NCBI GenBank assembly: GCA_028554645.1
Contig: JAQOOI010000002.1
Coordinates: 1-64,000 of the forward strand
Direction: 5' to 3'
Length of the DNA: 64,000 nucleotides
From: Omphalotus guepiniiformis
Taxonomy: Eukaryota > Basidiomycota > Agaricomycetes > Agaricales > Omphalotaceae
Made by a program: the position numbers and the translations under genes. Below the pieces are notes generated by a model. That model was not told the origin of the DNA and searched no databases. It worked only from the letters and a program-made list of their open reading frames with translations. Below, piece after piece: positions 1 through 64,000 of the stretch (position 1 is the first letter of the stretch; the number at the start of each line of letters is the position of its first letter).

Positions 1-1806
1 CACCCTTGGCGGGTGATCTTGGTGCTACATTAATTGCACTACCGTTCACTATTGCATCACTCAAATCTTGACGGCCCATCATCACGACGGACACGTGAGT
101 TCGATGAACTTGTCTTAGAAGAGTTCGGCGGGCAAGGAGATATTCTATGGGATAATTATGGAATTGACGATGATGTAACAGTATGTTTCTGTCTTACATG
201 CAGGCCAACTGTAATGAATATGATTTATTCCCTAGCCTTTCACATATCATTTCCCGAGGGCCGACATACATGAAATGCTCTCAGCAGATCTTCTCCATCA
301 AGTAATCAAAGGTTGCTTCAAGGATATGCTAGTAGAGTGGGTCTGGGACTATCTGTCTATCACAGAAGGCGAGGGACGGGCCAATGAAATAGTTGACGAT
401 GTTGACCGCCGGTGAGTCTATCCTTCACTCTTGCTGCATTGTAGCGTCAATTCTTCATTATTGTTAGCATGTCAATTGTCCCTTCCTTTCCTGGCCTTAG
501 ACGATTCCCCCATGGCCGCCGGTTTAAGCAGTGGACAGGAGATGATTCAAAGGCCCTCATGAAGATTTTTCTGCCTGCAGTAGCAGAGTATCTTCCGGAG
601 CCTATGATGATGTGTCTCTCTTCTTTTTTGGACTTCTGCTATTATGTGCGCCGTAACGATCTGGATGAAGACACGCTTGCTGCCGTGCAGCAATCCATAC
701 ACTCATTCCATCACCACCGGCAAATCTTTATCACTTCTGGTGTGCGCGAGCATTTTTCAGTGCCTCGTATGCATGCCATGGTTCATTACCCCTTCCTAAT
801 TCTCGATTTCGGCGCTCCAAATGGGCTATGCTCATCAATCACAGAATCTCGCCATATCACTGCAGTGAAGAAACCTTGGCGGCGGTCCAACCGCTACAAT
901 GCACTGAGCCAGATGCTGTTGACGAACCAACGGCTAGACAAGCTTGCTGGAATGCGTGTTGAACTTGTTGAACATGGTCTCATGCCTCCTCTTCATGTTG
1001 CACCTCCCGAGCCATTTGATGAGGAGAAGGAGGATGAGGGTGCAGACGACAGGGAGCGAGTACTTGGGGAAGTTCTGCTTGCAAAGACACGAGGTATGTG
1101 ATGTAAAAGCATCTGGGATAGCATCAAGCTAATGTTGAACTTTTCAGCCCGCAACTATCCCCGCTATATCAAAGAACTCGCTGAATATATTGGTGAGCTG
1201 ACACTTCCTGAATTGGCGTCACAATTCCTCCATGAACAGGTTGAAGGTCAAAGGTCCGACATTGACTCTACTAGTGATGATTATCCTGAGATAATATCAA
1301 AGGTTAATGTCTATCATTCTGCTGTGGCGACATTCTATGCACCTAGCGACAATTCAGGGATACGAGGCATGCGACGAGAGCGTATCCGTTGCACTCCATC
1401 ATGGTATGGCCATGAACGCTGTGATACTGTGGTGGCCGTAACAGATGAAACAAAACCTGGCTTTCAGGGAATGAGTGCTGCGCGTGTCCACCTTTTTTTC
1501 TCCTTCAAGCACGAGGGGGTTGTATACCCCTGTGCACTAGTGCATTGGTACAACACGTCTGGCAGGAAGCCTGACAAAAAGACAGGCATGTGGATTGTAA
1601 AACCTTCATTCTTAGACACTCGGCAGCGTCGACCACATCTTGCAGTCATCCACATTGACACTCTTCTCCGGGGTGTTCATCTCATACCCGTGTATGGGCC
1701 ACGGACTGTTCCTCATAAACTGAAATACTATCACTCTTTAGATACATACACTGCATTCTATGTAAATAAGTTAGCAGACTATCAGGCCAATGAGATACTA
1801 TATTGA
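1..1806 (+). mobile_element. Plavaka-type (CACTA-like) transposase, 3' part
   Basis: This is the C-terminal half of a Plavaka-family DNA transposase, a cut-and-paste enzyme common in mushroom genomes. Four exons can be joined: up to 180, 236-411, 468-1093 and 1148-1806, separated by GT-AG introns. The joined protein carries blocks I recognise from the family: PFTYHFPRADIHEML, LLHQVIKGCFKD, PGLRRFPHGRRFKQWTGDDS and, near the middle, FGAPNGLCSSITESRHI followed by LLTNQRLDKLA. The stop at 1804-1806 is clean and no internal stop is seen in these exons. The N-terminal zinc-finger and first catalytic part must lie left of base 1. The reading frame before base 60 is unclear. Whether the element is still active cannot be judged from this half. 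Confidence 0.85.
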
Positions 1807-1829
1807 ACAGATTATGACGATAAGCATGA

Positions 1830-2250
1830 AGCATCCTTTCAACTTGACTCAGTTTCAGGGAGGGCAACTTAGCGATGCCCTCCCAAAAAAGATGACTGAT
1901 GACTAATACGAACACATTTAATGCTATACAACTTCAAGTTATACTGAGTATGCATCCGATCTGAGCTACAGGAATAGGAAAGTACACATATCACTACATA
2001 GACACCATACATGTCATACAGATCATACAGTGTTATACTACATACACTCTAGGTGTATGGAGAAATGAGTGGACAAATGGTATGTAGGTGTATGGGGGTA
2101 TGGGTGCCATGCCCGTCCATACACACCATACACTTCAGACATGTGCAAACTTGCTGATGTATCTCGCCTAGTTTATGGCTATTTATCCCGATGTAGCGTT
2201 GGGAAAAGACTGAGGGCAGAGGTTCACGAGGCTGTGGAACCCACGGCTCA
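1830..2250. repeat. Repeat-rich flank of the Plavaka element (possible subterminal region)
   Basis: Downstream of the transposase stop lies a short inverted repeat (GGAGGGCA/TGCCCTCC, 1858-1883). It is followed by a dense cluster of short CATACA and GTGTATGG words in both orientations between about 1,975 and 2,135. CACTA-like elements usually carry such subterminal repeats, so this is probably the inner part of the right end. I could not identify the terminal inverted repeat or the target duplication. Confidence 0.45.
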
Positions 2251-4233
2251 CTAACGTACGAAAAGATTGTAAAACTCAAATGTCGTGAGTACATGAGGCT
2301 CGCATGCTGATAAATGAAGGTGCTTATCAAAATTCCTAGTGTGGGCAGTTATAAATGAAACCCTACGTTTGTTCCCTTCTGTTCCCTTCAATGTCCGAGA
2401 AGTTGAGCCGCTACACTCCCTCCGTCTGATCCTACCTTCGAAGGCAGAAGTGACGACCGCAACCTTCTGTAGTACCATGTAGCTGCTCATCCGATAGCCA
2501 ATATGGAAGAACGTTGCCTCAATTTCAGTCCTGTTCAAGCCGTTTCTGAAAACCGCTGGCCACTACAATTGCACAAAGGCTGTCCCGGGAATTCGCTTCC
2601 GTATTCTCTTTCGTTCTTGCGAAATGGACTATAGTTTGATGTGTTCTTCTTTAACACGCGAACCGTGCGAGAAGACGCTTGCTTCCAAAGTTCTGCCAAG
2701 TACTCGACGCGTGAGTTCTCCTTGTCCGAGCTTCTCGCTTTAAACGCTCAAGGATCTGCAGATATATGACGTTCTTAAGAGGTGCAGTCTTTGAATTGGT
2801 TTCAGATTTGTTATGTATGAGATGAGATTTCGTCGGAAAAGGAACCAATTACATCAATTTGTACTTTTTTTGGCTACTTTAACCGGAAAACGTCCTTTCT
2901 TCTGCTTACTTCGTACATATTTTTGTACTTCGTGCTCAATTTACTTACTGAGACAGGTTCGTCAGCTCACCTTTAGCTTTCTTAGTACCTATCTCCGTAT
3001 GTTTGCAATGTAATTTTGGATTATTTGGAAAGTAAAAATGCCCTTTGCATGGTAAACACACAAGGACCTCTGGTTTACTCCTTGACTCGACAGGTCAGGA
3101 AACGTACTTGGGTGTCTATGGTATTACTTCGGTGTCGCGATCGGTGTGAATGCTCTAAAAATATGCTGTACTTTTGATATCTTCCTGCCGTGGTATGAGT
3201 GTGATGTCGACGTGGTTCTTGCTGCAGTGCTTTCTATTTACTACTTTTATCGCGTAGTACATAGCCACAATTTCCCCAGGATCTGATGAAGCATACATCT
3301 GGCCGCGGATCTATTCCGAAGCCCGCTTCCTGATCGTGTTGATCTATCGTTGTAAATGCGCCTCTCTCTTCCTCTCCTCATTCATTTTATCGTGCCTTTC
3401 AAGGAACTGGACTCAACTTGCAAGTTCTCGCACCGATGACGAATCTTCGCGCGTGATATTTGATAAGCGTGTGCTGCTTGGAGGTTACCGAAGTCCTCGA
3501 ATACCGGAGTCGCTCGAACTGGAGATACTACCGCCGTTCGTGTCGAGGGTGATTCATGTAGATATATGACAACGGTGCTATGGGCAGATCACACAGACCT
3601 GGTGTACGTGTTTTTCAATTTCATAGACTCGTCTCACCGCTCGACTCAGATGCACTTCTTTGTTCCCTCCGCATACAATGTGCCTATTCCGACCCTCTAA
3701 ATTTCTTCAATCCTTCGGCCGCACGAGCACGACAAGGATACTAGCGCCGAAGGTGGTTCACGGTCGAAGGTGGTCGAGGAGAATTATTACACGTGGGATG
3801 ACGATGGGTGGGATGGACTGGGAACGAGATGGAAGGTGCGTGCCATGTCCTGATTTTTCGTCCCTTTCTTACGATCCGTCTAGTCCAACTCGGTCGACAC
3901 GTTGCTTATTCCGTTCGCTTCGAGGACATGACTGAGCCCGAATCGACTCTCCGGCATGGTTTTTTCGAGAAGCGATGAATGATCCCAATCTCGACATTAT
4001 TTTGGACGAGCTCACAAATGTACTATTTCTTTGATATCGATGGGAGCAGGCGTCGCGTTGGTGATCTCAAGGGTGCGGTAGTATGGCTCAGGTGTCGATT
4101 GGAGTGTCGTTGGTTTCGTTCTTAACGATCTGAATTGAAATAAATCGGGCCAATCCCAAAGTTGAAACAAATACCAGTGTGCATGACTGAATATACAAGA
4201 ACTTTTCCCTAAGACCTTCTCCTGTTCGACCTT
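2251..4233. other. Intergenic, no supported gene
   Basis: No reading frame here looks like a gene or joins into one through plausible introns. The only structure noted is a segment at 2,812-2,850 that reappears inverted near 23,860-23,895. Confidence 0.5.
2812..2850 (+). repeat. Dispersed repeat, other copy inverted at 23,860
   Basis: Bases around 2,822-2,850 (word GGAACCAATTACATCA and the bases before it) recur in reverse complement at about 23,853-23,890. The match is roughly 30 bp with two or three differences. Weaker similarity continues for about 100 bp. No function is evident. Confidence 0.5.
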
Positions 4234-4600
4234 TCAAATATTCTGAGTCTCCTCCACAGCAAATTCTTTCACCATTTGCAGACTTTCACCGATCGTGTTT
4301 ATAAGCTCTCGCAAACGCAGATCCTGGAGTTCGAACATAAATGGATGAATACAAAAGCTATACGATTCACCCACCTCCGGCGCTAGCATCTGCAGTCGAG
4401 GGAGCATAAGCAGTATAGTTTGGAGCACCGCGCGCGGGTCCGCAGGCGCGCTCTGAGTAACATGCGTAAATTCACGGAAAGAGGCAGAAGGAAGCAGTGA
4501 AATCACTCACTGTGTCTTGATACACGTAAATCGAGCCTCCGGCAACGTTTATAGTGCAGTCGTTGAGAGTAAAATTAGATGCCCCCGTGAAGATACTCAT
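4234..4600 (-). CDS. Small protein with NLR-type N-terminal signature
   Basis: Two exons (4600-4511 and 4452-4234) joined by a GT-AG intron give a 102-residue protein. It opens with MSIFTGASNFTLNDCTINV and a following VAGG. This glycine/asparagine pattern (GASNF...N.AGG) is the usual start of many agaricomycete NACHT-type and related proteins. Here it is followed by about 70 residues of predicted amphipathic helix and then a stop, with no NACHT or repeat domain. It may be a genuine short member of that group or a truncated copy. Nothing upstream to about 5,300 adds a convincing exon. The function is unknown. Confidence 0.5.
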
Positions 4601-5346
4601 CTTTCCAGAATATTCAGATGGGATTGAGGTGTGAATTAAACAGTATGCGTACCTTGTGAAGACGGATGGTTGTAAACGAAGAATGTGCGCCGTCGTTGAT
4701 ACCGACTGTGATCGTCGCAGGTTCGTTGGAGGAAAGTGCGTGCAGGTGTTTGTGTATCTTCAAGACTCGTTTGCGTACCCATGTTTACACTGACCTCAAA
4801 TTACCCTTTCACCTACATCAAAAAATATTATGGCCGTCCAAAAAAAATGGCTGAATAAGACACTGGTCAAAGTGTCGTCTAAAAAGCGCAGAATTCAGCG
4901 CGAACCACGATGAACACGAGTCGTTCAAGTCAAACTCTCCTAAGATATGCACTGAAGACGGGAAAAATCTCGGGTGCGGTAGAGTTGAACTGAACCAAAT
5001 GCAATACATTCGTCAACATTCAAACCTAGATGGTCTTTTGATGCGAGCAAAAGAACGCTGCGGCTGGTACGAAGAGCTTGCATATATCACATTGGTCGTT
5101 GAGGCGATTGATTAGAGCCTTGAAAGGGCATTCAAAGTTGCGACATCTACCTGAAAAGAGGAACACACGCGGAGGCAAAGCAAATTCGGTTTGTGCAAAT
5201 CAAGCATGTTTAACCGCGTGTTAAATGTACAAAATCTGCAGTGTTCATACTGTTGGATGAAAATCAGTCTGAGTTACACCAATCGAAGAGTAGCGCACCT
5301 TTATATACATGCACACAGGTTAGATTTTTGTTGACACCAATGCCAT
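4601..5346. other. Intergenic, no supported gene
   Basis: This stretch lies between the divergent small gene and the helicase 3' end. Short frames exist but none has recognisable motifs or fits an exon of either neighbour. Confidence 0.45.
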
Positions 5347-7383
5347 CTATTCGAGCTGCTCTAATGTCTTGCTCCAGTCGATGACTTTGGGATGTGCCGT
5401 GACCTTATTCGGGTTGAAACCGATGACTTGCAGCCCTGCTAAACACGATGCACGAGAAAGAGCGACGTAACTCTGGCCTTGAGTAAAAATCCAATCAGCG
5501 GGTGGTGTCCGGAAGAAAGCAAGAGAAGTAGACCTTTCTCGAACACATGCGCAAGGTCGACTTTTACGCGATGGATAGTCTGCCCTTGGCTTTTATGTAT
5601 CGACATCGCCCAAGCAAGGATGAGGGGCCTAGTCTAGTGTCAGATGCCATGCGCAATTCGGAAAATAAGCAGACTGACAATTGGGACCTTCTTGCCAGCT
5701 GCTTTCCATCTGCATCTTCTACCCGAAATTCGTCTCGTTTGATTAGAACAGCTTCGGAGCCAGTTTTGCCATTTTGCAAAGGGTACTCGAACAGCACAAG
5801 AGGGTATTTCTCCTCTCTGGGTGCATTGGCAATATGTGCTGCAGAATTCTCCTTGCCGGCATCCACTTCAGTAATGACAGGAGTCTCACCACCGCTATCG
5901 GATAGCAAAACGTGGCGCAGCAACGCGCCATTCTTCTTGGTCTCTGCAATTGACCCCCTACCATCAGCGCCAGCGAGTGGCTTTCCAGAATTGCTCAGCT
6001 TGTGGTTCGTAGCATCCGACAAATGAGCCCTTCCTGCACCTGCAAGCAGCTGGTTAGGGTGATAAAATCCAAGCACTTTCCCAACCACGCCGTTCACAAG
6101 TACGTCATCAACGTTCTTGATAAGCATGACCTGCGCGCCGACTTTGAGCTCCAGACGTGCTTCAGCCAGGAGATTATCGAGCAAAGCCTGCCGAGCACCA
6201 CTATCTTGAGCAACATATGCCATTCGAAGACCAGGTAGTGCGTCGAGTCGCGTGGCGTTAGCTTGCGCGACCTGCGCTCGGAGGGGGAAAAGTTTCAGTT
6301 GGTTGCGTCATGGAGGCATCGAGAGGTCTGGAGAGCGAGGTGAAGAGCTTGATGGCTTCCTCGTCTGCATGACCCAAACGCAGAGAATTCAGAGCAGAGA
6401 CGAACACTAAACAGATTTGGTCTTTGCAGAGAGGGGGTTGAGATATGAAAATAGCACTTACTGGCGTCTTTCTGCCGAAAAACTTGCGTGAGATTGATTG
6501 TACTTTCTAGCGTGTTGCGCCAGGCAGATGACTCAAAAGCAAACATAGGTTCTTGGTTGGCCTTGGCGACAGGTGGTAGTTGGAAGAAGTCCCCAGTTAC
6601 GACAAGCTCAACATGAATCAGTCGGCTTCTGCCAAGTCAAAATCTGCATCTACTCAGCGCACCTGCATACCACCAAAAGGTTTACCCGAGCTCTTGTTTC
6701 TAAGGTTAGAAGCGATGATAGCCAACTGCTCGAAAAAGTGGCCGTCCACCATAGATACTAAAAAGCGTATTGTTTAGATGATTCTTCAGCGAGTAAGATA
6801 GATGTTGATTTACCTTCGTCGATGACCAGGACCTTAGTTTTCCTCCATCGTTGCAGGGCTGGTCTGCAGGACTTGATGCATTTGATTACCATGTCAATGT
6901 CCGCGCACTTTGGCGTCACGGCCCCCCAAGAATGAATCGTCATGCCTATAACCAAACGTCAGCTTCTTCTCTGCGCAAAAATGAGAGCAAGCACCTCCAA
7001 CGTTGGCCGCAGCCATCCCTGTGCTTGCTGTGATCGATACGGCGTCTTTGTGGTTGGCGTACTTCTTCTGAAGGGCTGTGATGATTGCGCGCAGGAGTAG
7101 CGACTTCCCGGTGCCTGAAGAGAAAATTAATGTCGCAGGTCAGAGGATTTACATTCAAAGACGCGCCAGCTGCTCCAGTGAAGAACACGTTTTTCTCCTC
7201 GTCAACGACCATCCGCAAAACTCTGACTTGTTCGGGACTGAGCGCGACGTGGGCAGATTTATCAGAGTTTTTCTTCGCTAGAGGTACTCTGTAGGCGAAG
7301 AAGGAGTCGAGAGTTTGTCGAGACCTCTTCACTGGTGCTGAGCTCGAGGGAAGGGAAGCTTTGCGCTTGGCCGAAGTTGGCAT
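5347..7383 (-). pseudogene. PIF1-like DNA helicase, one frameshift
   Basis: Eight exons (7383-7167, 7114-6995, 6945-6814, 6757-6663, 6606-6462, 6406-5679, 5628-5534, 5477-5347) encode a PIF1-family 5'-3' DNA helicase of about 553 residues. Visible motifs in order are Walker A GAAGTGKS (across the first intron), GMTIHSWGA, Walker B VLVIDE-VSM, GDFFQLPPV with the following TQVFRQKD, then [27 protein letters not shown] and SYVALSRAS near the C-terminus. The N-terminus has a basic stretch (KRKASLP, VKRSRQ) and a DSFF motif. One extra base in the TTT run at 6293-6295 breaks the frame between PTE and LFPLRAQVAQANATRL. Removing one base restores a length divisible by three. The first intron appears to use a GC donor. 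The gene may be a recent pseudogene, or the frameshift may be a sequence error. PIF1 copies in mushrooms can be stand-alone or derived from Helitrons, and no Rep domain is present here. Confidence 0.85.
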
Positions 7384-7493
7384 GATGGGCAGGCTGGGTA
7401 AAACCCCTATAAATTTATTGCAAACTTACTCGCTTTGGTCTGAGTCTCATGGCTGTATATCCCTATATCCCTCTCACTGCCACTGGGAAACAG

Positions 7494-7563
7494 GGTTATG
7501 TAGTGTAATGGGCTAGCGTGGAGCTTGATGCTGTATGCATGGGTTCGATCCCCGTGATAACCA
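7494..7563 (+). other. tRNA-like sequence with pol III A and B boxes
   Basis: A near-perfect A box (TAGTGTAATGG) and B box (GGTTCGATCCC) lie 33 bases apart. The ends pair as an acceptor stem (GGTTAT/ATAACC) and the T arm folds (ATGGG/CCCGT around TTCGATC). The D arm is weak, and the best anticodon stem (AGCGT/ATGCT) has an eight-base loop without the usual U before the anticodon. I therefore call it tRNA-like, not a normal tRNA gene. It may be the head of a SINE, as described under the next entry. Confidence 0.5.
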
Positions 7564-7730
7564 TATCTTCTCTGATGTTTTCGTTTTGAATTTCCAAGTA
7601 GATCCTGACGCCAGTTGGGTGGTGCGATCCACCGCGCATTTGCCCCCATCTCGGGCTGGCGTTTCCGGCTGAACCCAGTGAAGGTTCAACACACAGGTGG
7701 AGCCGTGTAATACTGCTACTACTACTACTA
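7494..7730 (+). mobile_element. Possible tRNA-headed SINE
   Basis: The tRNA-like head is followed by about 150 bp of unique-looking body that ends in a short CTA tandem repeat (7715-7730). A pol III head, a body and a simple-repeat tail are the architecture of a tRNA-derived SINE. I did not find a clear target-site duplication and there is no second copy in the window, so the call rests on architecture alone. Confidence 0.3.
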
Positions 7731-8153
7731 AGCCTCGGCATCCAATGTTTCGACACAAAGAAGGACATTTTGCTGCATCGGGATTCAGCGTACTGCGGTT
7801 GCTGAGAAGTTTTAGAATCTGACTGAGTAATGCATAGACTGAAAAGGTACTAAGGTACTTGATTCTTAGAGTATCCAAGTTTTAGTTAGAGAATCAGAAA
7901 GAAACGACACGGTCATGACAAGGATGTAGATTCTAAGTATAATATACACACAGGAGTTAACTTTTGGTATTCAAGTGAAGTAGATTTCCTAGAGGTTTGC
8001 CTATGCAGACAGTAGGCGGGAGGTGAATGATAAGAAAGAAAGACAAAACCGAAGAAAAAGGATAATGGCGGGGGAAAAGGAGAAGGAAACCAAAACGAGA
8101 ACCATGTATAACAAGACACAAAGGTTGGGTGAAAAAGCGGGACGGGAGGTAAA

Positions 8154-8802
8154 TCACAAGCATCCTGCTGATCCTTCGTCGTTTTGATCCTTGCCCATGT
8201 AAGTTCCGGGTGGGCCACCACCAGGACCTGACATCATGCCTCGGCCTGTGGTTTGTTGGTCCTAACAACAACAATGATGCCAATTCAGGTTGGTGGAGTG
8301 ACAGCGACATACTTTGTTGTGTTTCCTGATTTCTCTGACAAGATTACTAAAGGATGTTTCAATGAATTTGCAAACGAAATGCCTACCGAGGTCCCAACCC
8401 TCTGCAGCGGGATAAGGAAGAGATGAGAGTTATGATTGATGGCCACGCAACTTGTCGTTCGTACTCCAAATCACGTTTGTTCGCTGCAACGACTACGGGG
8501 AAAGTGCCTTGGTCCTTGACCCTGAGAATTTGCTGGTGGAAAGTACTTATTTCCTCGAAGGAGTTGCGTGAGATGATGGAGTAGACCAAGAAGAAACCTT
8601 CGCCGGTACGCATATATTGTTCTCGCATCGCCCTATAGAGACGTGGAATCATGAGAAAAAGATGATAGAGATTCAAGGGAATGAAAATGGTAGAACGACT
8701 GAAACTCGCGAGTACTCTTCCTGTCCGGCTGTGCCAAGAACGCGCAGCAATGCCACTTCATCGCCAATCACGCATTGCTTCCGGTAGGAATCTTCGAAGA
8801 AT
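8154..8802 (-). pseudogene. Decayed Ras-type small GTPase copy
   Basis: Exons 8802-8710, 8632-8452, 8401-8313 and 8261-8154 give a clear Ras core: [63 protein letters not shown] and a hypervariable tail rich in Gly. The P-loop exon (GxxxxGKS) is absent; the sequence upstream to 9,080 does not encode it. The essential DTAGQ aspartate has become Gly (LGTAGQ). About ten residues after ETS are deleted. The tail ends GCL-stop, without a CaaX box. The introns are kept, so this is a DNA-level copy of a ras gene, not a retrocopy. One intron has a GC donor (or a mutated GT). It is almost certainly non-functional as a GTPase. Confidence 0.8.
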
Positions 8803-8948
8803 CTAGGTCAGCACACTTCAAAGACACGTCAAGCAGTAGAAGCAGCACCCAGTTATCCTTGGTCTCAAGATAGTTGCTCAGAAGTTGGCAATGCGTGTTT
8901 TCCGAGGCGAAGATGGCATGGGCGGTCCCGCACGACTCGCCTTCGAGT

Positions 8949-8977
8949 TGGTCGGTTGGTCGGTTGGTCGGTTGATC
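8949..8977 (+). repeat. 8-bp tandem repeat (TCGGTTGG)
   Basis: About three and a half copies of TCGGTTGG stand in tandem just upstream (minus-strand sense) of the Ras remnant. It is a simple repeat without an evident role. Confidence 0.7.
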
Positions 8978-9079
8978 AGCGCGCGTCATGGGTGTTGTGT
9001 TCGGCGAAGGAATAGACTGAGGTGGGAGCGGGCCCAGGTTGCGACAGGTGAAGTTTGAAATTTGAAGGCTGCAAGGCAA

Positions 9080-9948
9080 GGTACTATAGCTTAGGCCATG
9101 GAGGGACGGTACGGCTTGAGTATGTCACCTCGGGTAAGTCTTTGTGCGATTTTCATAGAAATTTTGGGTCATTCTTCTTTGCAGTTGTGAGCATTGACTC
9201 CAAAAGAGGAGGAAACAAAAATAATGTACCTCCATGTCCTTTTGTCAGCCCAGACGAAAATTAGAGAAACCGAACGCGCACTATCTTTCAGGCACGTCCT
9301 TGCTCCTCATCACCTCCATCTACACACCTAACTAATCTTGATTCTTCGTTTGACTCTTGACCGATAGGTACACCATTGAGCGTGTCGCATTCGCAAGTCT
9401 GTAACCATCCGTTATTCACGGTCTGGGCAGGATGAAGACGAGGATTTACCGATGAATATGTTGGGGTGCAGATGCGGAGAGGTGTCTCCGGCGCGTCCTT
9501 GAACTTTGTAATGTCCCTGCGGCACAATATCGATCGCCCTGGCTCAGAATTCGAGGTGTGTTATAGGAATTATGGCCGCAGCCACTCACGCCGAATGTTA
9601 AGAGCGGCCTTGCTTGATCCTGGCCTGCTCTAACCAACTCAACCAACACCTAATGAGGGTGAAATCACAGCTGGTCGGGTACCACACCCTTCTCAAAACC
9701 GCGTAGTAAATCCACATGATCTGTGGCATAATCTTGATCGGCACTGTGAGTTTTTTGTCTTAAATTCTCTTCATTTTGTGGGAAATCTTCAACAAACGCC
9801 TCAAAATACCTATATAATATACTCTCATAATAAGCTGAGTCGTGCACTCTTCAACTCTTTCTATTGCCGAGAGCTGACCAAAGTTTGCCCAGAGTCTGCT
9901 CATTCCTCCATTCTGCAACAAACTGATCTTTATAAATTTCATTAGAAG
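9080..9948. other. Intergenic; a short segment recurs near 11,000
   Basis: No convincing exon is seen. A stretch around 9,734-9,775 (word TGATCGGCACTGTGAG, followed by a TTCTCTTCATTT word) recurs diverged at about 11,013-11,045. The start of the next gene was probably copied together with the upstream region of the gene after it, or both carry the same old element. Confidence 0.4.
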
Positions 9949-9990
9949 GTGAAGCAGAAAAAGAGCAAGGAGATACACAGTGAAGACGAA

Positions 9991-10605
9991 ATGGAGGAAG
10001 ATAAACAGGCTGAAATGGAGGCTGAAATGGAGGCTGAAATGGCGGTTGTCGATGAGGACGCGCAGGCGGGTGAGGCTGAAATGGAGGCTGACTCCGATAA
10101 CCGTGTCGAAGAAGAAGAAGCTGCAGAACCGATGTACGATTCCGACTTCTCAGTGGAGTCCTCTCCACCGGTGTCTGATTCCGACTACGACGAGGAAATC
10201 CCTTCTAGAGAAGTTCTTCGACGCATTCCGCGATTCATTTGCTTTCAACCCCAGCTCCTACCTGGACGCTTTGACTGGGACTGCCCTGATGTGACTTGCA
10301 ATTTCCGCGTGGATCTCCTGGACATGCAAGAATCACCTGCACTCTCAAATGAAGAGTTTCTCTTCTTGACCGCAAAGGAGTGGGAGTCCGTGTACGATGA
10401 ATCAGTGCAACATCTGTTCTTTAAGATTGTTCACGAACACTATACCGAACATCTGAGGAGGCGAGGAGTAGTCGTTATTCGAGAGCTGAGCAGGCGAGGG
10501 AGAAGGAGGGTTGGTACTTGACTCTTTGAACCCTTCGAGTTGTATTCATGGTTTCTTTGGCAGGTCCGATTCGAACTGGCGCCGCGCCCTGATGAGGAAC
10601 TCTAG
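9991..10605 (+). CDS. Acidic protein with agaricomycete Cys-type domain
   Basis: The reading frame from the ATG at 9991 to 10521 encodes about 176 residues. The first third is very acidic and includes a 12-bp tandem repeat encoding AEME. The remainder has the pattern WDCPDVTCNFRVDLL, then FLTAKEWES, DESVQHLFFKIV and HYTEHLRRRGV. I know this CxxxxC...H pattern as a putative zinc-binding domain of many uncharacterised mushroom proteins, often found as small genes. A last intron (GGTTG/GTACTT to TTTGGCAG, 10512-10563) could extend the protein by a few codons to about 10,590; both ends are uncertain, since an acceptor-like TTCATTAG lies just upstream of the frame at 9,946. The function is unknown. 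Confidence 0.6.
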
Positions 10606-11156
10606 CCCACTTGAATGAGACGGGCCGCAATCACAAATGAGCTCGCAGTTGCGCTCTTATTCTTAAAACCACTTTTGCTTAGCCTTCTTGACCACTCACT
10701 CACAATTGCAATCACAACCTCACTTACTCTAGCTTAGTTGCTTATGCAAGGTTCTACGGTTTTTGTTTCTCCATCAGTCGAGCTACTTGTGGCTCATACG
10801 ATACCTTTGATTATTCTTTCTTAGTTTTCGCCTTTTCAAGATATATCATATTCTTTCTATATTGAGAATTGATTCTAAAGACATTATCTACTTATGAACA
10901 CATAGAGGGCTGGCCCATGACCTTGATTAGCAAGTGGACTTTTGAGTTGCGCAACTTTCTGATGAGCGCAAAAACATGCACTAGGAGCCAATGATCGCCG
11001 AGGCACTGGCCTTGATCGGTACTGTGAGTAAACTTCTCTTCATTTACGGCTATGAGAGAATATTCGTGCTTTTTTCTTTTGCTTTCGCTTAGGAAAGATA
11101 AAAGGTCGGGGTCCTCAAAATGAGAACTCTTCGACTCGGAACTCTTCCTGGTGCCC
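10606..11156. other. Intergenic, presumed promoter of the next gene
   Basis: AT-rich stretch without a supported exon. It contains the diverged second copy of the 9,734-9,775 segment at about 11,013-11,045. Confidence 0.4.
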
Positions 11157-12601
11157 ATGGATTTCAACAATACCGCGATGACCAACCATCGAATTCAAAG
11201 TCGGTCAAAGCCTAGTAGCCGTACGATTACTGACATCTTTTATTTATAGATAGTGGCTCTCAGACCACGGTAGCATGCACCATCGCTCGAGGAATCACAA
11301 TCTTTGCGCCCTCTGAGGAGCTATACACGTTCTGGAAGATTGACATCGGTTTAGAACATCTTTCGGCCCGCTCTCCTCAATCTTTGTCCGTCTCCGCCTC
11401 AACTCTCCTTGATATAGTTTGCCTTGAAGCCCAAAGACTGTCCGCACATCCTCATGGTCAGTGGGCGACCATCACAAGCACAATGTTTCAAACGCTTACT
11501 CGGCTTGACCGAGAAGCCGCTATCATTTCGACTGCGAGCGTTCTCGACTTCTATTCTGGGCCTCAACACAACCTTGCCCAGATGGCCGGGTACAGGCAAT
11601 TGGGCCAAAGCTGGCAAAGTCTTACTTCCTTCAATCCCCCCTATATGTCTCCTCCGCCGGAGTTCATGGTCTCCCATGAACTTGCCTCCATAGATCTTGT
11701 CAATCCGATGAGTCGCCCATTCATCGAGACCTGGGCCAATTTGATTTCTGGAGTTGACAGACGAGCTCATTTTCTTCTGGTCATCACAGAGGCATTCGAG
11801 CAGCGCCCATTCCAAAATCCTTTCCTTTTGCCTTCACCAAGCTCCTCTGGTGCCATGACGCCTGGAACCAAGCACTTCAGAGTTTGTTTGCAGAATTTCT
11901 GCTCCCGGCACAATGACCTCGACTTTGATGGCGCGATGTACATCTCGTCTCATAGCTCCTCCCTGTTCGATTCGGCGGTCAATTGGAAGAACATGTCAAA
12001 GATCTTGGAGGTTATGGGATGTAGCAATTTGAAGACCCTGCAGGGCTCGTTTGTTTTTCCAGGTAGCCATATTGCAGTGCCGTTTGAAACCATCGTCACC
12101 GAATTTGGTTGGAATGTCGGGGTGTTTGAAAGGAAGCAGCGCTTGTTTGGTTGGTGGATTAAAGCGACTGCAACAATGGAATTCAACACTAAGACTGGAT
12201 TGATCCCACCAGGAACAGAGTCTGATAGCTCTGGTTCTAGCCTTGAAGTAGCGGTTCCCCATCCCCCTCCCCCTAGTCCCCAGTCATCCCACTATAACCC
12301 ACGCGCATCAGGGTCAAGCCCCAACAGTGCTGACTTCGAGTCTGAAAATAGCTCTCCTTCTTTCTCGGATGGGTTTGACACAGATGAAGCTCTAGACTTT
12401 CGTGCGAAGGTGTTTATAATTTGGAACACGGGTGTGTCCTTGTTTTACAATCCCGGATTCGTTCTACTTGGACAGGCTCCTCGCTCAACATCAAGAGACC
12501 TCTTCGAAAGGAAAGCTGCGATTGTTACTGAAATGGATTTGAAGAAATACAAAGCCAATGTCCGCATGTACTTAAAAAGGAAGGTTTCATACACGGGATA
12601 G
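11157..12601 (+). CDS. Uncharacterised protein, paralogue A
   Basis: Two exons (11157-11199 and 11250-12601) encode 464 residues, starting at an ATG in good context (CCCATGG). The protein is a paralogue of the product of 14906-16544. Shared blocks include CTIARG.T.FAPSEE, TFW, S.S...LL..V.LEA, IISTA.VLD.YS, HNLAQM.G.RQL, PPPE.VSHEL, HFLL.IT, DFDGAMYI and FGW.V.VFE...RLF..WI. A Ser/Pro-rich insert (PHPPPPSPQSS region) is present only in this copy. There is no recognisable catalytic motif. It lacks the membrane segment that the paralogue has near its N-terminus. I do not recognise the family; it looks lineage-specific. The reading frame is intact. Confidence 0.75.
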
Positions 12602-12788
12602 ATTCGTCCCAGCAGCGTGTTCTCTATTTCTTGTTTTTGCTACAGCGTCACTGCTACAGGTCCCTTGTATGAACTGCTGTTTAGCTCAACTCACTGCTAT
12701 TCAGAAGATATTTGAACCTCATTTGTATCATACTCCAAAATAAAATTCTTATATAGCATATTCTAGCATTATCAAGCCTAAGTATGCG
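12602..12788. terminator. Convergent 3' region
   Basis: Short AT-rich interval between two converging genes, with AATAAAA at about 12,738-12,744, a likely polyadenylation signal for the upstream plus-strand gene. Confidence 0.35.
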
Positions 12789-14695
12789 TCAATAACAATC
12801 CGGGCGTAAAGTTCGTGCTAGCGCTAGGCCCAAAGTCCAAACTGCGACAACGTCCGACTCTTCTGACCTCCCAGGAATGCGCTCTAATCCGATATTCAGG
12901 GCTTGCACCTGCTCATCATTGAGAACGGCTGACGGCGGTTGCACGTTTACTTCACTGAGCTTTCGAGGGGCCCCTCGATGGTGCCAAGAGCCAGAGCCAG
13001 CATCTTCCCGACTATAGTGTTTTCGTAAGGATTTGAGGAGATTTTCATCATGAAGTCCTTCCCAATCAACACCAAAAACTTCAAGCTCCTCCTCACTCAA
13101 AGGAAGGTCGTAAGGGTCGCCGCGAACTCCATTGACAATCATATCGAAACCAAACATATCCTCTGGGCTTCGGTTTGGGCCATTACGGGTAGAAATGCGA
13201 TGGTGATTCCAAGACTCCGCCCAGAAAGTCAACTCCTGGTTGATTGTGGGCAGGAAGAGGTGATGCAGGAGCCATACATGATTAACGTTGTTGATGTCCA
13301 AGCCATGACTCACTTCGAGGAGGGTGAACAGATTGGCCCATTTACTACCCACATAGGTGGTCACATCTACCCACAGTCTTTCAATCCTGGTATTGTGAAC
13401 GCTTCTGCAGAATAGCTCTGGTGTAAGCATGATTTCCCTGATATTAAGAGAAGCACCACTTGCCTCCCCCAAATGTAAGACCCGCGATCTTCGCCTCGGG
13501 CATTCTCCATAAAGGCAGCCACGAACAGGTTCTCTACTCCGTGGTCACCACGTAGACGAGATGGTATGCCGTAGATTTTGATAGCGATCAGGAAGAGTAA
13601 GAGCACAGTGAGTGCATGGTTGTTATTGCTGGCTCGAATTGCCGTGATAAGGCGCGAATACCCATCGATGAAAGCGTGAATGACAATACACCATCGAATG
13701 AGGCCTATAAGAAGCCCAGTGAGCCGAAGGAGGGCACTTGAAGGAATGGGAAAGCATACCATGCTGGCCATCGTGATGCCATAGAGAATTGGGACCTGGC
13801 ACGGAATAACCGCGCCTACGAATTCGAATTCGTTCGAATACGCGCTGTACTGGATCAATCCGGTTGAGAGATAATCGAATACGTTCATAAGGCACAATAT
13901 ACCCTAGCCGTCGCAGCATCCCATCAAGCATTCGGATGCCTGCTCTATGGTAATGGGCGCGTAAGCGGAGCAGGAGTTTGTCGAGATCATCATCGCTAAT
14001 ATTTGAGAGATACCCGGGGGAGGAATGGCAAGATGGCCTGGAATTGGAGAGCTCCTCAGGAAGCTCTGCTGGCAGAGGCAAGTCAGGGTCAAGTAAGTCG
14101 TCTTCTTCTAATTCTCCAGACTGGCCTGAGCCTTCCACAGGATCATGACTTACGCAAGGATTTGACCCTGCATTCGCAATTCCAAAGCTCAAGAGGGCCT
14201 CGCGAACTGTCGTACGGCCTACTCCCAGAAATTGAGCAATACCGCTTGTCGTGCGCTGAGTATACGCCCATCGGAGAAAACCAGGATGGATAAAGGTTCG
14301 TGGCCGGCCTCTACGTCCAGTATACACGCGATAAACCACTTGCGGATGCCCATGATGCGAGGAGTCGACTGAATAGCGGTGAAGAAGCACAGTGTCGTGA
14401 AGCATTAAGTTGAGGCCGGTCAACATGGTATTGAACTCCCCAGGCTCTCCAAACACTTCTTGATGCTTTACATCCATTCGTAAGCGGGTGATGCACATCT
14501 GGATTATGGGCTATAGCTTACTTGCTGAATTAAAGATATAAACTCCTCAATGTCTTCACCTAGCTGTTGGATAAGAAAGGCGTCCGTTTGCTCTGCTTGC
14601 TGGTGAATGTTCTGAACTAGGGAAGTGAATTTCACATAGTGTGCACGGAATGCATGCAGCATCAACGTTGAATTGTTGATGTTATGAACGTCCAT
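12789..14695 (-). CDS. Integrase-core (DDE) protein of agaricomycete type
   Basis: Exons 14695-14522, 14465-13760, 13704-13464 and 13404-12789 give an intact 578-residue protein. The N-terminal part is helical. A helix-turn-helix-like segment around TSGIAQFLGVGRTTVREAL follows, then the integrase core. The presumed metal ligands are the Asp in LWHHDGQHG, the Asp in RLRGDHGVEN and the Glu in NTRIERLW, the order seen in this mushroom integrase family. The third intron uses a GC-AAGT donor. Such genes are dispersed in mushroom genomes as mobile or domesticated integrases. I see no reverse transcriptase, protease or long terminal repeats around it. It sits between two paralogous genes and reads against them, which suggests insertion into a tandem pair. 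Confidence 0.8.
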
Positions 14696-14905
14696 CGCGA
14701 AGTGCAGAGGTTCAGAGCAAGGACGCGGATGCTGCTGGGCGCTTATGCGCTTATGTGTGGGTGCCTATGGGTGCGCACTTTGCCGATCGCTTAGGGGCTG
14801 TTGAACATGATCAATCGATTGAACCTCTTCAGTCTTTCGACCTTGAAGTAGTCAACAACCACAGCTCTAAAACATTTCGAAGTCAGAAAGGTGGCAACTT
14901 CCGCC

Positions 14906-16544
14906 ATGGCAAGCACCATGCAGGGCCTTTGCTGGCAGCAGATTCACCAAGGCTTTCGGCGTATCGAGGGTCGTCTCTTTTTTCATCACGCCGATCGTCT
15001 TACTGTGAGTATTTTTCTTCTTTCTTTATTTACGTCTCTAACAATGTGTCCCTCTCGCCTACGCCATAAAAAGGCTGGCTTTCGCTTCTGTAACATGAAC
15101 AACATCCAAGCGTATCATAGTACAGTCCTTTTCGTCACATTCTTTTTCGCCGGCTCTCTCGTCATCAAACTATACCACTGCTTCAAGTTTCCAGTAATGT
15201 CTGCAGAAGGTAGGCCGCGTCCCTCGCCTTCATGATTATGGAAATTCGAAACCTCACACTTGCATGCTTTCTTCAGTCGACTTCATATTGGAGACCGAGA
15301 TCACCATCACCTGTACCGTCGCCAGAGGGCGAACCCTTTTCGCTCCTTCAGAAGAAGTGCATACCTTCTGGAATTTGCCTCTGCAGATGGAGTTTATCTC
15401 TGTTCGTCACACGAATAGTGTCTCCGTGTCTGCGACCACCATCTTGGAATTAGTGCGCCTCGAAGCACTGAAGGCAACTAAACCATCTGCACCCCAGGCA
15501 GACCGACATGCGCATCCGCGCCCGACTTCCCTAGCAATCACCCTGACTCAGAGCATGCTCGACGCTTTGACCCAAAGAGGCCAAAGGCCCACCATCATCT
15601 CCACTGCTAACGTCCTAGACTTGTATTCATCAGCAAGCCGTTCTGCCCCCAACCTTGCCCAAATCCAAGGATTCCGCCAGCTTTCAACCAGCGCGGAACG
15701 TTTGTTCCAAGACTACCCTCCGTTCGCGCCTCCACCCGCCGAACTCGTCCCGTCCCACGAGCTGCTCGCTCTTGATCTGACTCAAGGGATTAACAACCAT
15801 TATGTTGGGGACTGGTCTCTATTGGTGCAAGACGCGTTCAAGTCCTGCCACTTTCTCATCATAATCACGGACGCACCCGACTCCTCCGCGACTTCCCTCA
15901 GGCGCTTCAACCCCACCCCGCCTCAGCCTGCCTCAGTTACCTTGGCACCCGCAGAACTGGCTGCGGCCCCGAGGAGCGTGAAGGAGATTATCCAGAAGTA
16001 CTGCGTTGAATACGAGCCGGACCTGGATGTTGATGGGGCCGTTTATATCGTCTCGTCGATCCGCCCGTCATTGTATCGCTCCGCGTTGAACTGGAAGAGG
16101 ATGTCTGTCCTTCTCGCTCGACTAGGTTGCTCAAACAAGAAGAATCTTTTAAAGGGGGGCTCCCTCAAAGATCCCAACATATCCCTCAGCATTGCCTTCA
16201 CAGAAGTCGTGATGGCATTTGGCTGGAGCGTCACGACCTTTGAGAATAAGGAACGACTCTTCACGTCGTGGATTGAGTTGGCGACGGAAAATGAATGGAG
16301 CCAAACTGACATCCCTCTTGGAGAGTCCCATGATGCATACAAGATGCGTCTGTATAAGACTTGGAAAAGGGCCTCCTACCTCTTGGATGTTCCTGGATAT
16401 CTTCTGTATGAACAGGAGCCCATATCCCCCATCCCTGGCTCCTGCGAGAAAGAGGCCTCGCTTCTCACACAGACTGATTTAGTCAAGCTTAAGGCTGCGA
16501 TAAAACCTTTCCTTGTCCCAAAGCAAGAGGTTTCCATTGCATAG
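14906..16544 (+). CDS. Uncharacterised membrane-anchored protein, paralogue B
   Basis: Exons 14906-15004, 15074-15209 and 15277-16544 encode 500 residues, starting at an ATG in a strong context (GCCATGG). After about 40 residues there is one hydrophobic segment (VLFVTFFFAGSLVIKLY) that could anchor the protein in a membrane. The rest matches paralogue A over almost its whole length, with conserved CTVARGRTLFAPSEE, IISTANVLDLYS, PNLAQIQGFRQL, PSHELLALDL, LDVDGAVYI and FGWSVTTFENKERLF. No known enzymatic motif is visible. The frame is intact, so both paralogues are probably functional genes of a lineage-specific family. Confidence 0.75.
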
Positions 16545-16576
16545 GTATTATTTTATTGCTCCTCTTTGCTTAACTA

Positions 16577-16750
16577 GTCCCGTCTTTGCATATATAGCCC
16601 CGCATTTTGGGTGGCTCTCTTATTCTAGGCTCTCCATAGCCCCACATTTTGGGTGGCTCTCTTATTCTAGGCTCTCCATAGTCCCACATTTTGGGTGGCT
16701 CTCTTATTCTAGGCTCTCCTTAGTTCCAGTAGTCCAGTCTTTGCATATAT
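16577..16750 (+). repeat. 42-bp tandem repeat, three copies, with flanking direct repeats
   Basis: Three copies of a 42-bp unit (centred on CATTTTGGGTGGCTCTCTTA) lie at about 16,597-16,722 with one or two differences each. The array is flanked by the same word (GTCTTTGCATATATA) at about 16,582 and 16,737. The unit is a multiple of three and stays open in one frame, but nothing else supports coding. It lies in the 3' flank of paralogue B. Confidence 0.8.
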
Positions 16751-17216
16751 ACACTAGTTTGAAACCTAGCTCTGCTCTTTCGCACTATGCAGTAAAACTA
16801 AATGCTGAAATCTCGACGTTGCTCAACTTCGTTGACACTTGATGCGTCAGCATGTGAGACGCGTCATTATGTGTTCAGGGCGGGCGCCTGGCGCCAGTGT
16901 TTGTTTGTGGACCCACAAGTATATAAACTGCCACCTCTCAATTTTCTTCCTCATCCCCACCACCTCTGCAGCACTAAGGTACGTGTGCATCGTCTCTTTT
17001 CGGTAGGGTTGTACGCGTGCTCGTTGCGCGAGGGACATGGGCATGGTACGCGGAAGCCACGACCCTGGAGGCTGAAGTTCACTGCCTTACGCGTGTCCTT
17101 CGCGGCACGAAATCGCGTCCTACCTCATCGACGAGAGATCGAGGCAGTCTTTATCATCAGGCTCCCAAGGTAATATTGTTGGCTCATTATAGGTACTATC
17201 GTTGGTTCGCTACGAG
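16751..17216. promoter_or_regulatory. Upstream region of the TET/JBP-like gene
   Basis: This GC-richer stretch has two GCGTCA half-sites in the same orientation (about 16,845 and 16,862) and a GGCGCCTGGCGCC palindrome near 16,886. Basic leucine-zipper proteins bind TGACG/CGTCA-type sites. No regulator can be named from this alone. Confidence 0.3.
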
Positions 17217-18964
17217 ATGAGCCAAGATGCACCTGGTGAGTGTGGGTTCCCCGGTGCGAGTTCTACGTACTCACCTTTTATTAGCTTTCGGATTCCGAAC
17301 GACCCGCTCTCAAAAAGTGTTTAGCCCTTTTGTAATTAAACCACAGCCTGGCCAGCCTATTGCAAGTCCCCGGGACTTTGACATCATGGACGCACTTCGC
17401 AAAGAGAACGACAAGCGCATGGAGAAGGAGGATCGGGGCGAAGACGTTGATTCTGAGGACGAGATCGAACTAGAGGACGAACTGGAGGACGAAAATGAAG
17501 ACCGACCCGAGGACCGCACGCACCCTGCCCCTACGACTAGCTTCTCTTCACCCACATCATGCGCACTGGCTAGGTCCCTTTCCCCCTCGCCATCTTCTAA
17601 TTCTCTACCTACCCCGGCACCGTTCCATCGCGCAGCGTGTAAAGCAGATAAACGACGCAAGTATAAACCTGGAAAGCGCGCAGCGCGGGCGATCCAACGC
17701 TTTGAGGCGGATGTCATGCAATGTCAGGCCGGCATGCGCATCAAGCGCGTTGCGGTGAAGAAGGCGGCGCTTGCGAAGACGATGCCTGCCCCAGATCTTT
17801 CCGCCAACGACCTGCCTGTGAGCGCTGCGGGTTGGACGGGTCGCCGTCAAGATTTCGTCAAAGAACATATCAATCTGGAGGAAGCGTTTGAGCAGGGCCT
17901 GCGCCTGGTTGATTGGGACGGGGAGTGAGTTGATTTTATTCCCGCATTCTTCATGGTAGAAAACGAACTGAGACTGCGCCCTACGCAGTGAAACTCATGC
18001 TATTGTGGACAGCCACAACATGGTCATCTCAGTACTAGGTGCACCTCCTCCAGGCAAGTGCAAATCTGAATGGAAGGCGGTTGTGGATCAAGCCACGCAA
18101 GAGATCGAGGCCGCGCGCAAGAAGATACCATTCACCAAGAAGGAGCAAAATCATCGGCGGGGGGATTTCCCGGTGGCGGCGTATGGTATTTCTTTCGGTG
18201 GCGGTCAGAAGGTGAGATTCAAAGACATTCACGTTGATCACCTCTTGACTGATTCCTCTATAGCGGCCTGGGATCTTGAAACATTCGAAGAAGACCACAT
18301 TTGTGCTGCAGAGCTTGCTTGGATGCCTCGCTTTCCAACGAATCGCTGGTTACGCAAACTGTGAGTTGTATCATCGCTCGAAAGATCTATGCTCACCTGC
18401 CACTAAGGTCTTTTTCAGGCCTTTGCACCACGCGTGTTCGAGTACTACACAAATGGTTTAAGAGCTCTACAAAACTGGAATACTCGCCTCGTCCCAAACT
18501 TCCCGCGCACTGCATTTGCGGCGTGCACTTGGAACTTTGGCCCATTCTCGGTGTCCTATCCGCACACAGATAACGGCAATGTGGCGTTTGGCTGGTGCGC
18601 TATAACCTCACTGGGCTCCTACGATCCAGATCGAGGCGGCCACTTGATACTGTGGGACCTTGGTCTGGTCATCCGATTTCCGCCAGGCAGCACCATTCTT
18701 ATCCCCTCCGCACTTCTGGTACACTCGAATATCCCGATTCAAGACGGCGAGACCAGATATGCCTTCGTGCAATACTCAGCCGGCGGCCTCTTCCGATGGA
18801 TCCGCAATGGGTTTCAAACATGGGAGGCTTGGCAAGCCACTGCATCCACTTCAATGTTGGCACAGTATGAGTGTGATAGACGCGCGCGAGCGACACAAGG
18901 CTTCAAAATGTTCTCCACGTTCTCTGAAATCTCTGCACGATACCAGCGATCTGGAAACCATTAG
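17217..18964 (+). CDS. TET/JBP-like 2-oxoglutarate/Fe(II) dioxygenase
   Basis: Five exons (17217-17235, 17285-17924, 17989-18211, 18264-18360, 18408-18964) give an intact 511-residue protein. The N-terminal part is acidic and then basic and disordered. The C-terminal half is a double-stranded beta-helix dioxygenase domain of the type expanded in mushrooms. It contains AACTWNFGP, the HxD motif in YPHTDNGN, GWCAITSLGSYDP, RGGHLILWDL, FPPGSTILIPS, the distal His in LLVHSNIPI, and the 2-oxoglutarate-binding Arg in ETRYAFVQY. Relatives oxidise 5-methylcytosine in DNA or RNA, and in mushrooms many copies travel with KDZ-type transposons; no KDZ transposase is in this window. Substrate and activity of this copy are inferred, not shown. 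All three metal ligands are present. Confidence 0.7.
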
Positions 18965-19642
18965 GTATAGGAGAGGGATTGATCTTGAACGGACAAGTGT
19001 ATTATAATATTTTCTTGTGCAATCTGGAGCTTCTTGTTTCAATCAAAAATGCATCTCTCAAATAGTTATTTTTGTGTGTTACTTCGCTGGTAGCAATTAT
19101 AAAATATCACTGGGTTTCTGTTTGCGAAAAGCCTGTCCCAGAGCTCAAGAAAGTTCATCACACAACACGCGCATCTTCTCTGGATCTGTCAATGCCCCTT
19201 GAGTGCATAAATTAGATCATGAAAGACTCTAAGCTGGAATAGACACTTGCGGAGGAAAGTACGCTGGTGGAAGAGACATCCGTCTGCGGGAGGCGGCTCA
19301 GCTCATGTCCATGCTCTTACCCTTGTAACGGATGGAAGGTTGCCCTAGTGGAGGAAGCAGATTGATTCTTATGTTTAATGATGGATATTCCTGGGACGAA
19401 GTTGCTTCCTATGCACTATTCAATGTTTTCAAAATTTGTTGCCTTCGCACAGTTGTGTTATGTGACTCTGCTGGCCATGGAAGCCTTTACTGAATGCATT
19501 AAATACTAAGGATCTCATGGTTTCACCCTCAGTAGACGTGATATGGGCAAACGAGAAGATAACATTAACCAGTAAATAAGGTAATTTGAATAAGACCAGC
19601 AAAGCAACGAATGATAGCAACTAACAGAAACGAATGGCCCCT
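18965..19642. other. Convergent intergenic region
   Basis: It lies between the converging TET-like and HECT-like genes. No exon-like frame was found. Confidence 0.5.
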
Positions 19643-22600
19643 TCACCTCATCGTATGGGCCGCAATGTTATCCAAGATATTGAACAACAACCAATGATGA
19701 AGTGCTACTTTCGCGTCCTTCAATTCCGAAGATTCATCGTACTCCTGCTTCAGGACTTTGATAAAGTAAGAGGTCGGGATATAGACGGAACGAGTGCATG
19801 TTCGGAAAGCGCACACCCCATACTTCAATAATTCGGATCGTAGGGATTCCGGCTGACCATTCAAGTAAGATGGATCATCATCGGCCACGAAATGAATCTA
19901 TCCTCCTGTCAGCCTATGTACGGACAAGTCAAACTGCTTCTCACCGAAATCCTGGAAACTTCGGGAGTCAATAATGGCGCGCCTGTAGCGGCCCAGCAGA
20001 ACATCCGAAGCCTGTAACCCAGACTAGAAGCATCCGTGAAGTCCGAGACCAGGGGATGGAACCGGCCCTTGAGATCATCCATGAGCTGAGGGCAAGGAAG
20101 GCCAGTTCCCTCAAAAAACTCTTGAAAGATAGAAGGAATTGTGGGCTGCATCTCTGGCGAACTCTCAAAAAGAGACCAATGTGGGAACAGGGCCTCAGAG
20201 ACTTCAGTTTTCAAATCCGGAGGCAGCCATATTTCCCAACGGATATTCAAGTCGGCGTAAGAATTCACCATCTGGGAGGAGTAGGATTGCTCTATGTACT
20301 TTGCAGGGCCCAAATCATAAGAGCGAACAATCTGCATGAGATGATTACTTCAATGATAGAACCACAGTGGTGGAAAAGACCCTACCTGGGGGAACGAGAA
20401 GCCATACTTCGTCCGCAATTGGAATCCGGCGAGGAAACACTGCCAATCGTGATGCGCCACTGTCGTGGGCCCAACAATGGCCCTTTCCAGCATGCCAATC
20501 CCCAGTGAGTCATGAAGACGCTGATCACGGCCGGCTAGAGAAGCCACCTAGAAATACAGAACTTAGCGCTACCTTTTCCTTCACATTAATCGTAAGGCTG
20601 GCCTACCTGTACCTCTCCATAGTACGTAGCAAAGAAAGCTTGGAAGTCCAGGATTTCATCTTCTGGCCCCAACGCTCGCCAGCGTGACAACATTTGATGT
20701 AGTTCAGGAAACCACCGCTTCACAAGCTCTTCAGAAAGGCATCCGATATCTCCCTCGTTTACAAGATAAATGAGCAATAGAGGGTTGAGAGGAATTGGAG
20801 CAAGGCCGTACACCAGACTTAGCGCAACCAATGCACCCAAAACCGCAAGATCCAAGGATCGCTCGTTTGAGGCAGGGACATAAGAGTGATAAGGGAATGT
20901 TGCCAAAGTTCCATACCCCCCAATTCGAGGAAGATACCATTGGCTCTCTTTCTGGGCATGCCGCTTCAGGGCCAGGAAAACAACCTCCCGCTCAATGCCA
21001 CATCCAGAGGACACGTATCGTTCCGCATCCAGACTATCTCTTCGCAACCTGCATGGAGGGTTCATCTCAGTTGTTTCGGTCACAAGAATAGATGGCGGTA
21101 AATCCTTACATGAGGAACTGACGAGAGGGGGAGAGAACAGTTGTAAAATCCTTCTTTTCAACAGCTTCGCGAATACGAATCAGGAATCTCATAGCCATCT
21201 CATCCACATCTGCCCCTCGAATTTCAAGGGTTGGAATTCCGCTATCTTCTTCGTCAAAACCCTCCTCCATCCGGCCACTCTTGTACATTTCGGCGGTGAA
21301 GTCAAATATAAACTCTTTGCGTTCGAACTCGTGGAAGCCTCGAACACCCTTTTCACGGGGAGGAGACCAGTTGTCCTGACTCCAAAGTTTTTCCGGTAGG
21401 AAATAATATTGGCTGGCCAGTTCCGGCATTGGTATGGTAACCACCTAATGAACTATCTCAGTCACAGGTACTTGCAGAGAAAATGAAATGGCCCTCACGG
21501 CATCAGACAGAGGATCTCGAGTCGAAGGCCTGGAAGGCCCTGCTGCGGTACGAGGAAGAGGTATTGTCACCGCCGCGTGAGAGGACGGCTCCGCCACAGC
21601 AGGATGAGGGGGTGCTGCAGTCCCTGCGGCAGTGGTAGCCGTTGTGTTTGGTCGGAGATTCAGGGCTTGCACAACCTCATGCTCCTATCCAGGCATAAGT
21701 TCCTATTCACCATGCAATCAGCAAGCGGACGATACCTCCTGTAGCTCCTCGTCCTCATCGCAAGACGCGTAGCCCTCCTCCTTTAAAACCTGTTTAATTT
21801 CTCTTGTTCGGCAGTCGATATCACTGCGGAAGATCGCGTAAAGCTTGCGAGAGATGCACCGATGGGGTCTGACTACAGTGTCTGTGCCGAGATGCACTAA
21901 ATCCAGGCTAATGTTTAGAGCAGGAGACGGGTCCCGCATAACTAGAACAAAAATGCAGTTTAGCGAAGAGATCAAGCATAATAAAAACTTACTTGTGTTC
22001 AAAATAAACCGATTGCGCTCTGTGACGACTAATTTCGGGAGGGCGAAGCGGCTGTCGCGAAGGATATCTTCGAATGTAAGATTGGCTCGAAAAGATGTCG
22101 GTTGCAGCCTTGGTGTCTTATCGCTTCCATTTGCTCGACCAAGGTTGGTAAAAGACAGCAGCTGAAGAGGAAGGACTTCATGGGCAGCAAGAGTTCGCTG
22201 CTGTAGAAAGTCAATCTGAGGGAGAACCCATCCTTTGCCAACGAGCTGAGCAGCCACATAGGTTAGAAGGTCAACCACCATAGTGGATAAGGGGAGGTGA
22301 GTAAACTCATAGAAACATCCGATAGACTTTAAGAAATTCGTCCAGGTATCTAGGTTTCGAGTATAATAGACAAGATGCAATGGATAATTTCCGTTCTAAA
22401 GTTTCGCAGGGTTCAGATCAGGTTTATAGGCAGGTTTATAGGCAAGTACACAAAACCTACCTTTCGAAGATCAAGGGCGAGCTGAGGAGGGTAGACATAA
22501 AGGTCAAGGCTGACCACCGGAATGTTTCCCTCGGCGACGTCGCAACACGAATGGACAGAAGGAGGCTTCGAGCCATGCCCAATACTAGGGCCTGGGACTG

Positions 22601-23333
22601 CTTTGCCGCGACGCCTCTTCTTGGGTAAGGACTCTTGAGCATGGCTCATCCTACCTCGATTGGTTCTTTGCGTGTCTTGACGTGTGATTCCAAGAGACTC
22701 CAAGAAATTCTGACCAGCTGCTGAAGTTGAGCCCCCACGAGGTGCCGGCAGAGTAGAAGAAAGGAAAGACGAGGGAGAAGGTGAGCTGGAGGGAAGGGAT
22801 CCTAAGGATGAGAGCATGTGGATGCTCTGATAGGGTTGTGCAGGAGGGGGTGGAGGAATAGAAAACGTATCTCCTGAGTCAAATCCAGATGTTGTGGAGG
22901 CGCCTGGCAAGTGAGAGGTAGTGTCGTTACAAGCAAAGAAACCAGGAGAATGAGTCTGAGGCTGAAGCTGATTTGGTGAATAGGATGAAGAAATAGTGAG
23001 TGGAGCGGCTTGGGTCGAAGTGGTCTGAGATGGGGTATGCACCGGGACATTTGCATTGAGCTGGGACGGTAAGGGTTGTGGAATTGGATTGGCGGGAAGG
23101 CGTTGTTGCAAAATGGAATGCGGGAGTGAAGTAACAGAAAGGGGCTGTGATGTTATCGAACCCCCATCTGAATGAGGCGTTGTGGAAGGAGAGTTTGACG
23201 GTGCTGGCGTCGGTGTGGGGGATGGAGTTGCTGCGCCTGCGCCAGCCATTAATTGCTGAACCTGTGCAGCAGGAAGCGCGCCGGACGCCAGTACAGATCG
23301 AATAGCATCCGCAACAAGCGCATTGAGGTCCAT
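19643..23333 (-). CDS. HECT-like ubiquitin ligase domain protein
   Basis: Nine exons (23333-22461, 22395-21993, 21941-21736, 21684-21499, 21444-21110, 21048-20607, 20547-20386, 20331-19945, 19897-19643) encode 1,082 residues in one frame. The first 290 residues are low-complexity Ser/Pro/Gln with a basic KKRRRGK stretch, a possible nuclear signal. The C-terminal 450 residues resemble a HECT domain: GCGIEREVVFLAL, a hydrophobic LAVLGALVALSLVYGLAPIPLNP block, WEIWLPPDL, the FCWAATGAPLL block and, 50-70 residues from the end, AFRTCTRSVYIPTSY. In the last, the Cys matches the position of the catalytic Cys (usually TCxN...LPxY). HECT enzymes pass ubiquitin through that Cys to substrates. The match is distant and the residue after Cys is Thr, so ligase activity is an inference. 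The gene is intact. The start was taken at the second Met (CGCCATGG context); an upstream Met at 23345 is possible. Confidence 0.65.
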
Positions 23334-24751
23334 GGCGTTGTGCACCTATCGAATATGATTAGCAGCCAGAAGAAATTTCAAAAGAATGCTAAGGCTGAGG
23401 CTGAGGCGTGGAAGGTCAACAAGAGGGAACGAAAAGAGACTTTGAAAGAATGACTATTTGGGCAGTATGGTCAAAAGAGTGCGGAAGGCGGATTGAGAGC
23501 AACGCGTCTGTAACGTCTTAAATACGCGCTATTTTGTCACCACCGCACGAGGTATGAATATTTAGGCCAAATACCACGAATATCACGAAAGGTTGAACGA
23601 AAGTCAGCGCACGGTGCAGCGAAACCAAGACATATCCCCGCAGAGATCACGAAAACCTTCAGTCTCACCCACGACAAGGAAAAGGAAAAGTAAACACATA
23701 TATTGAAGAAAAGTAGATCACTAACAGAGCTTGATATTTGGCTGAGATATTGTTGAGAGTACACGTAAGAGGAGAAACAAGTTAATTGAGATGTAGAAAA
23801 GTAGGAAGTAAACAGTCGCAAGTCCTTTCGGCAAAGGTCGAACAAATGATGTAATTGGTTCCTTTTTCCGTCGAAATCTGCTCTCATATATATCAGACTC
23901 GGAGAACGCACCAACTATACTGTACAGTGTACGCTGTATACTGCGTGTTTCATACTTGATACGAGATGGCAATACATCCTAGATACTTGCTGATACACTC
24001 GAAGACAAGTGAGCTATGTTTCCGGCGATGAACAGAACTTCAACTGGGTAGGATGCAGGTAGGAATCCAGGATGGAACGCGGTGAGCGAAAGACACACCG
24101 TGGGAAGAAATACAAGTACATAATATAAAAGTCACGCGACGGCACATTCATGCCGAGAGGCAAGCGCTCAGGCCATGCACTGGCAGGGGCACACGATGGA
24201 CGACGTGCACAATCTTTTTGACCATCATCATCTTCGACCGACCTGCATATATAGGGCTTTTGAACCACAAAGGGAGATATCTGTGCTGTGATTTGGAGTA
24301 TCTGTTCTAGCTTGTCTTCCTCATATTCGTGAACGACCGTAAGTGTTCGTGTTTCGTGTTTCGTCCTCAGCAAACGATGATTTGGCGTTCGTTTCAGGTT
24401 GATTCTTGAAGTGGATTGTTGTCGTAAGAAGCTTTTCAAGGTATTTGAAATCGTACCGTGCTGGACCTGGTGCGTTGTTCGTTGTTCGTTGTGTTTCGGT
24501 TGATGAAGGTATTGATAACGTGGGTTTGGAGTATAGTTGAATGACATTGAATACTGAACGATAATACTGGTGTGTTTCCACTTGTTCGCTGCGCTCGAGA
24601 GTTTACTGATTCACTTTCTCTTGGTTTCGTTACATAGGCTAAACGAGACGCACTGGTATGTCGTCTGTTCATTTCTTCTACCCACGTATCTGACATTCAT
24701 CTATCTTCTCTAAGGACTGATTAATTGAACGTTGAAACGTTGAATGTCGAA
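23334..24751. other. Divergent intergenic region
   Basis: About 1.4 kb between two divergent genes, presumably holding both promoters. It contains the inverted copy (about 23,853-23,890) of the 2,812-2,850 repeat and a short GTTCGTT repeat near 24,477-24,492 in the OXR1 leader. No supported exon. Confidence 0.45.
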
Positions 24752-27314
24752 ATGAACTCATTCCCACCTCTAATCCCAGTCCCAGTCCCAGCAACGTCCA
24801 CGCAACGCAATTCCATCGTCAATGATGATACCGAAGACGAAGACCTCACAGACAAATTCGCAACACTATTTTCCCCTCCAACCCCTCGAGCATCACCAAC
24901 TCCTACTGCTCCTACCTCACCAGTGATATTTCAACCCTTAAAACCGACAAAACCGCTAGACAGGCCTCCCCTACAAACACCTATGTCTCCAGACTCGGAG
25001 TTTGGCTCGTTCGTGTCTGTACCACCATCTGAAGATCCGCTTGCGTCGTTTGGGTTTTTCGGTAGCGAGGCTGACACTGACGTCGAACCCGATACCGGGG
25101 TTGCGGGTACGGGTGCGGCTGCGGGTTCGTCAAACCAAGAAGGAGATACAAAGGAAGGAGACACGCCGACGAATAACAAGAAAAAACTGAGGGGTCACGG
25201 AAAGACAGCTAGCCAGACTTTCTTTGAGAATTTCGCGCAAGAAGCTAGGATTGCGCATGAGAGGAATCAGAGGGGCTTGATGGATGAGTTTTTGAAGGCG
25301 GATGATCCACTTTTTTGGGGTGCGGCTTCGTCTCCTGCTACTCCTGCAGCTGCCACTGCGTCTGCGCGTGGTGTCGAGGGGAAGGCTGGAGAGGGTAGGG
25401 ACGAGGCGGCGGCGGCGGCATCGCAGACGGAGTCTAGGTCTCTTATTGACCTCGACCTCGATTTTTCCACACCGAAACAGACAGAATCTGGATCCGAAGA
25501 CACAGCGCACAGTGCGCATCATCATCATCACCCTTCACGCGCTGCGAATTTCTCCTCCCCGTTTCCTTTACCCCAATCACCCACTCGGAAGTCGACGTTG
25601 TCACTCCCACATGCGTTAGCGCCACCAATAGCGTCGATGCCATCCGTGTCGTCTACGCCTCCGACTCCTGCTGGTGAGACGTCGGAATCTACGGATAGTT
25701 TGTTGGAGACTACGACATCAAAATCAACTTCTTACCAGACTCTTTCGACGATTTCGAAATCTTCGAAATGGATGGCGACACTTTTACCTTCGTATAAATC
25801 GAGTTCATCCCCACCACCACCTCCCCCTCCTCACGGCCATGGGCATAGCCACTCCCCGTCATCCACATCCGACACGCTCTCCCCGCACCCCCATCCCACG
25901 TCATCCTCAGCACCCCAAACACTCCGCCACGCCCCAACATTCCCATTCCCATTCACCTCCTCAATATCGACGCATCCCTCACCATTCGCACCACACGTTT
26001 TCGTTCCGCCGAGCGGTGCACCAGGGTTTAGAGGCGAGGGGTATGGATGGGATAAAGGGTATTCGAATGAGCTTGAGAGGGAGCTTCTGGAAGGCGCAGG
26101 GAAGGGTGGGGTGTTTTCGAGTGTGCAAGGCGGTGAGGATACGGATGAGAGTCGGAGTAGGCTGCGTGATGATTTGAGGGGTGAGGGTGAGGAGCTGGTT
26201 TCGAGATCGGAGGATACGAAGCCGAGATCGGTACCTGGGTCGGGACTGGGATCTCGGGCGAGGACACCTGTTGGTGGTGGTACAGTTCAGGGAGGGACGA
26301 TTGGTGGTATTGGGGGATTGATTGAGAGGAAAAACGGGAGTGTTGAGTTGAGTGGGAGGAGAGATGGAACTGTTGGGGTTTTGGATGTGGAACTTGCTGA
26401 TATGGTGGGTTGTTTGTCCCCCCCGTAAGACTGGTGATTTTGTTCTAATTTCTCTCTACTCTTTCTCCCCGACCTCAGCTCCGCACGTACCTGCCAGCCC
26501 TCTCCCGTCTCCCACGAACATGGACACTCCTCTACTCACTCGACCAGCATGGTATATCACTCCACACGTTATACGACAAATGCGAGAATCCTCCGGTTTC
26601 CAAACCTAAACCTCGTCACGCCTCTACCACCTCTGTCTCTGCCTCCTCTTCTGCTCCTGGGTTCGGTTCAACGTTCGGATCGGCGTATACGTTTGGCGCA
26701 GGATCAAGTAAAATGAGTCAAATTGTAGTCATGAAAGATTCTGGCGATGCGGTTTTTGGAGTTTTTTTGGGTGAGGGTGTTAGGAGGAGTCGAGGGAGGG
26801 GGTATTTTGGGAGTGGGGAGTCGTGAGTCTTGCTTCTTGTTTCCTGTTTCTTGTGTTCTCTCTCGCCCTTGATCTTGTTATACTCTATGCAATCAACTTC
26901 ATACTAAATGATTCCCTACGTGGGTATTTCAATAGGTTCTTATGGAAATATCTCAACGGGAAATTACAAGTATTCAAATGGACAGGGAGGAACGACTACG
27001 TGGCGCTTTGCGAACAGGAGTATATTTCGTTTGGGGGCGGGTGAGTGATCTGAGTGATCTACTTTTGTTTTCGGGTACTTACTATGTTGTTTCTCTTCGT
27101 TTACTTTATTATCGTTTCTTCTGCAAAACGTTGTTGACCTTCGCTCACCAGTGATGGAACATACGGCCTCTACCTTGATGCCTCACTCTTCGAGGGTACC
27201 TCTGCACGGTGTCCTACGTTCGAGAACGAGCCGCTTTGTTCTGAGGGTACGAAGAAGGGAAGGTCAGTTGAGTTTGAGTGTGTTGGGTTGGAAGTTTGGG
27301 GTGTGGGGCCATGA
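24752..27314 (+). CDS. OXR1: OXR1-like TLDc-domain protein
   Basis: Four exons (24752-26404, 26479-26822, 26936-27040, 27152-27314) encode 754 residues. The first 550 are disordered, rich in Ser, Pro and Thr with a short His run. The C-terminal 200 residues form a TLDc domain: LRTYLPALSRLPRTWTLLYS, DQHGISLHTLYDKC, SQIVVMKDSGDAVFGVFLGE, FLWKYLNGKLQVFKWTGRND, EYISFGGGDGTYGLYLDASL, SARCPTFENEPLC and, last, VEFECVGLEVWGVG. TLDc proteins of the OXR1 type protect cells against oxidative stress and, in yeast and animals, bind and help to disassemble the V-ATPase. The long unstructured N-terminal region is usual for fungal members. The gene looks intact; degraded pieces of it lie at 34.5-35.0 and 36.8-37.0 kb. 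Confidence 0.85.
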
Positions 27315-27603
27315 GGCTGGGTCGAGATGGCCATGCTTATAGTCACTTCTAATTGTGTACTTATGTACTCTTGTCATGTGGGTTGAGTACATTTCTGAAC
27401 CAAATTACATCTATACTGTATTGCTCATCATTTAGCTGTTTCAATTCCATACTCACACTTAGAAGTTAAGCTTGTAGGGTATGTTGTGTACTGTGTGCCA
27501 TCAACAGAATGCAACAAAGATTCATTGGCTAGAGATACTACACACAGATTGTATGTAACCTGGGAGATCAGAAGTGAATTGTGTAATACAGATGATACTC
27601 AGG

Positions 27604-30600
27604 TCAAGAAACAGACAAAGGAACACAATCATTCAACGTCTTGCATTGAGCCCAGTTTTCTCCATGCACAAAGTTCTCAAGAGAAATATATACTGGGTAT
27701 TGACAGATCAGGACAAGTGTGCAACTGTTCTGGTATAAAATTGGTTTTCTTAGTGAGGGAGGAAGCCAAAACAAATGGGGGATGTTGATGGTTGAAATCC
27801 ATCCAGAAGAATCAGGAAGCTGAATCTGATCCACATTGATTGCAGGTGAGTCATGCTGTGAAGTTCTTAAGGCTGTCTTGCTGCTGGCATCCCACACTCT
27901 GATGGTCTTGTCTAAAGACCCAGAGACAATCTTGAGGCCATCAGGAGATAATGCAACTGACATTACTAAACTCATATGTCCCTGAAGTGGGTCCATGAGC
28001 TGCTGCCCTGTGCTAGCATCCCATACTCTGATGCTCTTGTCATGTGACCCAGAGACAATCTTGAGGCCATCAGGAGAGAATGCAACTGATATCACACTAC
28101 CCTTATGTCCCTGAAGTGGTTCCATGATCTGCTGCCCTGTGCTAGCATCCCATACTCTGATAGTCTTGTCATATGACCCAGAGACAATCTTGAGGCCATC
28201 AGGAGAGAATGCAACTGACATCACTAAACTTATATGTCCCTGAAGTGGGTCCATGATCTGCTGCCCTGTGCTAGCATCCCATACTCTGATGCTCTTGTGA
28301 TGTGACCCAGAGACAATCTTGAGACCATCAGGAGAAAATGCAACTGACATCACATAATCCTCATGTCCCTGAAGTGGTTCCATGATCTGTTGCCCTGTGC
28401 TAGCATCCCATACTCTGATGGTCTTGTCAGAAGACCCAGAGACAATCTTGAGGCCATCAGGAGAGAATGCAACTGATATTACCTTACCCTCATGTCCCTG
28501 AAGTGGTTCCATGAGCTGCTGTCCTGTGCTAGCATCCCATACTCTGATAGTCTTGTCATATGACCCAGAGACAATCTTGAGGCCATCAGGAGAGAATGCA
28601 ACTGATATCACATAATCCTCATGTCCCTGAAGTGGTTCCATGATCTGCTGCCCTGTGCTAGCATCCCATACTCTGATGGTCTTGTCACAAGACCCAGAGA
28701 CAATCTTGAGGCCATCAGGAGAGAATGCAACTGATATCACATAATCCTCATGTCCCTGAAGTGGTTCCATGATCTGCTGCCCTGTGCTAGCATCCCAAAC
28801 TCTGATAGTCTTGTCATGTGACCCAGAGACAATCTTGAGGCCATCAGGAGAGAATGCAATTGATGTCACATAATGCTTATGTCCCTGAAGTGGGTCCATG
28901 AGCTGCTGCCCTGTGCTAGCATCCCATACTCTGATGGTCTTGTCATATGACCCAGAGACAATCTTGAGGCCATCAGGAGAGAATGCAACTGATTTCACAT
29001 AACCCCAATGTCCCTGAAGTGGTTCCATGAGCTCCTGCCCTGTGCTAGCATCCCATACTCTGATGCTCTTGTCATGTGACCCAGAGACAATCTTGAGGCC
29101 ATCAGGAGAGAATGCAACTGATGTCACATAACCCTCATGTCCCTGAAGTGGGTCCATGAGCTGCTTCCCTGTGCTAGCATCCCATACTCTGATGGTCTTG
29201 TCAGCAGACCCAGAGACAATCTTGAGACCATCAGGAGAAAATGCAACTGATGTCACAAAATGCTTATGTCCCTGAAGTGGTTCCATGAGCTGCTGTCCTG
29301 TGCTAGTATTCCATACTCTAATGGTGGAGTCATCAGACCCAGAGACAATCTTGAGGCCATCAGGAGAGAATACAGCTGAGTTCACATTCTCTCCATGACC
29401 CTGAATTACATGTATCTCTGCAGACCACTTTGATGCCTTCCCTCTGCTTATATGTAGTATATTCTGGTAGTCCTGCAGATAATGTTTGCATACAAGTGAG
29501 CCACTTGGTGCACAGGGAAGTGCAGATATATAGATATGTGGTGCACTATCTGCTATAGAAGAAGCAAAGGCAGTCACAAACTGTAATGCATCTTCTGCAA
29601 AATCAAGTAGGTCATCTGCTTGAGACTAATTTCATGGTCAGTAATGAAATAGTCCTTCTTATAAATAAACTTGCCTTTAGTAGATGACCTGCATCCTGCA
29701 ATATTGATATGGCCAGTGGAACTTGTCCATATATACTCAGCACTTCTAGCCAGTATAGAAAGTCTTTATGGAACAGTGCAGTTAGGTCCTTCTTGAAAAG
29801 TCGGTAGGATGTCTGGTCCAATTTGACTAGTTCATCAATGTGAAACATCCAATAGGAGCAGGAGTATAGTAGATATTGTGGAACTGCAACCTGAAGCTGA
29901 TTTCTAAAATCTCTATTGGAGATATATGAGGAAGGGAAATTGGCAATATTGAACTTGAGTTCAGCATGCATAAGGTTGAGACATCTTTGAGAGAGATTCT
30001 CTTGAGCCTTTTGCTGGTCAATAAACCACAGCTGTTTACCACATGCCTGTATGTCAAGCAGATAGTCTGCAAATGATGCATGTAGTAGTTGAACTGGCTT
30101 GTTATCACCATAGTCCAGGACAGATCCAAAATGCTGTAGAATGCTTTGCACACTTTGATCTGGTGAAAGAAATTCATCCATTGCTTCAGGGGTGAATGGT
30201 TCTTTTGCCAAGATGACAAGTGATAGTATTCTCTGAAATGCCTCCATAAACCTGGTGTCTTTCCAGTTATCTCCACCTGAGCTCTCTAGAGCAACTGCAT
30301 ATAACTGATGTAGTGCATTATATGCATCTCCTCCTGTGACACCATGTAGCACTTTCTTTAGGTTGGGCAACAAGGAATACCCTTCAATGAATTTGATCAT
30401 AGTGGCACACCAGATAAATAGACCTTGAGATTGTTCATATAGTGTCTTGATAACAGTTTTCCCTGGCCAATTATCTCCAAGCTGTAAATATTTATATCTT
30501 GCTTCATTTTGAATTCTTTTGAATTCATAAGATAGATATGAAGTGATGTCTTGTGGCTGGGATAAAGTGACAAGGTCTGGTTGGTGCACATGCTTTTTGT

Positions 30601-32629
30601 GCTCCAAATGCCTTTTGATATCAAGTTCTGGCCGGCTAGTGACCACAAATTTGATAAAGGGTGGTAGTAGCTGGAACCTGGTACCTAGAAGCTCTGCAAG
30701 CTCACTTGGTGATCCAGATTCGTCCAATGCATCTAGCACAATAAGCACAGGCCCTCTTCCTGCTATGTCCTGGGCAGATTCTTGTAAAGGCTGCATCAAG
30801 TAATCCTGGAAATACTGACCAGCAGATATCCCAAAGGGAGGAGGATTTCTCTCCATGGCCTGCAGGATGTTCTGGCCAACTTCTGGGTAATATATACCCA
30901 AATGATAAGCAAGTGTCTTTATCAATAACCTTGTATCAGGGCTCTTTCCACGTTCAAAGCAGATATATGCTACAGTGCGCTTTAAAGACTGAAAATGATT
31001 GGCAACTGTACATGCCAGTGCACTTTTGCCAAATCCAGCAGGCATACACAGCCAAAGAATGTTTTCTTCCCTAGAAGAAACAATCTGCTCTTCAATGAGC
31101 TGCAATATTGCCTGTCTTGTTCCAGGAAGGCATTGCTTATGCACTTTTTGGGTATCATCTTTCATTGGAGTCAGCTCTGAGCTTAAAGCTATACAATTTC
31201 CATATTATTTTCCAATAGTATCACTGAGATTAATAAAACTCACCTAGCTTATTCATCTGCTGGGCAATATGGATAGTTGCCACTGCAATGTGGGAACTAA
31301 CACCAAGCTGAATATCTTGCTGGAGCTTTGCAAAAACATTCTTGAATTCTTGTATCTTGTTACCAGAGCCAGTGGATATGTGCTTTGACATTCTACCTGT
31401 GGAATATCTATTAACATCAATATAGTTTTAATCTTTTTAAGATTACCTCCAAATCCATGCCCACAATACTCTCTGATAAAAATCATACACTCCACAGTCT
31501 GGTCCATACTGATCTTGATAATATCCTTCAAACCAGACATCTTGCTCTTCTCTGAGTTGAGTGTATCAACAAAGCCAAAGAATGTCTCAATTGTAGAGAC
31601 TAGTTCTACAATAGCTTTATCTCTCTGCACCTGAGCAGAAATTGCCTGCATATCATCAGCATCAAGAAGTCATGGTGAGAGATCATAGTTACCAACCTTA
31701 TACACTGAGGAGACTACTGTCCATGCTAGAGCAATATAGGGATGTATCTGATGGAATATAGGTAAGTTCAATACATATAATCATCCCAAAGTCACATGTG
31801 TACTCACAGATGCAATCTCATCAATCACTTTCACAAAATTCTGCAACCCTTCTAACTTCTCACAAATAGCCTGAATACTCTTCTTCAAGGCATCTCCACC
31901 TAGAGCAGAACTTACTGTCCCAACTGTACCCACAACCTGGGATATGCTGGATTCAGCAAACACATTGTCTCCTTGGATTTTCCCGACAGCAGACTTGGCT
32001 ACACCAATTGCATGTGCAGCTGCCTCATGATCAGATTCTCTACTCAAGGTGATGAAGAGAGATCCTGCAGGAGAGTTTTTCTTTTGAAGCTGAAGGCAGA
32101 TTTCACCACTAGTATCAGAGGCTTGGGATTGGTTAAGTCAGAAATGAGTGAATAGACAAATAGAGAGATTACACACTGCCTTGAGAGGTAGATTCATCAG
32201 CCTGAGTGAATGCCTTGAGAAGATCTTCAAAGGTTCTGTTGGTTTCCCCAAGACTCCTTTTAAGAACCTTATGCTTGACAATTGTGAATTTAAGCAAGGC
32301 TGAGGGTGAGCATGAATCATCCAAGACACTGCATACATTGATGGTGTATACAACACATACAACAATTGTCAGAATAAATACAAGATAGAAAGATATGCAC
32401 ACACACTGAAAATCCAGCATTCCAGACCGGATTCTGAGAATTTTTCACAACTGTAGTCTCATAGGATTTGTCTCCAATCGTGATCTTGACAGATGTATCA
32501 GGAGCTTTCTTGCAATACTTTGAGAGACTCAAATCCATCGCATGAGAAACTGTATACAAATTTAATATAGCATAGTAAGAGAGTCTAACTGAAGTGATTA
32601 GACATACCTTTCGTACTGTATTTGGTCAT
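27604..32629 (-). CDS. C2-NACHT-WD40 NLR-type receptor
   Basis: Nine exons (32629-32608, 32549-32405, 32328-32173, 32108-31808, 31747-31697, 31645-31447, 31396-31244, 31188-29675, 29625-27604) join into 1,520 residues. Residues about 10-130 form a C2-like domain (VKITIGDKSYETTVVK, NPVWNAGF). A helical stretch follows, then a NACHT NTPase with Walker A PAGFGKSALA, Walker B VLIVLDALDES and the VTSRPE motif. A helical linker leads to twelve WD40 repeats of 43 residues. Fungal NACHT-WD40 proteins of the het-D/het-E type sense non-self and trigger cell death; the WD repeats bind the ligand. The repeats here are almost identical and differ mainly at a few positions, as expected for that class. The intron before the WD exon has a GC-AAGT donor. 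The whole gene is strikingly poor in CpG. The frame is intact throughout. Confidence 0.85.
27890..29410 (-). repeat. 129-bp tandem repeats encoding WD40 units
   Basis: Twelve consecutive units of 129 bp, nearly identical at DNA level, encode the WD40 repeats of the receptor. Each unit carries the words TGATGGCCTCAAGATTGT and CAGGGACAT in coding sense. Differences cluster in a few codons after the GH dipeptide and near the Asp-Lys position. The two ends of the array are more diverged than the middle. Confidence 0.9.
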
Positions 32630-34524
32630 TGTAGAAATTGACGAGTAGAAATTGACGAGTAGAGATTTAAGTTTGAATTCGCGAGTGCTTCAGTATGCTC
32701 AAAGATGAGGGAGGGAAGCAAGGTCAAAAGGAAGCGCACGTCAGTATATAGAGAATAACACACGAGGCAACTTGTGGGCGCGCTACATCATTTCTGGCGA
32801 CCGGACCGCAAACCTCTGGTGGCTGCATCTTGTACTTTCTCTTTGAAGGACCTTAGCGCTCAGAATCCTCTTCCAACTGACATACAATCAACATGGAGCA
32901 ATCTTCTCTTTAAAGTGCTGCTGTACGTGCAAAAGTGTATGGTTTCCTCTAGGCCTTGGAACCCTCATGCATGACGGTAGCTTGTACGCGTCGTCGTTGT
33001 TGACGAGAATTGGCGCAGGGAATACGCCGTCCTGAAGTACGTGTCTTTAATTGTCGAGACTCCGAAATGATTGCTCAACCTCTCAGCTAGCCAAAATTTG
33101 ACGTCGATAGCTCCTCTCCTCTCCTTATCACCATCTGTAGACGTAAATCGGAGGAATTCTCACCCACAACCTCCTTTTCCCTCCGTGTATCGCATTTCCG
33201 AGGTATATGCAACTTACGAGGGCCGGACGTCAACGATTGACGAAGGAGTTGATCGTAGGGATTTATGACAGGCGTTGAGGGTAAGGGATCGTTGGGGAGT
33301 GGATAAAATTCGAATTCAAAGGAAGGGGGAAGGAGAGAAACCGAAACAGGGTGCGGATGTAAGAAGAATTTTTCTTCTAATGGCTGGTGATGCTAATGAG
33401 GTGAGAGATACATTTCCTTATTTTTACTACTATTCCTTCCCTCTATTCGTTCATTGTTCACTTTCTTTCTTCGTGAGGATACTGCGCTGACGAACGTTGT
33501 GGTAGATCTCGCAAGTAATATCAAGGTCATACTTCATCGACATCTACGGCGGTACATCTTGGGTACATGCACCTCTTAATTTTCTACCTCATTCACCCTG
33601 CTTCATTCAGTCATTCGGTTCAATCGGCCAGCCCCAGTGGAGACAATCGATCATTATCGGATCCACTATGTCCTCCTTGCCTCACTCCCTCATCTGCATA
33701 CTCATTCTAACGCACCTCCTCGGCTGGTCCTTCAGTACTCAACCCGTAGCTCGCGAACACGCAGTATCTGGACGCTCAACCTTGGAACTCCCTTTTTGGC
33801 GAAAAAAGGACATCCTAGTAGTGAGCAATGTTTTTCTTTCTTTGTCTTCTCGTTCCTTGATTCTGGAATATGATATTGGTTTAGAAGAGTTTCGCTGACC
33901 CCCTAACCCACCTTAGGTCAAAGTCTTCAATTCTCCGCGTGAGGAGAAAAATGGCCTTTGGATGGCGTCGGTGGTGCTACCAGAGATGGTGAATGGTGAC
34001 GCCTACACCGAACCGATGAGGCATCCTCGTCGATGGATATACGCTGCACGCACCCGAACCCGCTGCTTCTGCATCATGTCCAGACAGCAAAGTTGTGGGC
34101 GAGGTGACGGAGGACGATGTAGTTGAGGTTGAGGGTCGTAGGTTTCAGTCGTGCTTCCTGAGGGGAGGTTATTCCTTGCCAACTGCTAGGTTAGTGTAAT
34201 CCTGAACGTTGTATTGCGAGGAACGCTGACCTCTTCAATAGTTCGTTCCTCTCCAGCAGGTAAAGAGCGTGACTCGTATGTCCCTGCTCCCATTCCTTCT
34301 CTCACTCAAAATTCATCCTAACCACTCTGTTTCCCCTCTCTCACATCTCGCAGTCTAGACGAAATGACCCGTATCTCTGGATTTCCGGAGGTCGTCAACT
34401 TTCGCATCAAGTTTTGTGTATTGATGGCGCTTCCATCCCCAAAAACCTCGAATTAGGGCGGGAAATCAAATGTTGAAGCACTAGCTCCGCACATATTTCC
34501 TGCGTTATCCCATTTTTAACGTAT
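32630..34524. other. Decayed coding-like sequence, first part of a gene graveyard
   Basis: From about 32,990 to 34,460 there are exon-sized open pieces with intron-like gaps but no complete frame. The part around 33,190-33,660 resembles 35,450-35,690; for example a 20-bp segment at 33,536-33,555 recurs with two or three changes at 35,553-35,572. The source gene is not recognised and I did not assign a product. Confidence 0.45.
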
Positions 34525-35015
34525 ATCGATCGACCAACATAGTATACCACTCCACACGCTACGAGAGTCCTCCGGTTCTGAAACCCTCCCACCATCATGC
34601 CTCTCCTGTGCACCCTTCCTTCGCCGCTGCTTCCTTCATCTCCTCCGTTGCTTCTTCGGCGTTGTCTAGTTACAGTTGAACGGTTGTTTTGGGGAGGGTG
34701 AGTGGGTTTGTTACTACAATTGGGTGCTTATATGTTGCTTCTATTCGTGATCTGTCACACTATTTCCATTCATTTCTCAAAATGTCGCTCCTCAACTCAA
34801 CCCCTCGTCTCATCCAAACGCATATACGCACACTTCCTCCCCCCAACAGCGGAACCGATGGTTTATACCTCGACGCATTGCTCTTCGAACGTACATCCGC
34901 ACGCTGTCCTACGTTCGAGCACGAGCCTCTTTGTTTGGAGGGCACGAAGGAGGTCGGTCGTTTGAATCTGACAATGTTGGCTTGGAGGTTGGGGTGTGAG
35001 GTGAAGTTGGTGTGA
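34525..35015 (+). pseudogene. Fragment of an OXR1-like gene
   Basis: Bases 34,525-34,660 resemble the second exon of the OXR1-like gene (around 26,545-26,665). After a gap with no match, 34,850-35,010 resembles its last exon (LYLDALLFERTSARCPTFEHEPLC against LYLDASLFEGTSARCPTF). The central TLDc exon is missing and frames are broken. This is a diverged remnant, not a gene. Confidence 0.75.
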
Positions 35016-36784
35016 GAATTGTGAGGTCGTACATAGAGTATGTCGAGAGTATCATAATACAGGATTTCGCTGCGATATTCAATCTGGCTGTATGCGCGGG
35101 TATCATTTCAACCCCAGCTTCCTACTTAGTGGCTGTGCCAGCTGAGAATCCTGCTCCATACCATCGCGATTCGCTGTGTTATGCAATGCCCCCAACGACA
35201 AATCTCCGTTCTTCAGTATTCGACTAGGATGTATGCGTAGTACAATCAGCACGCACACTTCTTCCTTTTTTTTTCCTTGTGGTGCTGCATGCGCAAGTTT
35301 TTACATGCCAAAACGTGTCGTTGAAGATGGTCAACATATCTCTGGAATACGTCTGTTGTACGTGTCTTCATCTTTTGAGACCGCGTAAAAACTCACTCCG
35401 CACATCATACAGCTCTGCATCTCTCGCCGTGTTTTCCTCTTGGTCCCAAGGCAAAACGTAATTTACGCGGACGATCAATCGTTGGGATTCATGAGAAGTC
35501 GTTGAGGATAAGAGTGGGATGGGCGAGGGCGAGGATCATACGACTCGTTATTCATCGACATCTATAGCGGTACGTTCATCGACATCTCACTGGTACCTGC
35601 CTCTCAAACTAACCCTTAACTCAGCCCTATTGGAGATCATAATCGGTGTATATTAGTATGTCTTCCCATTCTACCTCATGCGCGTATTAAACGTCTCCTA
35701 CTCTTCAGACTTCTCGGTATCCAAGCCCGACTAGTTCGTGCTCCTTCTCACCTATCCCTCTAGAAGAATAGGATGAGGAAGACTTCCGATAAAAAGATAT
35801 TGACTCAACCATCAGTAAAGGGTTTGGAGGGGTGAGTATTGTGTTCCTTTTCTCGGTTTTTGACAAGAAGATGTTATCATGACGTGTTCTGTCTTTTCTT
35901 TCACTTTTTCTGCTTGGCCTTCATATACCGTTGCTCATGCGCGTCCACAGGTGAAATTCGTACATTCTTCACGCGGGAGGAGAAATAGATTGAGAGGGTT
36001 ATGGATGTGGTATTGAGAGGCGTGGCTGGTATACAGTACGTGGTGTTCCTTCCTCTTTTCATACACTAATTCACTCATTCATCTTTTTTTCATCTGTTGG
36101 TCTTGACCGCAGGTTTCTCACTCCAATTTCCTCCCAGCACGCATAACTCTGTCCGAGACTTCCAATTCTCAGGATGAGCGGTCAACTTGTTCTGGGTCCG
36201 TGACGTCGCACTACATAATGAGCCGCATATTAGTATCCCATCAACAGTGAGTTCTCTTCACCCTTTTGGGTTTCTGTGCTGTCCTTGAACTCGTTCGCTC
36301 GCAGGTTATCACGTTGTTCGATACGATCAGGTGAGGATCCATTTTCTACCTTCTCTCCGTTGTCCTTTCTAACTACCGTTGCAATCACAGAGCCCGCTTA
36401 ACGTCAAATCAAGCTTAGAATATCGTATTTCGTCGTGGATGGGTACTGCCTGGCGGGATCGGGACGAAAGGATGGTGCTGGTTGGTCGACGAATGAAGAG
36501 AGAGAAAAGAAAGAAAGGAATTGCACCATCGTACGTTCAGTTCCCGTTTTTTTTCTGATTATGATATATGCTGAGCTCTGGTGTGCGCTAAAGGTTCTCC
36601 GAGGATATTGCTGGACTTCCTCATTCATGCACATGCTTGACAGACGCATCGACACTTCACGGAACGTACGGTGCACATAGGTCGTATTCTCAAGCCCATG
36701 GGATGCATTCAATTTGGTGCTCACGCACGTACAGTACATGCTCGGGCATACAACATCATTATCCTTTGACAATCTGCTACGACC
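35016..36784. other. Decayed coding-like sequence, second part
   Basis: Similar in texture to 33-34.5 kb: intron-like donors and acceptors around short open pieces, for example near 36,190-36,330, where FWVRDVALHNEPHISIPS can be read and continues after an intron-like gap. No source gene was recognised. Confidence 0.4.
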
Positions 36785-36965
36785 TCCTGCGAATACGGAC
36801 ACGTATACCGACTCATCCTCAGCACCCCGACCTCTCCGCCGGGCATTTCTGCCTCCACCTCTGCCTCACTATCAACTATATTCACCACACGTGTTGGTAC
36901 CGTCAACTGGCGTTATAGGCGAGATCTATATCCATACGTCGTCGAAAGGAATTTGGATGGGGGGC
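36785..36965 (+). pseudogene. Fragment of the OXR1-like disordered region
   Basis: This stretch resembles 25,860-26,050, inside the first exon of the OXR1-like gene; the shared words include TCATCCTCAGCACCCC and TTCACCACACGT-like segments with many changes. The frame is not kept. It adds a second degenerate copy of the same gene. Confidence 0.6.
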
Positions 36966-37284
36966 GACTTAGTGGGATTCATCTTTCGCGGGGTATGTCG
37001 CCTGCATCGAGGTTGAGGTCGATACCGTGATCAGGATGGCCCGGGAGATCAGGATCGCATGTCGAATTCCATCCTTTATGTGCGCAATGAAGCCTCCCGT
37101 CGCCCTAAGTCGGAAAGATGTAGCATACAAGCCAGGATGAGGAAGTCGAGGTTGGCATTCCCCAGGAAATCCTTCTTACGTAATTGCCGCTTTCCACCGG
37201 CTGACAGTGAAGATTTGCGTCCGCCACTCTCCTCGAAACCTCGAATTTACCTGTTGTCGTCTCTAAGAAAATAACGTCAAGTAA

Positions 37285-37640
37285 TACACCGAAACCATGG
37301 CCAATCTCCATTGCCTGTACCACAGGAACAGAAGATACCGCCCTTCTGCAGTACTCGCAGTGTCTGCATTTGACGAGATTTCGAATGCAATCTGCAGACG
37401 ACGGTCGAGAATTACCTTAATTCCCAAGGATGATTCAGGATAGACACCGGGTTTCGTTCCGGAATCATGGGTATACCCGACTGGATTGCACGGTCCGTTT
37501 TATGACACAGACGGAAGTCAGATCAGGCATCCACGGTGTACTTTTCACGATCGAGCCAGGGTTTCAGTTGTGGATGTCGTGCAGAAGGCGAGAGGTGGAC
37601 GGTTCTATTCGTCATGAGCATGTTGGTGCTGGAAGAGTTG
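37285..37640 (+). pseudogene. Decayed copy of the secreted-type protein gene at 57.4 kb
   Basis: Aligning this plus-strand stretch with the coding strand of 57,447-57,890 gives clear similarity: KPWPISIACTTG here against KPWPLSVACTTG there. It is followed by related words for FDEISNA, and the GLHGPF and DGQIRQHGV regions. Several frameshifts and stops break it. Confidence 0.7.
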
Positions 37641-37884
37641 TACGAGGAGGAGGCAGTTTGAGAGGCTTTATGAGTCTTTGCCACCATGGCGAATTTCCAG
37701 GACCTCAGGACGAATTGCGAGCCAAGCCTTCAGCGAGACATTTCAAGACACGCTAGTGTATATCAAATGACCTCACGGCTTCTGTATTGACTCAGGTTGG
37801 GAATCCGAAACTGTCTATTTATTCTCCTATCTCATTCTATCAAGGTACCCACTTTTCGTTTTCGTCTCCAGTCTACAGCCTACG

Positions 37885-39495
37885 ATGCAAAATAAATCTT
37901 TCCCGGTCTCTTCGAACCCTCGCGACTTCAGTCCTGGCTCTCTTATGGACCAGCTACGCAGTGCAATTATTCCCAGTGAATCATACATCTCCCAACTCTC
38001 CAGCTACATCAACGAAAGCGAGCGTGAACTTCGTGCTCTCGATGCTAAATTTCGTTCTCGCCGTCCCACTCTTGCCCTCGAGGAGACTCGAAATAACCTT
38101 CAGAGTATCCACGACCAGGCAAAGGGGTTATGTGCTCCCATACGGCGACTGTCCGTGGAGATCCTCGGGGAGATCTTCTCACTCTGTGTTGAATCTCAAG
38201 AATCCGTCATATTTAGCGAGAGATCTCAAGTAATGAGTCTTTCGCAAGTGTGTCATTGGTGGAGGGAGATCATTGGGACCTCACCGCAGCTGTGGGCTAG
38301 CGTTCCGTGGGATATCGATGTCTATAACGATAAAGCATATCCAATGGTTTCTCACTTTCTCTCGAAGTCTCAAAATGCGCCTCTCAACTTGAGGTTCTCT
38401 CTTGATACACCTGGACCGAAGGAAATTTTGAGGACACTGCTAGGTCAATCTGATCGATGGCGCTCTGCGAAATTGATTTCGGATGAATACCTATGGAAAT
38501 GGTTAACATATGAATTGCGAACCCGACCACGCCCTGTGGATGGTTACTTCCCCAACTTGCAGTCGCTCACGATTTCAGACGAGGATAATTACCTATCAAA
38601 GCCTCTGAATCGAATCTACATGTTCGAAACTGCCCCCAACTTGTCTTCGTTCACTATCAATAATTTGAATGGCTATTTCACGTTACCCTACTCACAGCTC
38701 AAGGCTCTCCAAGTGAATAACAAATGTGATAATACTCTCATGCACCAGTGCCGTAATTTGGAGAAGCTTGATCTCACTATTGATGAAGAGTTTCCAATCG
38801 TGCACACGTCCGTGCCATTCCCCACCTACACTGCACTTTCGACACTAGTACTTCGCTCCTGTTACCCTGACCTCTGTTCATGGGTGTTTCGCACACTCAC
38901 ATTCCCGTCGCTAACGAGACTCGAGCTCTTTATTAACAGTATCGATGACAAACCTCGTCGATGGCCAGTGGAGGATCTTCAATCCTTGATTTCACGTTCA
39001 GGGTGTGCTTTGGAGATGCTTGTCATCGATGGTCCCTTCCTCTTGACGGAGGATGAATTTTACGAAACGTATCGTGTGCTACCCTCTCTTACCCACTTGG
39101 AGATCAAATGGTACAGACACTACAGTGACGGCCTCGATCCATCAAAAACACCATGTAGTACTTCGCTACTCAATTCGCTTACAATCAAAGAGGACGTGCA
39201 GTCTCAGCATCAAGTGTTCCTACCCCGCTTGACATATCTGGTCATGAATAATTTCTATCTAGACGCTGAGCTTGCCCAAAAGTTTGTTGAGATGGTGAAT
39301 TCAAGAAAGTGGCTGGATATTCCTGGTGTCGCGCCCCTTGGCAAAGTTGAGTTTGTGGACTACGTAGACTTTGAAGGGGTTGAGTTGTCTAGTATACAAA
39401 ATTGTGTACGTCCCAGATTGATTTCTTCAGGAGTCACTGGCAGAGAGGAGTTTGAGGGGAGCGGTCCAGAACTCTATACGCTTTGGAGCTTGTAA
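37885..39495 (+). CDS. F-box/LRR-like protein
   Basis: A single uninterrupted exon encodes 536 residues, starting MQNKSFPVSSNPRD. An N-terminal coiled-coil-like stretch is followed at about residues 85-130 by an F-box (APIRRLSVEILGEIFSLC, then SLSQVCHWWREI and SPQLWASV). The rest is made of degenerate leucine-rich segments such as FPNLQSLTI, LKALQVNN, CRNLEKLDL, TALSTLVLRS and LPSLTHLEI. F-box proteins recruit substrates to SCF ubiquitin ligases. This layout is one of the largest families in mushroom genomes and individual targets are unknown. A decayed piece of a relative lies at about 40,975-41,215. Confidence 0.85.
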   Translation: MQNKSFPVSSNPRDFSPGSLMDQLRSAIIPSESYISQLSSYINESERELRALDAKFRSRRPTLALEETRNNLQSIHDQAKGLCAPIRRLSVEILGEIFSLCVESQESVIFSERSQVMSLSQVCHWWREIIGTSPQLWASVPWDIDVYNDKAYPMVSHFLSKSQNAPLNLRFSLDTPGPKEILRTLLGQSDRWRSAKLISDEYLWKWLTYELRTRPRPVDGYFPNLQSLTISDEDNYLSKPLNRIYMFETAPNLSSFTINNLNGYFTLPYSQLKALQVNNKCDNTLMHQCRNLEKLDLTIDEEFPIVHTSVPFPTYTALSTLVLRSCYPDLCSWVFRTLTFPSLTRLELFINSIDDKPRRWPVEDLQSLISRSGCALEMLVIDGPFLLTEDEFYETYRVLPSLTHLEIKWYRHYSDGLDPSKTPCSTSLLNSLTIKEDVQSQHQVFLPRLTYLVMNNFYLDAELAQKFVEMVNSRKWLDIPGVAPLGKVEFVDYVDFEGVELSSIQNCVRPRLISSGVTGREEFEGSGPELYTLWSL

Positions 39496-39601
39496 CTCTA
39501 GCACTGTTTCTGTATTAATCTAACTGTGTCCCCATCTAAACCCTACTATAATTACAACAATGACCTTTAGACTAATCCGTAGCTTGTATTTCGTCAGCAC
39601 G

Positions 39602-39623
39602 AATGCACTTGCGAAAGTGCATT
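39602..39623. terminator. Perfect hairpin downstream of the F-box gene
   Basis: AATGCACTT and AAGTGCATT form a nine-base perfect stem around a four-base loop, about 110 bases after the F-box stop codon. A role in 3' end formation is only a guess. Confidence 0.35.
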
Positions 39624-40974
39624 ATTAGAGTATTGAAAGCTCAGTAGTTTAGAAGATGCGAACTGGCGGTTATGCTTACCAGCTACTCGCCATGATACCG
39701 CCCGCACGACAGAACTGAGGAAGTGACTCGGACATAGTCTCGTACCCAGACGTACTGGGTAGCGCGACCCATGCAACGGTCGCACCACAACACATACCTG
39801 AGGGTCCAGGGAGGTTGGGAGGTACGAAGCGAGATAAAAGAGCCAGTGTCAAACTGAAGGGTCAAAAATTTGGCGTGGCGGCCCGGTCCGAGAATTACCG
39901 AAAGCCGTAGTGGGCCCGTGCGCATCCCGGAATTCCTCTCTCTACACCCTTGAGGTTCGACGCATGACGCGGAGCTGTGTATCTATCTATCTATCTATCT
40001 ATCCCTTGCTCCCAAGGCAGATGCATACAGACGGCAAACGAGGGCGAGGCCAGATTTCATCGTAGAGATGTATATATATGAGCAGGCGTTGGGGACACGA
40101 GTTGGGTCATCTGGAAGATGAACGATACTGCAGATGAACCGAAACCGCGTGCTCGGATGTATGCGTTCCTCACTACACCAACCCCAAGATTACCATGTCC
40201 GTAATTACCCGCTCGAACGTCTGAGCGGCGCAGTAGGCGCCCAAGTTGCAGCCTCAAGCACCAAAGACGACGACAACATACTCTTTAGTTATTCGGTACT
40301 CGCTTCACAAGGTATAGGGCGGTTGTTGGTACTTGTGCGTTTAAGCTTGATTTCGAGACGTTGGAGGATGACGACGAGTTTGTTCTAGTGCAGGAAGAAG
40401 TCGAGGTAGGTGGGCTTGTTTGTTCTTCATCAATGTTCGAAGTTTTTTTGGCGCCTCCTGGCTCACACATATGTTTGTATGCAGATTTGCACTTGCTCGT
40501 GCGGTGTACGCGCAAACGAAAATCTTCTCTATGGACCTCTTCTACAGCACCGCACCGTTGTACGTCCGTTCCCTATTGGGTCTTTCCGTTATACACTTCT
40601 TGTATGCCTCTTAACGCACCACTAGATCTTGTCCTTCCAGAGCATTACCTCATACGCAGAGCATGGTCATTCGTGCGGGTGTATTGACCGACATCGTGAT
40701 GCAAGCGGCGGAGGTCGATGGGCGGGAAAAGATGGCTGTTTCTGTTGCTCCACAAGGGTGTGGAAGGGGTGGGCGAAGCAGGTGAAGTGGAAGGCGATCA
40801 ATCTCAAGATGATGAATGTGTGAGGGAAGCTGAGGACGCTAGTTGAAGAACAAGAGAGAGGGTGAGGTGGGTAGTATCTCCTTCTTCGTATACATAAGCT
40901 CGGCTCATACATTGGTCTAGTACCGGTATTGTTGCATTCTTGACATTGACATCGTTAACAAGTCTGGAAGAAAT
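39624..40974. other. Intergenic with microsatellite
   Basis: No supported gene. It holds a short ATCT tetranucleotide microsatellite at about 39,980-40,003. A short open stretch at 40,340-40,400 (FKLDFETLEDDDEFVLVQEE in one frame) looks like a fragment of a coding exon, but I could not connect it to neighbours. Confidence 0.4.
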
Positions 40975-41215
40975 CTGCAAGCCTGACGTTGGATGAATAC
41001 GTGTGGGAATGCGTAGTGGAGGAATTACAAACGCGACCCCGTCCCGCGAACATTGGAGTCGCTCACGATCGACGATCAAATGTTCGAAAAGTCGTAGCCT
41101 CTGGACCCAGTCGGCGTGTTCGAAATTGCCCCGAGGCTATCTAGGCTGGTGGTGCATCGACAAGTAATTTTCTCTTGGGGAAAGCAGGCCAAACTTGAGG
41201 TGAAGACCGAGCTGA
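40975..41215 (+). pseudogene. Fragment of an F-box/LRR gene
   Basis: The sequence resembles the intact F-box gene around 38,480-38,680 (DEYLWKWLTYELRTRPRP and FETAPNLS regions), with the aligned bases carrying several indels. The frame is broken. It is a relic of a related gene. Confidence 0.65.
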
Positions 41216-43450
41216 AGAGCGGAGGCCCAGGGGTCGACACAAAAAACGGGGGCATGTCTCATCTTGTTTTTCGACCAGTGCCAAGCTCACACTAGACCCT
41301 TGTCAGTGGAAACTTCATGCCTACTACATTCCGGCTTCGTAGTACGATGAAAAGTGAAGCTTTCCTTCAACCCGTTTGATACAAGCGTCTGGATAAATGT
41401 ATTATAGCTTTGATTCTCATCGTGGCTCATTCGGATTCACGTTAAACAGTACCCGGCTAACTCGTAGAGTCCTATCATGATTTCGTTTAATCTTTGAATC
41501 TTGGTATTCATAGAGTAAATGTGCATACTACACAGTGAGACGAATGTCATGTTGCATCAATCCTCGAGCTACAGTAATTGGCAAATGCTACACCATACAG
41601 TAAGCCTTTCTATTCAGACGGGAATCGAGTAAGTAGATCTCACCCAGTACACGAATATAATCGCTTCGCTTGCAAGTCTTTTCTAGAAACTTGAATCGCA
41701 ACCCAGTATTGGTAGTAAGCCTTTTGCGTGCGTGAGTTCCGAATCGAGGCAAATGCAAACAGAAGGTAATATGTTGAGTGAGAAAGAGAGCAAGGGATGG
41801 TCAAAGTCGTCGATTTAAAAAAAAAACTAGTACGCGTCAAGCTTCAATTAAAAGTACTGAACAGACTTGCCCCGCATACCTACATGTCATCTTGATATTG
41901 TTGGCGTCAAGCTTCAATTAAAAGTATTGAACAGACTTGCCCCTCATACCTACATGTTATCTTGATATTGTGACGCAAGTAGAACGGCCCCTGGCCAGCA
42001 ATACCGACATTAGAAATCGAGTCGGGTTGCATAATCGGCCTCATTCGACCTGGCGATCCTGAGACCTTTTCTATCGCAGAAACTGTGGAGATCGAGCCTA
42101 ATTCAATGGGTACAACGACTGTTCATAGCAATAACGAGTTGGAAGATTTATTTGTCTCCAAGTCTTTTTATCGTTCTTTCTCTTCACCGAGAACTACAAA
42201 TACTTGGCTTCAAGGGCAGCGATTTTCTTATAGCTAAAGGAGTTCTAGATCAAGAGTATCTGAGCGGTCGCCGCAAGATGCTGTGAGCGTGACCATTAGA
42301 TATTAGCCCAACCACAGCGAATGGTGCTGGCAGTCATAGAAGTAAATGATCACGTGGGAGATGAACGCCACTACTATTGCTTACAGTTGTTTACGCGTTC
42401 GAGTTGCGCGGCATTCAACAATTCATTCCCTTGTCCCTCTGCACTTCCATCCTCTCTCGTCTCGCCTCGTACTATGTCAGCTTGAGGGCCCCAAGCTATG
42501 ACTAGGACGGCTAACGGTGGGATGGACGCTGTCAGTAGCTGGACCAGATCCTTGGACCACGCTGATGATGCAACGAGACGAGAAGATCCGCTGGCACCAT
42601 TTTGACTACATACACGAACCTGACCCCAGGATCGTTTTCTCATGGTGTCAATGATGGCAAGGCTTACAGAACCAGACCTCTGGATCGTAAAGCTTTAAAG
42701 TGGAGGGGAGATCATTTATTGTTCATGTCAATCGGCGACTGTCGTAGATGCACCTGAACCGGACCTCTCGGATCAGCGCTAACTACGTCAGAAGCAACAA
42801 CCGGGCTCGTGCCTACGACGAGCTACGACGCTGGAAGTACTAAGTTGCGAACCTGACCTCAGGAGCGAGCGACAGTTGGGTATTCAGATGGGGCATGCGC
42901 TTCAATGGCGAGTTTCATGTTCGTGTTAATTTATTGTATCGTTGAAAATATTTGTATACGACTTATGTGCTTCTCGTAACAGAAAGTGGGACTCTCTCGA
43001 AGATACAAGACAGAAAAGTGTTGGACGTGAGTGAGCTATCCAACTTTACGGGGACGTAATAACGGTGCTCCTGCCCTAGCTTTGTGGTCTACATCCTGCT
43101 TTAAGGAAGTCAGTGGATAGACGCAAGAACATTTGGAAAGTATGCATCACCTCGCTGAAGGCTGCCAGTAGCTTACAGTGCGCCGAAATATTTCAACCTG
43201 TATTGGCATAGTCAAGTGTTCATCACGTAGATTGCAAGAACATCCTTGCAGTGCGGTGAGTTGCCGAGCCGCTGTGAATAGTATGTAAAACTCATTCGTC
43301 TGATGAACAGCATAATACGATGTAAGAGTCACTGCGGCATCTGAGCGCCGAAGACGTTGTATGCTGACAAGCTGCACGTTTCTGGTCGACTGATTATATA
43401 TTTGTGTGAGACTTTCTAATTTACAATTCTGTCATGTGTTACATGTCAGT
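41200..43450. repeat. Duplicated block, copy A
   Basis: Segments of this block recur in the same order at 52.2-53.8 kb (copy B) and 59.7-61.5 kb (copy C). Marker words include CTTGAGGGCCCCAA at 42,481 in A, 53,468 in B and 60,485 in C. In this copy the block runs into the 3' end of the intact XanA-like gene. No other gene is supported within it. Confidence 0.65.
41835..41972 (+). repeat. 70-bp tandem duplication
   Basis: Two adjacent copies of a 70-bp unit starting CGTCAAGCTTCAATTAAAAG differ at only a few positions, so the duplication is recent. Confidence 0.9.
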
Positions 43451-43466
43451 GCGTATTCGAAAAGCT

Positions 43467-44991
43467 TCATGCCCACTTGGCCACATCCTCAGGGGAAGGT
43501 CCCGCAGGATCATCGGAAGCCGCAAGATTGCATTGATGGAACATGCGCACTTGGTCTGGAGTGAACGCACCCACAACGCTGTGCAGAATGGCGCGATTGT
43601 GAAAGAGCACTAGATCCTTTTCACGCCTATGGGTTTCGTTAGAATAACTCATTGATAGGTGAATGTGCTTGCTCACCAATCGTGTGGATATACCAACTAT
43701 CACGTAGTACACGGTCAGTTTCAATATTTATGTAAAGAGTATCATGTCGCGCTTACACTGGGAGCAATTGCAGGCCTCTGCATCGTGTACAGAAGTTCTC
43801 GGACCTCTTTCAAGTCGGTGATATGCGCACCATCGGGGTACAAAGCACCTTCCCGGGCGGCTCCTTCAGGAAGTGGATCAATGAGCATCTCCGCAACGCC
43901 GCAGGGGTGAACTTGAAACGACAGCGTTTTGGTAACGGGATTCTTCCATACCTAGAGACATCGTTGAAAATTGATTACAGAACAGTCAGGATGAAAGTGA
44001 AATTTACAACGGGATACACTTTGCGTCTTTCTTCCTCCCAAGGTGGCAAATCTTCAAATGGCATCTCCAAACCTTCTGACTCGATTCCGAGGCCAGTGGA
44101 TTTAGCATGAGCGGGTGCCATCCAGACGTAAGGGTGTGGTGCATCTATGATGACTGTTCAGAGGAATTATGAAATTAAGTGAATTGCTACTTACATTTCA
44201 CCTTGGATCTAATAGCGACGCTCTTCAGGTCAGGAGGGAGGATTTGGAGCATGGTTTGTCCTGATACAAATGCGGTCGTGCCAAGAGGCAAAGACAATTC
44301 ATCGCCTGTCCCGTCGTCGTATCGACAGATCTGTTTGGGGCCCTTCGGGACCTTAATCGCATGCAGAGTCGTCACCCGAGGGGGCGAAAGATTATACAGA
44401 GCAGCGTCGATGTGCCATCGATAGAATCGGGTTACTCCTTTCGCTTCATCTTCGGGGCTAACGATGGTCTTGTGGAAAGTCTTGTGGCTCGGGTGTTTCA
44501 ACCTTGCTTCTGCGAGTCCTTCGTGGTCGTATACCATGCCGTTACCGATGAGCTGAACTTGCGGTACGCGAGGTATGGTTTTCAAATCCGGATGAAGGAT
44601 CGATTTCTTCGAACTCTCTGTCTTGTTGTTTCCATGCCCATAATTCTCGGATTCTGGATCGAAAGCCTTACGATAGCAGTCAGTGGGGGTGAAATACGGT
44701 GTCGCTCCAGAACAGTACTAACCTTTGTCAAGGCATACTGTTGCTCAGGTGTAAGACTGACGTTTCGGAAGAGTAAAGCGTCATGCTAGATGTGTTATCA
44801 GTGAAGTATCAGTGGGTATCAATGGTAATGTGCGGTGCAGTGCGCACCTTGTACAAGGCGTTCTTGATTTCTTCCAGTTGCTCGGGGGTACAGTTGCCGG
44901 GATCAATACCTCTGACCTCTCGCCCAAATGTTGTAAACTTTGAGGCGTCTGCGGTTGCTGGAAGCGGCAGTGGTAGAAGCTCTATACCCAT
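43467..44991 (-). CDS. xanA: XanA-like TauD-family 2-oxoglutarate dioxygenase
   Basis: Seven exons (44991-44848, 44785-44723, 44666-44195, 44144-44011, 43951-43757, 43696-43677, 43626-43467) give an intact 395-residue protein. It has the TauD/TfdA fold signature: HDALLFRNVSLTPEQQYAL, the HxD iron ligands in RFYRWHIDAALY, TTAFVSGQTM, APHPYVWMAPAHA, the distal His in LVLFHNRAILHSVV and the Arg in DQVRMFHQCNLA. The overall pattern fits fungal XanA, which converts xanthine to urate with oxygen and 2-oxoglutarate in the cytosol. This is supported by the neighbouring gene on the same strand, 1.1 kb upstream, which encodes a urate/xanthine-type permease. The start chosen is the Met in MGIELLPLPLP. 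TauD assignment is firm; substrate assignment is by resemblance and context. Confidence 0.75.
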
Positions 44992-46119
44992 TGATAAATC
45001 AATTGGGGGATTCGTGACGCAGAGATGGACGGTGTGGGTGTTGGTTAGGAGTTGGATGGGAAAATTGGATGTGTTGGGGATGACTCTGCTTATGGAGGTC
45101 TCATAAGTCTTGTAAGAAAGCCCACTTGGCCCAGTATGGTAGCTTGTAGAAGGTAGGGATCGGATCAAGTGTGATATGACGTTCGACTTGGACAGACACT
45201 TTAGGAGAGAGAAGATGTTGAAGCTACACGGGGGTGCTACAAGGTCCTACACCAACGGGAGAAGCGACCCCTTCCCAGATTGCTATCATCTAGAGGTATA
45301 CTTAGATCCCGACTTGCCGGAGACTAGGCTCGAGCTTGAATCTTGAATCCTGATGCCTTGAAGTCGAGAAAAGCCAGAGATATCACTTGTGTTTGATATT
45401 GACCCGAGATAGGGCATCTCGTTGATATTTGAGGTCATGTTCCACTAAGTTGGCTACTAGCTGGAAAATTATATGAATGCCGGTAGCTTCTGAGGCTATG
45501 GCCACCTCGCCGCTGTCACCTCGCTGCTGTCACCCTTTGAATTTGGCCAAATCATGGCAGATGGCTGATATAGCTTGTATCTGCCACTTTGAGTCTTGAA
45601 TGTGTACGCAGTGATGATATTTGTACACCGAGGAGCCCGGCTTTGCCATGTGAACCTGGTCCTGTATATTTGCTCGCTGCCAATGTGCTAGCTATCTGTC
45701 AGTGTGCTGGCACCATCATGATTGTTCACTTAATATCACATAAGTTGGATGCATCCGTCTTCTTCAAGTCTACGTGTACATCTAGTACGCGATAATGTCG
45801 GCTCTGTGACCTGTGGGCAGCCGCTGGCACAACGAAACTTCAACTTGCAACTTGATTTTATCGTTTGATCACCTTCTGCAGCGTTCTGCCTTTGATCCTT
45901 GGTTTCCGAGCGCCTGCAGACCAACTTGTGATCCATAACACTTTCATCATTGCACCCGCTTCTGCTCGGATGTGAGCAAGCTATAGAATGTAATTGCCTT
46001 ACAATAGTCTCTCGGCAAGATCATCATGGTGCCAGTATATGTAGAATAAGTTATAGAGATACTATACCAGTATCTACATTCTATAGCACCTAGCACGATA
46101 CACAAAATTGTTCCAGATA
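44992..46119. promoter_or_regulatory. Presumed promoter of the XanA-like gene
   Basis: It lies between the permease 3' end and the dioxygenase start, both on the minus strand. No exon is seen. Inverted arms GCTATAGAATGTA (45,980-45,992) and its complement (46,075-46,087) enclose about 80 bases and could fold as a hairpin near the permease 3' end. Confidence 0.4.
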
Positions 46120-48682
46120 TCAAACTCCACTATCTTCTGCTAAGGAATCATGCTTCTGGCCTTCTATGTCTAGGTCCTCTTTAACCTCAACCGTCTCTAT
46201 CCCAGCTTCTTGAGGTAAGATTAGGTTCAGTATCACTGAAACAATACCTGCACACAGGACTACGCATCTTTCACTATCAGTAAATTTTTCTAGTAACCAT
46301 ATGCAACACCTACATGGAGTACTTAGAATGATTGTGATGGAGTCAAACAAACCCTGTAGACCTTTGCTTGGATCATTGACACCATTGAAAAGATTTGTGA
46401 AAATCTTCGGCACAAGCAAATCTGCACAACCAAAGGACAAAGCTGCTGCAAGAATGAATCTGTCTCGGCGCGTAAATTGCATAAGTGATAACACTCTTAT
46501 CCCAGAAACCTATATTGAGGAAAATCAAATGTTTCATTGTCTGGAAAAATGTAATAGGGAAAGCCATACTGCAACGGAGGCAAATAAGAATGTTGTGACA
46601 CCACCAATAACTGGATTTGGAACTAAATGAGTTGCCGTCAATAGAACATACCACATATAACTCCATAAGAAAACTTACTAGCAAGGAAGACACCTGAAAT
46701 CTTCCCAATAATTCCAAAGAGAATAAGAAAGAAGCAGCACCATCGGCCTGCAGAACGATTGGCACAACGGGTTATAGCAATAACACCATTGTTCTAAGTT
46801 CCAGTTAGCAAATGTACTTACTATGCCTGAAAAATTGGATCACTCACCTGCGCAAATATTGACAAAGGAGTGACTGTGAATAAAGCAGAAATGAATCCAC
46901 CCAGGCCATCACTCTAATATGAAGTCATGGTCATGCTGAGATTTAGAAATAAGATAAGCTTACAAGGATACCACCCTGAATCCGTGAGTCAAACTCAATC
47001 CCTTGAACATCCACCTGTGACAATTCTGCAGAAGCAGTTATATCACCAATTGCTTCCATTGCCACAGAAACTGAAAAGTTTCCAGTGTTAGCTGAGTGAG
47101 ACAGGAAAAAATAGCATACAGTAGACAGCCAGCACTAGTTGTATCCAGTTAACAAATTTAGGGTATGCAAACTTATAGAGACATGCTTACTGGGTAGAAT
47201 AGCTGGAGGGTAAACACCAATCTTGAATGTATGTACCCTATAGTAATATGATCAGTCATCTAGAAGACAGTATTTTGCAGACAACCCACCATAAGAATGT
47301 AATTGCAGGTGCAGTTTTGATACTTGATCCATCAATATATCCTGTAGCCCCAGCAACAATACAACCAATAGCCAAGCCAATAATAATACTGATATTCTTG
47401 AAGAAAGGAGAGCCAAACAGCTCAGTGAGGATTATACTGACAAAGGATAGAAAGCCAAGGCCTATAAACTCAGGTGAACCCCAAGGCAAAGGTCGTGGAG
47501 CAAAAATGTCTGGACAGAGCTCAAATATTCCACTTGGTGCAGTCTGACAATTGTTAGCACCTCCACCCCAGTTTGGAACACCAGAGCTTCCAATTAATGA
47601 GGCACCAATCAGTAGAACTACAGTTCCTGTATATATACAATTAATAAGAAGAAAGTCTACACATATTAAAGACCAATCCATACCTGTGACTATTGGAGGA
47701 AAAATTCTCTTGAGAACACGAGGAGGTAAAAATGCTAAGAACATTTCAAGAAATGAGCAAATAAGTGATGTTCCTATAAATATCATAAGTAAAACAATGT
47801 ATAGAACATAGTTAATGCAACAAACCAAGAACTTTGCCATATGCATCTGGACAAGAGTTGCGGGTCACTGTACCATCCATCTGATGCTACAGTTGAAGTG
47901 CATGTTCCATCATTGTACATGGCATCGAAAATCTAAATCAAAGGTCAAAAACAAAAACAAAGATATAATCAAGTGACACACAGCATTGGCAGTAGACAAA
48001 GTTGAAAAGCTGGTGCCAACAACTAAGTATTACAAGATTAGTTTATATCATTATCCAGTGAAAAATGACATACCGGATATCAAGCCAGTCCCTAAGTAGT
48101 AGCCTCCAAATAGTCTGATGCGTGACAATTGAACTAAACTCAAGATACCTATGATAAATGTTAGTATTTTATTGAGAAACATGGTAGTTGATTCTTACCA
48201 CATCCAATCAATGAAGCAGAAATCATATATGCTGAAGTGATACTATCCAAATTCAATGCACTTGCAAAGATTATTGGAGGTGTGATCAATCCTATTTCAT
48301 AGCTTCAGCAATCTATTTTAACTAAAATTCAAGGTTACTTACCAGCAAGCATTGCCAGAGCATGTTGCAGGCCAGTTGCAATAGCAAGTGTAAGTGGAAG
48401 CTCCTGGTTGAGACCATAAAAGGGTGGGGGACTTCTTCTAGAATTTCTGCCAAAAGGAAGAGATGGAATACAAAGCCACCCATAGTCATAATCTCCAAAC
48501 CACCCCTCCTTGCTGGTAATTTTCTGTTTGGCAGATACAAGATGTTGATTTAAAATGTTTAAATGAGTATTTTGTGCAGTATGAGCAGTGAGCTTTGGGG
48601 CTGGTACCATAGTGGGCTGAAGCTGAAAGGAAGTGGATGGCATGACAAGATGGGTTGAGAATAGAGGCTCACTGATGGGCAT
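46120..48682 (-). pseudogene. UapA/UapC-like urate-xanthine permease (NAT/NCS2), frameshifted
   Basis: A many-exon gene encodes a nucleobase-ascorbate transporter: GWFGDYDYGWLCIPSLPFG, PLTLAIATGLQHALAMLAG, ASLIGCGILSLVQLSRIRLF, FLAFLPPRVLKRIFPPIVTG, NNCQTAPSGIFELCP, ELFGSPFFKNISIIIG, the family signature QNNGVIAITR (across an intron) and CADLLVPKIFTNLFNG. Such proton symporters import urate and xanthine at the plasma membrane and have up to 14 helices. A 15-bp micro-exon at 47,120-47,134 is needed to keep MLAVYFSVAMEAIGD. In the exon around 47,830-47,930 a 4-bp tandem duplication (CATCCATC at 47,874-47,881) shifts the frame between TVASDG and TVTRNSCPDAYG; no intron can remove it. All else is intact, so the loss is recent, allelic, or an assembly error. 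Confidence 0.8.
47120..47134 (-). other. 15-bp micro-exon of the permease
   Basis: TGCTGGCTGTCTACT in coding sense is flanked by an acceptor (ACTAG) and a donor (GTATGC). Including it supplies MLAVY, which completes a conserved transmembrane segment of the NAT family. Confidence 0.7.
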
Positions 48683-49475
48683 TCAGATATATCATCTTTT
48701 TACATCAAGTTTGAATATATTCTGACAGTCCGATTGTTGGTGTGGATATTAGAAGACTTATGGCAGGTGACCATCTGGTTTAATTGACAGATGTATCTGG
48801 TACACATGCTTGATAAAGCTATGAAATCAGACACAAAAATGATCCTTCTAGAAGTTGACATTCATATCTTTGATGCATTAGATCAGATTTCTTTCTCTTC
48901 TGGAAGTTATGCAACTGAACATCACAATCTGATGGTACTTCTGATTTAATAACTTAGCTGTCTTGAATTGAGTGACTAGCAAACATCAAAATCTGATGGA
49001 AATGCTAGAAGTCCCATCAACAGTTGATATCTCATCTGTACCGCACAGCAAAAAGGGTGGGAGAATACCTGATTGTAAATATCTCACCCATACTGCACAA
49101 TGAAAAGGAAGGGAGAGTGCCTGGTTGTAGACACCCATACTGCATGGTAAAAAGGACGGGAGAGGATCTGATTGTAGAGAAGGCATGTGACATCTATTAT
49201 GTTAGTCAAATAAAGTGCAGCCTTACTATAAATATTTTGAGACTTACAACAATTGAGTTAGTAGCTGTTATCTACAATAAATGTAATGTACTCACCGAGT
49301 AGACCATTACTCTTGATATCTGTATAGGGATCAGTTCCCACAAATGACCCTTTAAAAGAGACTCATGCAGATTCTAAGTATTGCTCCATCTTGTTGCAAG
49401 CAATGGTTGTCTCTAGCTTAGATGCAGAAGCCTCATCCTCAATTCCTCCTGGTATTGCATTGCTGTAATCTCTGT
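48683..49475. other. Divergent intergenic region with a 55-bp repeat
   Basis: CpG-poor, AT-rich stretch between divergent genes. Three diverged copies of a roughly 55-bp unit lie at 49,028-49,185 (words CCCATACTGCA and GGGAGAG). No gene supported. Confidence 0.5.
49028..49185 (+). repeat. About 55-bp tandem repeat, three diverged copies
   Basis: Each unit begins near TCTCAYCYRTACYGCA and ends near CTGRTTGTA. The copies differ at 15-25 percent of positions by eye. Confidence 0.65.
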
Positions 49476-49479
49476 TTGC

Positions 49480-51154
49480 ACCTCCATAACTGCCTACAAC
49501 CATTGACTTTCACATTCAGTACAGGACCAACAGTGCGCTTTCAAAACTAATGTTTTACTCAAAAAGTCATATCTCTTGCAGCTATTGGGTATTTTACTCA
49601 ATTGGGGATTCATGGGCATTTTAGTAGCCCAAATATGTAAGGAGGCAACTATTATAGCTTCAATATTTGCTCACTCAACTTCCATACAGACTACTATCAC
49701 TTGACCTTCCAAGGAGACTCAAAGAAGATTAGAGCCTTGGGTATGTGACATTTTCCTATATTTGAGTTCTGTTTCCTAACCTAGTTTATTGAAGTTTATG
49801 GCTTGGGTGTCTTGGACACACTACAGACATGTCTTGTTACTGCAGATGCCTTTCATTGGTTTGTTTTTGGATTTGGAAACACAGATATGCTCAATGATAC
49901 ATTCTTAAACTCTTGGGATGTCCCTTTCTTGGATTCCATCATCTCATTGATTGTTCAAGGGTTTTATTGCTGGAGAATATATGTTCTGAGAAAAAACTCA
50001 GTTGTGCTTCCTGCTATAATCTTTGCAGTATGTATTTTGTTTGATTGTTTTCTGTCTTCACTCACCTATCCAATATTCAAAGGTTTCTTGTACCCAGTGT
50101 GGGGCTGGAATTGCAACTGCTATCATAGTATGTATAAGCTCTCTCTTTACATAATCACAAATTCATTGTGTAGGCTCATAAACTTGGAAAGCTATCATTA
50201 ATCAGCACTGAAGTTGTTGAACAGACTGTATACCCTTCAATCTCTTTCAAAGATTGACTACTTACTTTATCTGCTTTAGATTTGGCTAGCTGGAAGTGTT
50301 GTTGCAGATCTCATGATTACTGCTGTTATCACATGGACAGTGAGTATGATTGTCAGACTTTGACAAAAAACTTACCTTATTTTTAATTCAGCTTTTGAAA
50401 TCTAGAGCAAGCGAGCTTCCCAGATCTAGCTCAATGTTAAACAGAATTGTCCGGTTGACTGTGGAAACCAACTCTCTTACAGGTAGGTGATTATCATAAA
50501 AATATACAAGCTGTTATAACTCATAGTCACAAATAAGCTGGTGTTGCAACTATCAGTCTTATTCTTTTTCTTGGGTTTCCAGTAAGTGTTGTATCAAAAT
50601 TGATGACTCTATAAGTGTCTTATCTTATTGCAGCAACATTCAACACTTGTTGTTCCTCCGTGAGAATTACTTAAACTTATTCTTGCCACCCAATATGTTT
50701 CTCAAATCTAAATTATCAAGGACTGCGGTTATTGGGAAACTGTAGGTGAACCATTTTTAGAAACAAGCATCTACTGACACAAAGCAATAGTTACTCTAAT
50801 TGCCTGATAGCTGTTCTCAATAGCCGACAACTCAAAAGCATCAAGACCAAAAAAGTTCAGCTTGGATCATCAAGTGCTGCCTCTTCTTCAAATATCCACA
50901 GTTTACATATAGCTCAAACTAGAAGCCAACCTTTTAAAGATGACTCACTTAAGGTTCAAGTGTTCCAGGAGACACAGTGTGATGGTATTGAACTAGAGAA
51001 CATCAATGTGAGTGCTATTAAGCTTCCCATAAAGCAGCTCTATAACATTCTACCCATCTTTAGAAAGATTGCCTCACTACCATTGCAATGTCATGAATTC
51101 AGAAACTTTTCTTCTATTTCAGGGAACTTTTTTGTGATTCATCTGGCTATGTAG
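49480..51154 (+). CDS. DUF6534-type seven-helix membrane protein, N-terminus damaged
   Basis: Exons near 49,500-49,532, 49582-49636, 49690-49740, from 49795, and on to about 51,154 join into a protein with several hydrophobic helices: LLGILLNWGFMGILVAQIYYYH, GVLDTLQTCLVTADAFHWFV, FLDSIISLIVQGFYCWRIYV, IWLAGSVVADLMITAVITW and VATISLILFLGFP. It then has a hydrophilic Ser-rich tail. The order matches the DUF6534 family, which is abundant in mushrooms and of unknown function. The expected start (TTIDFTFSTGPT) is broken by an apparent extra T near 49,508-49,510 and no ATG is in frame, so the protein may begin elsewhere or the gene may be decaying. The 3' end may be spliced at AAT/GTGAGT near 51,006. 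Confidence 0.65.
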
Positions 51155-51540
51155 TACCCATGCCTCAAAGCATTGAATATTCTAAAAACTTTGAATTGTG
51201 ACTTGTATACTATTTATTCACTTATATTTGCACAACCTTAATGAGTGGCATAGTCTGAAGGGTTCCATGTAAGCTTTATAGTTTTCTTTAAGAGCTGAAA
51301 AGCCCTGTTGGTTATATGGGTTGCTTGGAGTTGACCAAGTATAAAACTTCACTCATTCACAGATTCAAGCATATTATATCTAGTATGAATTAAAATACTT
51401 ATTGGTTTGCTGTGAATGTGAAGTTATATCTAGTCATATTCATGAAGCAGTCTTTCAGATATATTGCCTGAATACACATTGAGCTTGTGGTCCAGCAGCT
51501 CCACAACTCTCAAGGCTAAGTGAGGGATTGGTCATATAAT
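51155..51540. other. Intergenic, nothing seen
   Basis: AT-rich, CpG-poor sequence without a supported exon. Confidence 0.5.
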
Positions 51541-51870
51541 CTACCTACCCACACTCTGCATGAGACATCTCGCAATGTGGGTAAAAGCCTTCTCTTCTTC
51601 TGTCGGGTCATAGATTCCCTGTCCAGACAGAGACTCCGCCTTCCTTGCCAGAGCCAGCACATTGAGGCCCGCTTGATTCGCGATGTCAATGGTATTGCTC
51701 ATGATAAGAACGATGGCCTCAGCCATCGACTGCCAGAAGACTTTCGAGATAGCGGTCTTGATGGCATTCTTACTCTGGGAGGCTTCTGTATGCCATTGTC
51801 GGCCAGGACTTCTTCACGGGATGCGGTGGAGGTGGATGATTGTCTTCACTACTAGTAGAGTTCGACATCA
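51541..51870 (-). pseudogene. Small unrecognised gene or gene fragment
   Basis: In minus sense a start at about 51,868 gives MSNSTSSEDNHPPPP and then, in another frame, KNAIKTAISKVFWQSM, NTIDIANQAGLNVLAL and YDPTEEEKAFTHIARCL to a stop at 51,541. The two frames do not join through a plausible intron, so a small indel may separate them. It is GC-richer than its surroundings. I do not recognise the product. Confidence 0.35.
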
Positions 51871-53940
51871 TTAGTGCTGGGGTATCTGAAAGTCCTTGTC
51901 ATCTTGTTGTGTCAGCTATAAACCACAATGCCGTTGTAAAGCTGCTGATTTAGTGCCGACAGACAGATCAACACACACAGCGGGAATTCAATGAAACACT
52001 GATGAGAATATGCCCAAAGGAGGTTGGGATAAAGGACAAACCAATAAGTTTATTCATGTGTGGCTAAGTGGGTGATTACCGGCAGTGGCGAAATCCAGGA
52101 CGTCCAGGACTTCCCGATGAATGTTCCACAGGTCTTTGATTAACTCCTCATATCTCGAATCTCAGTGCAGACTGTGTCCATCAATAACGTCTGCGCCAGG
52201 GGCTTGGACTATGATTATGGCTTGACGCATAAGGCTTGCTATCCGGGCCTGTAGTGATCATCGGACTTCTTCTTTTTGTTGGGGTGTTTCCTCCACGCTA
52301 CAGCAGAAACAATGTTCATCAGGAGTCATAACACAAAAGAGCTCGCACCTACCACCACTGCCGCATCCTCGTCGATTCATCTCTCATTTTCATCTTCAAC
52401 ACCCTCTTCCTCCTCTCCCTCTTCCTCAACAGAATGAGCGATTAGGTAGATAGATGCGCCATCAGTCGGGATGGAAGATAGGGATGAAACACAAGGTGAG
52501 AAAGTAGGAAGAGAGAGAACGTACCTGTTAGCATCAGGGATATGCCTTGCGTGGTTTGTCTCATCCGCTCTTTCTTGCCTTGTTTGCTCATTGTGCAAGA
52601 CCTTTAATGCCTTTGAAGAAAGCAGTGTCGTGCTCTGACATCCTCCCTGGCGGTAGCAGCGGTTGTATGCGTGAGGTGGGTGATTTCAATTCGAATTGTA
52701 AAGAAGTTGGAGTTGCTGCGAGATGCTTCTTGACTACGCCCAATGCCTTGGATCCCGAAACAAATGTACATGACGGGCCAGCGTTCACCATGTTGCTTTG
52801 ATATCACTCCAGACTCATCAACGCCCACATCCTCGGGCGAACCAGTTTCGGTGAGAGCGAAAAGAAATACACAGTGCACGAGCATCGTAACACGGCAGAG
52901 GTACGTGTTGATTGAAAACTAGGTTGCAGCAGGTCAATACAATTGAGTTGCGGACACTGTTGTGGGACTTACCATTGAGAGTTGCTATAAGGATGGCACA
53001 AATGGCTGGTGGGATATCGGCAGGGAGCTTTCTCTGGGGACGAAGTAGGCTAAGATTGAGATCAAGATCGAAGGCTCAAGCTCAAGGGTATGCACGCACG
53101 TCCCACCAGGCAGTTGCCATTGGAAGCTCCATGTCCACTACATTATCCCAGCTGCAGAGTATGACGAACGAAGGGTGGAAGATTGCAAAGTGAAGAGTAT
53201 CCCCAGCTCATTCATTCAGAGTATGAATGTCTGTCTGTTTCAAACTGTTTTTTAGTTATTTTTGTCGCCATCTTTGGCTCATATCAGACTCACTCTGACC
53301 AAGAAGACGGAAGATTAAATATGATGCTTGAACTTGAAGTTGAAAACCATTACAGAAGAAAGACGATCACGTGAGAAGACAGATGTATTGGCTGCCCCAG
53401 TGCAATTGAAATGTGCTTGCATGAGCATTAAATATGAGCATCTGTCATCGCCGTCTCTCCCCTCTTAGCTTGAGGGCCCCAACCTATAGCCACTAACATT
53501 GCTGTCAGCAGGTGGACTAGCCCTTGGCCGAGTGGGCGTCAAGCCTTTCTAATACCCAGTTGGTAGTCATGACATGGTCAGTTTCAATCAAAGTATAAAA
53601 ATTGGTACATGGCGCGCTTACACTTGTAGCAATTGCAGGCTCTACTGGGCTTTTTGTCTTCTTTTAAGTCAGTGATATGCGTACCATTGGGTAGCGCCTT
53701 TAGTAAGTGGTTTAATGATTATCCCCGCAATGCAAGGATGAACTTGGAAAAGACATCATAACAGAATTCTTCTATACCCAGAGTCATTGTTTATATTCAT
53801 CTACAGAACAAACAGGGTGGAAATAAAACATACACTTTGTGTCTTTTTTCCCAACAGAGAACAGAGCATGTCAACATCTCCCATTTGATCACATTTACAA
53901 ACTTCTCATAAGTGAATACAACTTATATAAAATCTCTTTA
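51871..53940. repeat. Duplicated block, copy B, without genes
   Basis: Within 52,190-53,830 several segments match copies A and C: 52,197-52,440 with 59,700-59,900, about 53,090-53,200 with 41,290-41,370, and 53,350-53,800 with both. The last part includes a short remnant of the XanA-like gene near 53,600-53,750. No open gene is supported. Confidence 0.6.
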
Positions 53941-54409
53941 TCATTTAAAGCACTCTCCATTCTCCATGTTCTTAGCAGCACTGACGGACACACAGAATTC
54001 ACCAGCATCTGTGATATAGTAGTAGTAATATTTTCCACCTTTGTTCTTGCAGTTATGTGCTGAGAAAAAGCCTGTAGATTTGGAAGGATCACATCTATTT
54101 GTTTCTTAGTGAGATATCAAGTAGTCAGAATTGAAACCTGTAACCTACTTTTTATAAGGATTCTGTAGTTTTCCAGGAGTCTTACAAGAACCTCCTTTGG
54201 CTGAATGCAATATTCTAATATCAAGAGTCTATAATAGAATGAGTCAATAGGTATAGCAAGAGCAATAAAACTATCACATAATTAGTTTCAAGCTGCAAAG
54301 GAATGACTTCTTGCTTGTGCAAGAAGCTAATGTCATCAAAGTTGCCAGAGGAAACTGCACTGCATACAGCAGAAAACATTATGATACCAGCCAGTTTTAT
54401 GAGCTTCAT
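53941..54409 (-). CDS. Small secreted cysteine-containing protein
   Basis: Three exons (54409-54278, 54228-54186, 54071-53941) close in frame to give 101 residues. Residues 1-21 (MKLIKLAGIIMFSAVCSAVS) form a good secretion signal. The mature part has four Cys, in KGGSCFF, AHNCKNKGG, GEFCVSV and ENGECFK, and a run of Tyr. Small secreted Cys-rich proteins are common in mushrooms and often act at cell surfaces or towards hosts. I do not recognise a family, and the model rests on splice signals and frame closure alone. Confidence 0.5.
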
Positions 54410-54762
54410 GATAAGGAGTGAGTAAGGTTGGGCTTTTGCTTAATCTGTTTGTCTAGTTTATATAGCAAGTGTCGAACATTGAACACATGCTAATGAGGGT
54501 TGGTATCTCTCTTGACATGTAGATTGATCATTTGCTACTTTATAATTGTATGTTGTATAATTGTAGCTCACTCTCAACCCTCAAACCTTACTTGACTTCT
54601 GGAATAATCTGGATGGATTTTATATAGAAAATAATGGTTTGAATTATGTGTGGGAAAAAACTTATCAGTTACTGTGTTCAATTATTTATGAAAATACTAG
54701 TACATGGTACATAATCTCAGCTTAAGAACTATATGTACAACTGGCGCCCTTTCCACCACCAT

Positions 54763-55046
54763 CTATTTATACTTTCCAGCAGAACATTCACCAGCACAAA
54801 TTGGAGCTGTTTAAAAGTGAAGCTCACTTAAATTTAAAAATATTAAATTAAACATCACTCACCTGTAAGGAAAGGGTGATGTGCATTTACCTGCACAGAC
54901 TAGAGCTGTTCCTATGGAAAATGAGTGACTCAGAATAAAGTGGAGATACAATTGAAATAACCTTGCCATACACAATCTTCAGCTGCAACATGATGAGCTA
55001 CAGTCAGGAGAAGAATTAAAGACTGGATAGAAAGTTTGGTAGGCAT
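54763..55046 (-). CDS. Short secreted peptide precursor with three Cys
   Basis: Exons 55046-54974, 54905-54891 (15 bp) and 54806-54763 give a 43-residue precursor. It has a clear signal peptide (MPTKLSIQSLILLLTVAHHV) and a tail with VCAAPICAGEC. It sits 350 bp upstream of, and in the same direction as, the other small secreted protein gene. Other splice choices exist (an upstream acceptor 6 bp away, or no use of the second donor), but they meet stops. The function is unknown. Confidence 0.4.
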
Positions 55047-55136
55047 AATCGAGATACTTCAATATTTTGGAAGTTACAAGTATTTTGTATAGCTTGGAGA
55101 AAGAATGGTTCCACTTTCTAATCATTGACCACCAAT

Positions 55137-55341
55137 GAGAACAAACACAGATAACATTTTACTTTCATGTTTGTGTTAGTATTCACACCACATGAATGTC
55201 TTGTATGGAAGCCTTACTCAAGCCAAGATTATCTATGTTTAACAGCCTGCAATTCTAGAAAATGTGAACAAACACAAATACCATTTTGCTTTCACATTCA
55301 CACCACATAGATGGATGTCTTTTAAGAAGGCCTAAGATTAT
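55137..55341. repeat. Diverged direct repeat of about 100 bp
   Basis: Copies at about 55,137-55,232 and 55,265-55,341 share GAACAAACACA, ATTTT.CTTTCA, TTCACACCACAT and AAGATTATCT words in the same order. Confidence 0.65.
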
Positions 55342-57446
55342 CTTAGTATGAGTTTGATAGTTCACAATTCATAGACCAATGACCCGCTAATGTGCAAGAA
55401 TTAGACTAAGAGGGAGTCTCAAGAAACAACCTCTAACTCAATTCTAGGGGGCTTTGTGGAGGTGTGGCTGGTGTTGGCAAAGGTTCCGCACAGTTAAACT
55501 CGACAATCGAGCTCAATACTGAGCTAGCAAGTGTCTGCAGTCCGCTCTGAACAGGGTATAAGTGACAGGGCAACTCAAAAACACAGGTTCAAGACAGAGG
55601 GCAACTAGTTTCTCAGGGGTTCAGGGGGATGGTTCAGGGCAATAATCAGAGTGGGCAACTCAATCCAATGGTCCAAAGAGTGACAGTATCAATCAGAACA
55701 GCAGCAGCAACAGTTTCAGCAGGCAGAACAGCACAGACAGAACAGCAGGGACAGCAACAGTTTCAGTATCTCGCTCAAGGTTTGCCACAAGGGACTTTAC
55801 AGAAGTTTGCACAACTGGTATATTTCTCTATAACTGAACCCCTAAGAGCCAGGCAATTTCCGTCTAGAAGAAGTTCTGCTTTGGTAGTGAGCCTAGGCAG
55901 TCCTAACTTAAGGAAAAATATCTACAAGTAGGTAGTTCTTATATACAGGCCAGAAAATAAATATAGTAAATCTCGAAAATGTAAGGGAATCTGAGCAGAG
56001 TAAATAGAATAGATAACAGAAAGACTAATTGAGCAGGGATTGGTGTCTTTTTTAGGTAATTTTTGTAGGTATTTTTCAGTTAGATACTGTCATGTATAGG
56101 TATCTTGGGTATAAAAATTGTTATAAAAATTGCTTTGTCCTTATAGTGGCTTGGCAATCAAGTCCAGGGTATCTATCCAGGGTGTACAGCACGCAATATC
56201 AGTCCAGAATGGTGCCATATGACAACATCTTTTATGATTTTGAAATTTGCAACTCTTTTGGATTTCCTATCTGGGGGCTGCTGGTGAGGTTCCTAGCATA
56301 TCCAGTGGTTATTTCTTCGTTTCAGAAGTCATCTAGACCCTACTCCGTTGTTACTATCATCCACAAGCTGTACAGTAGCACATGTGTCTATCTGGCCAGA
56401 TCTTGCATCTGATTTGTCTCCAGGAGGTACTTCTCCTTTTAGCTGGTTCTAGCAACAAGCTATGGGCAGTATTATGTCCCAATAATTGTTTATTCTTCCC
56501 TATTTGGGTGTCTGGGTTCAGGGTATCACTCAGTTAGATGTTACCTTTCAGAGGGGCACTCCAGAATCAACATCTAGCTCCATGATAGGATACTTGAGTA
56601 TCTAACTCCATTCTTCAGAAATGACTTAGAGGATTTTTCCTCTTCAGCCAACAGACAAAGGTGGTTCACAAGTTGTAACACCATCCTAAACATAGTACCA
56701 AATGTACAACATATTTCTCTGGTCAGAACAATACAAGATTGTCTGCACTCTCAGCATTCAGTCTTTACAGCCAACCTGAGTTAGCAAGACCAGCTGGAGT
56801 TAGATAGTCCAGTGGACTTAGATGTTTCTCAGATTGAATTGTAACTTTCATCATTCCCTTGGATTACAATCAAACAACACTCATGAGAGTTTCTAGTCTT
56901 TAGAGGGTGGGTCTGACCAACTCAACTTAGCATGGAACATTGGTACTCCAATACAAAGTGAGAGGCAAAACTAGTATCTCTCTCCATGATCCCATTGGTC
57001 ACAGTTGCTAAGTACCCTATCATGTACTGTAGCTAACTCTACACTCAGGCTTGAGTAACTGAGTGTGTTCTCATGTTTCAACTAGCAGTCTGGGTAAACT
57101 CTAGTCCTCATTGTTCAGTTTCCAATGTTTGAACAACCAAAATCTTTCTCAATCTGCATGATTTCAAGCCTAGACCACTTTTAGTTGCAACACCGCGGTG
57201 ATGAATCTTGATATATCAACTGTATTGTGTCATAGAGCCTGATATTCCCACATCTTGACAGTGTGAATAGAATGATGTGAAGAGGGGCTGGCCACAGAGC
57301 ACTTCTACATCTGCTCAATGAATGGTCGGATTATCTTAAACTTCATACAATGTACTCATTTATATGAATCTGGCCAATTGAGCAGGAAAACCATACTACT
57401 GTACATCATGATAACTAATCAATTGTAACTATTGCACACCTAGTAT
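55342..57446. other. AT-rich, CpG-poor intergenic sequence
   Basis: No gene supported. A CAGCAR-rich stretch at 55,690-55,770 keeps a Gln-rich frame open (55,629-55,931), but no motif or splice context supports it. It may be decayed transposon sequence. Confidence 0.4.
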
Positions 57447-57890
57447 TCAAGCATTGACATGTTCGTGGCAAATCAAATCATCCTTCAAGGCTGCTCTTGC
57501 CCTCTGCACTGCATCCAGCACTGACACACCAGACTCAATAGTTAAAAGCACACCATGTTGTCGGATCTGTCCATCATCTGTCTCGTGGAATGGCCCATGC
57601 AGTCCGGATGGATACACCCAAAATGTTACCCCACTAGTTGTCTTTCCTGAACTGTCGACCTTTCCCTGAGCTTTAATGTACCTCTCGACAGCAGCGAAGT
57701 CCTCTGCATTTGAGATCTCATCAAAGGTGGAAACAGCAAGAAGTGCATGAAGAAGGCCAGCATTGTCTGACCCTGTGGTGCATGCAACAGAAAGTGGCCA
57801 TGGCTTAGCATCGACCTGTGACATAGCTGAATACTGAGAAGATGACACTGAGTTCAATGACAATAGACAAACAGTGGCAGAAGCATACAT
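57447..57890 (-). CDS. Putative secreted protein of unknown family
   Basis: One intact exon encodes 147 residues. The first 20 (MYASATVCLLSLNSVSSSQY) could be a weak secretion signal. The rest is compact, with KPWPLSVACTTG, FDEISNAEDFAAVERYI, TFWVYPSGLHGPF and GVSVLDAVQRARAAL. It has two Cys in the predicted mature part. I do not recognise the family. A decayed copy at 37,285-37,640 shows that the gene has been duplicated in the past and that this protein pattern predates the copy. Confidence 0.6.
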   Translation of the reverse strand: MYASATVCLLSLNSVSSSQYSAMSQVDAKPWPLSVACTTGSDNAGLLHALLAVSTFDEISNAEDFAAVERYIKAQGKVDSSGKTTSGVTFWVYPSGLHGPFHETDDGQIRQHGVLLTIESGVSVLDAVQRARAALKDDLICHEHVNA

Positions 57891-59689
57891 TTGTTACGGT
57901 TCACGAGTTTGGCTGTGATAGTCGTGGTAGTGTGGATGTGGTGGTGCGGAAGTTAAGATACGCACAGAAGTCTTAGACAGTGCCGAAGACACCAGCCATA
58001 TTATACCCGCACAGACTGAGACAGATTTTAAAGGTACCGATCAGCGTGACTAGTTATCATTATCATCATTGTACCTTCGTGTAAGCGTGCAAGCTCAAGT
58101 CCAAATGTGGAGACGGTCTCTGACAGGCTGGAAAAGATCTGTTTGCGCATGCCGCAACACCCTAGTGCTATCAGGCGCTCAGATCCGGAATTTAAGTAAT
58201 AGGTGGCCCCACTGCATCGGAGCAAAGACTCCGAGGCTACTCAATTCCCAGAATCATTCCAAGGGTCAGCCAAGGTTTGAGGGTCTACTTTTTCCTGGAC
58301 AAGCTGTAATCTGTGTGTCACGAGAAACGGTAAAAGGTGCTTCCTACTACCCCATGCTCGTTGTTAGTCGACAAGGTACGACCCCCCACCAGACTCTTCG
58401 CCATGAAGGGTCTATTGTCAGCGCGAGCCAACTCTACGAAAGGGCCAGCTGTAAAAACACCGAGAAGGTAGATTATTGTGTACGATGAGGCGGATATGAA
58501 CTTCAGCTCCAGTTTGGTCAACGGTCAACCAAATCATCACTTCCAAGACAAATGGAGCATTGGGCAAGGCGATGAATGCTTGCTAGCCAATTCGATCTTA
58601 GCTGGTATTCGCACTCACAACCGCATGTCTACAGGCGCTAATGCGATTGGGCTCGCTCCACGAAACTTCAGCGCCTCCTCACTGTATTCGGTCAAGAACC
58701 ACTGCACGCCGGAACTGTAAGGACGAGAGCATGCGTATGCTGGCTTCGGAAGAGTAAGTGACGACACGTAGCTGGTTCAAGCCCTTGTGGAAGGCGTAAG
58801 GTGCAACCGGCGGAGATGTAATAGGTATTCATTAGGCTTTTTTATTTTGAGGACGCGTTCGAATGGTCGCACCGCACGTAGATGCACTAATCTCTCATTC
58901 GTTCGGCTCGGTATATGCTTCAACCTAACGCACACCTAAGATAGAACTTTGGCAGGAGAGGCAATGGCGGAGCCGGAGATAAGAACAAGGCGGTGTGGCA
59001 GGAGAACCACAAGGCACAGCCCGAGGGAACAGGTAGAAACCTTCGAACGGTATGACATAGAGAAGGAATTTCCAGTTGTATTCACAGCAAGTAATAGCGG
59101 GATGAGCGTAATCAGATAACACGCGGGCGTCATTGGATGAATCGAAGGTAACAGCGAGAGCAGTCATGAACCCGAATTGACTGTATTATCATGGAATACC
59201 GGTCCCTGTCCAGAGCACCTACACCTTGGAGTCGGCGCTGTCGAGCTGGATCCCATATAGCACATTTACAGATTGCGCAATTGACCTCGTTTGTCTTTCC
59301 CTCGTACTGGTCCTGGCCTCAAAAAGGAGGGTAATAACGGGAAATAGCGTGTAGTGTATGAGGTGGAAGCCGTGGAGGCGACGGATATGGTGTTCAATGC
59401 GTGGAAGTTCTACATCGGAATTTGAGTTCACTAGGGTAGACTACGGAGTTTGCAACGAGAACAGGCCTTCGACCGTACAGTGAGAGGTGATCGTGTGCAA
59501 TGTTGTAGCAGGATATGAGGACTGGAAACCCAAGGTTCGGTATGCGACAGGGGGGCTTTATAAGCTGTTGCAAAGGAAGTTCGTTACAGACAAATCCGCG
59601 AACATTCCGAGGCTTCCAGCTTTCAGCTCTGCAAGGGCCTTTTTGCTTCAGGAAAATCGAGATTCGATGCTTGCCCTCGCAAAAGAGGA
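57891..59689. other. Intergenic, no supported gene
   Basis: Several open frames of 60-150 codons overlap on both strands, but none shows motifs, codon texture or splice joins that would support it. I looked in particular for a pheromone receptor here and did not find one. Confidence 0.4.
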
Positions 59690-61460
59690 TGATGCATGAA
59701 CAGAGGCTTGGACTACGATTATGGCTTGACGCATGAGGCTTGCCATCCGAGCCTGCAGTCGTGATCATCGGATCTCTTCTTTTCGTTGGGGTTTCCTCCA
59801 CACTGTACCACCACTGCCGCATCCTCATCGATGCACCCCTCAATTCCATCTTGATTCTTCAACGCCCTCTTCCTCCTCTTCCTCGCCCGCCTCGTGATGT
59901 TCACCCCGTCTTGCACCGCCATCATCTCCCATAAGAGTCGAGCTCTATGTGATATGAATGAGAAAAGGACACGATTCAACCTACACAATACCCTGCTTGC
60001 ACTCGTGATTTGAACCAACATGATCAACCAACCCAACAATGTGAGTACGGCCCTGAGTCCTTTTCCATCGCAAAGCTTTGGAGATCGAGCCTATGTCAAC
60101 AGCTACATCAACTGTTAACAGTAACACGCGAGAAGACTTACCTGTCTCCTAGTCTTTCTCATTCTCTTCGCCGATCTGTCTTCGCATTTCGTCCGGAGAC
60201 ACCTTTCACCGACAAGCGCTAGGCCAAGCGCACCGAATTACTTCCAGCTAAATGGATTCTAGATCGAACCGGTCGTCGCATAGCTCGCCAACAATGCTCG
60301 CCAAACCGTCATATCCTGGCCACAAGTGGCCAGAACGATCACGTGGGAAGACGCGTTACTATTGTGCTTACGCGTTTGCAGCTATTGTTCGATTAGCCTT
60401 AAAATGTTGACTCTTTCCCATGTCCTTCTGCACTCTTCTGCACCTCCATCATCTCTCGTCGCCGTCCCGCTATTAGCAGTCATAGCTTGAGGGCCCCAAA
60501 CTATGACTAGTGACTGCTAATAGCGGGATGGCCGTTGCTAGCACTAAGGTGGACCAGCCATTTGGACCATACACTGAAACGCAACGAGACGAGGGGATCG
60601 GCTGGCACCAATTTGACTGCACGAACCTGCCACCCAGGATCGCGAGCTCATGGTGTCAACGATGGCAAAGCTTACAGAACCAGATCTCTGGATCGTAAAG
60701 CTGTTGCCAGATGGAGTGGCAGTGGATATTTGTTGTTGAGCAATACATGTCAATCGGCGACTGCCACAGTGGCGCCTGAACCACACCTCTCAGAGCGGTG
60801 TTTAACGTTCAGAGATCGTCCTTAGTCTTCGCTATAAATTTGACCCCAGGAGCGAGTAGGTCTCATCGACTAGTTCGTTGCAATGTAACATGGTGCAAAG
60901 TAGGCCTCCCTCGAAGATGCCAGACAGAAGACTCCGAGTGTTGGACATGGCGAGTCATTATCTCAATCTCACGGACGTGATATGGTGCTCCTACCTTCTG
61001 CGTACATGTGGATGAGCGTCGAAAATCCAAAAGTGTGGACGCGACCAGGCAGCGACGCTGGCACATTGTACACTTCTTGTCGTCTATGGACCAGGAATTG
61101 TACCTTTATGTCGAGGCTTATCACATGTCATGAATACCGACTGCGTATTCGAAAGTTTTTCGCTCACTTGGCCACATCTTCAGGCGAAGGTCCCGCAGGA
61201 TTATCGGAAGCCGCAAGAATACATTGATGGAACATGCGCCCCTGGACGGCGCGAATGTGAAAGAGCACTGGATCCTTTGTACACCTATGGGGTCTTTTAG
61301 AGCAAATAAAATGTGTTTGCTCACCAAACCAACTTTGCACGGTTAGTTTCAAAGCATGTCGTGCTTACACTTGGAGCAATTGCAGCCTGCGCCTCTGCAT
61401 CTTGTATAGAAATCCTCGAACCTCTTTCAAGTTGGCGATATACGCAATAAACAGGGACTC
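59690..61460. repeat. Duplicated block, copy C
   Basis: This copy matches A over about 42,050-43,860 and B over 52,197-52,440 and 53,350-53,800, in the same order and orientation. It ends in a truncated XanA remnant. The divergence is substantial, with many indels. Confidence 0.65.
61147..61445 (-). pseudogene. 3' remnant of the XanA-like gene
   Basis: The minus strand encodes MFHQCILAASDNPAGPSPED, matching the last 24 residues of the intact dioxygenase. The preceding part matches its last two introns and exons, with a deletion that removes the iron-binding His region. There is no upstream coding part. Confidence 0.8.
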
Positions 61461-62076
61461 GAATGTGGGATTAAACGATATTACCACCTTGGAGGAATTT
61501 GATGACATCTGCAAAGCTTCGCGGCTTTCTTCAAGTTACGACATGTGCCCACTACTGGTGACTTCAACGCGGCAGTTTATGGTCCATATATTTGGATCTA
61601 TTGGTGAAGAACCAGACAGATTCAGAAAAGGCTTTTTGAGCCATGTTTATCGAGAAGTAAGCAGGTGACTACAGGGCGCTACTGATACATGCAATGAAGG
61701 GGCAACATCCAGGAAAACAAGAGAAATAGAGAAATAATTTATCCGACCGGGAAAAAACTCAGAAGGAGCGTGTGGGAGCCATATAAGGGGGAGGTGCGAA
61801 TATCGAAAGGTAGCAAGGTCAGCTCGTGAGATTGAGCGTCAGCACTAAAGATTCCTATTGGACAACTTTGGAAACAATCAATGGCCGTCGAACGTCGAGA
61901 GGAAGAAAAGAAACAGAGTACTCACCAGCCAAGCCAGTTGGAGAAGCCAGAAGAAGAACAGACACTTTGATTACGAAGTTACAATTGCGCTCGCTTGTGT
62001 TGCCTGCAAGCCGACATCAGAGACAACGCGAAACAAATCAATCTGAAGGCACTCACGTACTATAAAGGATGGTATC
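61461..62076. other. Intergenic, 3' side of the first pheromone gene
   Basis: No supported gene was found in this stretch. Confidence 0.4.
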
Positions 62077-62250
62077 CTATGCCACAACACAAAATGCGCT
62101 GAGATTGGAACCGCCATACTCCTCATTGACCGGTATGGGAGAGGAGGGTGAGGGAGCCTTGGAAACGTCAGTCTCACAGGATTGAGCGACGAGTTGTGCA
62201 TCGCAGATAGATGCAGGTAGAGCAAGTTCAAGCGAGTCAAAGCAGTCCAT
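62077..62250 (-). CDS. Lipopeptide mating pheromone precursor
   Basis: A 57-residue frame starts MDCFDSLELALP and ends SAFCVVA-stop. Basidiomycete pheromone precursors have this design: 40-70 residues, an acidic start (MD.F..L), no signal peptide, a processing site of charged residues about ten residues before the end, and a C-terminal CaaX box that is farnesylated and carboxymethylated. The acidic pair is in VNEEYGG, so the mature peptide would be about YGGSNLSAFC with a lipid on Cys. A second gene of the same type lies 1.25 kb away on the same strand, which makes chance unlikely. It is secreted by an ABC exporter (Ste6 type) and sensed by STE3-type receptors on compatible mates. No intron is needed in the coding part. 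Confidence 0.8.
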   Translation of the reverse strand: MDCFDSLELALPASICDAQLVAQSCETDVSKAPSPSSPIPVNEEYGGSNLSAFCVVA

Positions 62251-63500
62251 TAGCGATGAGGGATAGGTGAAGGACAGTAAGTGATGTCGATATGTATCGC
62301 TGGAGGAAAGTTGATTGATAGTCCGAGTCGAGGCTATTGAGGTAGGCGGGATTGTAAGAAAACTTTTGCAGGAGTGGCACCGCCTTTTATTCTTTTATTC
62401 AAGTGACAGAAGAATGGTTTCAAGATGGCATTGTCTCTGTCGGAATTGTGGTCATTGTGCCTCCAGAATAGGTACTAAGGTAGACCAGGGACAATAGGCT
62501 TAGTCATAGTGGCAGAACAATGGTGAAAAACACACTCACGTGATAGCGTGCCGGAGGTGCCGTAAATGGACCATCCGACGTTGCCGGTAGCGCTTGGTAG
62601 CGCCCCAAACACGCTGCTGGAGTATAACGGTTGTAGCAGCTTGCATGGCTCACAGTGCGCACGGCACACCGTTCATTTTGTAACAGTGTCAGATAAGGCG
62701 CAGCCGCGGACGTACTTGAAGCGCATATTCGGATTTTACTAACCGCCATATTGCCACAACTGGCAGTAGCAGCCTGATACAGTGATAGCAACGGGGCAAC
62801 GTTCATCTGCCCAAGATTTGCTGAGATCAAGTAAAAAGGGCCGACAACTGGATGTGCCCTGTGTCTTTTTTTCATCTCCTCTTTCCTTAAACTCAGTATC
62901 GTCTCAGGCGTATTTCAAGCGTCATTTCTCGCAAGTTGGCCGTCGTCCGACATGAGCAGAGAAATGTACCACTATTAGCTATTTCACTTACACCATCCAC
63001 TACTTATAAAACACAGGCAGAGAAATCAAAGGTTTTGCCCACAATGTGGAAATTGAGGAGCTGATAAGAATAATAATACAGTACACTATCGCTACATTGT
63101 GGTATATAAAGTCAAAGTAGACCACGGATAGGAAGCACACCCAAGAGGAAAGGAATAATAGACAAGTGAGGGTGTCGAGAGTGGAAAATCATCAATGCTA
63201 AAACGAGTGTATGATCGCTATTGATGAGCAAGGGGAAAAAAAGTCAAGATTGAAGCCCTGGCCTGCTATCAAAGCGACCGAAACAAAGAAACAGTGACCT
63301 AGAGTAATAAAGGATGTAAGCAACGTGAAGCAGATGCTGAAGATGTTTGAACGAGCCTACCATGGTTTGATGGCCAAGAGAAGATCGAAGTGCAATAGCA
63401 ATAAATAGGTTTGAAAATTGCTGGATATACAAACGTCAGCTGGAGGGATAGGAGCCTTGATTCTATGTAGCGCGGACTCACGTAAAGCAGATTGCTTCAA
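62251..63500. promoter_or_regulatory. Interval between the pheromone genes
   Basis: This holds the promoter of the first pheromone gene. ACAATGG at 62,517-62,523 is a match to the core bound by HMG-box mating regulators; an AATAAAAG word lies about 140 bases upstream of the start in gene sense. No further pheromone frame was found, although short overlapping frames exist. Confidence 0.35.
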
Positions 63501-63665
63501 TCAAGCCACGACGCACCAAGCAGTGACGCCTATACCGCCGCCTGCTTCTTGGTCCACTGGGGAGGGAGGGAGCGAGTGGAGCTCAGAAGAGTCGATAGAT
63601 GTCAGATATTGAATATCGTCAAGGGGAGCAGGAGCAATGAGCGATAGCGTTTCGAAAGTGTCCAT
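63501..63665 (-). CDS. Lipopeptide mating pheromone precursor
   Basis: A 54-residue frame starts MDTFETLSLIAPAP and ends VTAWCVVA-stop. Length, the MDTF start, the Pro-rich middle (LPPSPVDQE), the Gly run AGGGIG and the CVVA CaaX box are all those of agaricomycete pheromone precursors. Cleavage after QE would give about AGGGIGVTAWC with farnesyl on Cys. It shares start, spacing and CaaX box with the gene at 62,077-62,250 but differs in the mature part, as expected for pheromones of different specificity or two within one allele. The gene has a good TATA box 88 bases upstream of the start. It was too short to stand out from the overlapping open frames. Confidence 0.85.
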   Translation of the reverse strand: MDTFETLSLIAPAPLDDIQYLTSIDSSELHSLPPSPVDQEAGGGIGVTAWCVVA

Positions 63666-63752
63666 TTGCTAGTATACGATGTTGAATAGATAAAACGTGT
63701 GGGTTGGCGAAAGCGAAGTTTGTTGAGGTCTGCTTTGGCTGGAGAGCCTTGA

Positions 63753-63836
63753 TTTTTATAATCAAGAGCAGTTATGGCAAGGCATTGTGGATAGACAATA
63801 AGATGAGGATGTCCATTGTTGTACCCTAGACAATGG
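63753..63836 (-). promoter_or_regulatory. Core promoter and HMG-type sites of the second pheromone gene
   Basis: In gene sense, TATAAAAA (63,760-63,753) stands 88 bases before the ATG. Further upstream, ACAATGG words occur in opposite orientations at 63,813-63,819 and 63,830-63,836. HMG-box regulators of mating genes recognise ACAATG/ACAAAG-type cores, so pheromone-responsive control is plausible. Confidence 0.45.
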
Positions 63837-64000
63837 CCAGAAGCCAGCTGCAGGTAAGAGGCATTAGTCACGAACAATAACACACGTGCCTTGCCTGCCT
63901 TCCAGCTGCACGGCATCTCGGCATAACGAATTTGTCCTCCGCCTTTTTTTTTCCTTTTTGTTTTTTTTTTCTTGAGTGCCAATGCGGCTCCCCGTATGCA
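63837..64000. other. Window edge
   Basis: Short stretch to the end of the window with T-rich runs near 63,940-63,972. No feature is supported. Confidence 0.4.

Follow-up and report, generated by a model that had tools for sequence, protein, structure and literature searches.

Two lipopeptide pheromone precursor genes beside a STE3-type receptor gene in a probable mating-type sublocus of Omphalotus guepiniiformis

The window analysed here, the first 64,000 bases (C6:1-64000) of the 138,666-base contig C6, belongs to a 42.5-Mb assembly (42,492,304 bases, 80 contigs) and carries near its right-hand edge two short genes with the following features.

62077..62250, minus strand: pheromone precursor gene 1, single exon, 57 amino acids, end PVNEEYGGSNLSAFCVVA (open reading frame and PF08015)
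62119..62127, minus strand: NEE, predicted processing site of precursor 1 (translation; role by analogy with passages in PMC5100862 and PMC8686365)
62080..62091, minus strand: CVVA, predicted CaaX farnesylation box of precursor 1 (translation)
63501..63665, minus strand: pheromone precursor gene 2, single exon, 54 amino acids, end PVDQEAGGGIGVTAWCVVA (open reading frame and PF08015)
63546..63551, minus strand: QE, predicted processing site of precursor 2 (translation; role by analogy with the same passages of PMC5100862 and PMC8686365)
63504..63515, minus strand: CVVA, predicted CaaX farnesylation box of precursor 2 (translation)

A preliminary description had singled out both frames from the bare sequence as lipopeptide pheromone genes, and they are present as a same-strand pair of 57 and 54 codons, with the MD starts, the acidic pairs NEE and QE and the identical CVVA ends all visible in the translations. 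NEE corresponds to residues 42-44 of the 57 residues of precursor 1, 9 residues separating its last Glu from the CaaX Cys, and QE to residues 39-40 of the 54 residues of precursor 2, with 10 residues between the Glu and the Cys. In the passage of PMC5100862 devoted to their definition, pheromone precursors consist of 40-100 amino acids with a C-terminal CaaX and a charged pair located 10-15 residues from the C-terminus. Precursors 1 and 2, with 57 and 54 amino acids, a CVVA end and a last Glu 13 and 14 residues from the C-terminus, respectively, fall within this definition, except that their charged pairs are EE and QE instead of the ER, EH or ED named in that passage. The PF08015 profile scores the two intact proteins at 24.1 and 28.0 bits, both above the cut-off of 22, and at 22.4 and 25.2 bits in a six-frame search of the genome. 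Among the 8 short frames of the window which pass a loose CaaX filter, these two are the only pheromone-like ones. A strict filter (MD start, 35-80 amino acids, an acidic triplet placed 8-13 residues ahead of the C-terminal CaaX), designed after precursors 1 and 2 were known whereas the PF08015 profile is independent of both, retains exactly 2 frames in the window versus a mean of 0.005 per dinucleotide shuffle (n=200), and none of the 200 shuffles contained two such frames together. The frames 62077-62250 and 63501-63665 are confirmed, as far as the sequence can tell, as intact lipopeptide pheromone precursor genes. A CaaX scan of C6:60001-138666, performed in 10-kb pieces such that a frame spanning a joint could escape, detected no further pheromone-like gene, and a literal text search of the literature for the peptide ends of the pheromones found no match.

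The preliminary description, made from the raw sequence alone, expected a STE3-type receptor to the right of position 64,000, or else its loss. The genome contains 44 exon-level matches to the STE3 family profile PF02076, and the search of the contig past 64,000 revealed that a group of four, within C6:64916-66008 (minus strand), makes up one intact gene.

C6:66041-64445, outside the window, minus strand: STE3 receptor gene, six exons, 438 amino acids (splice model)
C6:66041-65828, 65775-65663, 65591-65525, 65473-65336, 65280-64833 and 64781-64445, minus strand: receptor exons (splice model)

The deduced protein covers all 292 positions of PF02076 with 366 bits, and its designation as a seven-helix receptor is based on this full-length match, a simple hydropathy plot displaying six clear segments, not seven. 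The gene ends 445 bases to the right of the window, with 780 bp separating this end from the start codon of pheromone gene 2, and it shares one common strand with both pheromone genes, so that loss of the receptor is rejected. The absence of receptor and other pheromone genes within about 50 kb, one of the refuting conditions of the same description, is equally contradicted by this receptor, and the allelic contig C8 carries at the same position a receptor and three further pheromone genes. The exact motif ACAAAGGG, similar to the pheromone response element of Ustilago, is present at 3 positions in C6, one of them within the C6 core at 114 bp before the receptor start, and at one position in C8:46001-66000, 106 bp before the C8 receptor start. 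Neither C6 pheromone gene has an exact copy; looser ACAAWRG matches near both genes carry little weight, 74 of them occurring on C6.

Contig C8 consists of 237,216 bases, which were examined over 1-76,000 and 176,001-196,000. According to blastn, C8:1-76,000 is collinear with C6:27,394-138,666 in opposite orientation, at ~91-98% identity in the main blocks, the exceptions being the core C6:61,250-67,241 and insertions found in one haplotype only; C6:90.6-113.5 kb and 39.6-51.5 kb are without collinear counterpart in C8. The blocks and the genes of the C8 core are as follows.

C8:152-19524 = C6:138666-119040, 95.3%
C8:20306-25881 = C6:119048-113482, 98.1%
C8:25877-41286 = C6:90607-75189, 97.1%
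C8:41812-49176 = C6:75189-67778, 95.0%
C8:49322-49660 = C6:67573-67242, short block, 77.4%
C6:61250-67241, window part 61250..64000: haplotype-specific pheromone/receptor (P/R) core (blastn)
C8:49900-50085, minus strand: C8 core pheromone gene (CaaX scan, PF08015)
C8:51248-51427, plus strand: C8 core pheromone gene (CaaX scan, PF08015)
C8:55085-55258, minus strand: C8 core pheromone gene (CaaX scan, PF08015)
C8:56486-60514 (as 60514-56486) = C6:57195-61249, left flank of the core, 96.2%
C8:60513-63404 = C6:55387-52432, 91.2%
C8:63689-64392 = C6:52255-51531, 92.4%
C8:64777-67190 = C6:39593-37165, 93.5%
C8:67188-75142 = C6:35828-27872, 95.6%

The window part of the core, 61250..64000, has no match in the C8 pieces (blastn, E 1e-10), though both flanks match, and no match of at least 300 bp in C8:1-76000 (E 1e-20). 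Between the two cores of 6-7 kb, C6:61250-67241 and C8:49661-56485, the receptor is the only common part, with 69.9% DNA identity, and its match runs opposite to the flanks; the gene is therefore inverted between the haplotypes. Two other matches, of a 173-bp piece (C6:66945-67117) to the C8 flank (82%) and of C8:55853-56588 to C6:44228-43450 (79%), are not core-to-core. Three pheromone genes, all over the PF08015 cut-off (26.4, 29.2 and 29.5 bits), surround the C8 receptor versus two in C6, and the pheromones differ between the cores, the five core peptides being EEYGGSNLSAFC, QEAGGGIGVTAWC, EEALNSGNYTAFC, EDHVGDGNFSAFC and EQIGSGEASTFC.

The C6 and C8 receptors have 261 of 317 residues in common (82%, conserved part), with a dN of 0.12, a dS of ~2.6 which is near saturation and thus approximate, and differences at 72 of 122 fourfold sites. 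For the neighbouring STE3 genes, the pair C6:123k/C8:15k is identical at 303 of 306 residues (dS 0.12) and the pair C6:126k/C8:12k at 272 of 278 (dS 0.09). A dS of ~2.6 for the receptor versus ~0.1 for its neighbours indicates that divergence is concentrated in the core, as prolonged balancing selection at a mating-type gene would predict. High dS values are also described for mating receptors in the relevant passages on Trichaptum by Peris et al. (2022, PMC8970355), where mating proteins of <86% identity gave compatible mating types. The STE3 genes at C6:122-127 kb were rejected as mating receptors, being 98-99% identical between haplotypes and accompanied by no other pheromone-like gene in the CaaX scan of C6:60001-138666; they rather look like conserved receptors of a non-mating type.

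Elsewhere on C8, at 180-187 kb (L031:4335-4538 to L032:715-894), a second P/R sublocus consists of two pheromone genes, with the ends EH...GGYCVIA and EH...GGYCVVA, which flank two STE3 genes sharing ~50% of their residues (152/306, with one of the models doubtful). No second allele of this sublocus was seen in the genome STE3 profile search. The retrieved stretches yielded thirteen STE3 gene models, a weak match on C78 being left out. The genome comprises eleven pheromone-like genes, ten identified by PF08015 at a loose threshold and one (C8:180335-180538) by the CaaX scan, which covered the retrieved stretches; six of the ten are over the cut-off in the six-frame search, and 8 of the 11 reach it as proteins, including one whose score is printed as 22. 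Four pheromone-like genes are scattered at C61:681 kb, C75:252 kb, C22:1998 kb and C75:121 kb (in the same order, L009:1495-1689, L016:1501-1671, L017:1501-1656 and L018:1468-1593). Their ends are CTIA or CVVA, only one of the four reaches the PF08015 cut-off, and the genome PF02076 search gave no STE3 match near any of them.

The homeodomain (HD) genes occur on a further contig, C22.

C22:1436765-1436887, minus strand: PF00046 match of the HD pair
C22:1437952-1438071, plus strand: PF05920 match of the HD pair, divergent from the former
C22:1418659-1420196: Peptidase_M3 (MIP-type) gene, ~17 kb from the HD pair

In the genome profile search, C22:1436765-1438071 is the only place with both homeodomain classes together, the other matches consisting of seven PF00046 and one PF05920. 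MIP is presented as a mark of the HD locus in the corresponding section of PMC8686365. C22 is distinct from the P/R contigs C6 and C8 and from C19, contigs not necessarily being whole chromosomes, and this separation of the HD pair fits a tetrapolar layout, short of proof.

The right-hand end of the window thus holds two precursor genes, and just past it lies an intact receptor; the second haplotype, on C8, has a receptor that is diverged, pheromones that differ and flanks that are nearly identical. The preliminary description had placed this end of the window in or next to the P/R (B) locus. Because the flanks match (~91-98%) whereas the core pheromones differ and the receptor is 82% identical, with a dS of ~2.6, and inverted, the region bears the signature of a multiallelic B (P/R) sublocus, and it is very probable that both genes represent the pheromone half of one allele of such a sublocus in a mushroom-forming basidiomycete. 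In characterised mushrooms, according to passages of PMC5100862 and PMC8686365, a charged pair 10-15 residues from the end defines the cut region. By analogy, the CaaX Cys of each precursor would undergo farnesylation and carboxymethylation, and cleavage close to the acidic pair would liberate a lipopeptide of about 10-12 residues. The target of this lipopeptide would be the STE3-type receptor of a partner carrying another allele, e.g., that of C8, and not the receptor encoded beside its own gene, and B-regulated development would hence start between unlike nuclei only. Single synthetic pheromones of Lentinula edodes activated non-self receptors in a sublocus-specific manner, as stated in PMC7288658.

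We infer that C6 and C8 reside in different nuclei. It is decidedly unlikely that they are paralogous P/R copies in one nucleus, which would unite two compatible specificities and result in self-compatibility at the B locus. The homeodomain genes give the two-nucleus reading no support, both classes occurring together only once, at C22:1436765-1438071, where a two-nucleus assembly might show two pairs; the single pair is therefore a point against a fully two-haplotype assembly. However, the contigs are collinear at ~91-98%, two non-mating STE3 genes included, which argues against paralogy. Moreover, the outer flank exists in a third copy, the terminal 19 kb of C19, which switches between C6-like and C8-like bases, as expected from collapsed haplotypes. 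Among the sites differing between C6 and C8, C19 has the C6 base at 363 and the C8 base at 188, with 62 further sites C19-only; the agreement comes in runs, C8-like or mixed over the first 5 kb, then C6-like, and C8-like over the last 4 kb. The C19 end looks like a mosaic of two collapsed haplotypes, which continue beyond it as the separate contigs C6 and C8. Another STE3 gene likewise occurs on the near-identical contigs C39 and C55 (295 of 297 residues identical), again at variance with paralogy.

The idea that precursors 1 and 2 are relic or orphan pheromone-like genes unused in mating, as might be suggested by the four genes without nearby STE3 match, is highly improbable for two intact genes situated inside the haplotype-specific core, the nearer one next to a full-length receptor. 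Chance open frames retain practically no credit since, even though loose CaaX ends arise randomly (4 in the window for a mean of 2.04 per shuffled window, in a looser count), they are rejected by the shuffle test, by the PF08015 cut-off passed by both precursors, by the adjacent receptor and by the allelic structure.

With C6 and C8 taken as alleles, one assembly offers two versions of a B sublocus, and the specificity of their five pheromones and two diverged receptors is directly testable with synthetic peptides, while the two cores represent marker sequence for breeding or population work. The system itself is biologically well known, and the locus is a clear but ordinary example of it. In the B-beta sublocus of L. 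edodes, as reported in PMC7288658, the receptor RCB2 is clustered with the pheromone genes PHB3, 4, 7, 9 and 10, as are receptor and pheromones in the C6 and C8 cores. B-beta mature forms such as EAGGGDAIAFC and EAIGAGDATAFC are built, by eye, like QE-AGGGIGVTAWC and EE-YGGSNLSAFC of C6. By eye, the C6 and C8 core peptides would seem to resemble the B-beta forms, and those of C8:180-187 kb the B-alpha forms (EH...GYC). None of the L. edodes peptides in Table 2 of PMC7288658 is identical to the C6 or C8 ones, and the likeness concerns the mature pheromones only. According to PMC5100862 and PMC3140503, Flammulina velutipes similarly possesses two subloci, PR-a and PR-b, in which a receptor is joined by one pheromone gene or two, and the same region contains receptor-like genes of a non-mating type, as here. 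The subloci are 177 kb apart in that species versus ~128 kb on C8, and FvPp1 carries an additional Trp behind its CaaX box, in contrast to the plain CVVA of C6; one C8 gene ends in CVVS and another in CVIA. The P/R locus of Hypsizygus marmoreus, as outlined in PMC8686365, also combines receptors, CaaX pheromones of ~50 amino acids and receptor-like genes, with the pheromone ends CVIA and CTIS instead of the CVVA of C6.

In both haplotypes, the P/R core is flanked by an inverted duplication of ~12 kb.

C6:27.5-39.4 kb versus 90.5-79.3 kb: arms of the inverted duplication, identity 78-84% for the most part and as low as 71% in places
C8:25.6-37.1 kb with 64.9-75.4 kb: arms in C8 (via matches to C6)
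27607-31204, minus strand: NACHT-WD40 (NLR-type) gene, with a paralogue in inverted orientation (C6:86.6-90.4 kb); the C8 haplotype has both

The duplication contains the NACHT-WD40 gene (PF24883 76 bits, WD40 493 bits), whose WD40 repeats in the 27607-31204 copy have a 129-bp period and are up to ~92% alike, and an F-box-like gene (19.7 bits, below the cut-off of 24.3). Four of the 63 PF24883 matches of the genome correspond to the arms on C6 and C8, and with so many matches one NLR gene near the P/R locus is weak evidence and perhaps a coincidence. It would be an unlikely, speculative role for the arms of this old duplication that they promote inversion of the mating-type core or suppress recombination across it, linking the mating locus and NLR genes of the allorecognition type in one non-self recognition block. 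Among the papers listed by a literature search, no title or abstract beginning mentioned a connection between NLR genes and a mating-type locus.

The left part of the window contains other features. A decayed gene copy at 7822-8830, which reads as a Ras-type GTPase from its translation, shows ~82% DNA identity to three copies on C55, C61 and C39, all located ~3 kb from STE3-like receptor genes; the C55 copy ends in the CaaX sequence GCCGGCVVL, and the window copy stops before it. A stretch of 3.9 kb at 20001-23888 has a copy at C12:20032-23919 listed as 100% identical, and may be a mobile element of recent origin or a duplicate created during assembly. Finally, a frame with an integrase-core match (12792-13544, PF24764, 81.7 bits) and a Pif1-type helicase fragment (5567-6307, 36.9 bits) may correspond to mobile elements.
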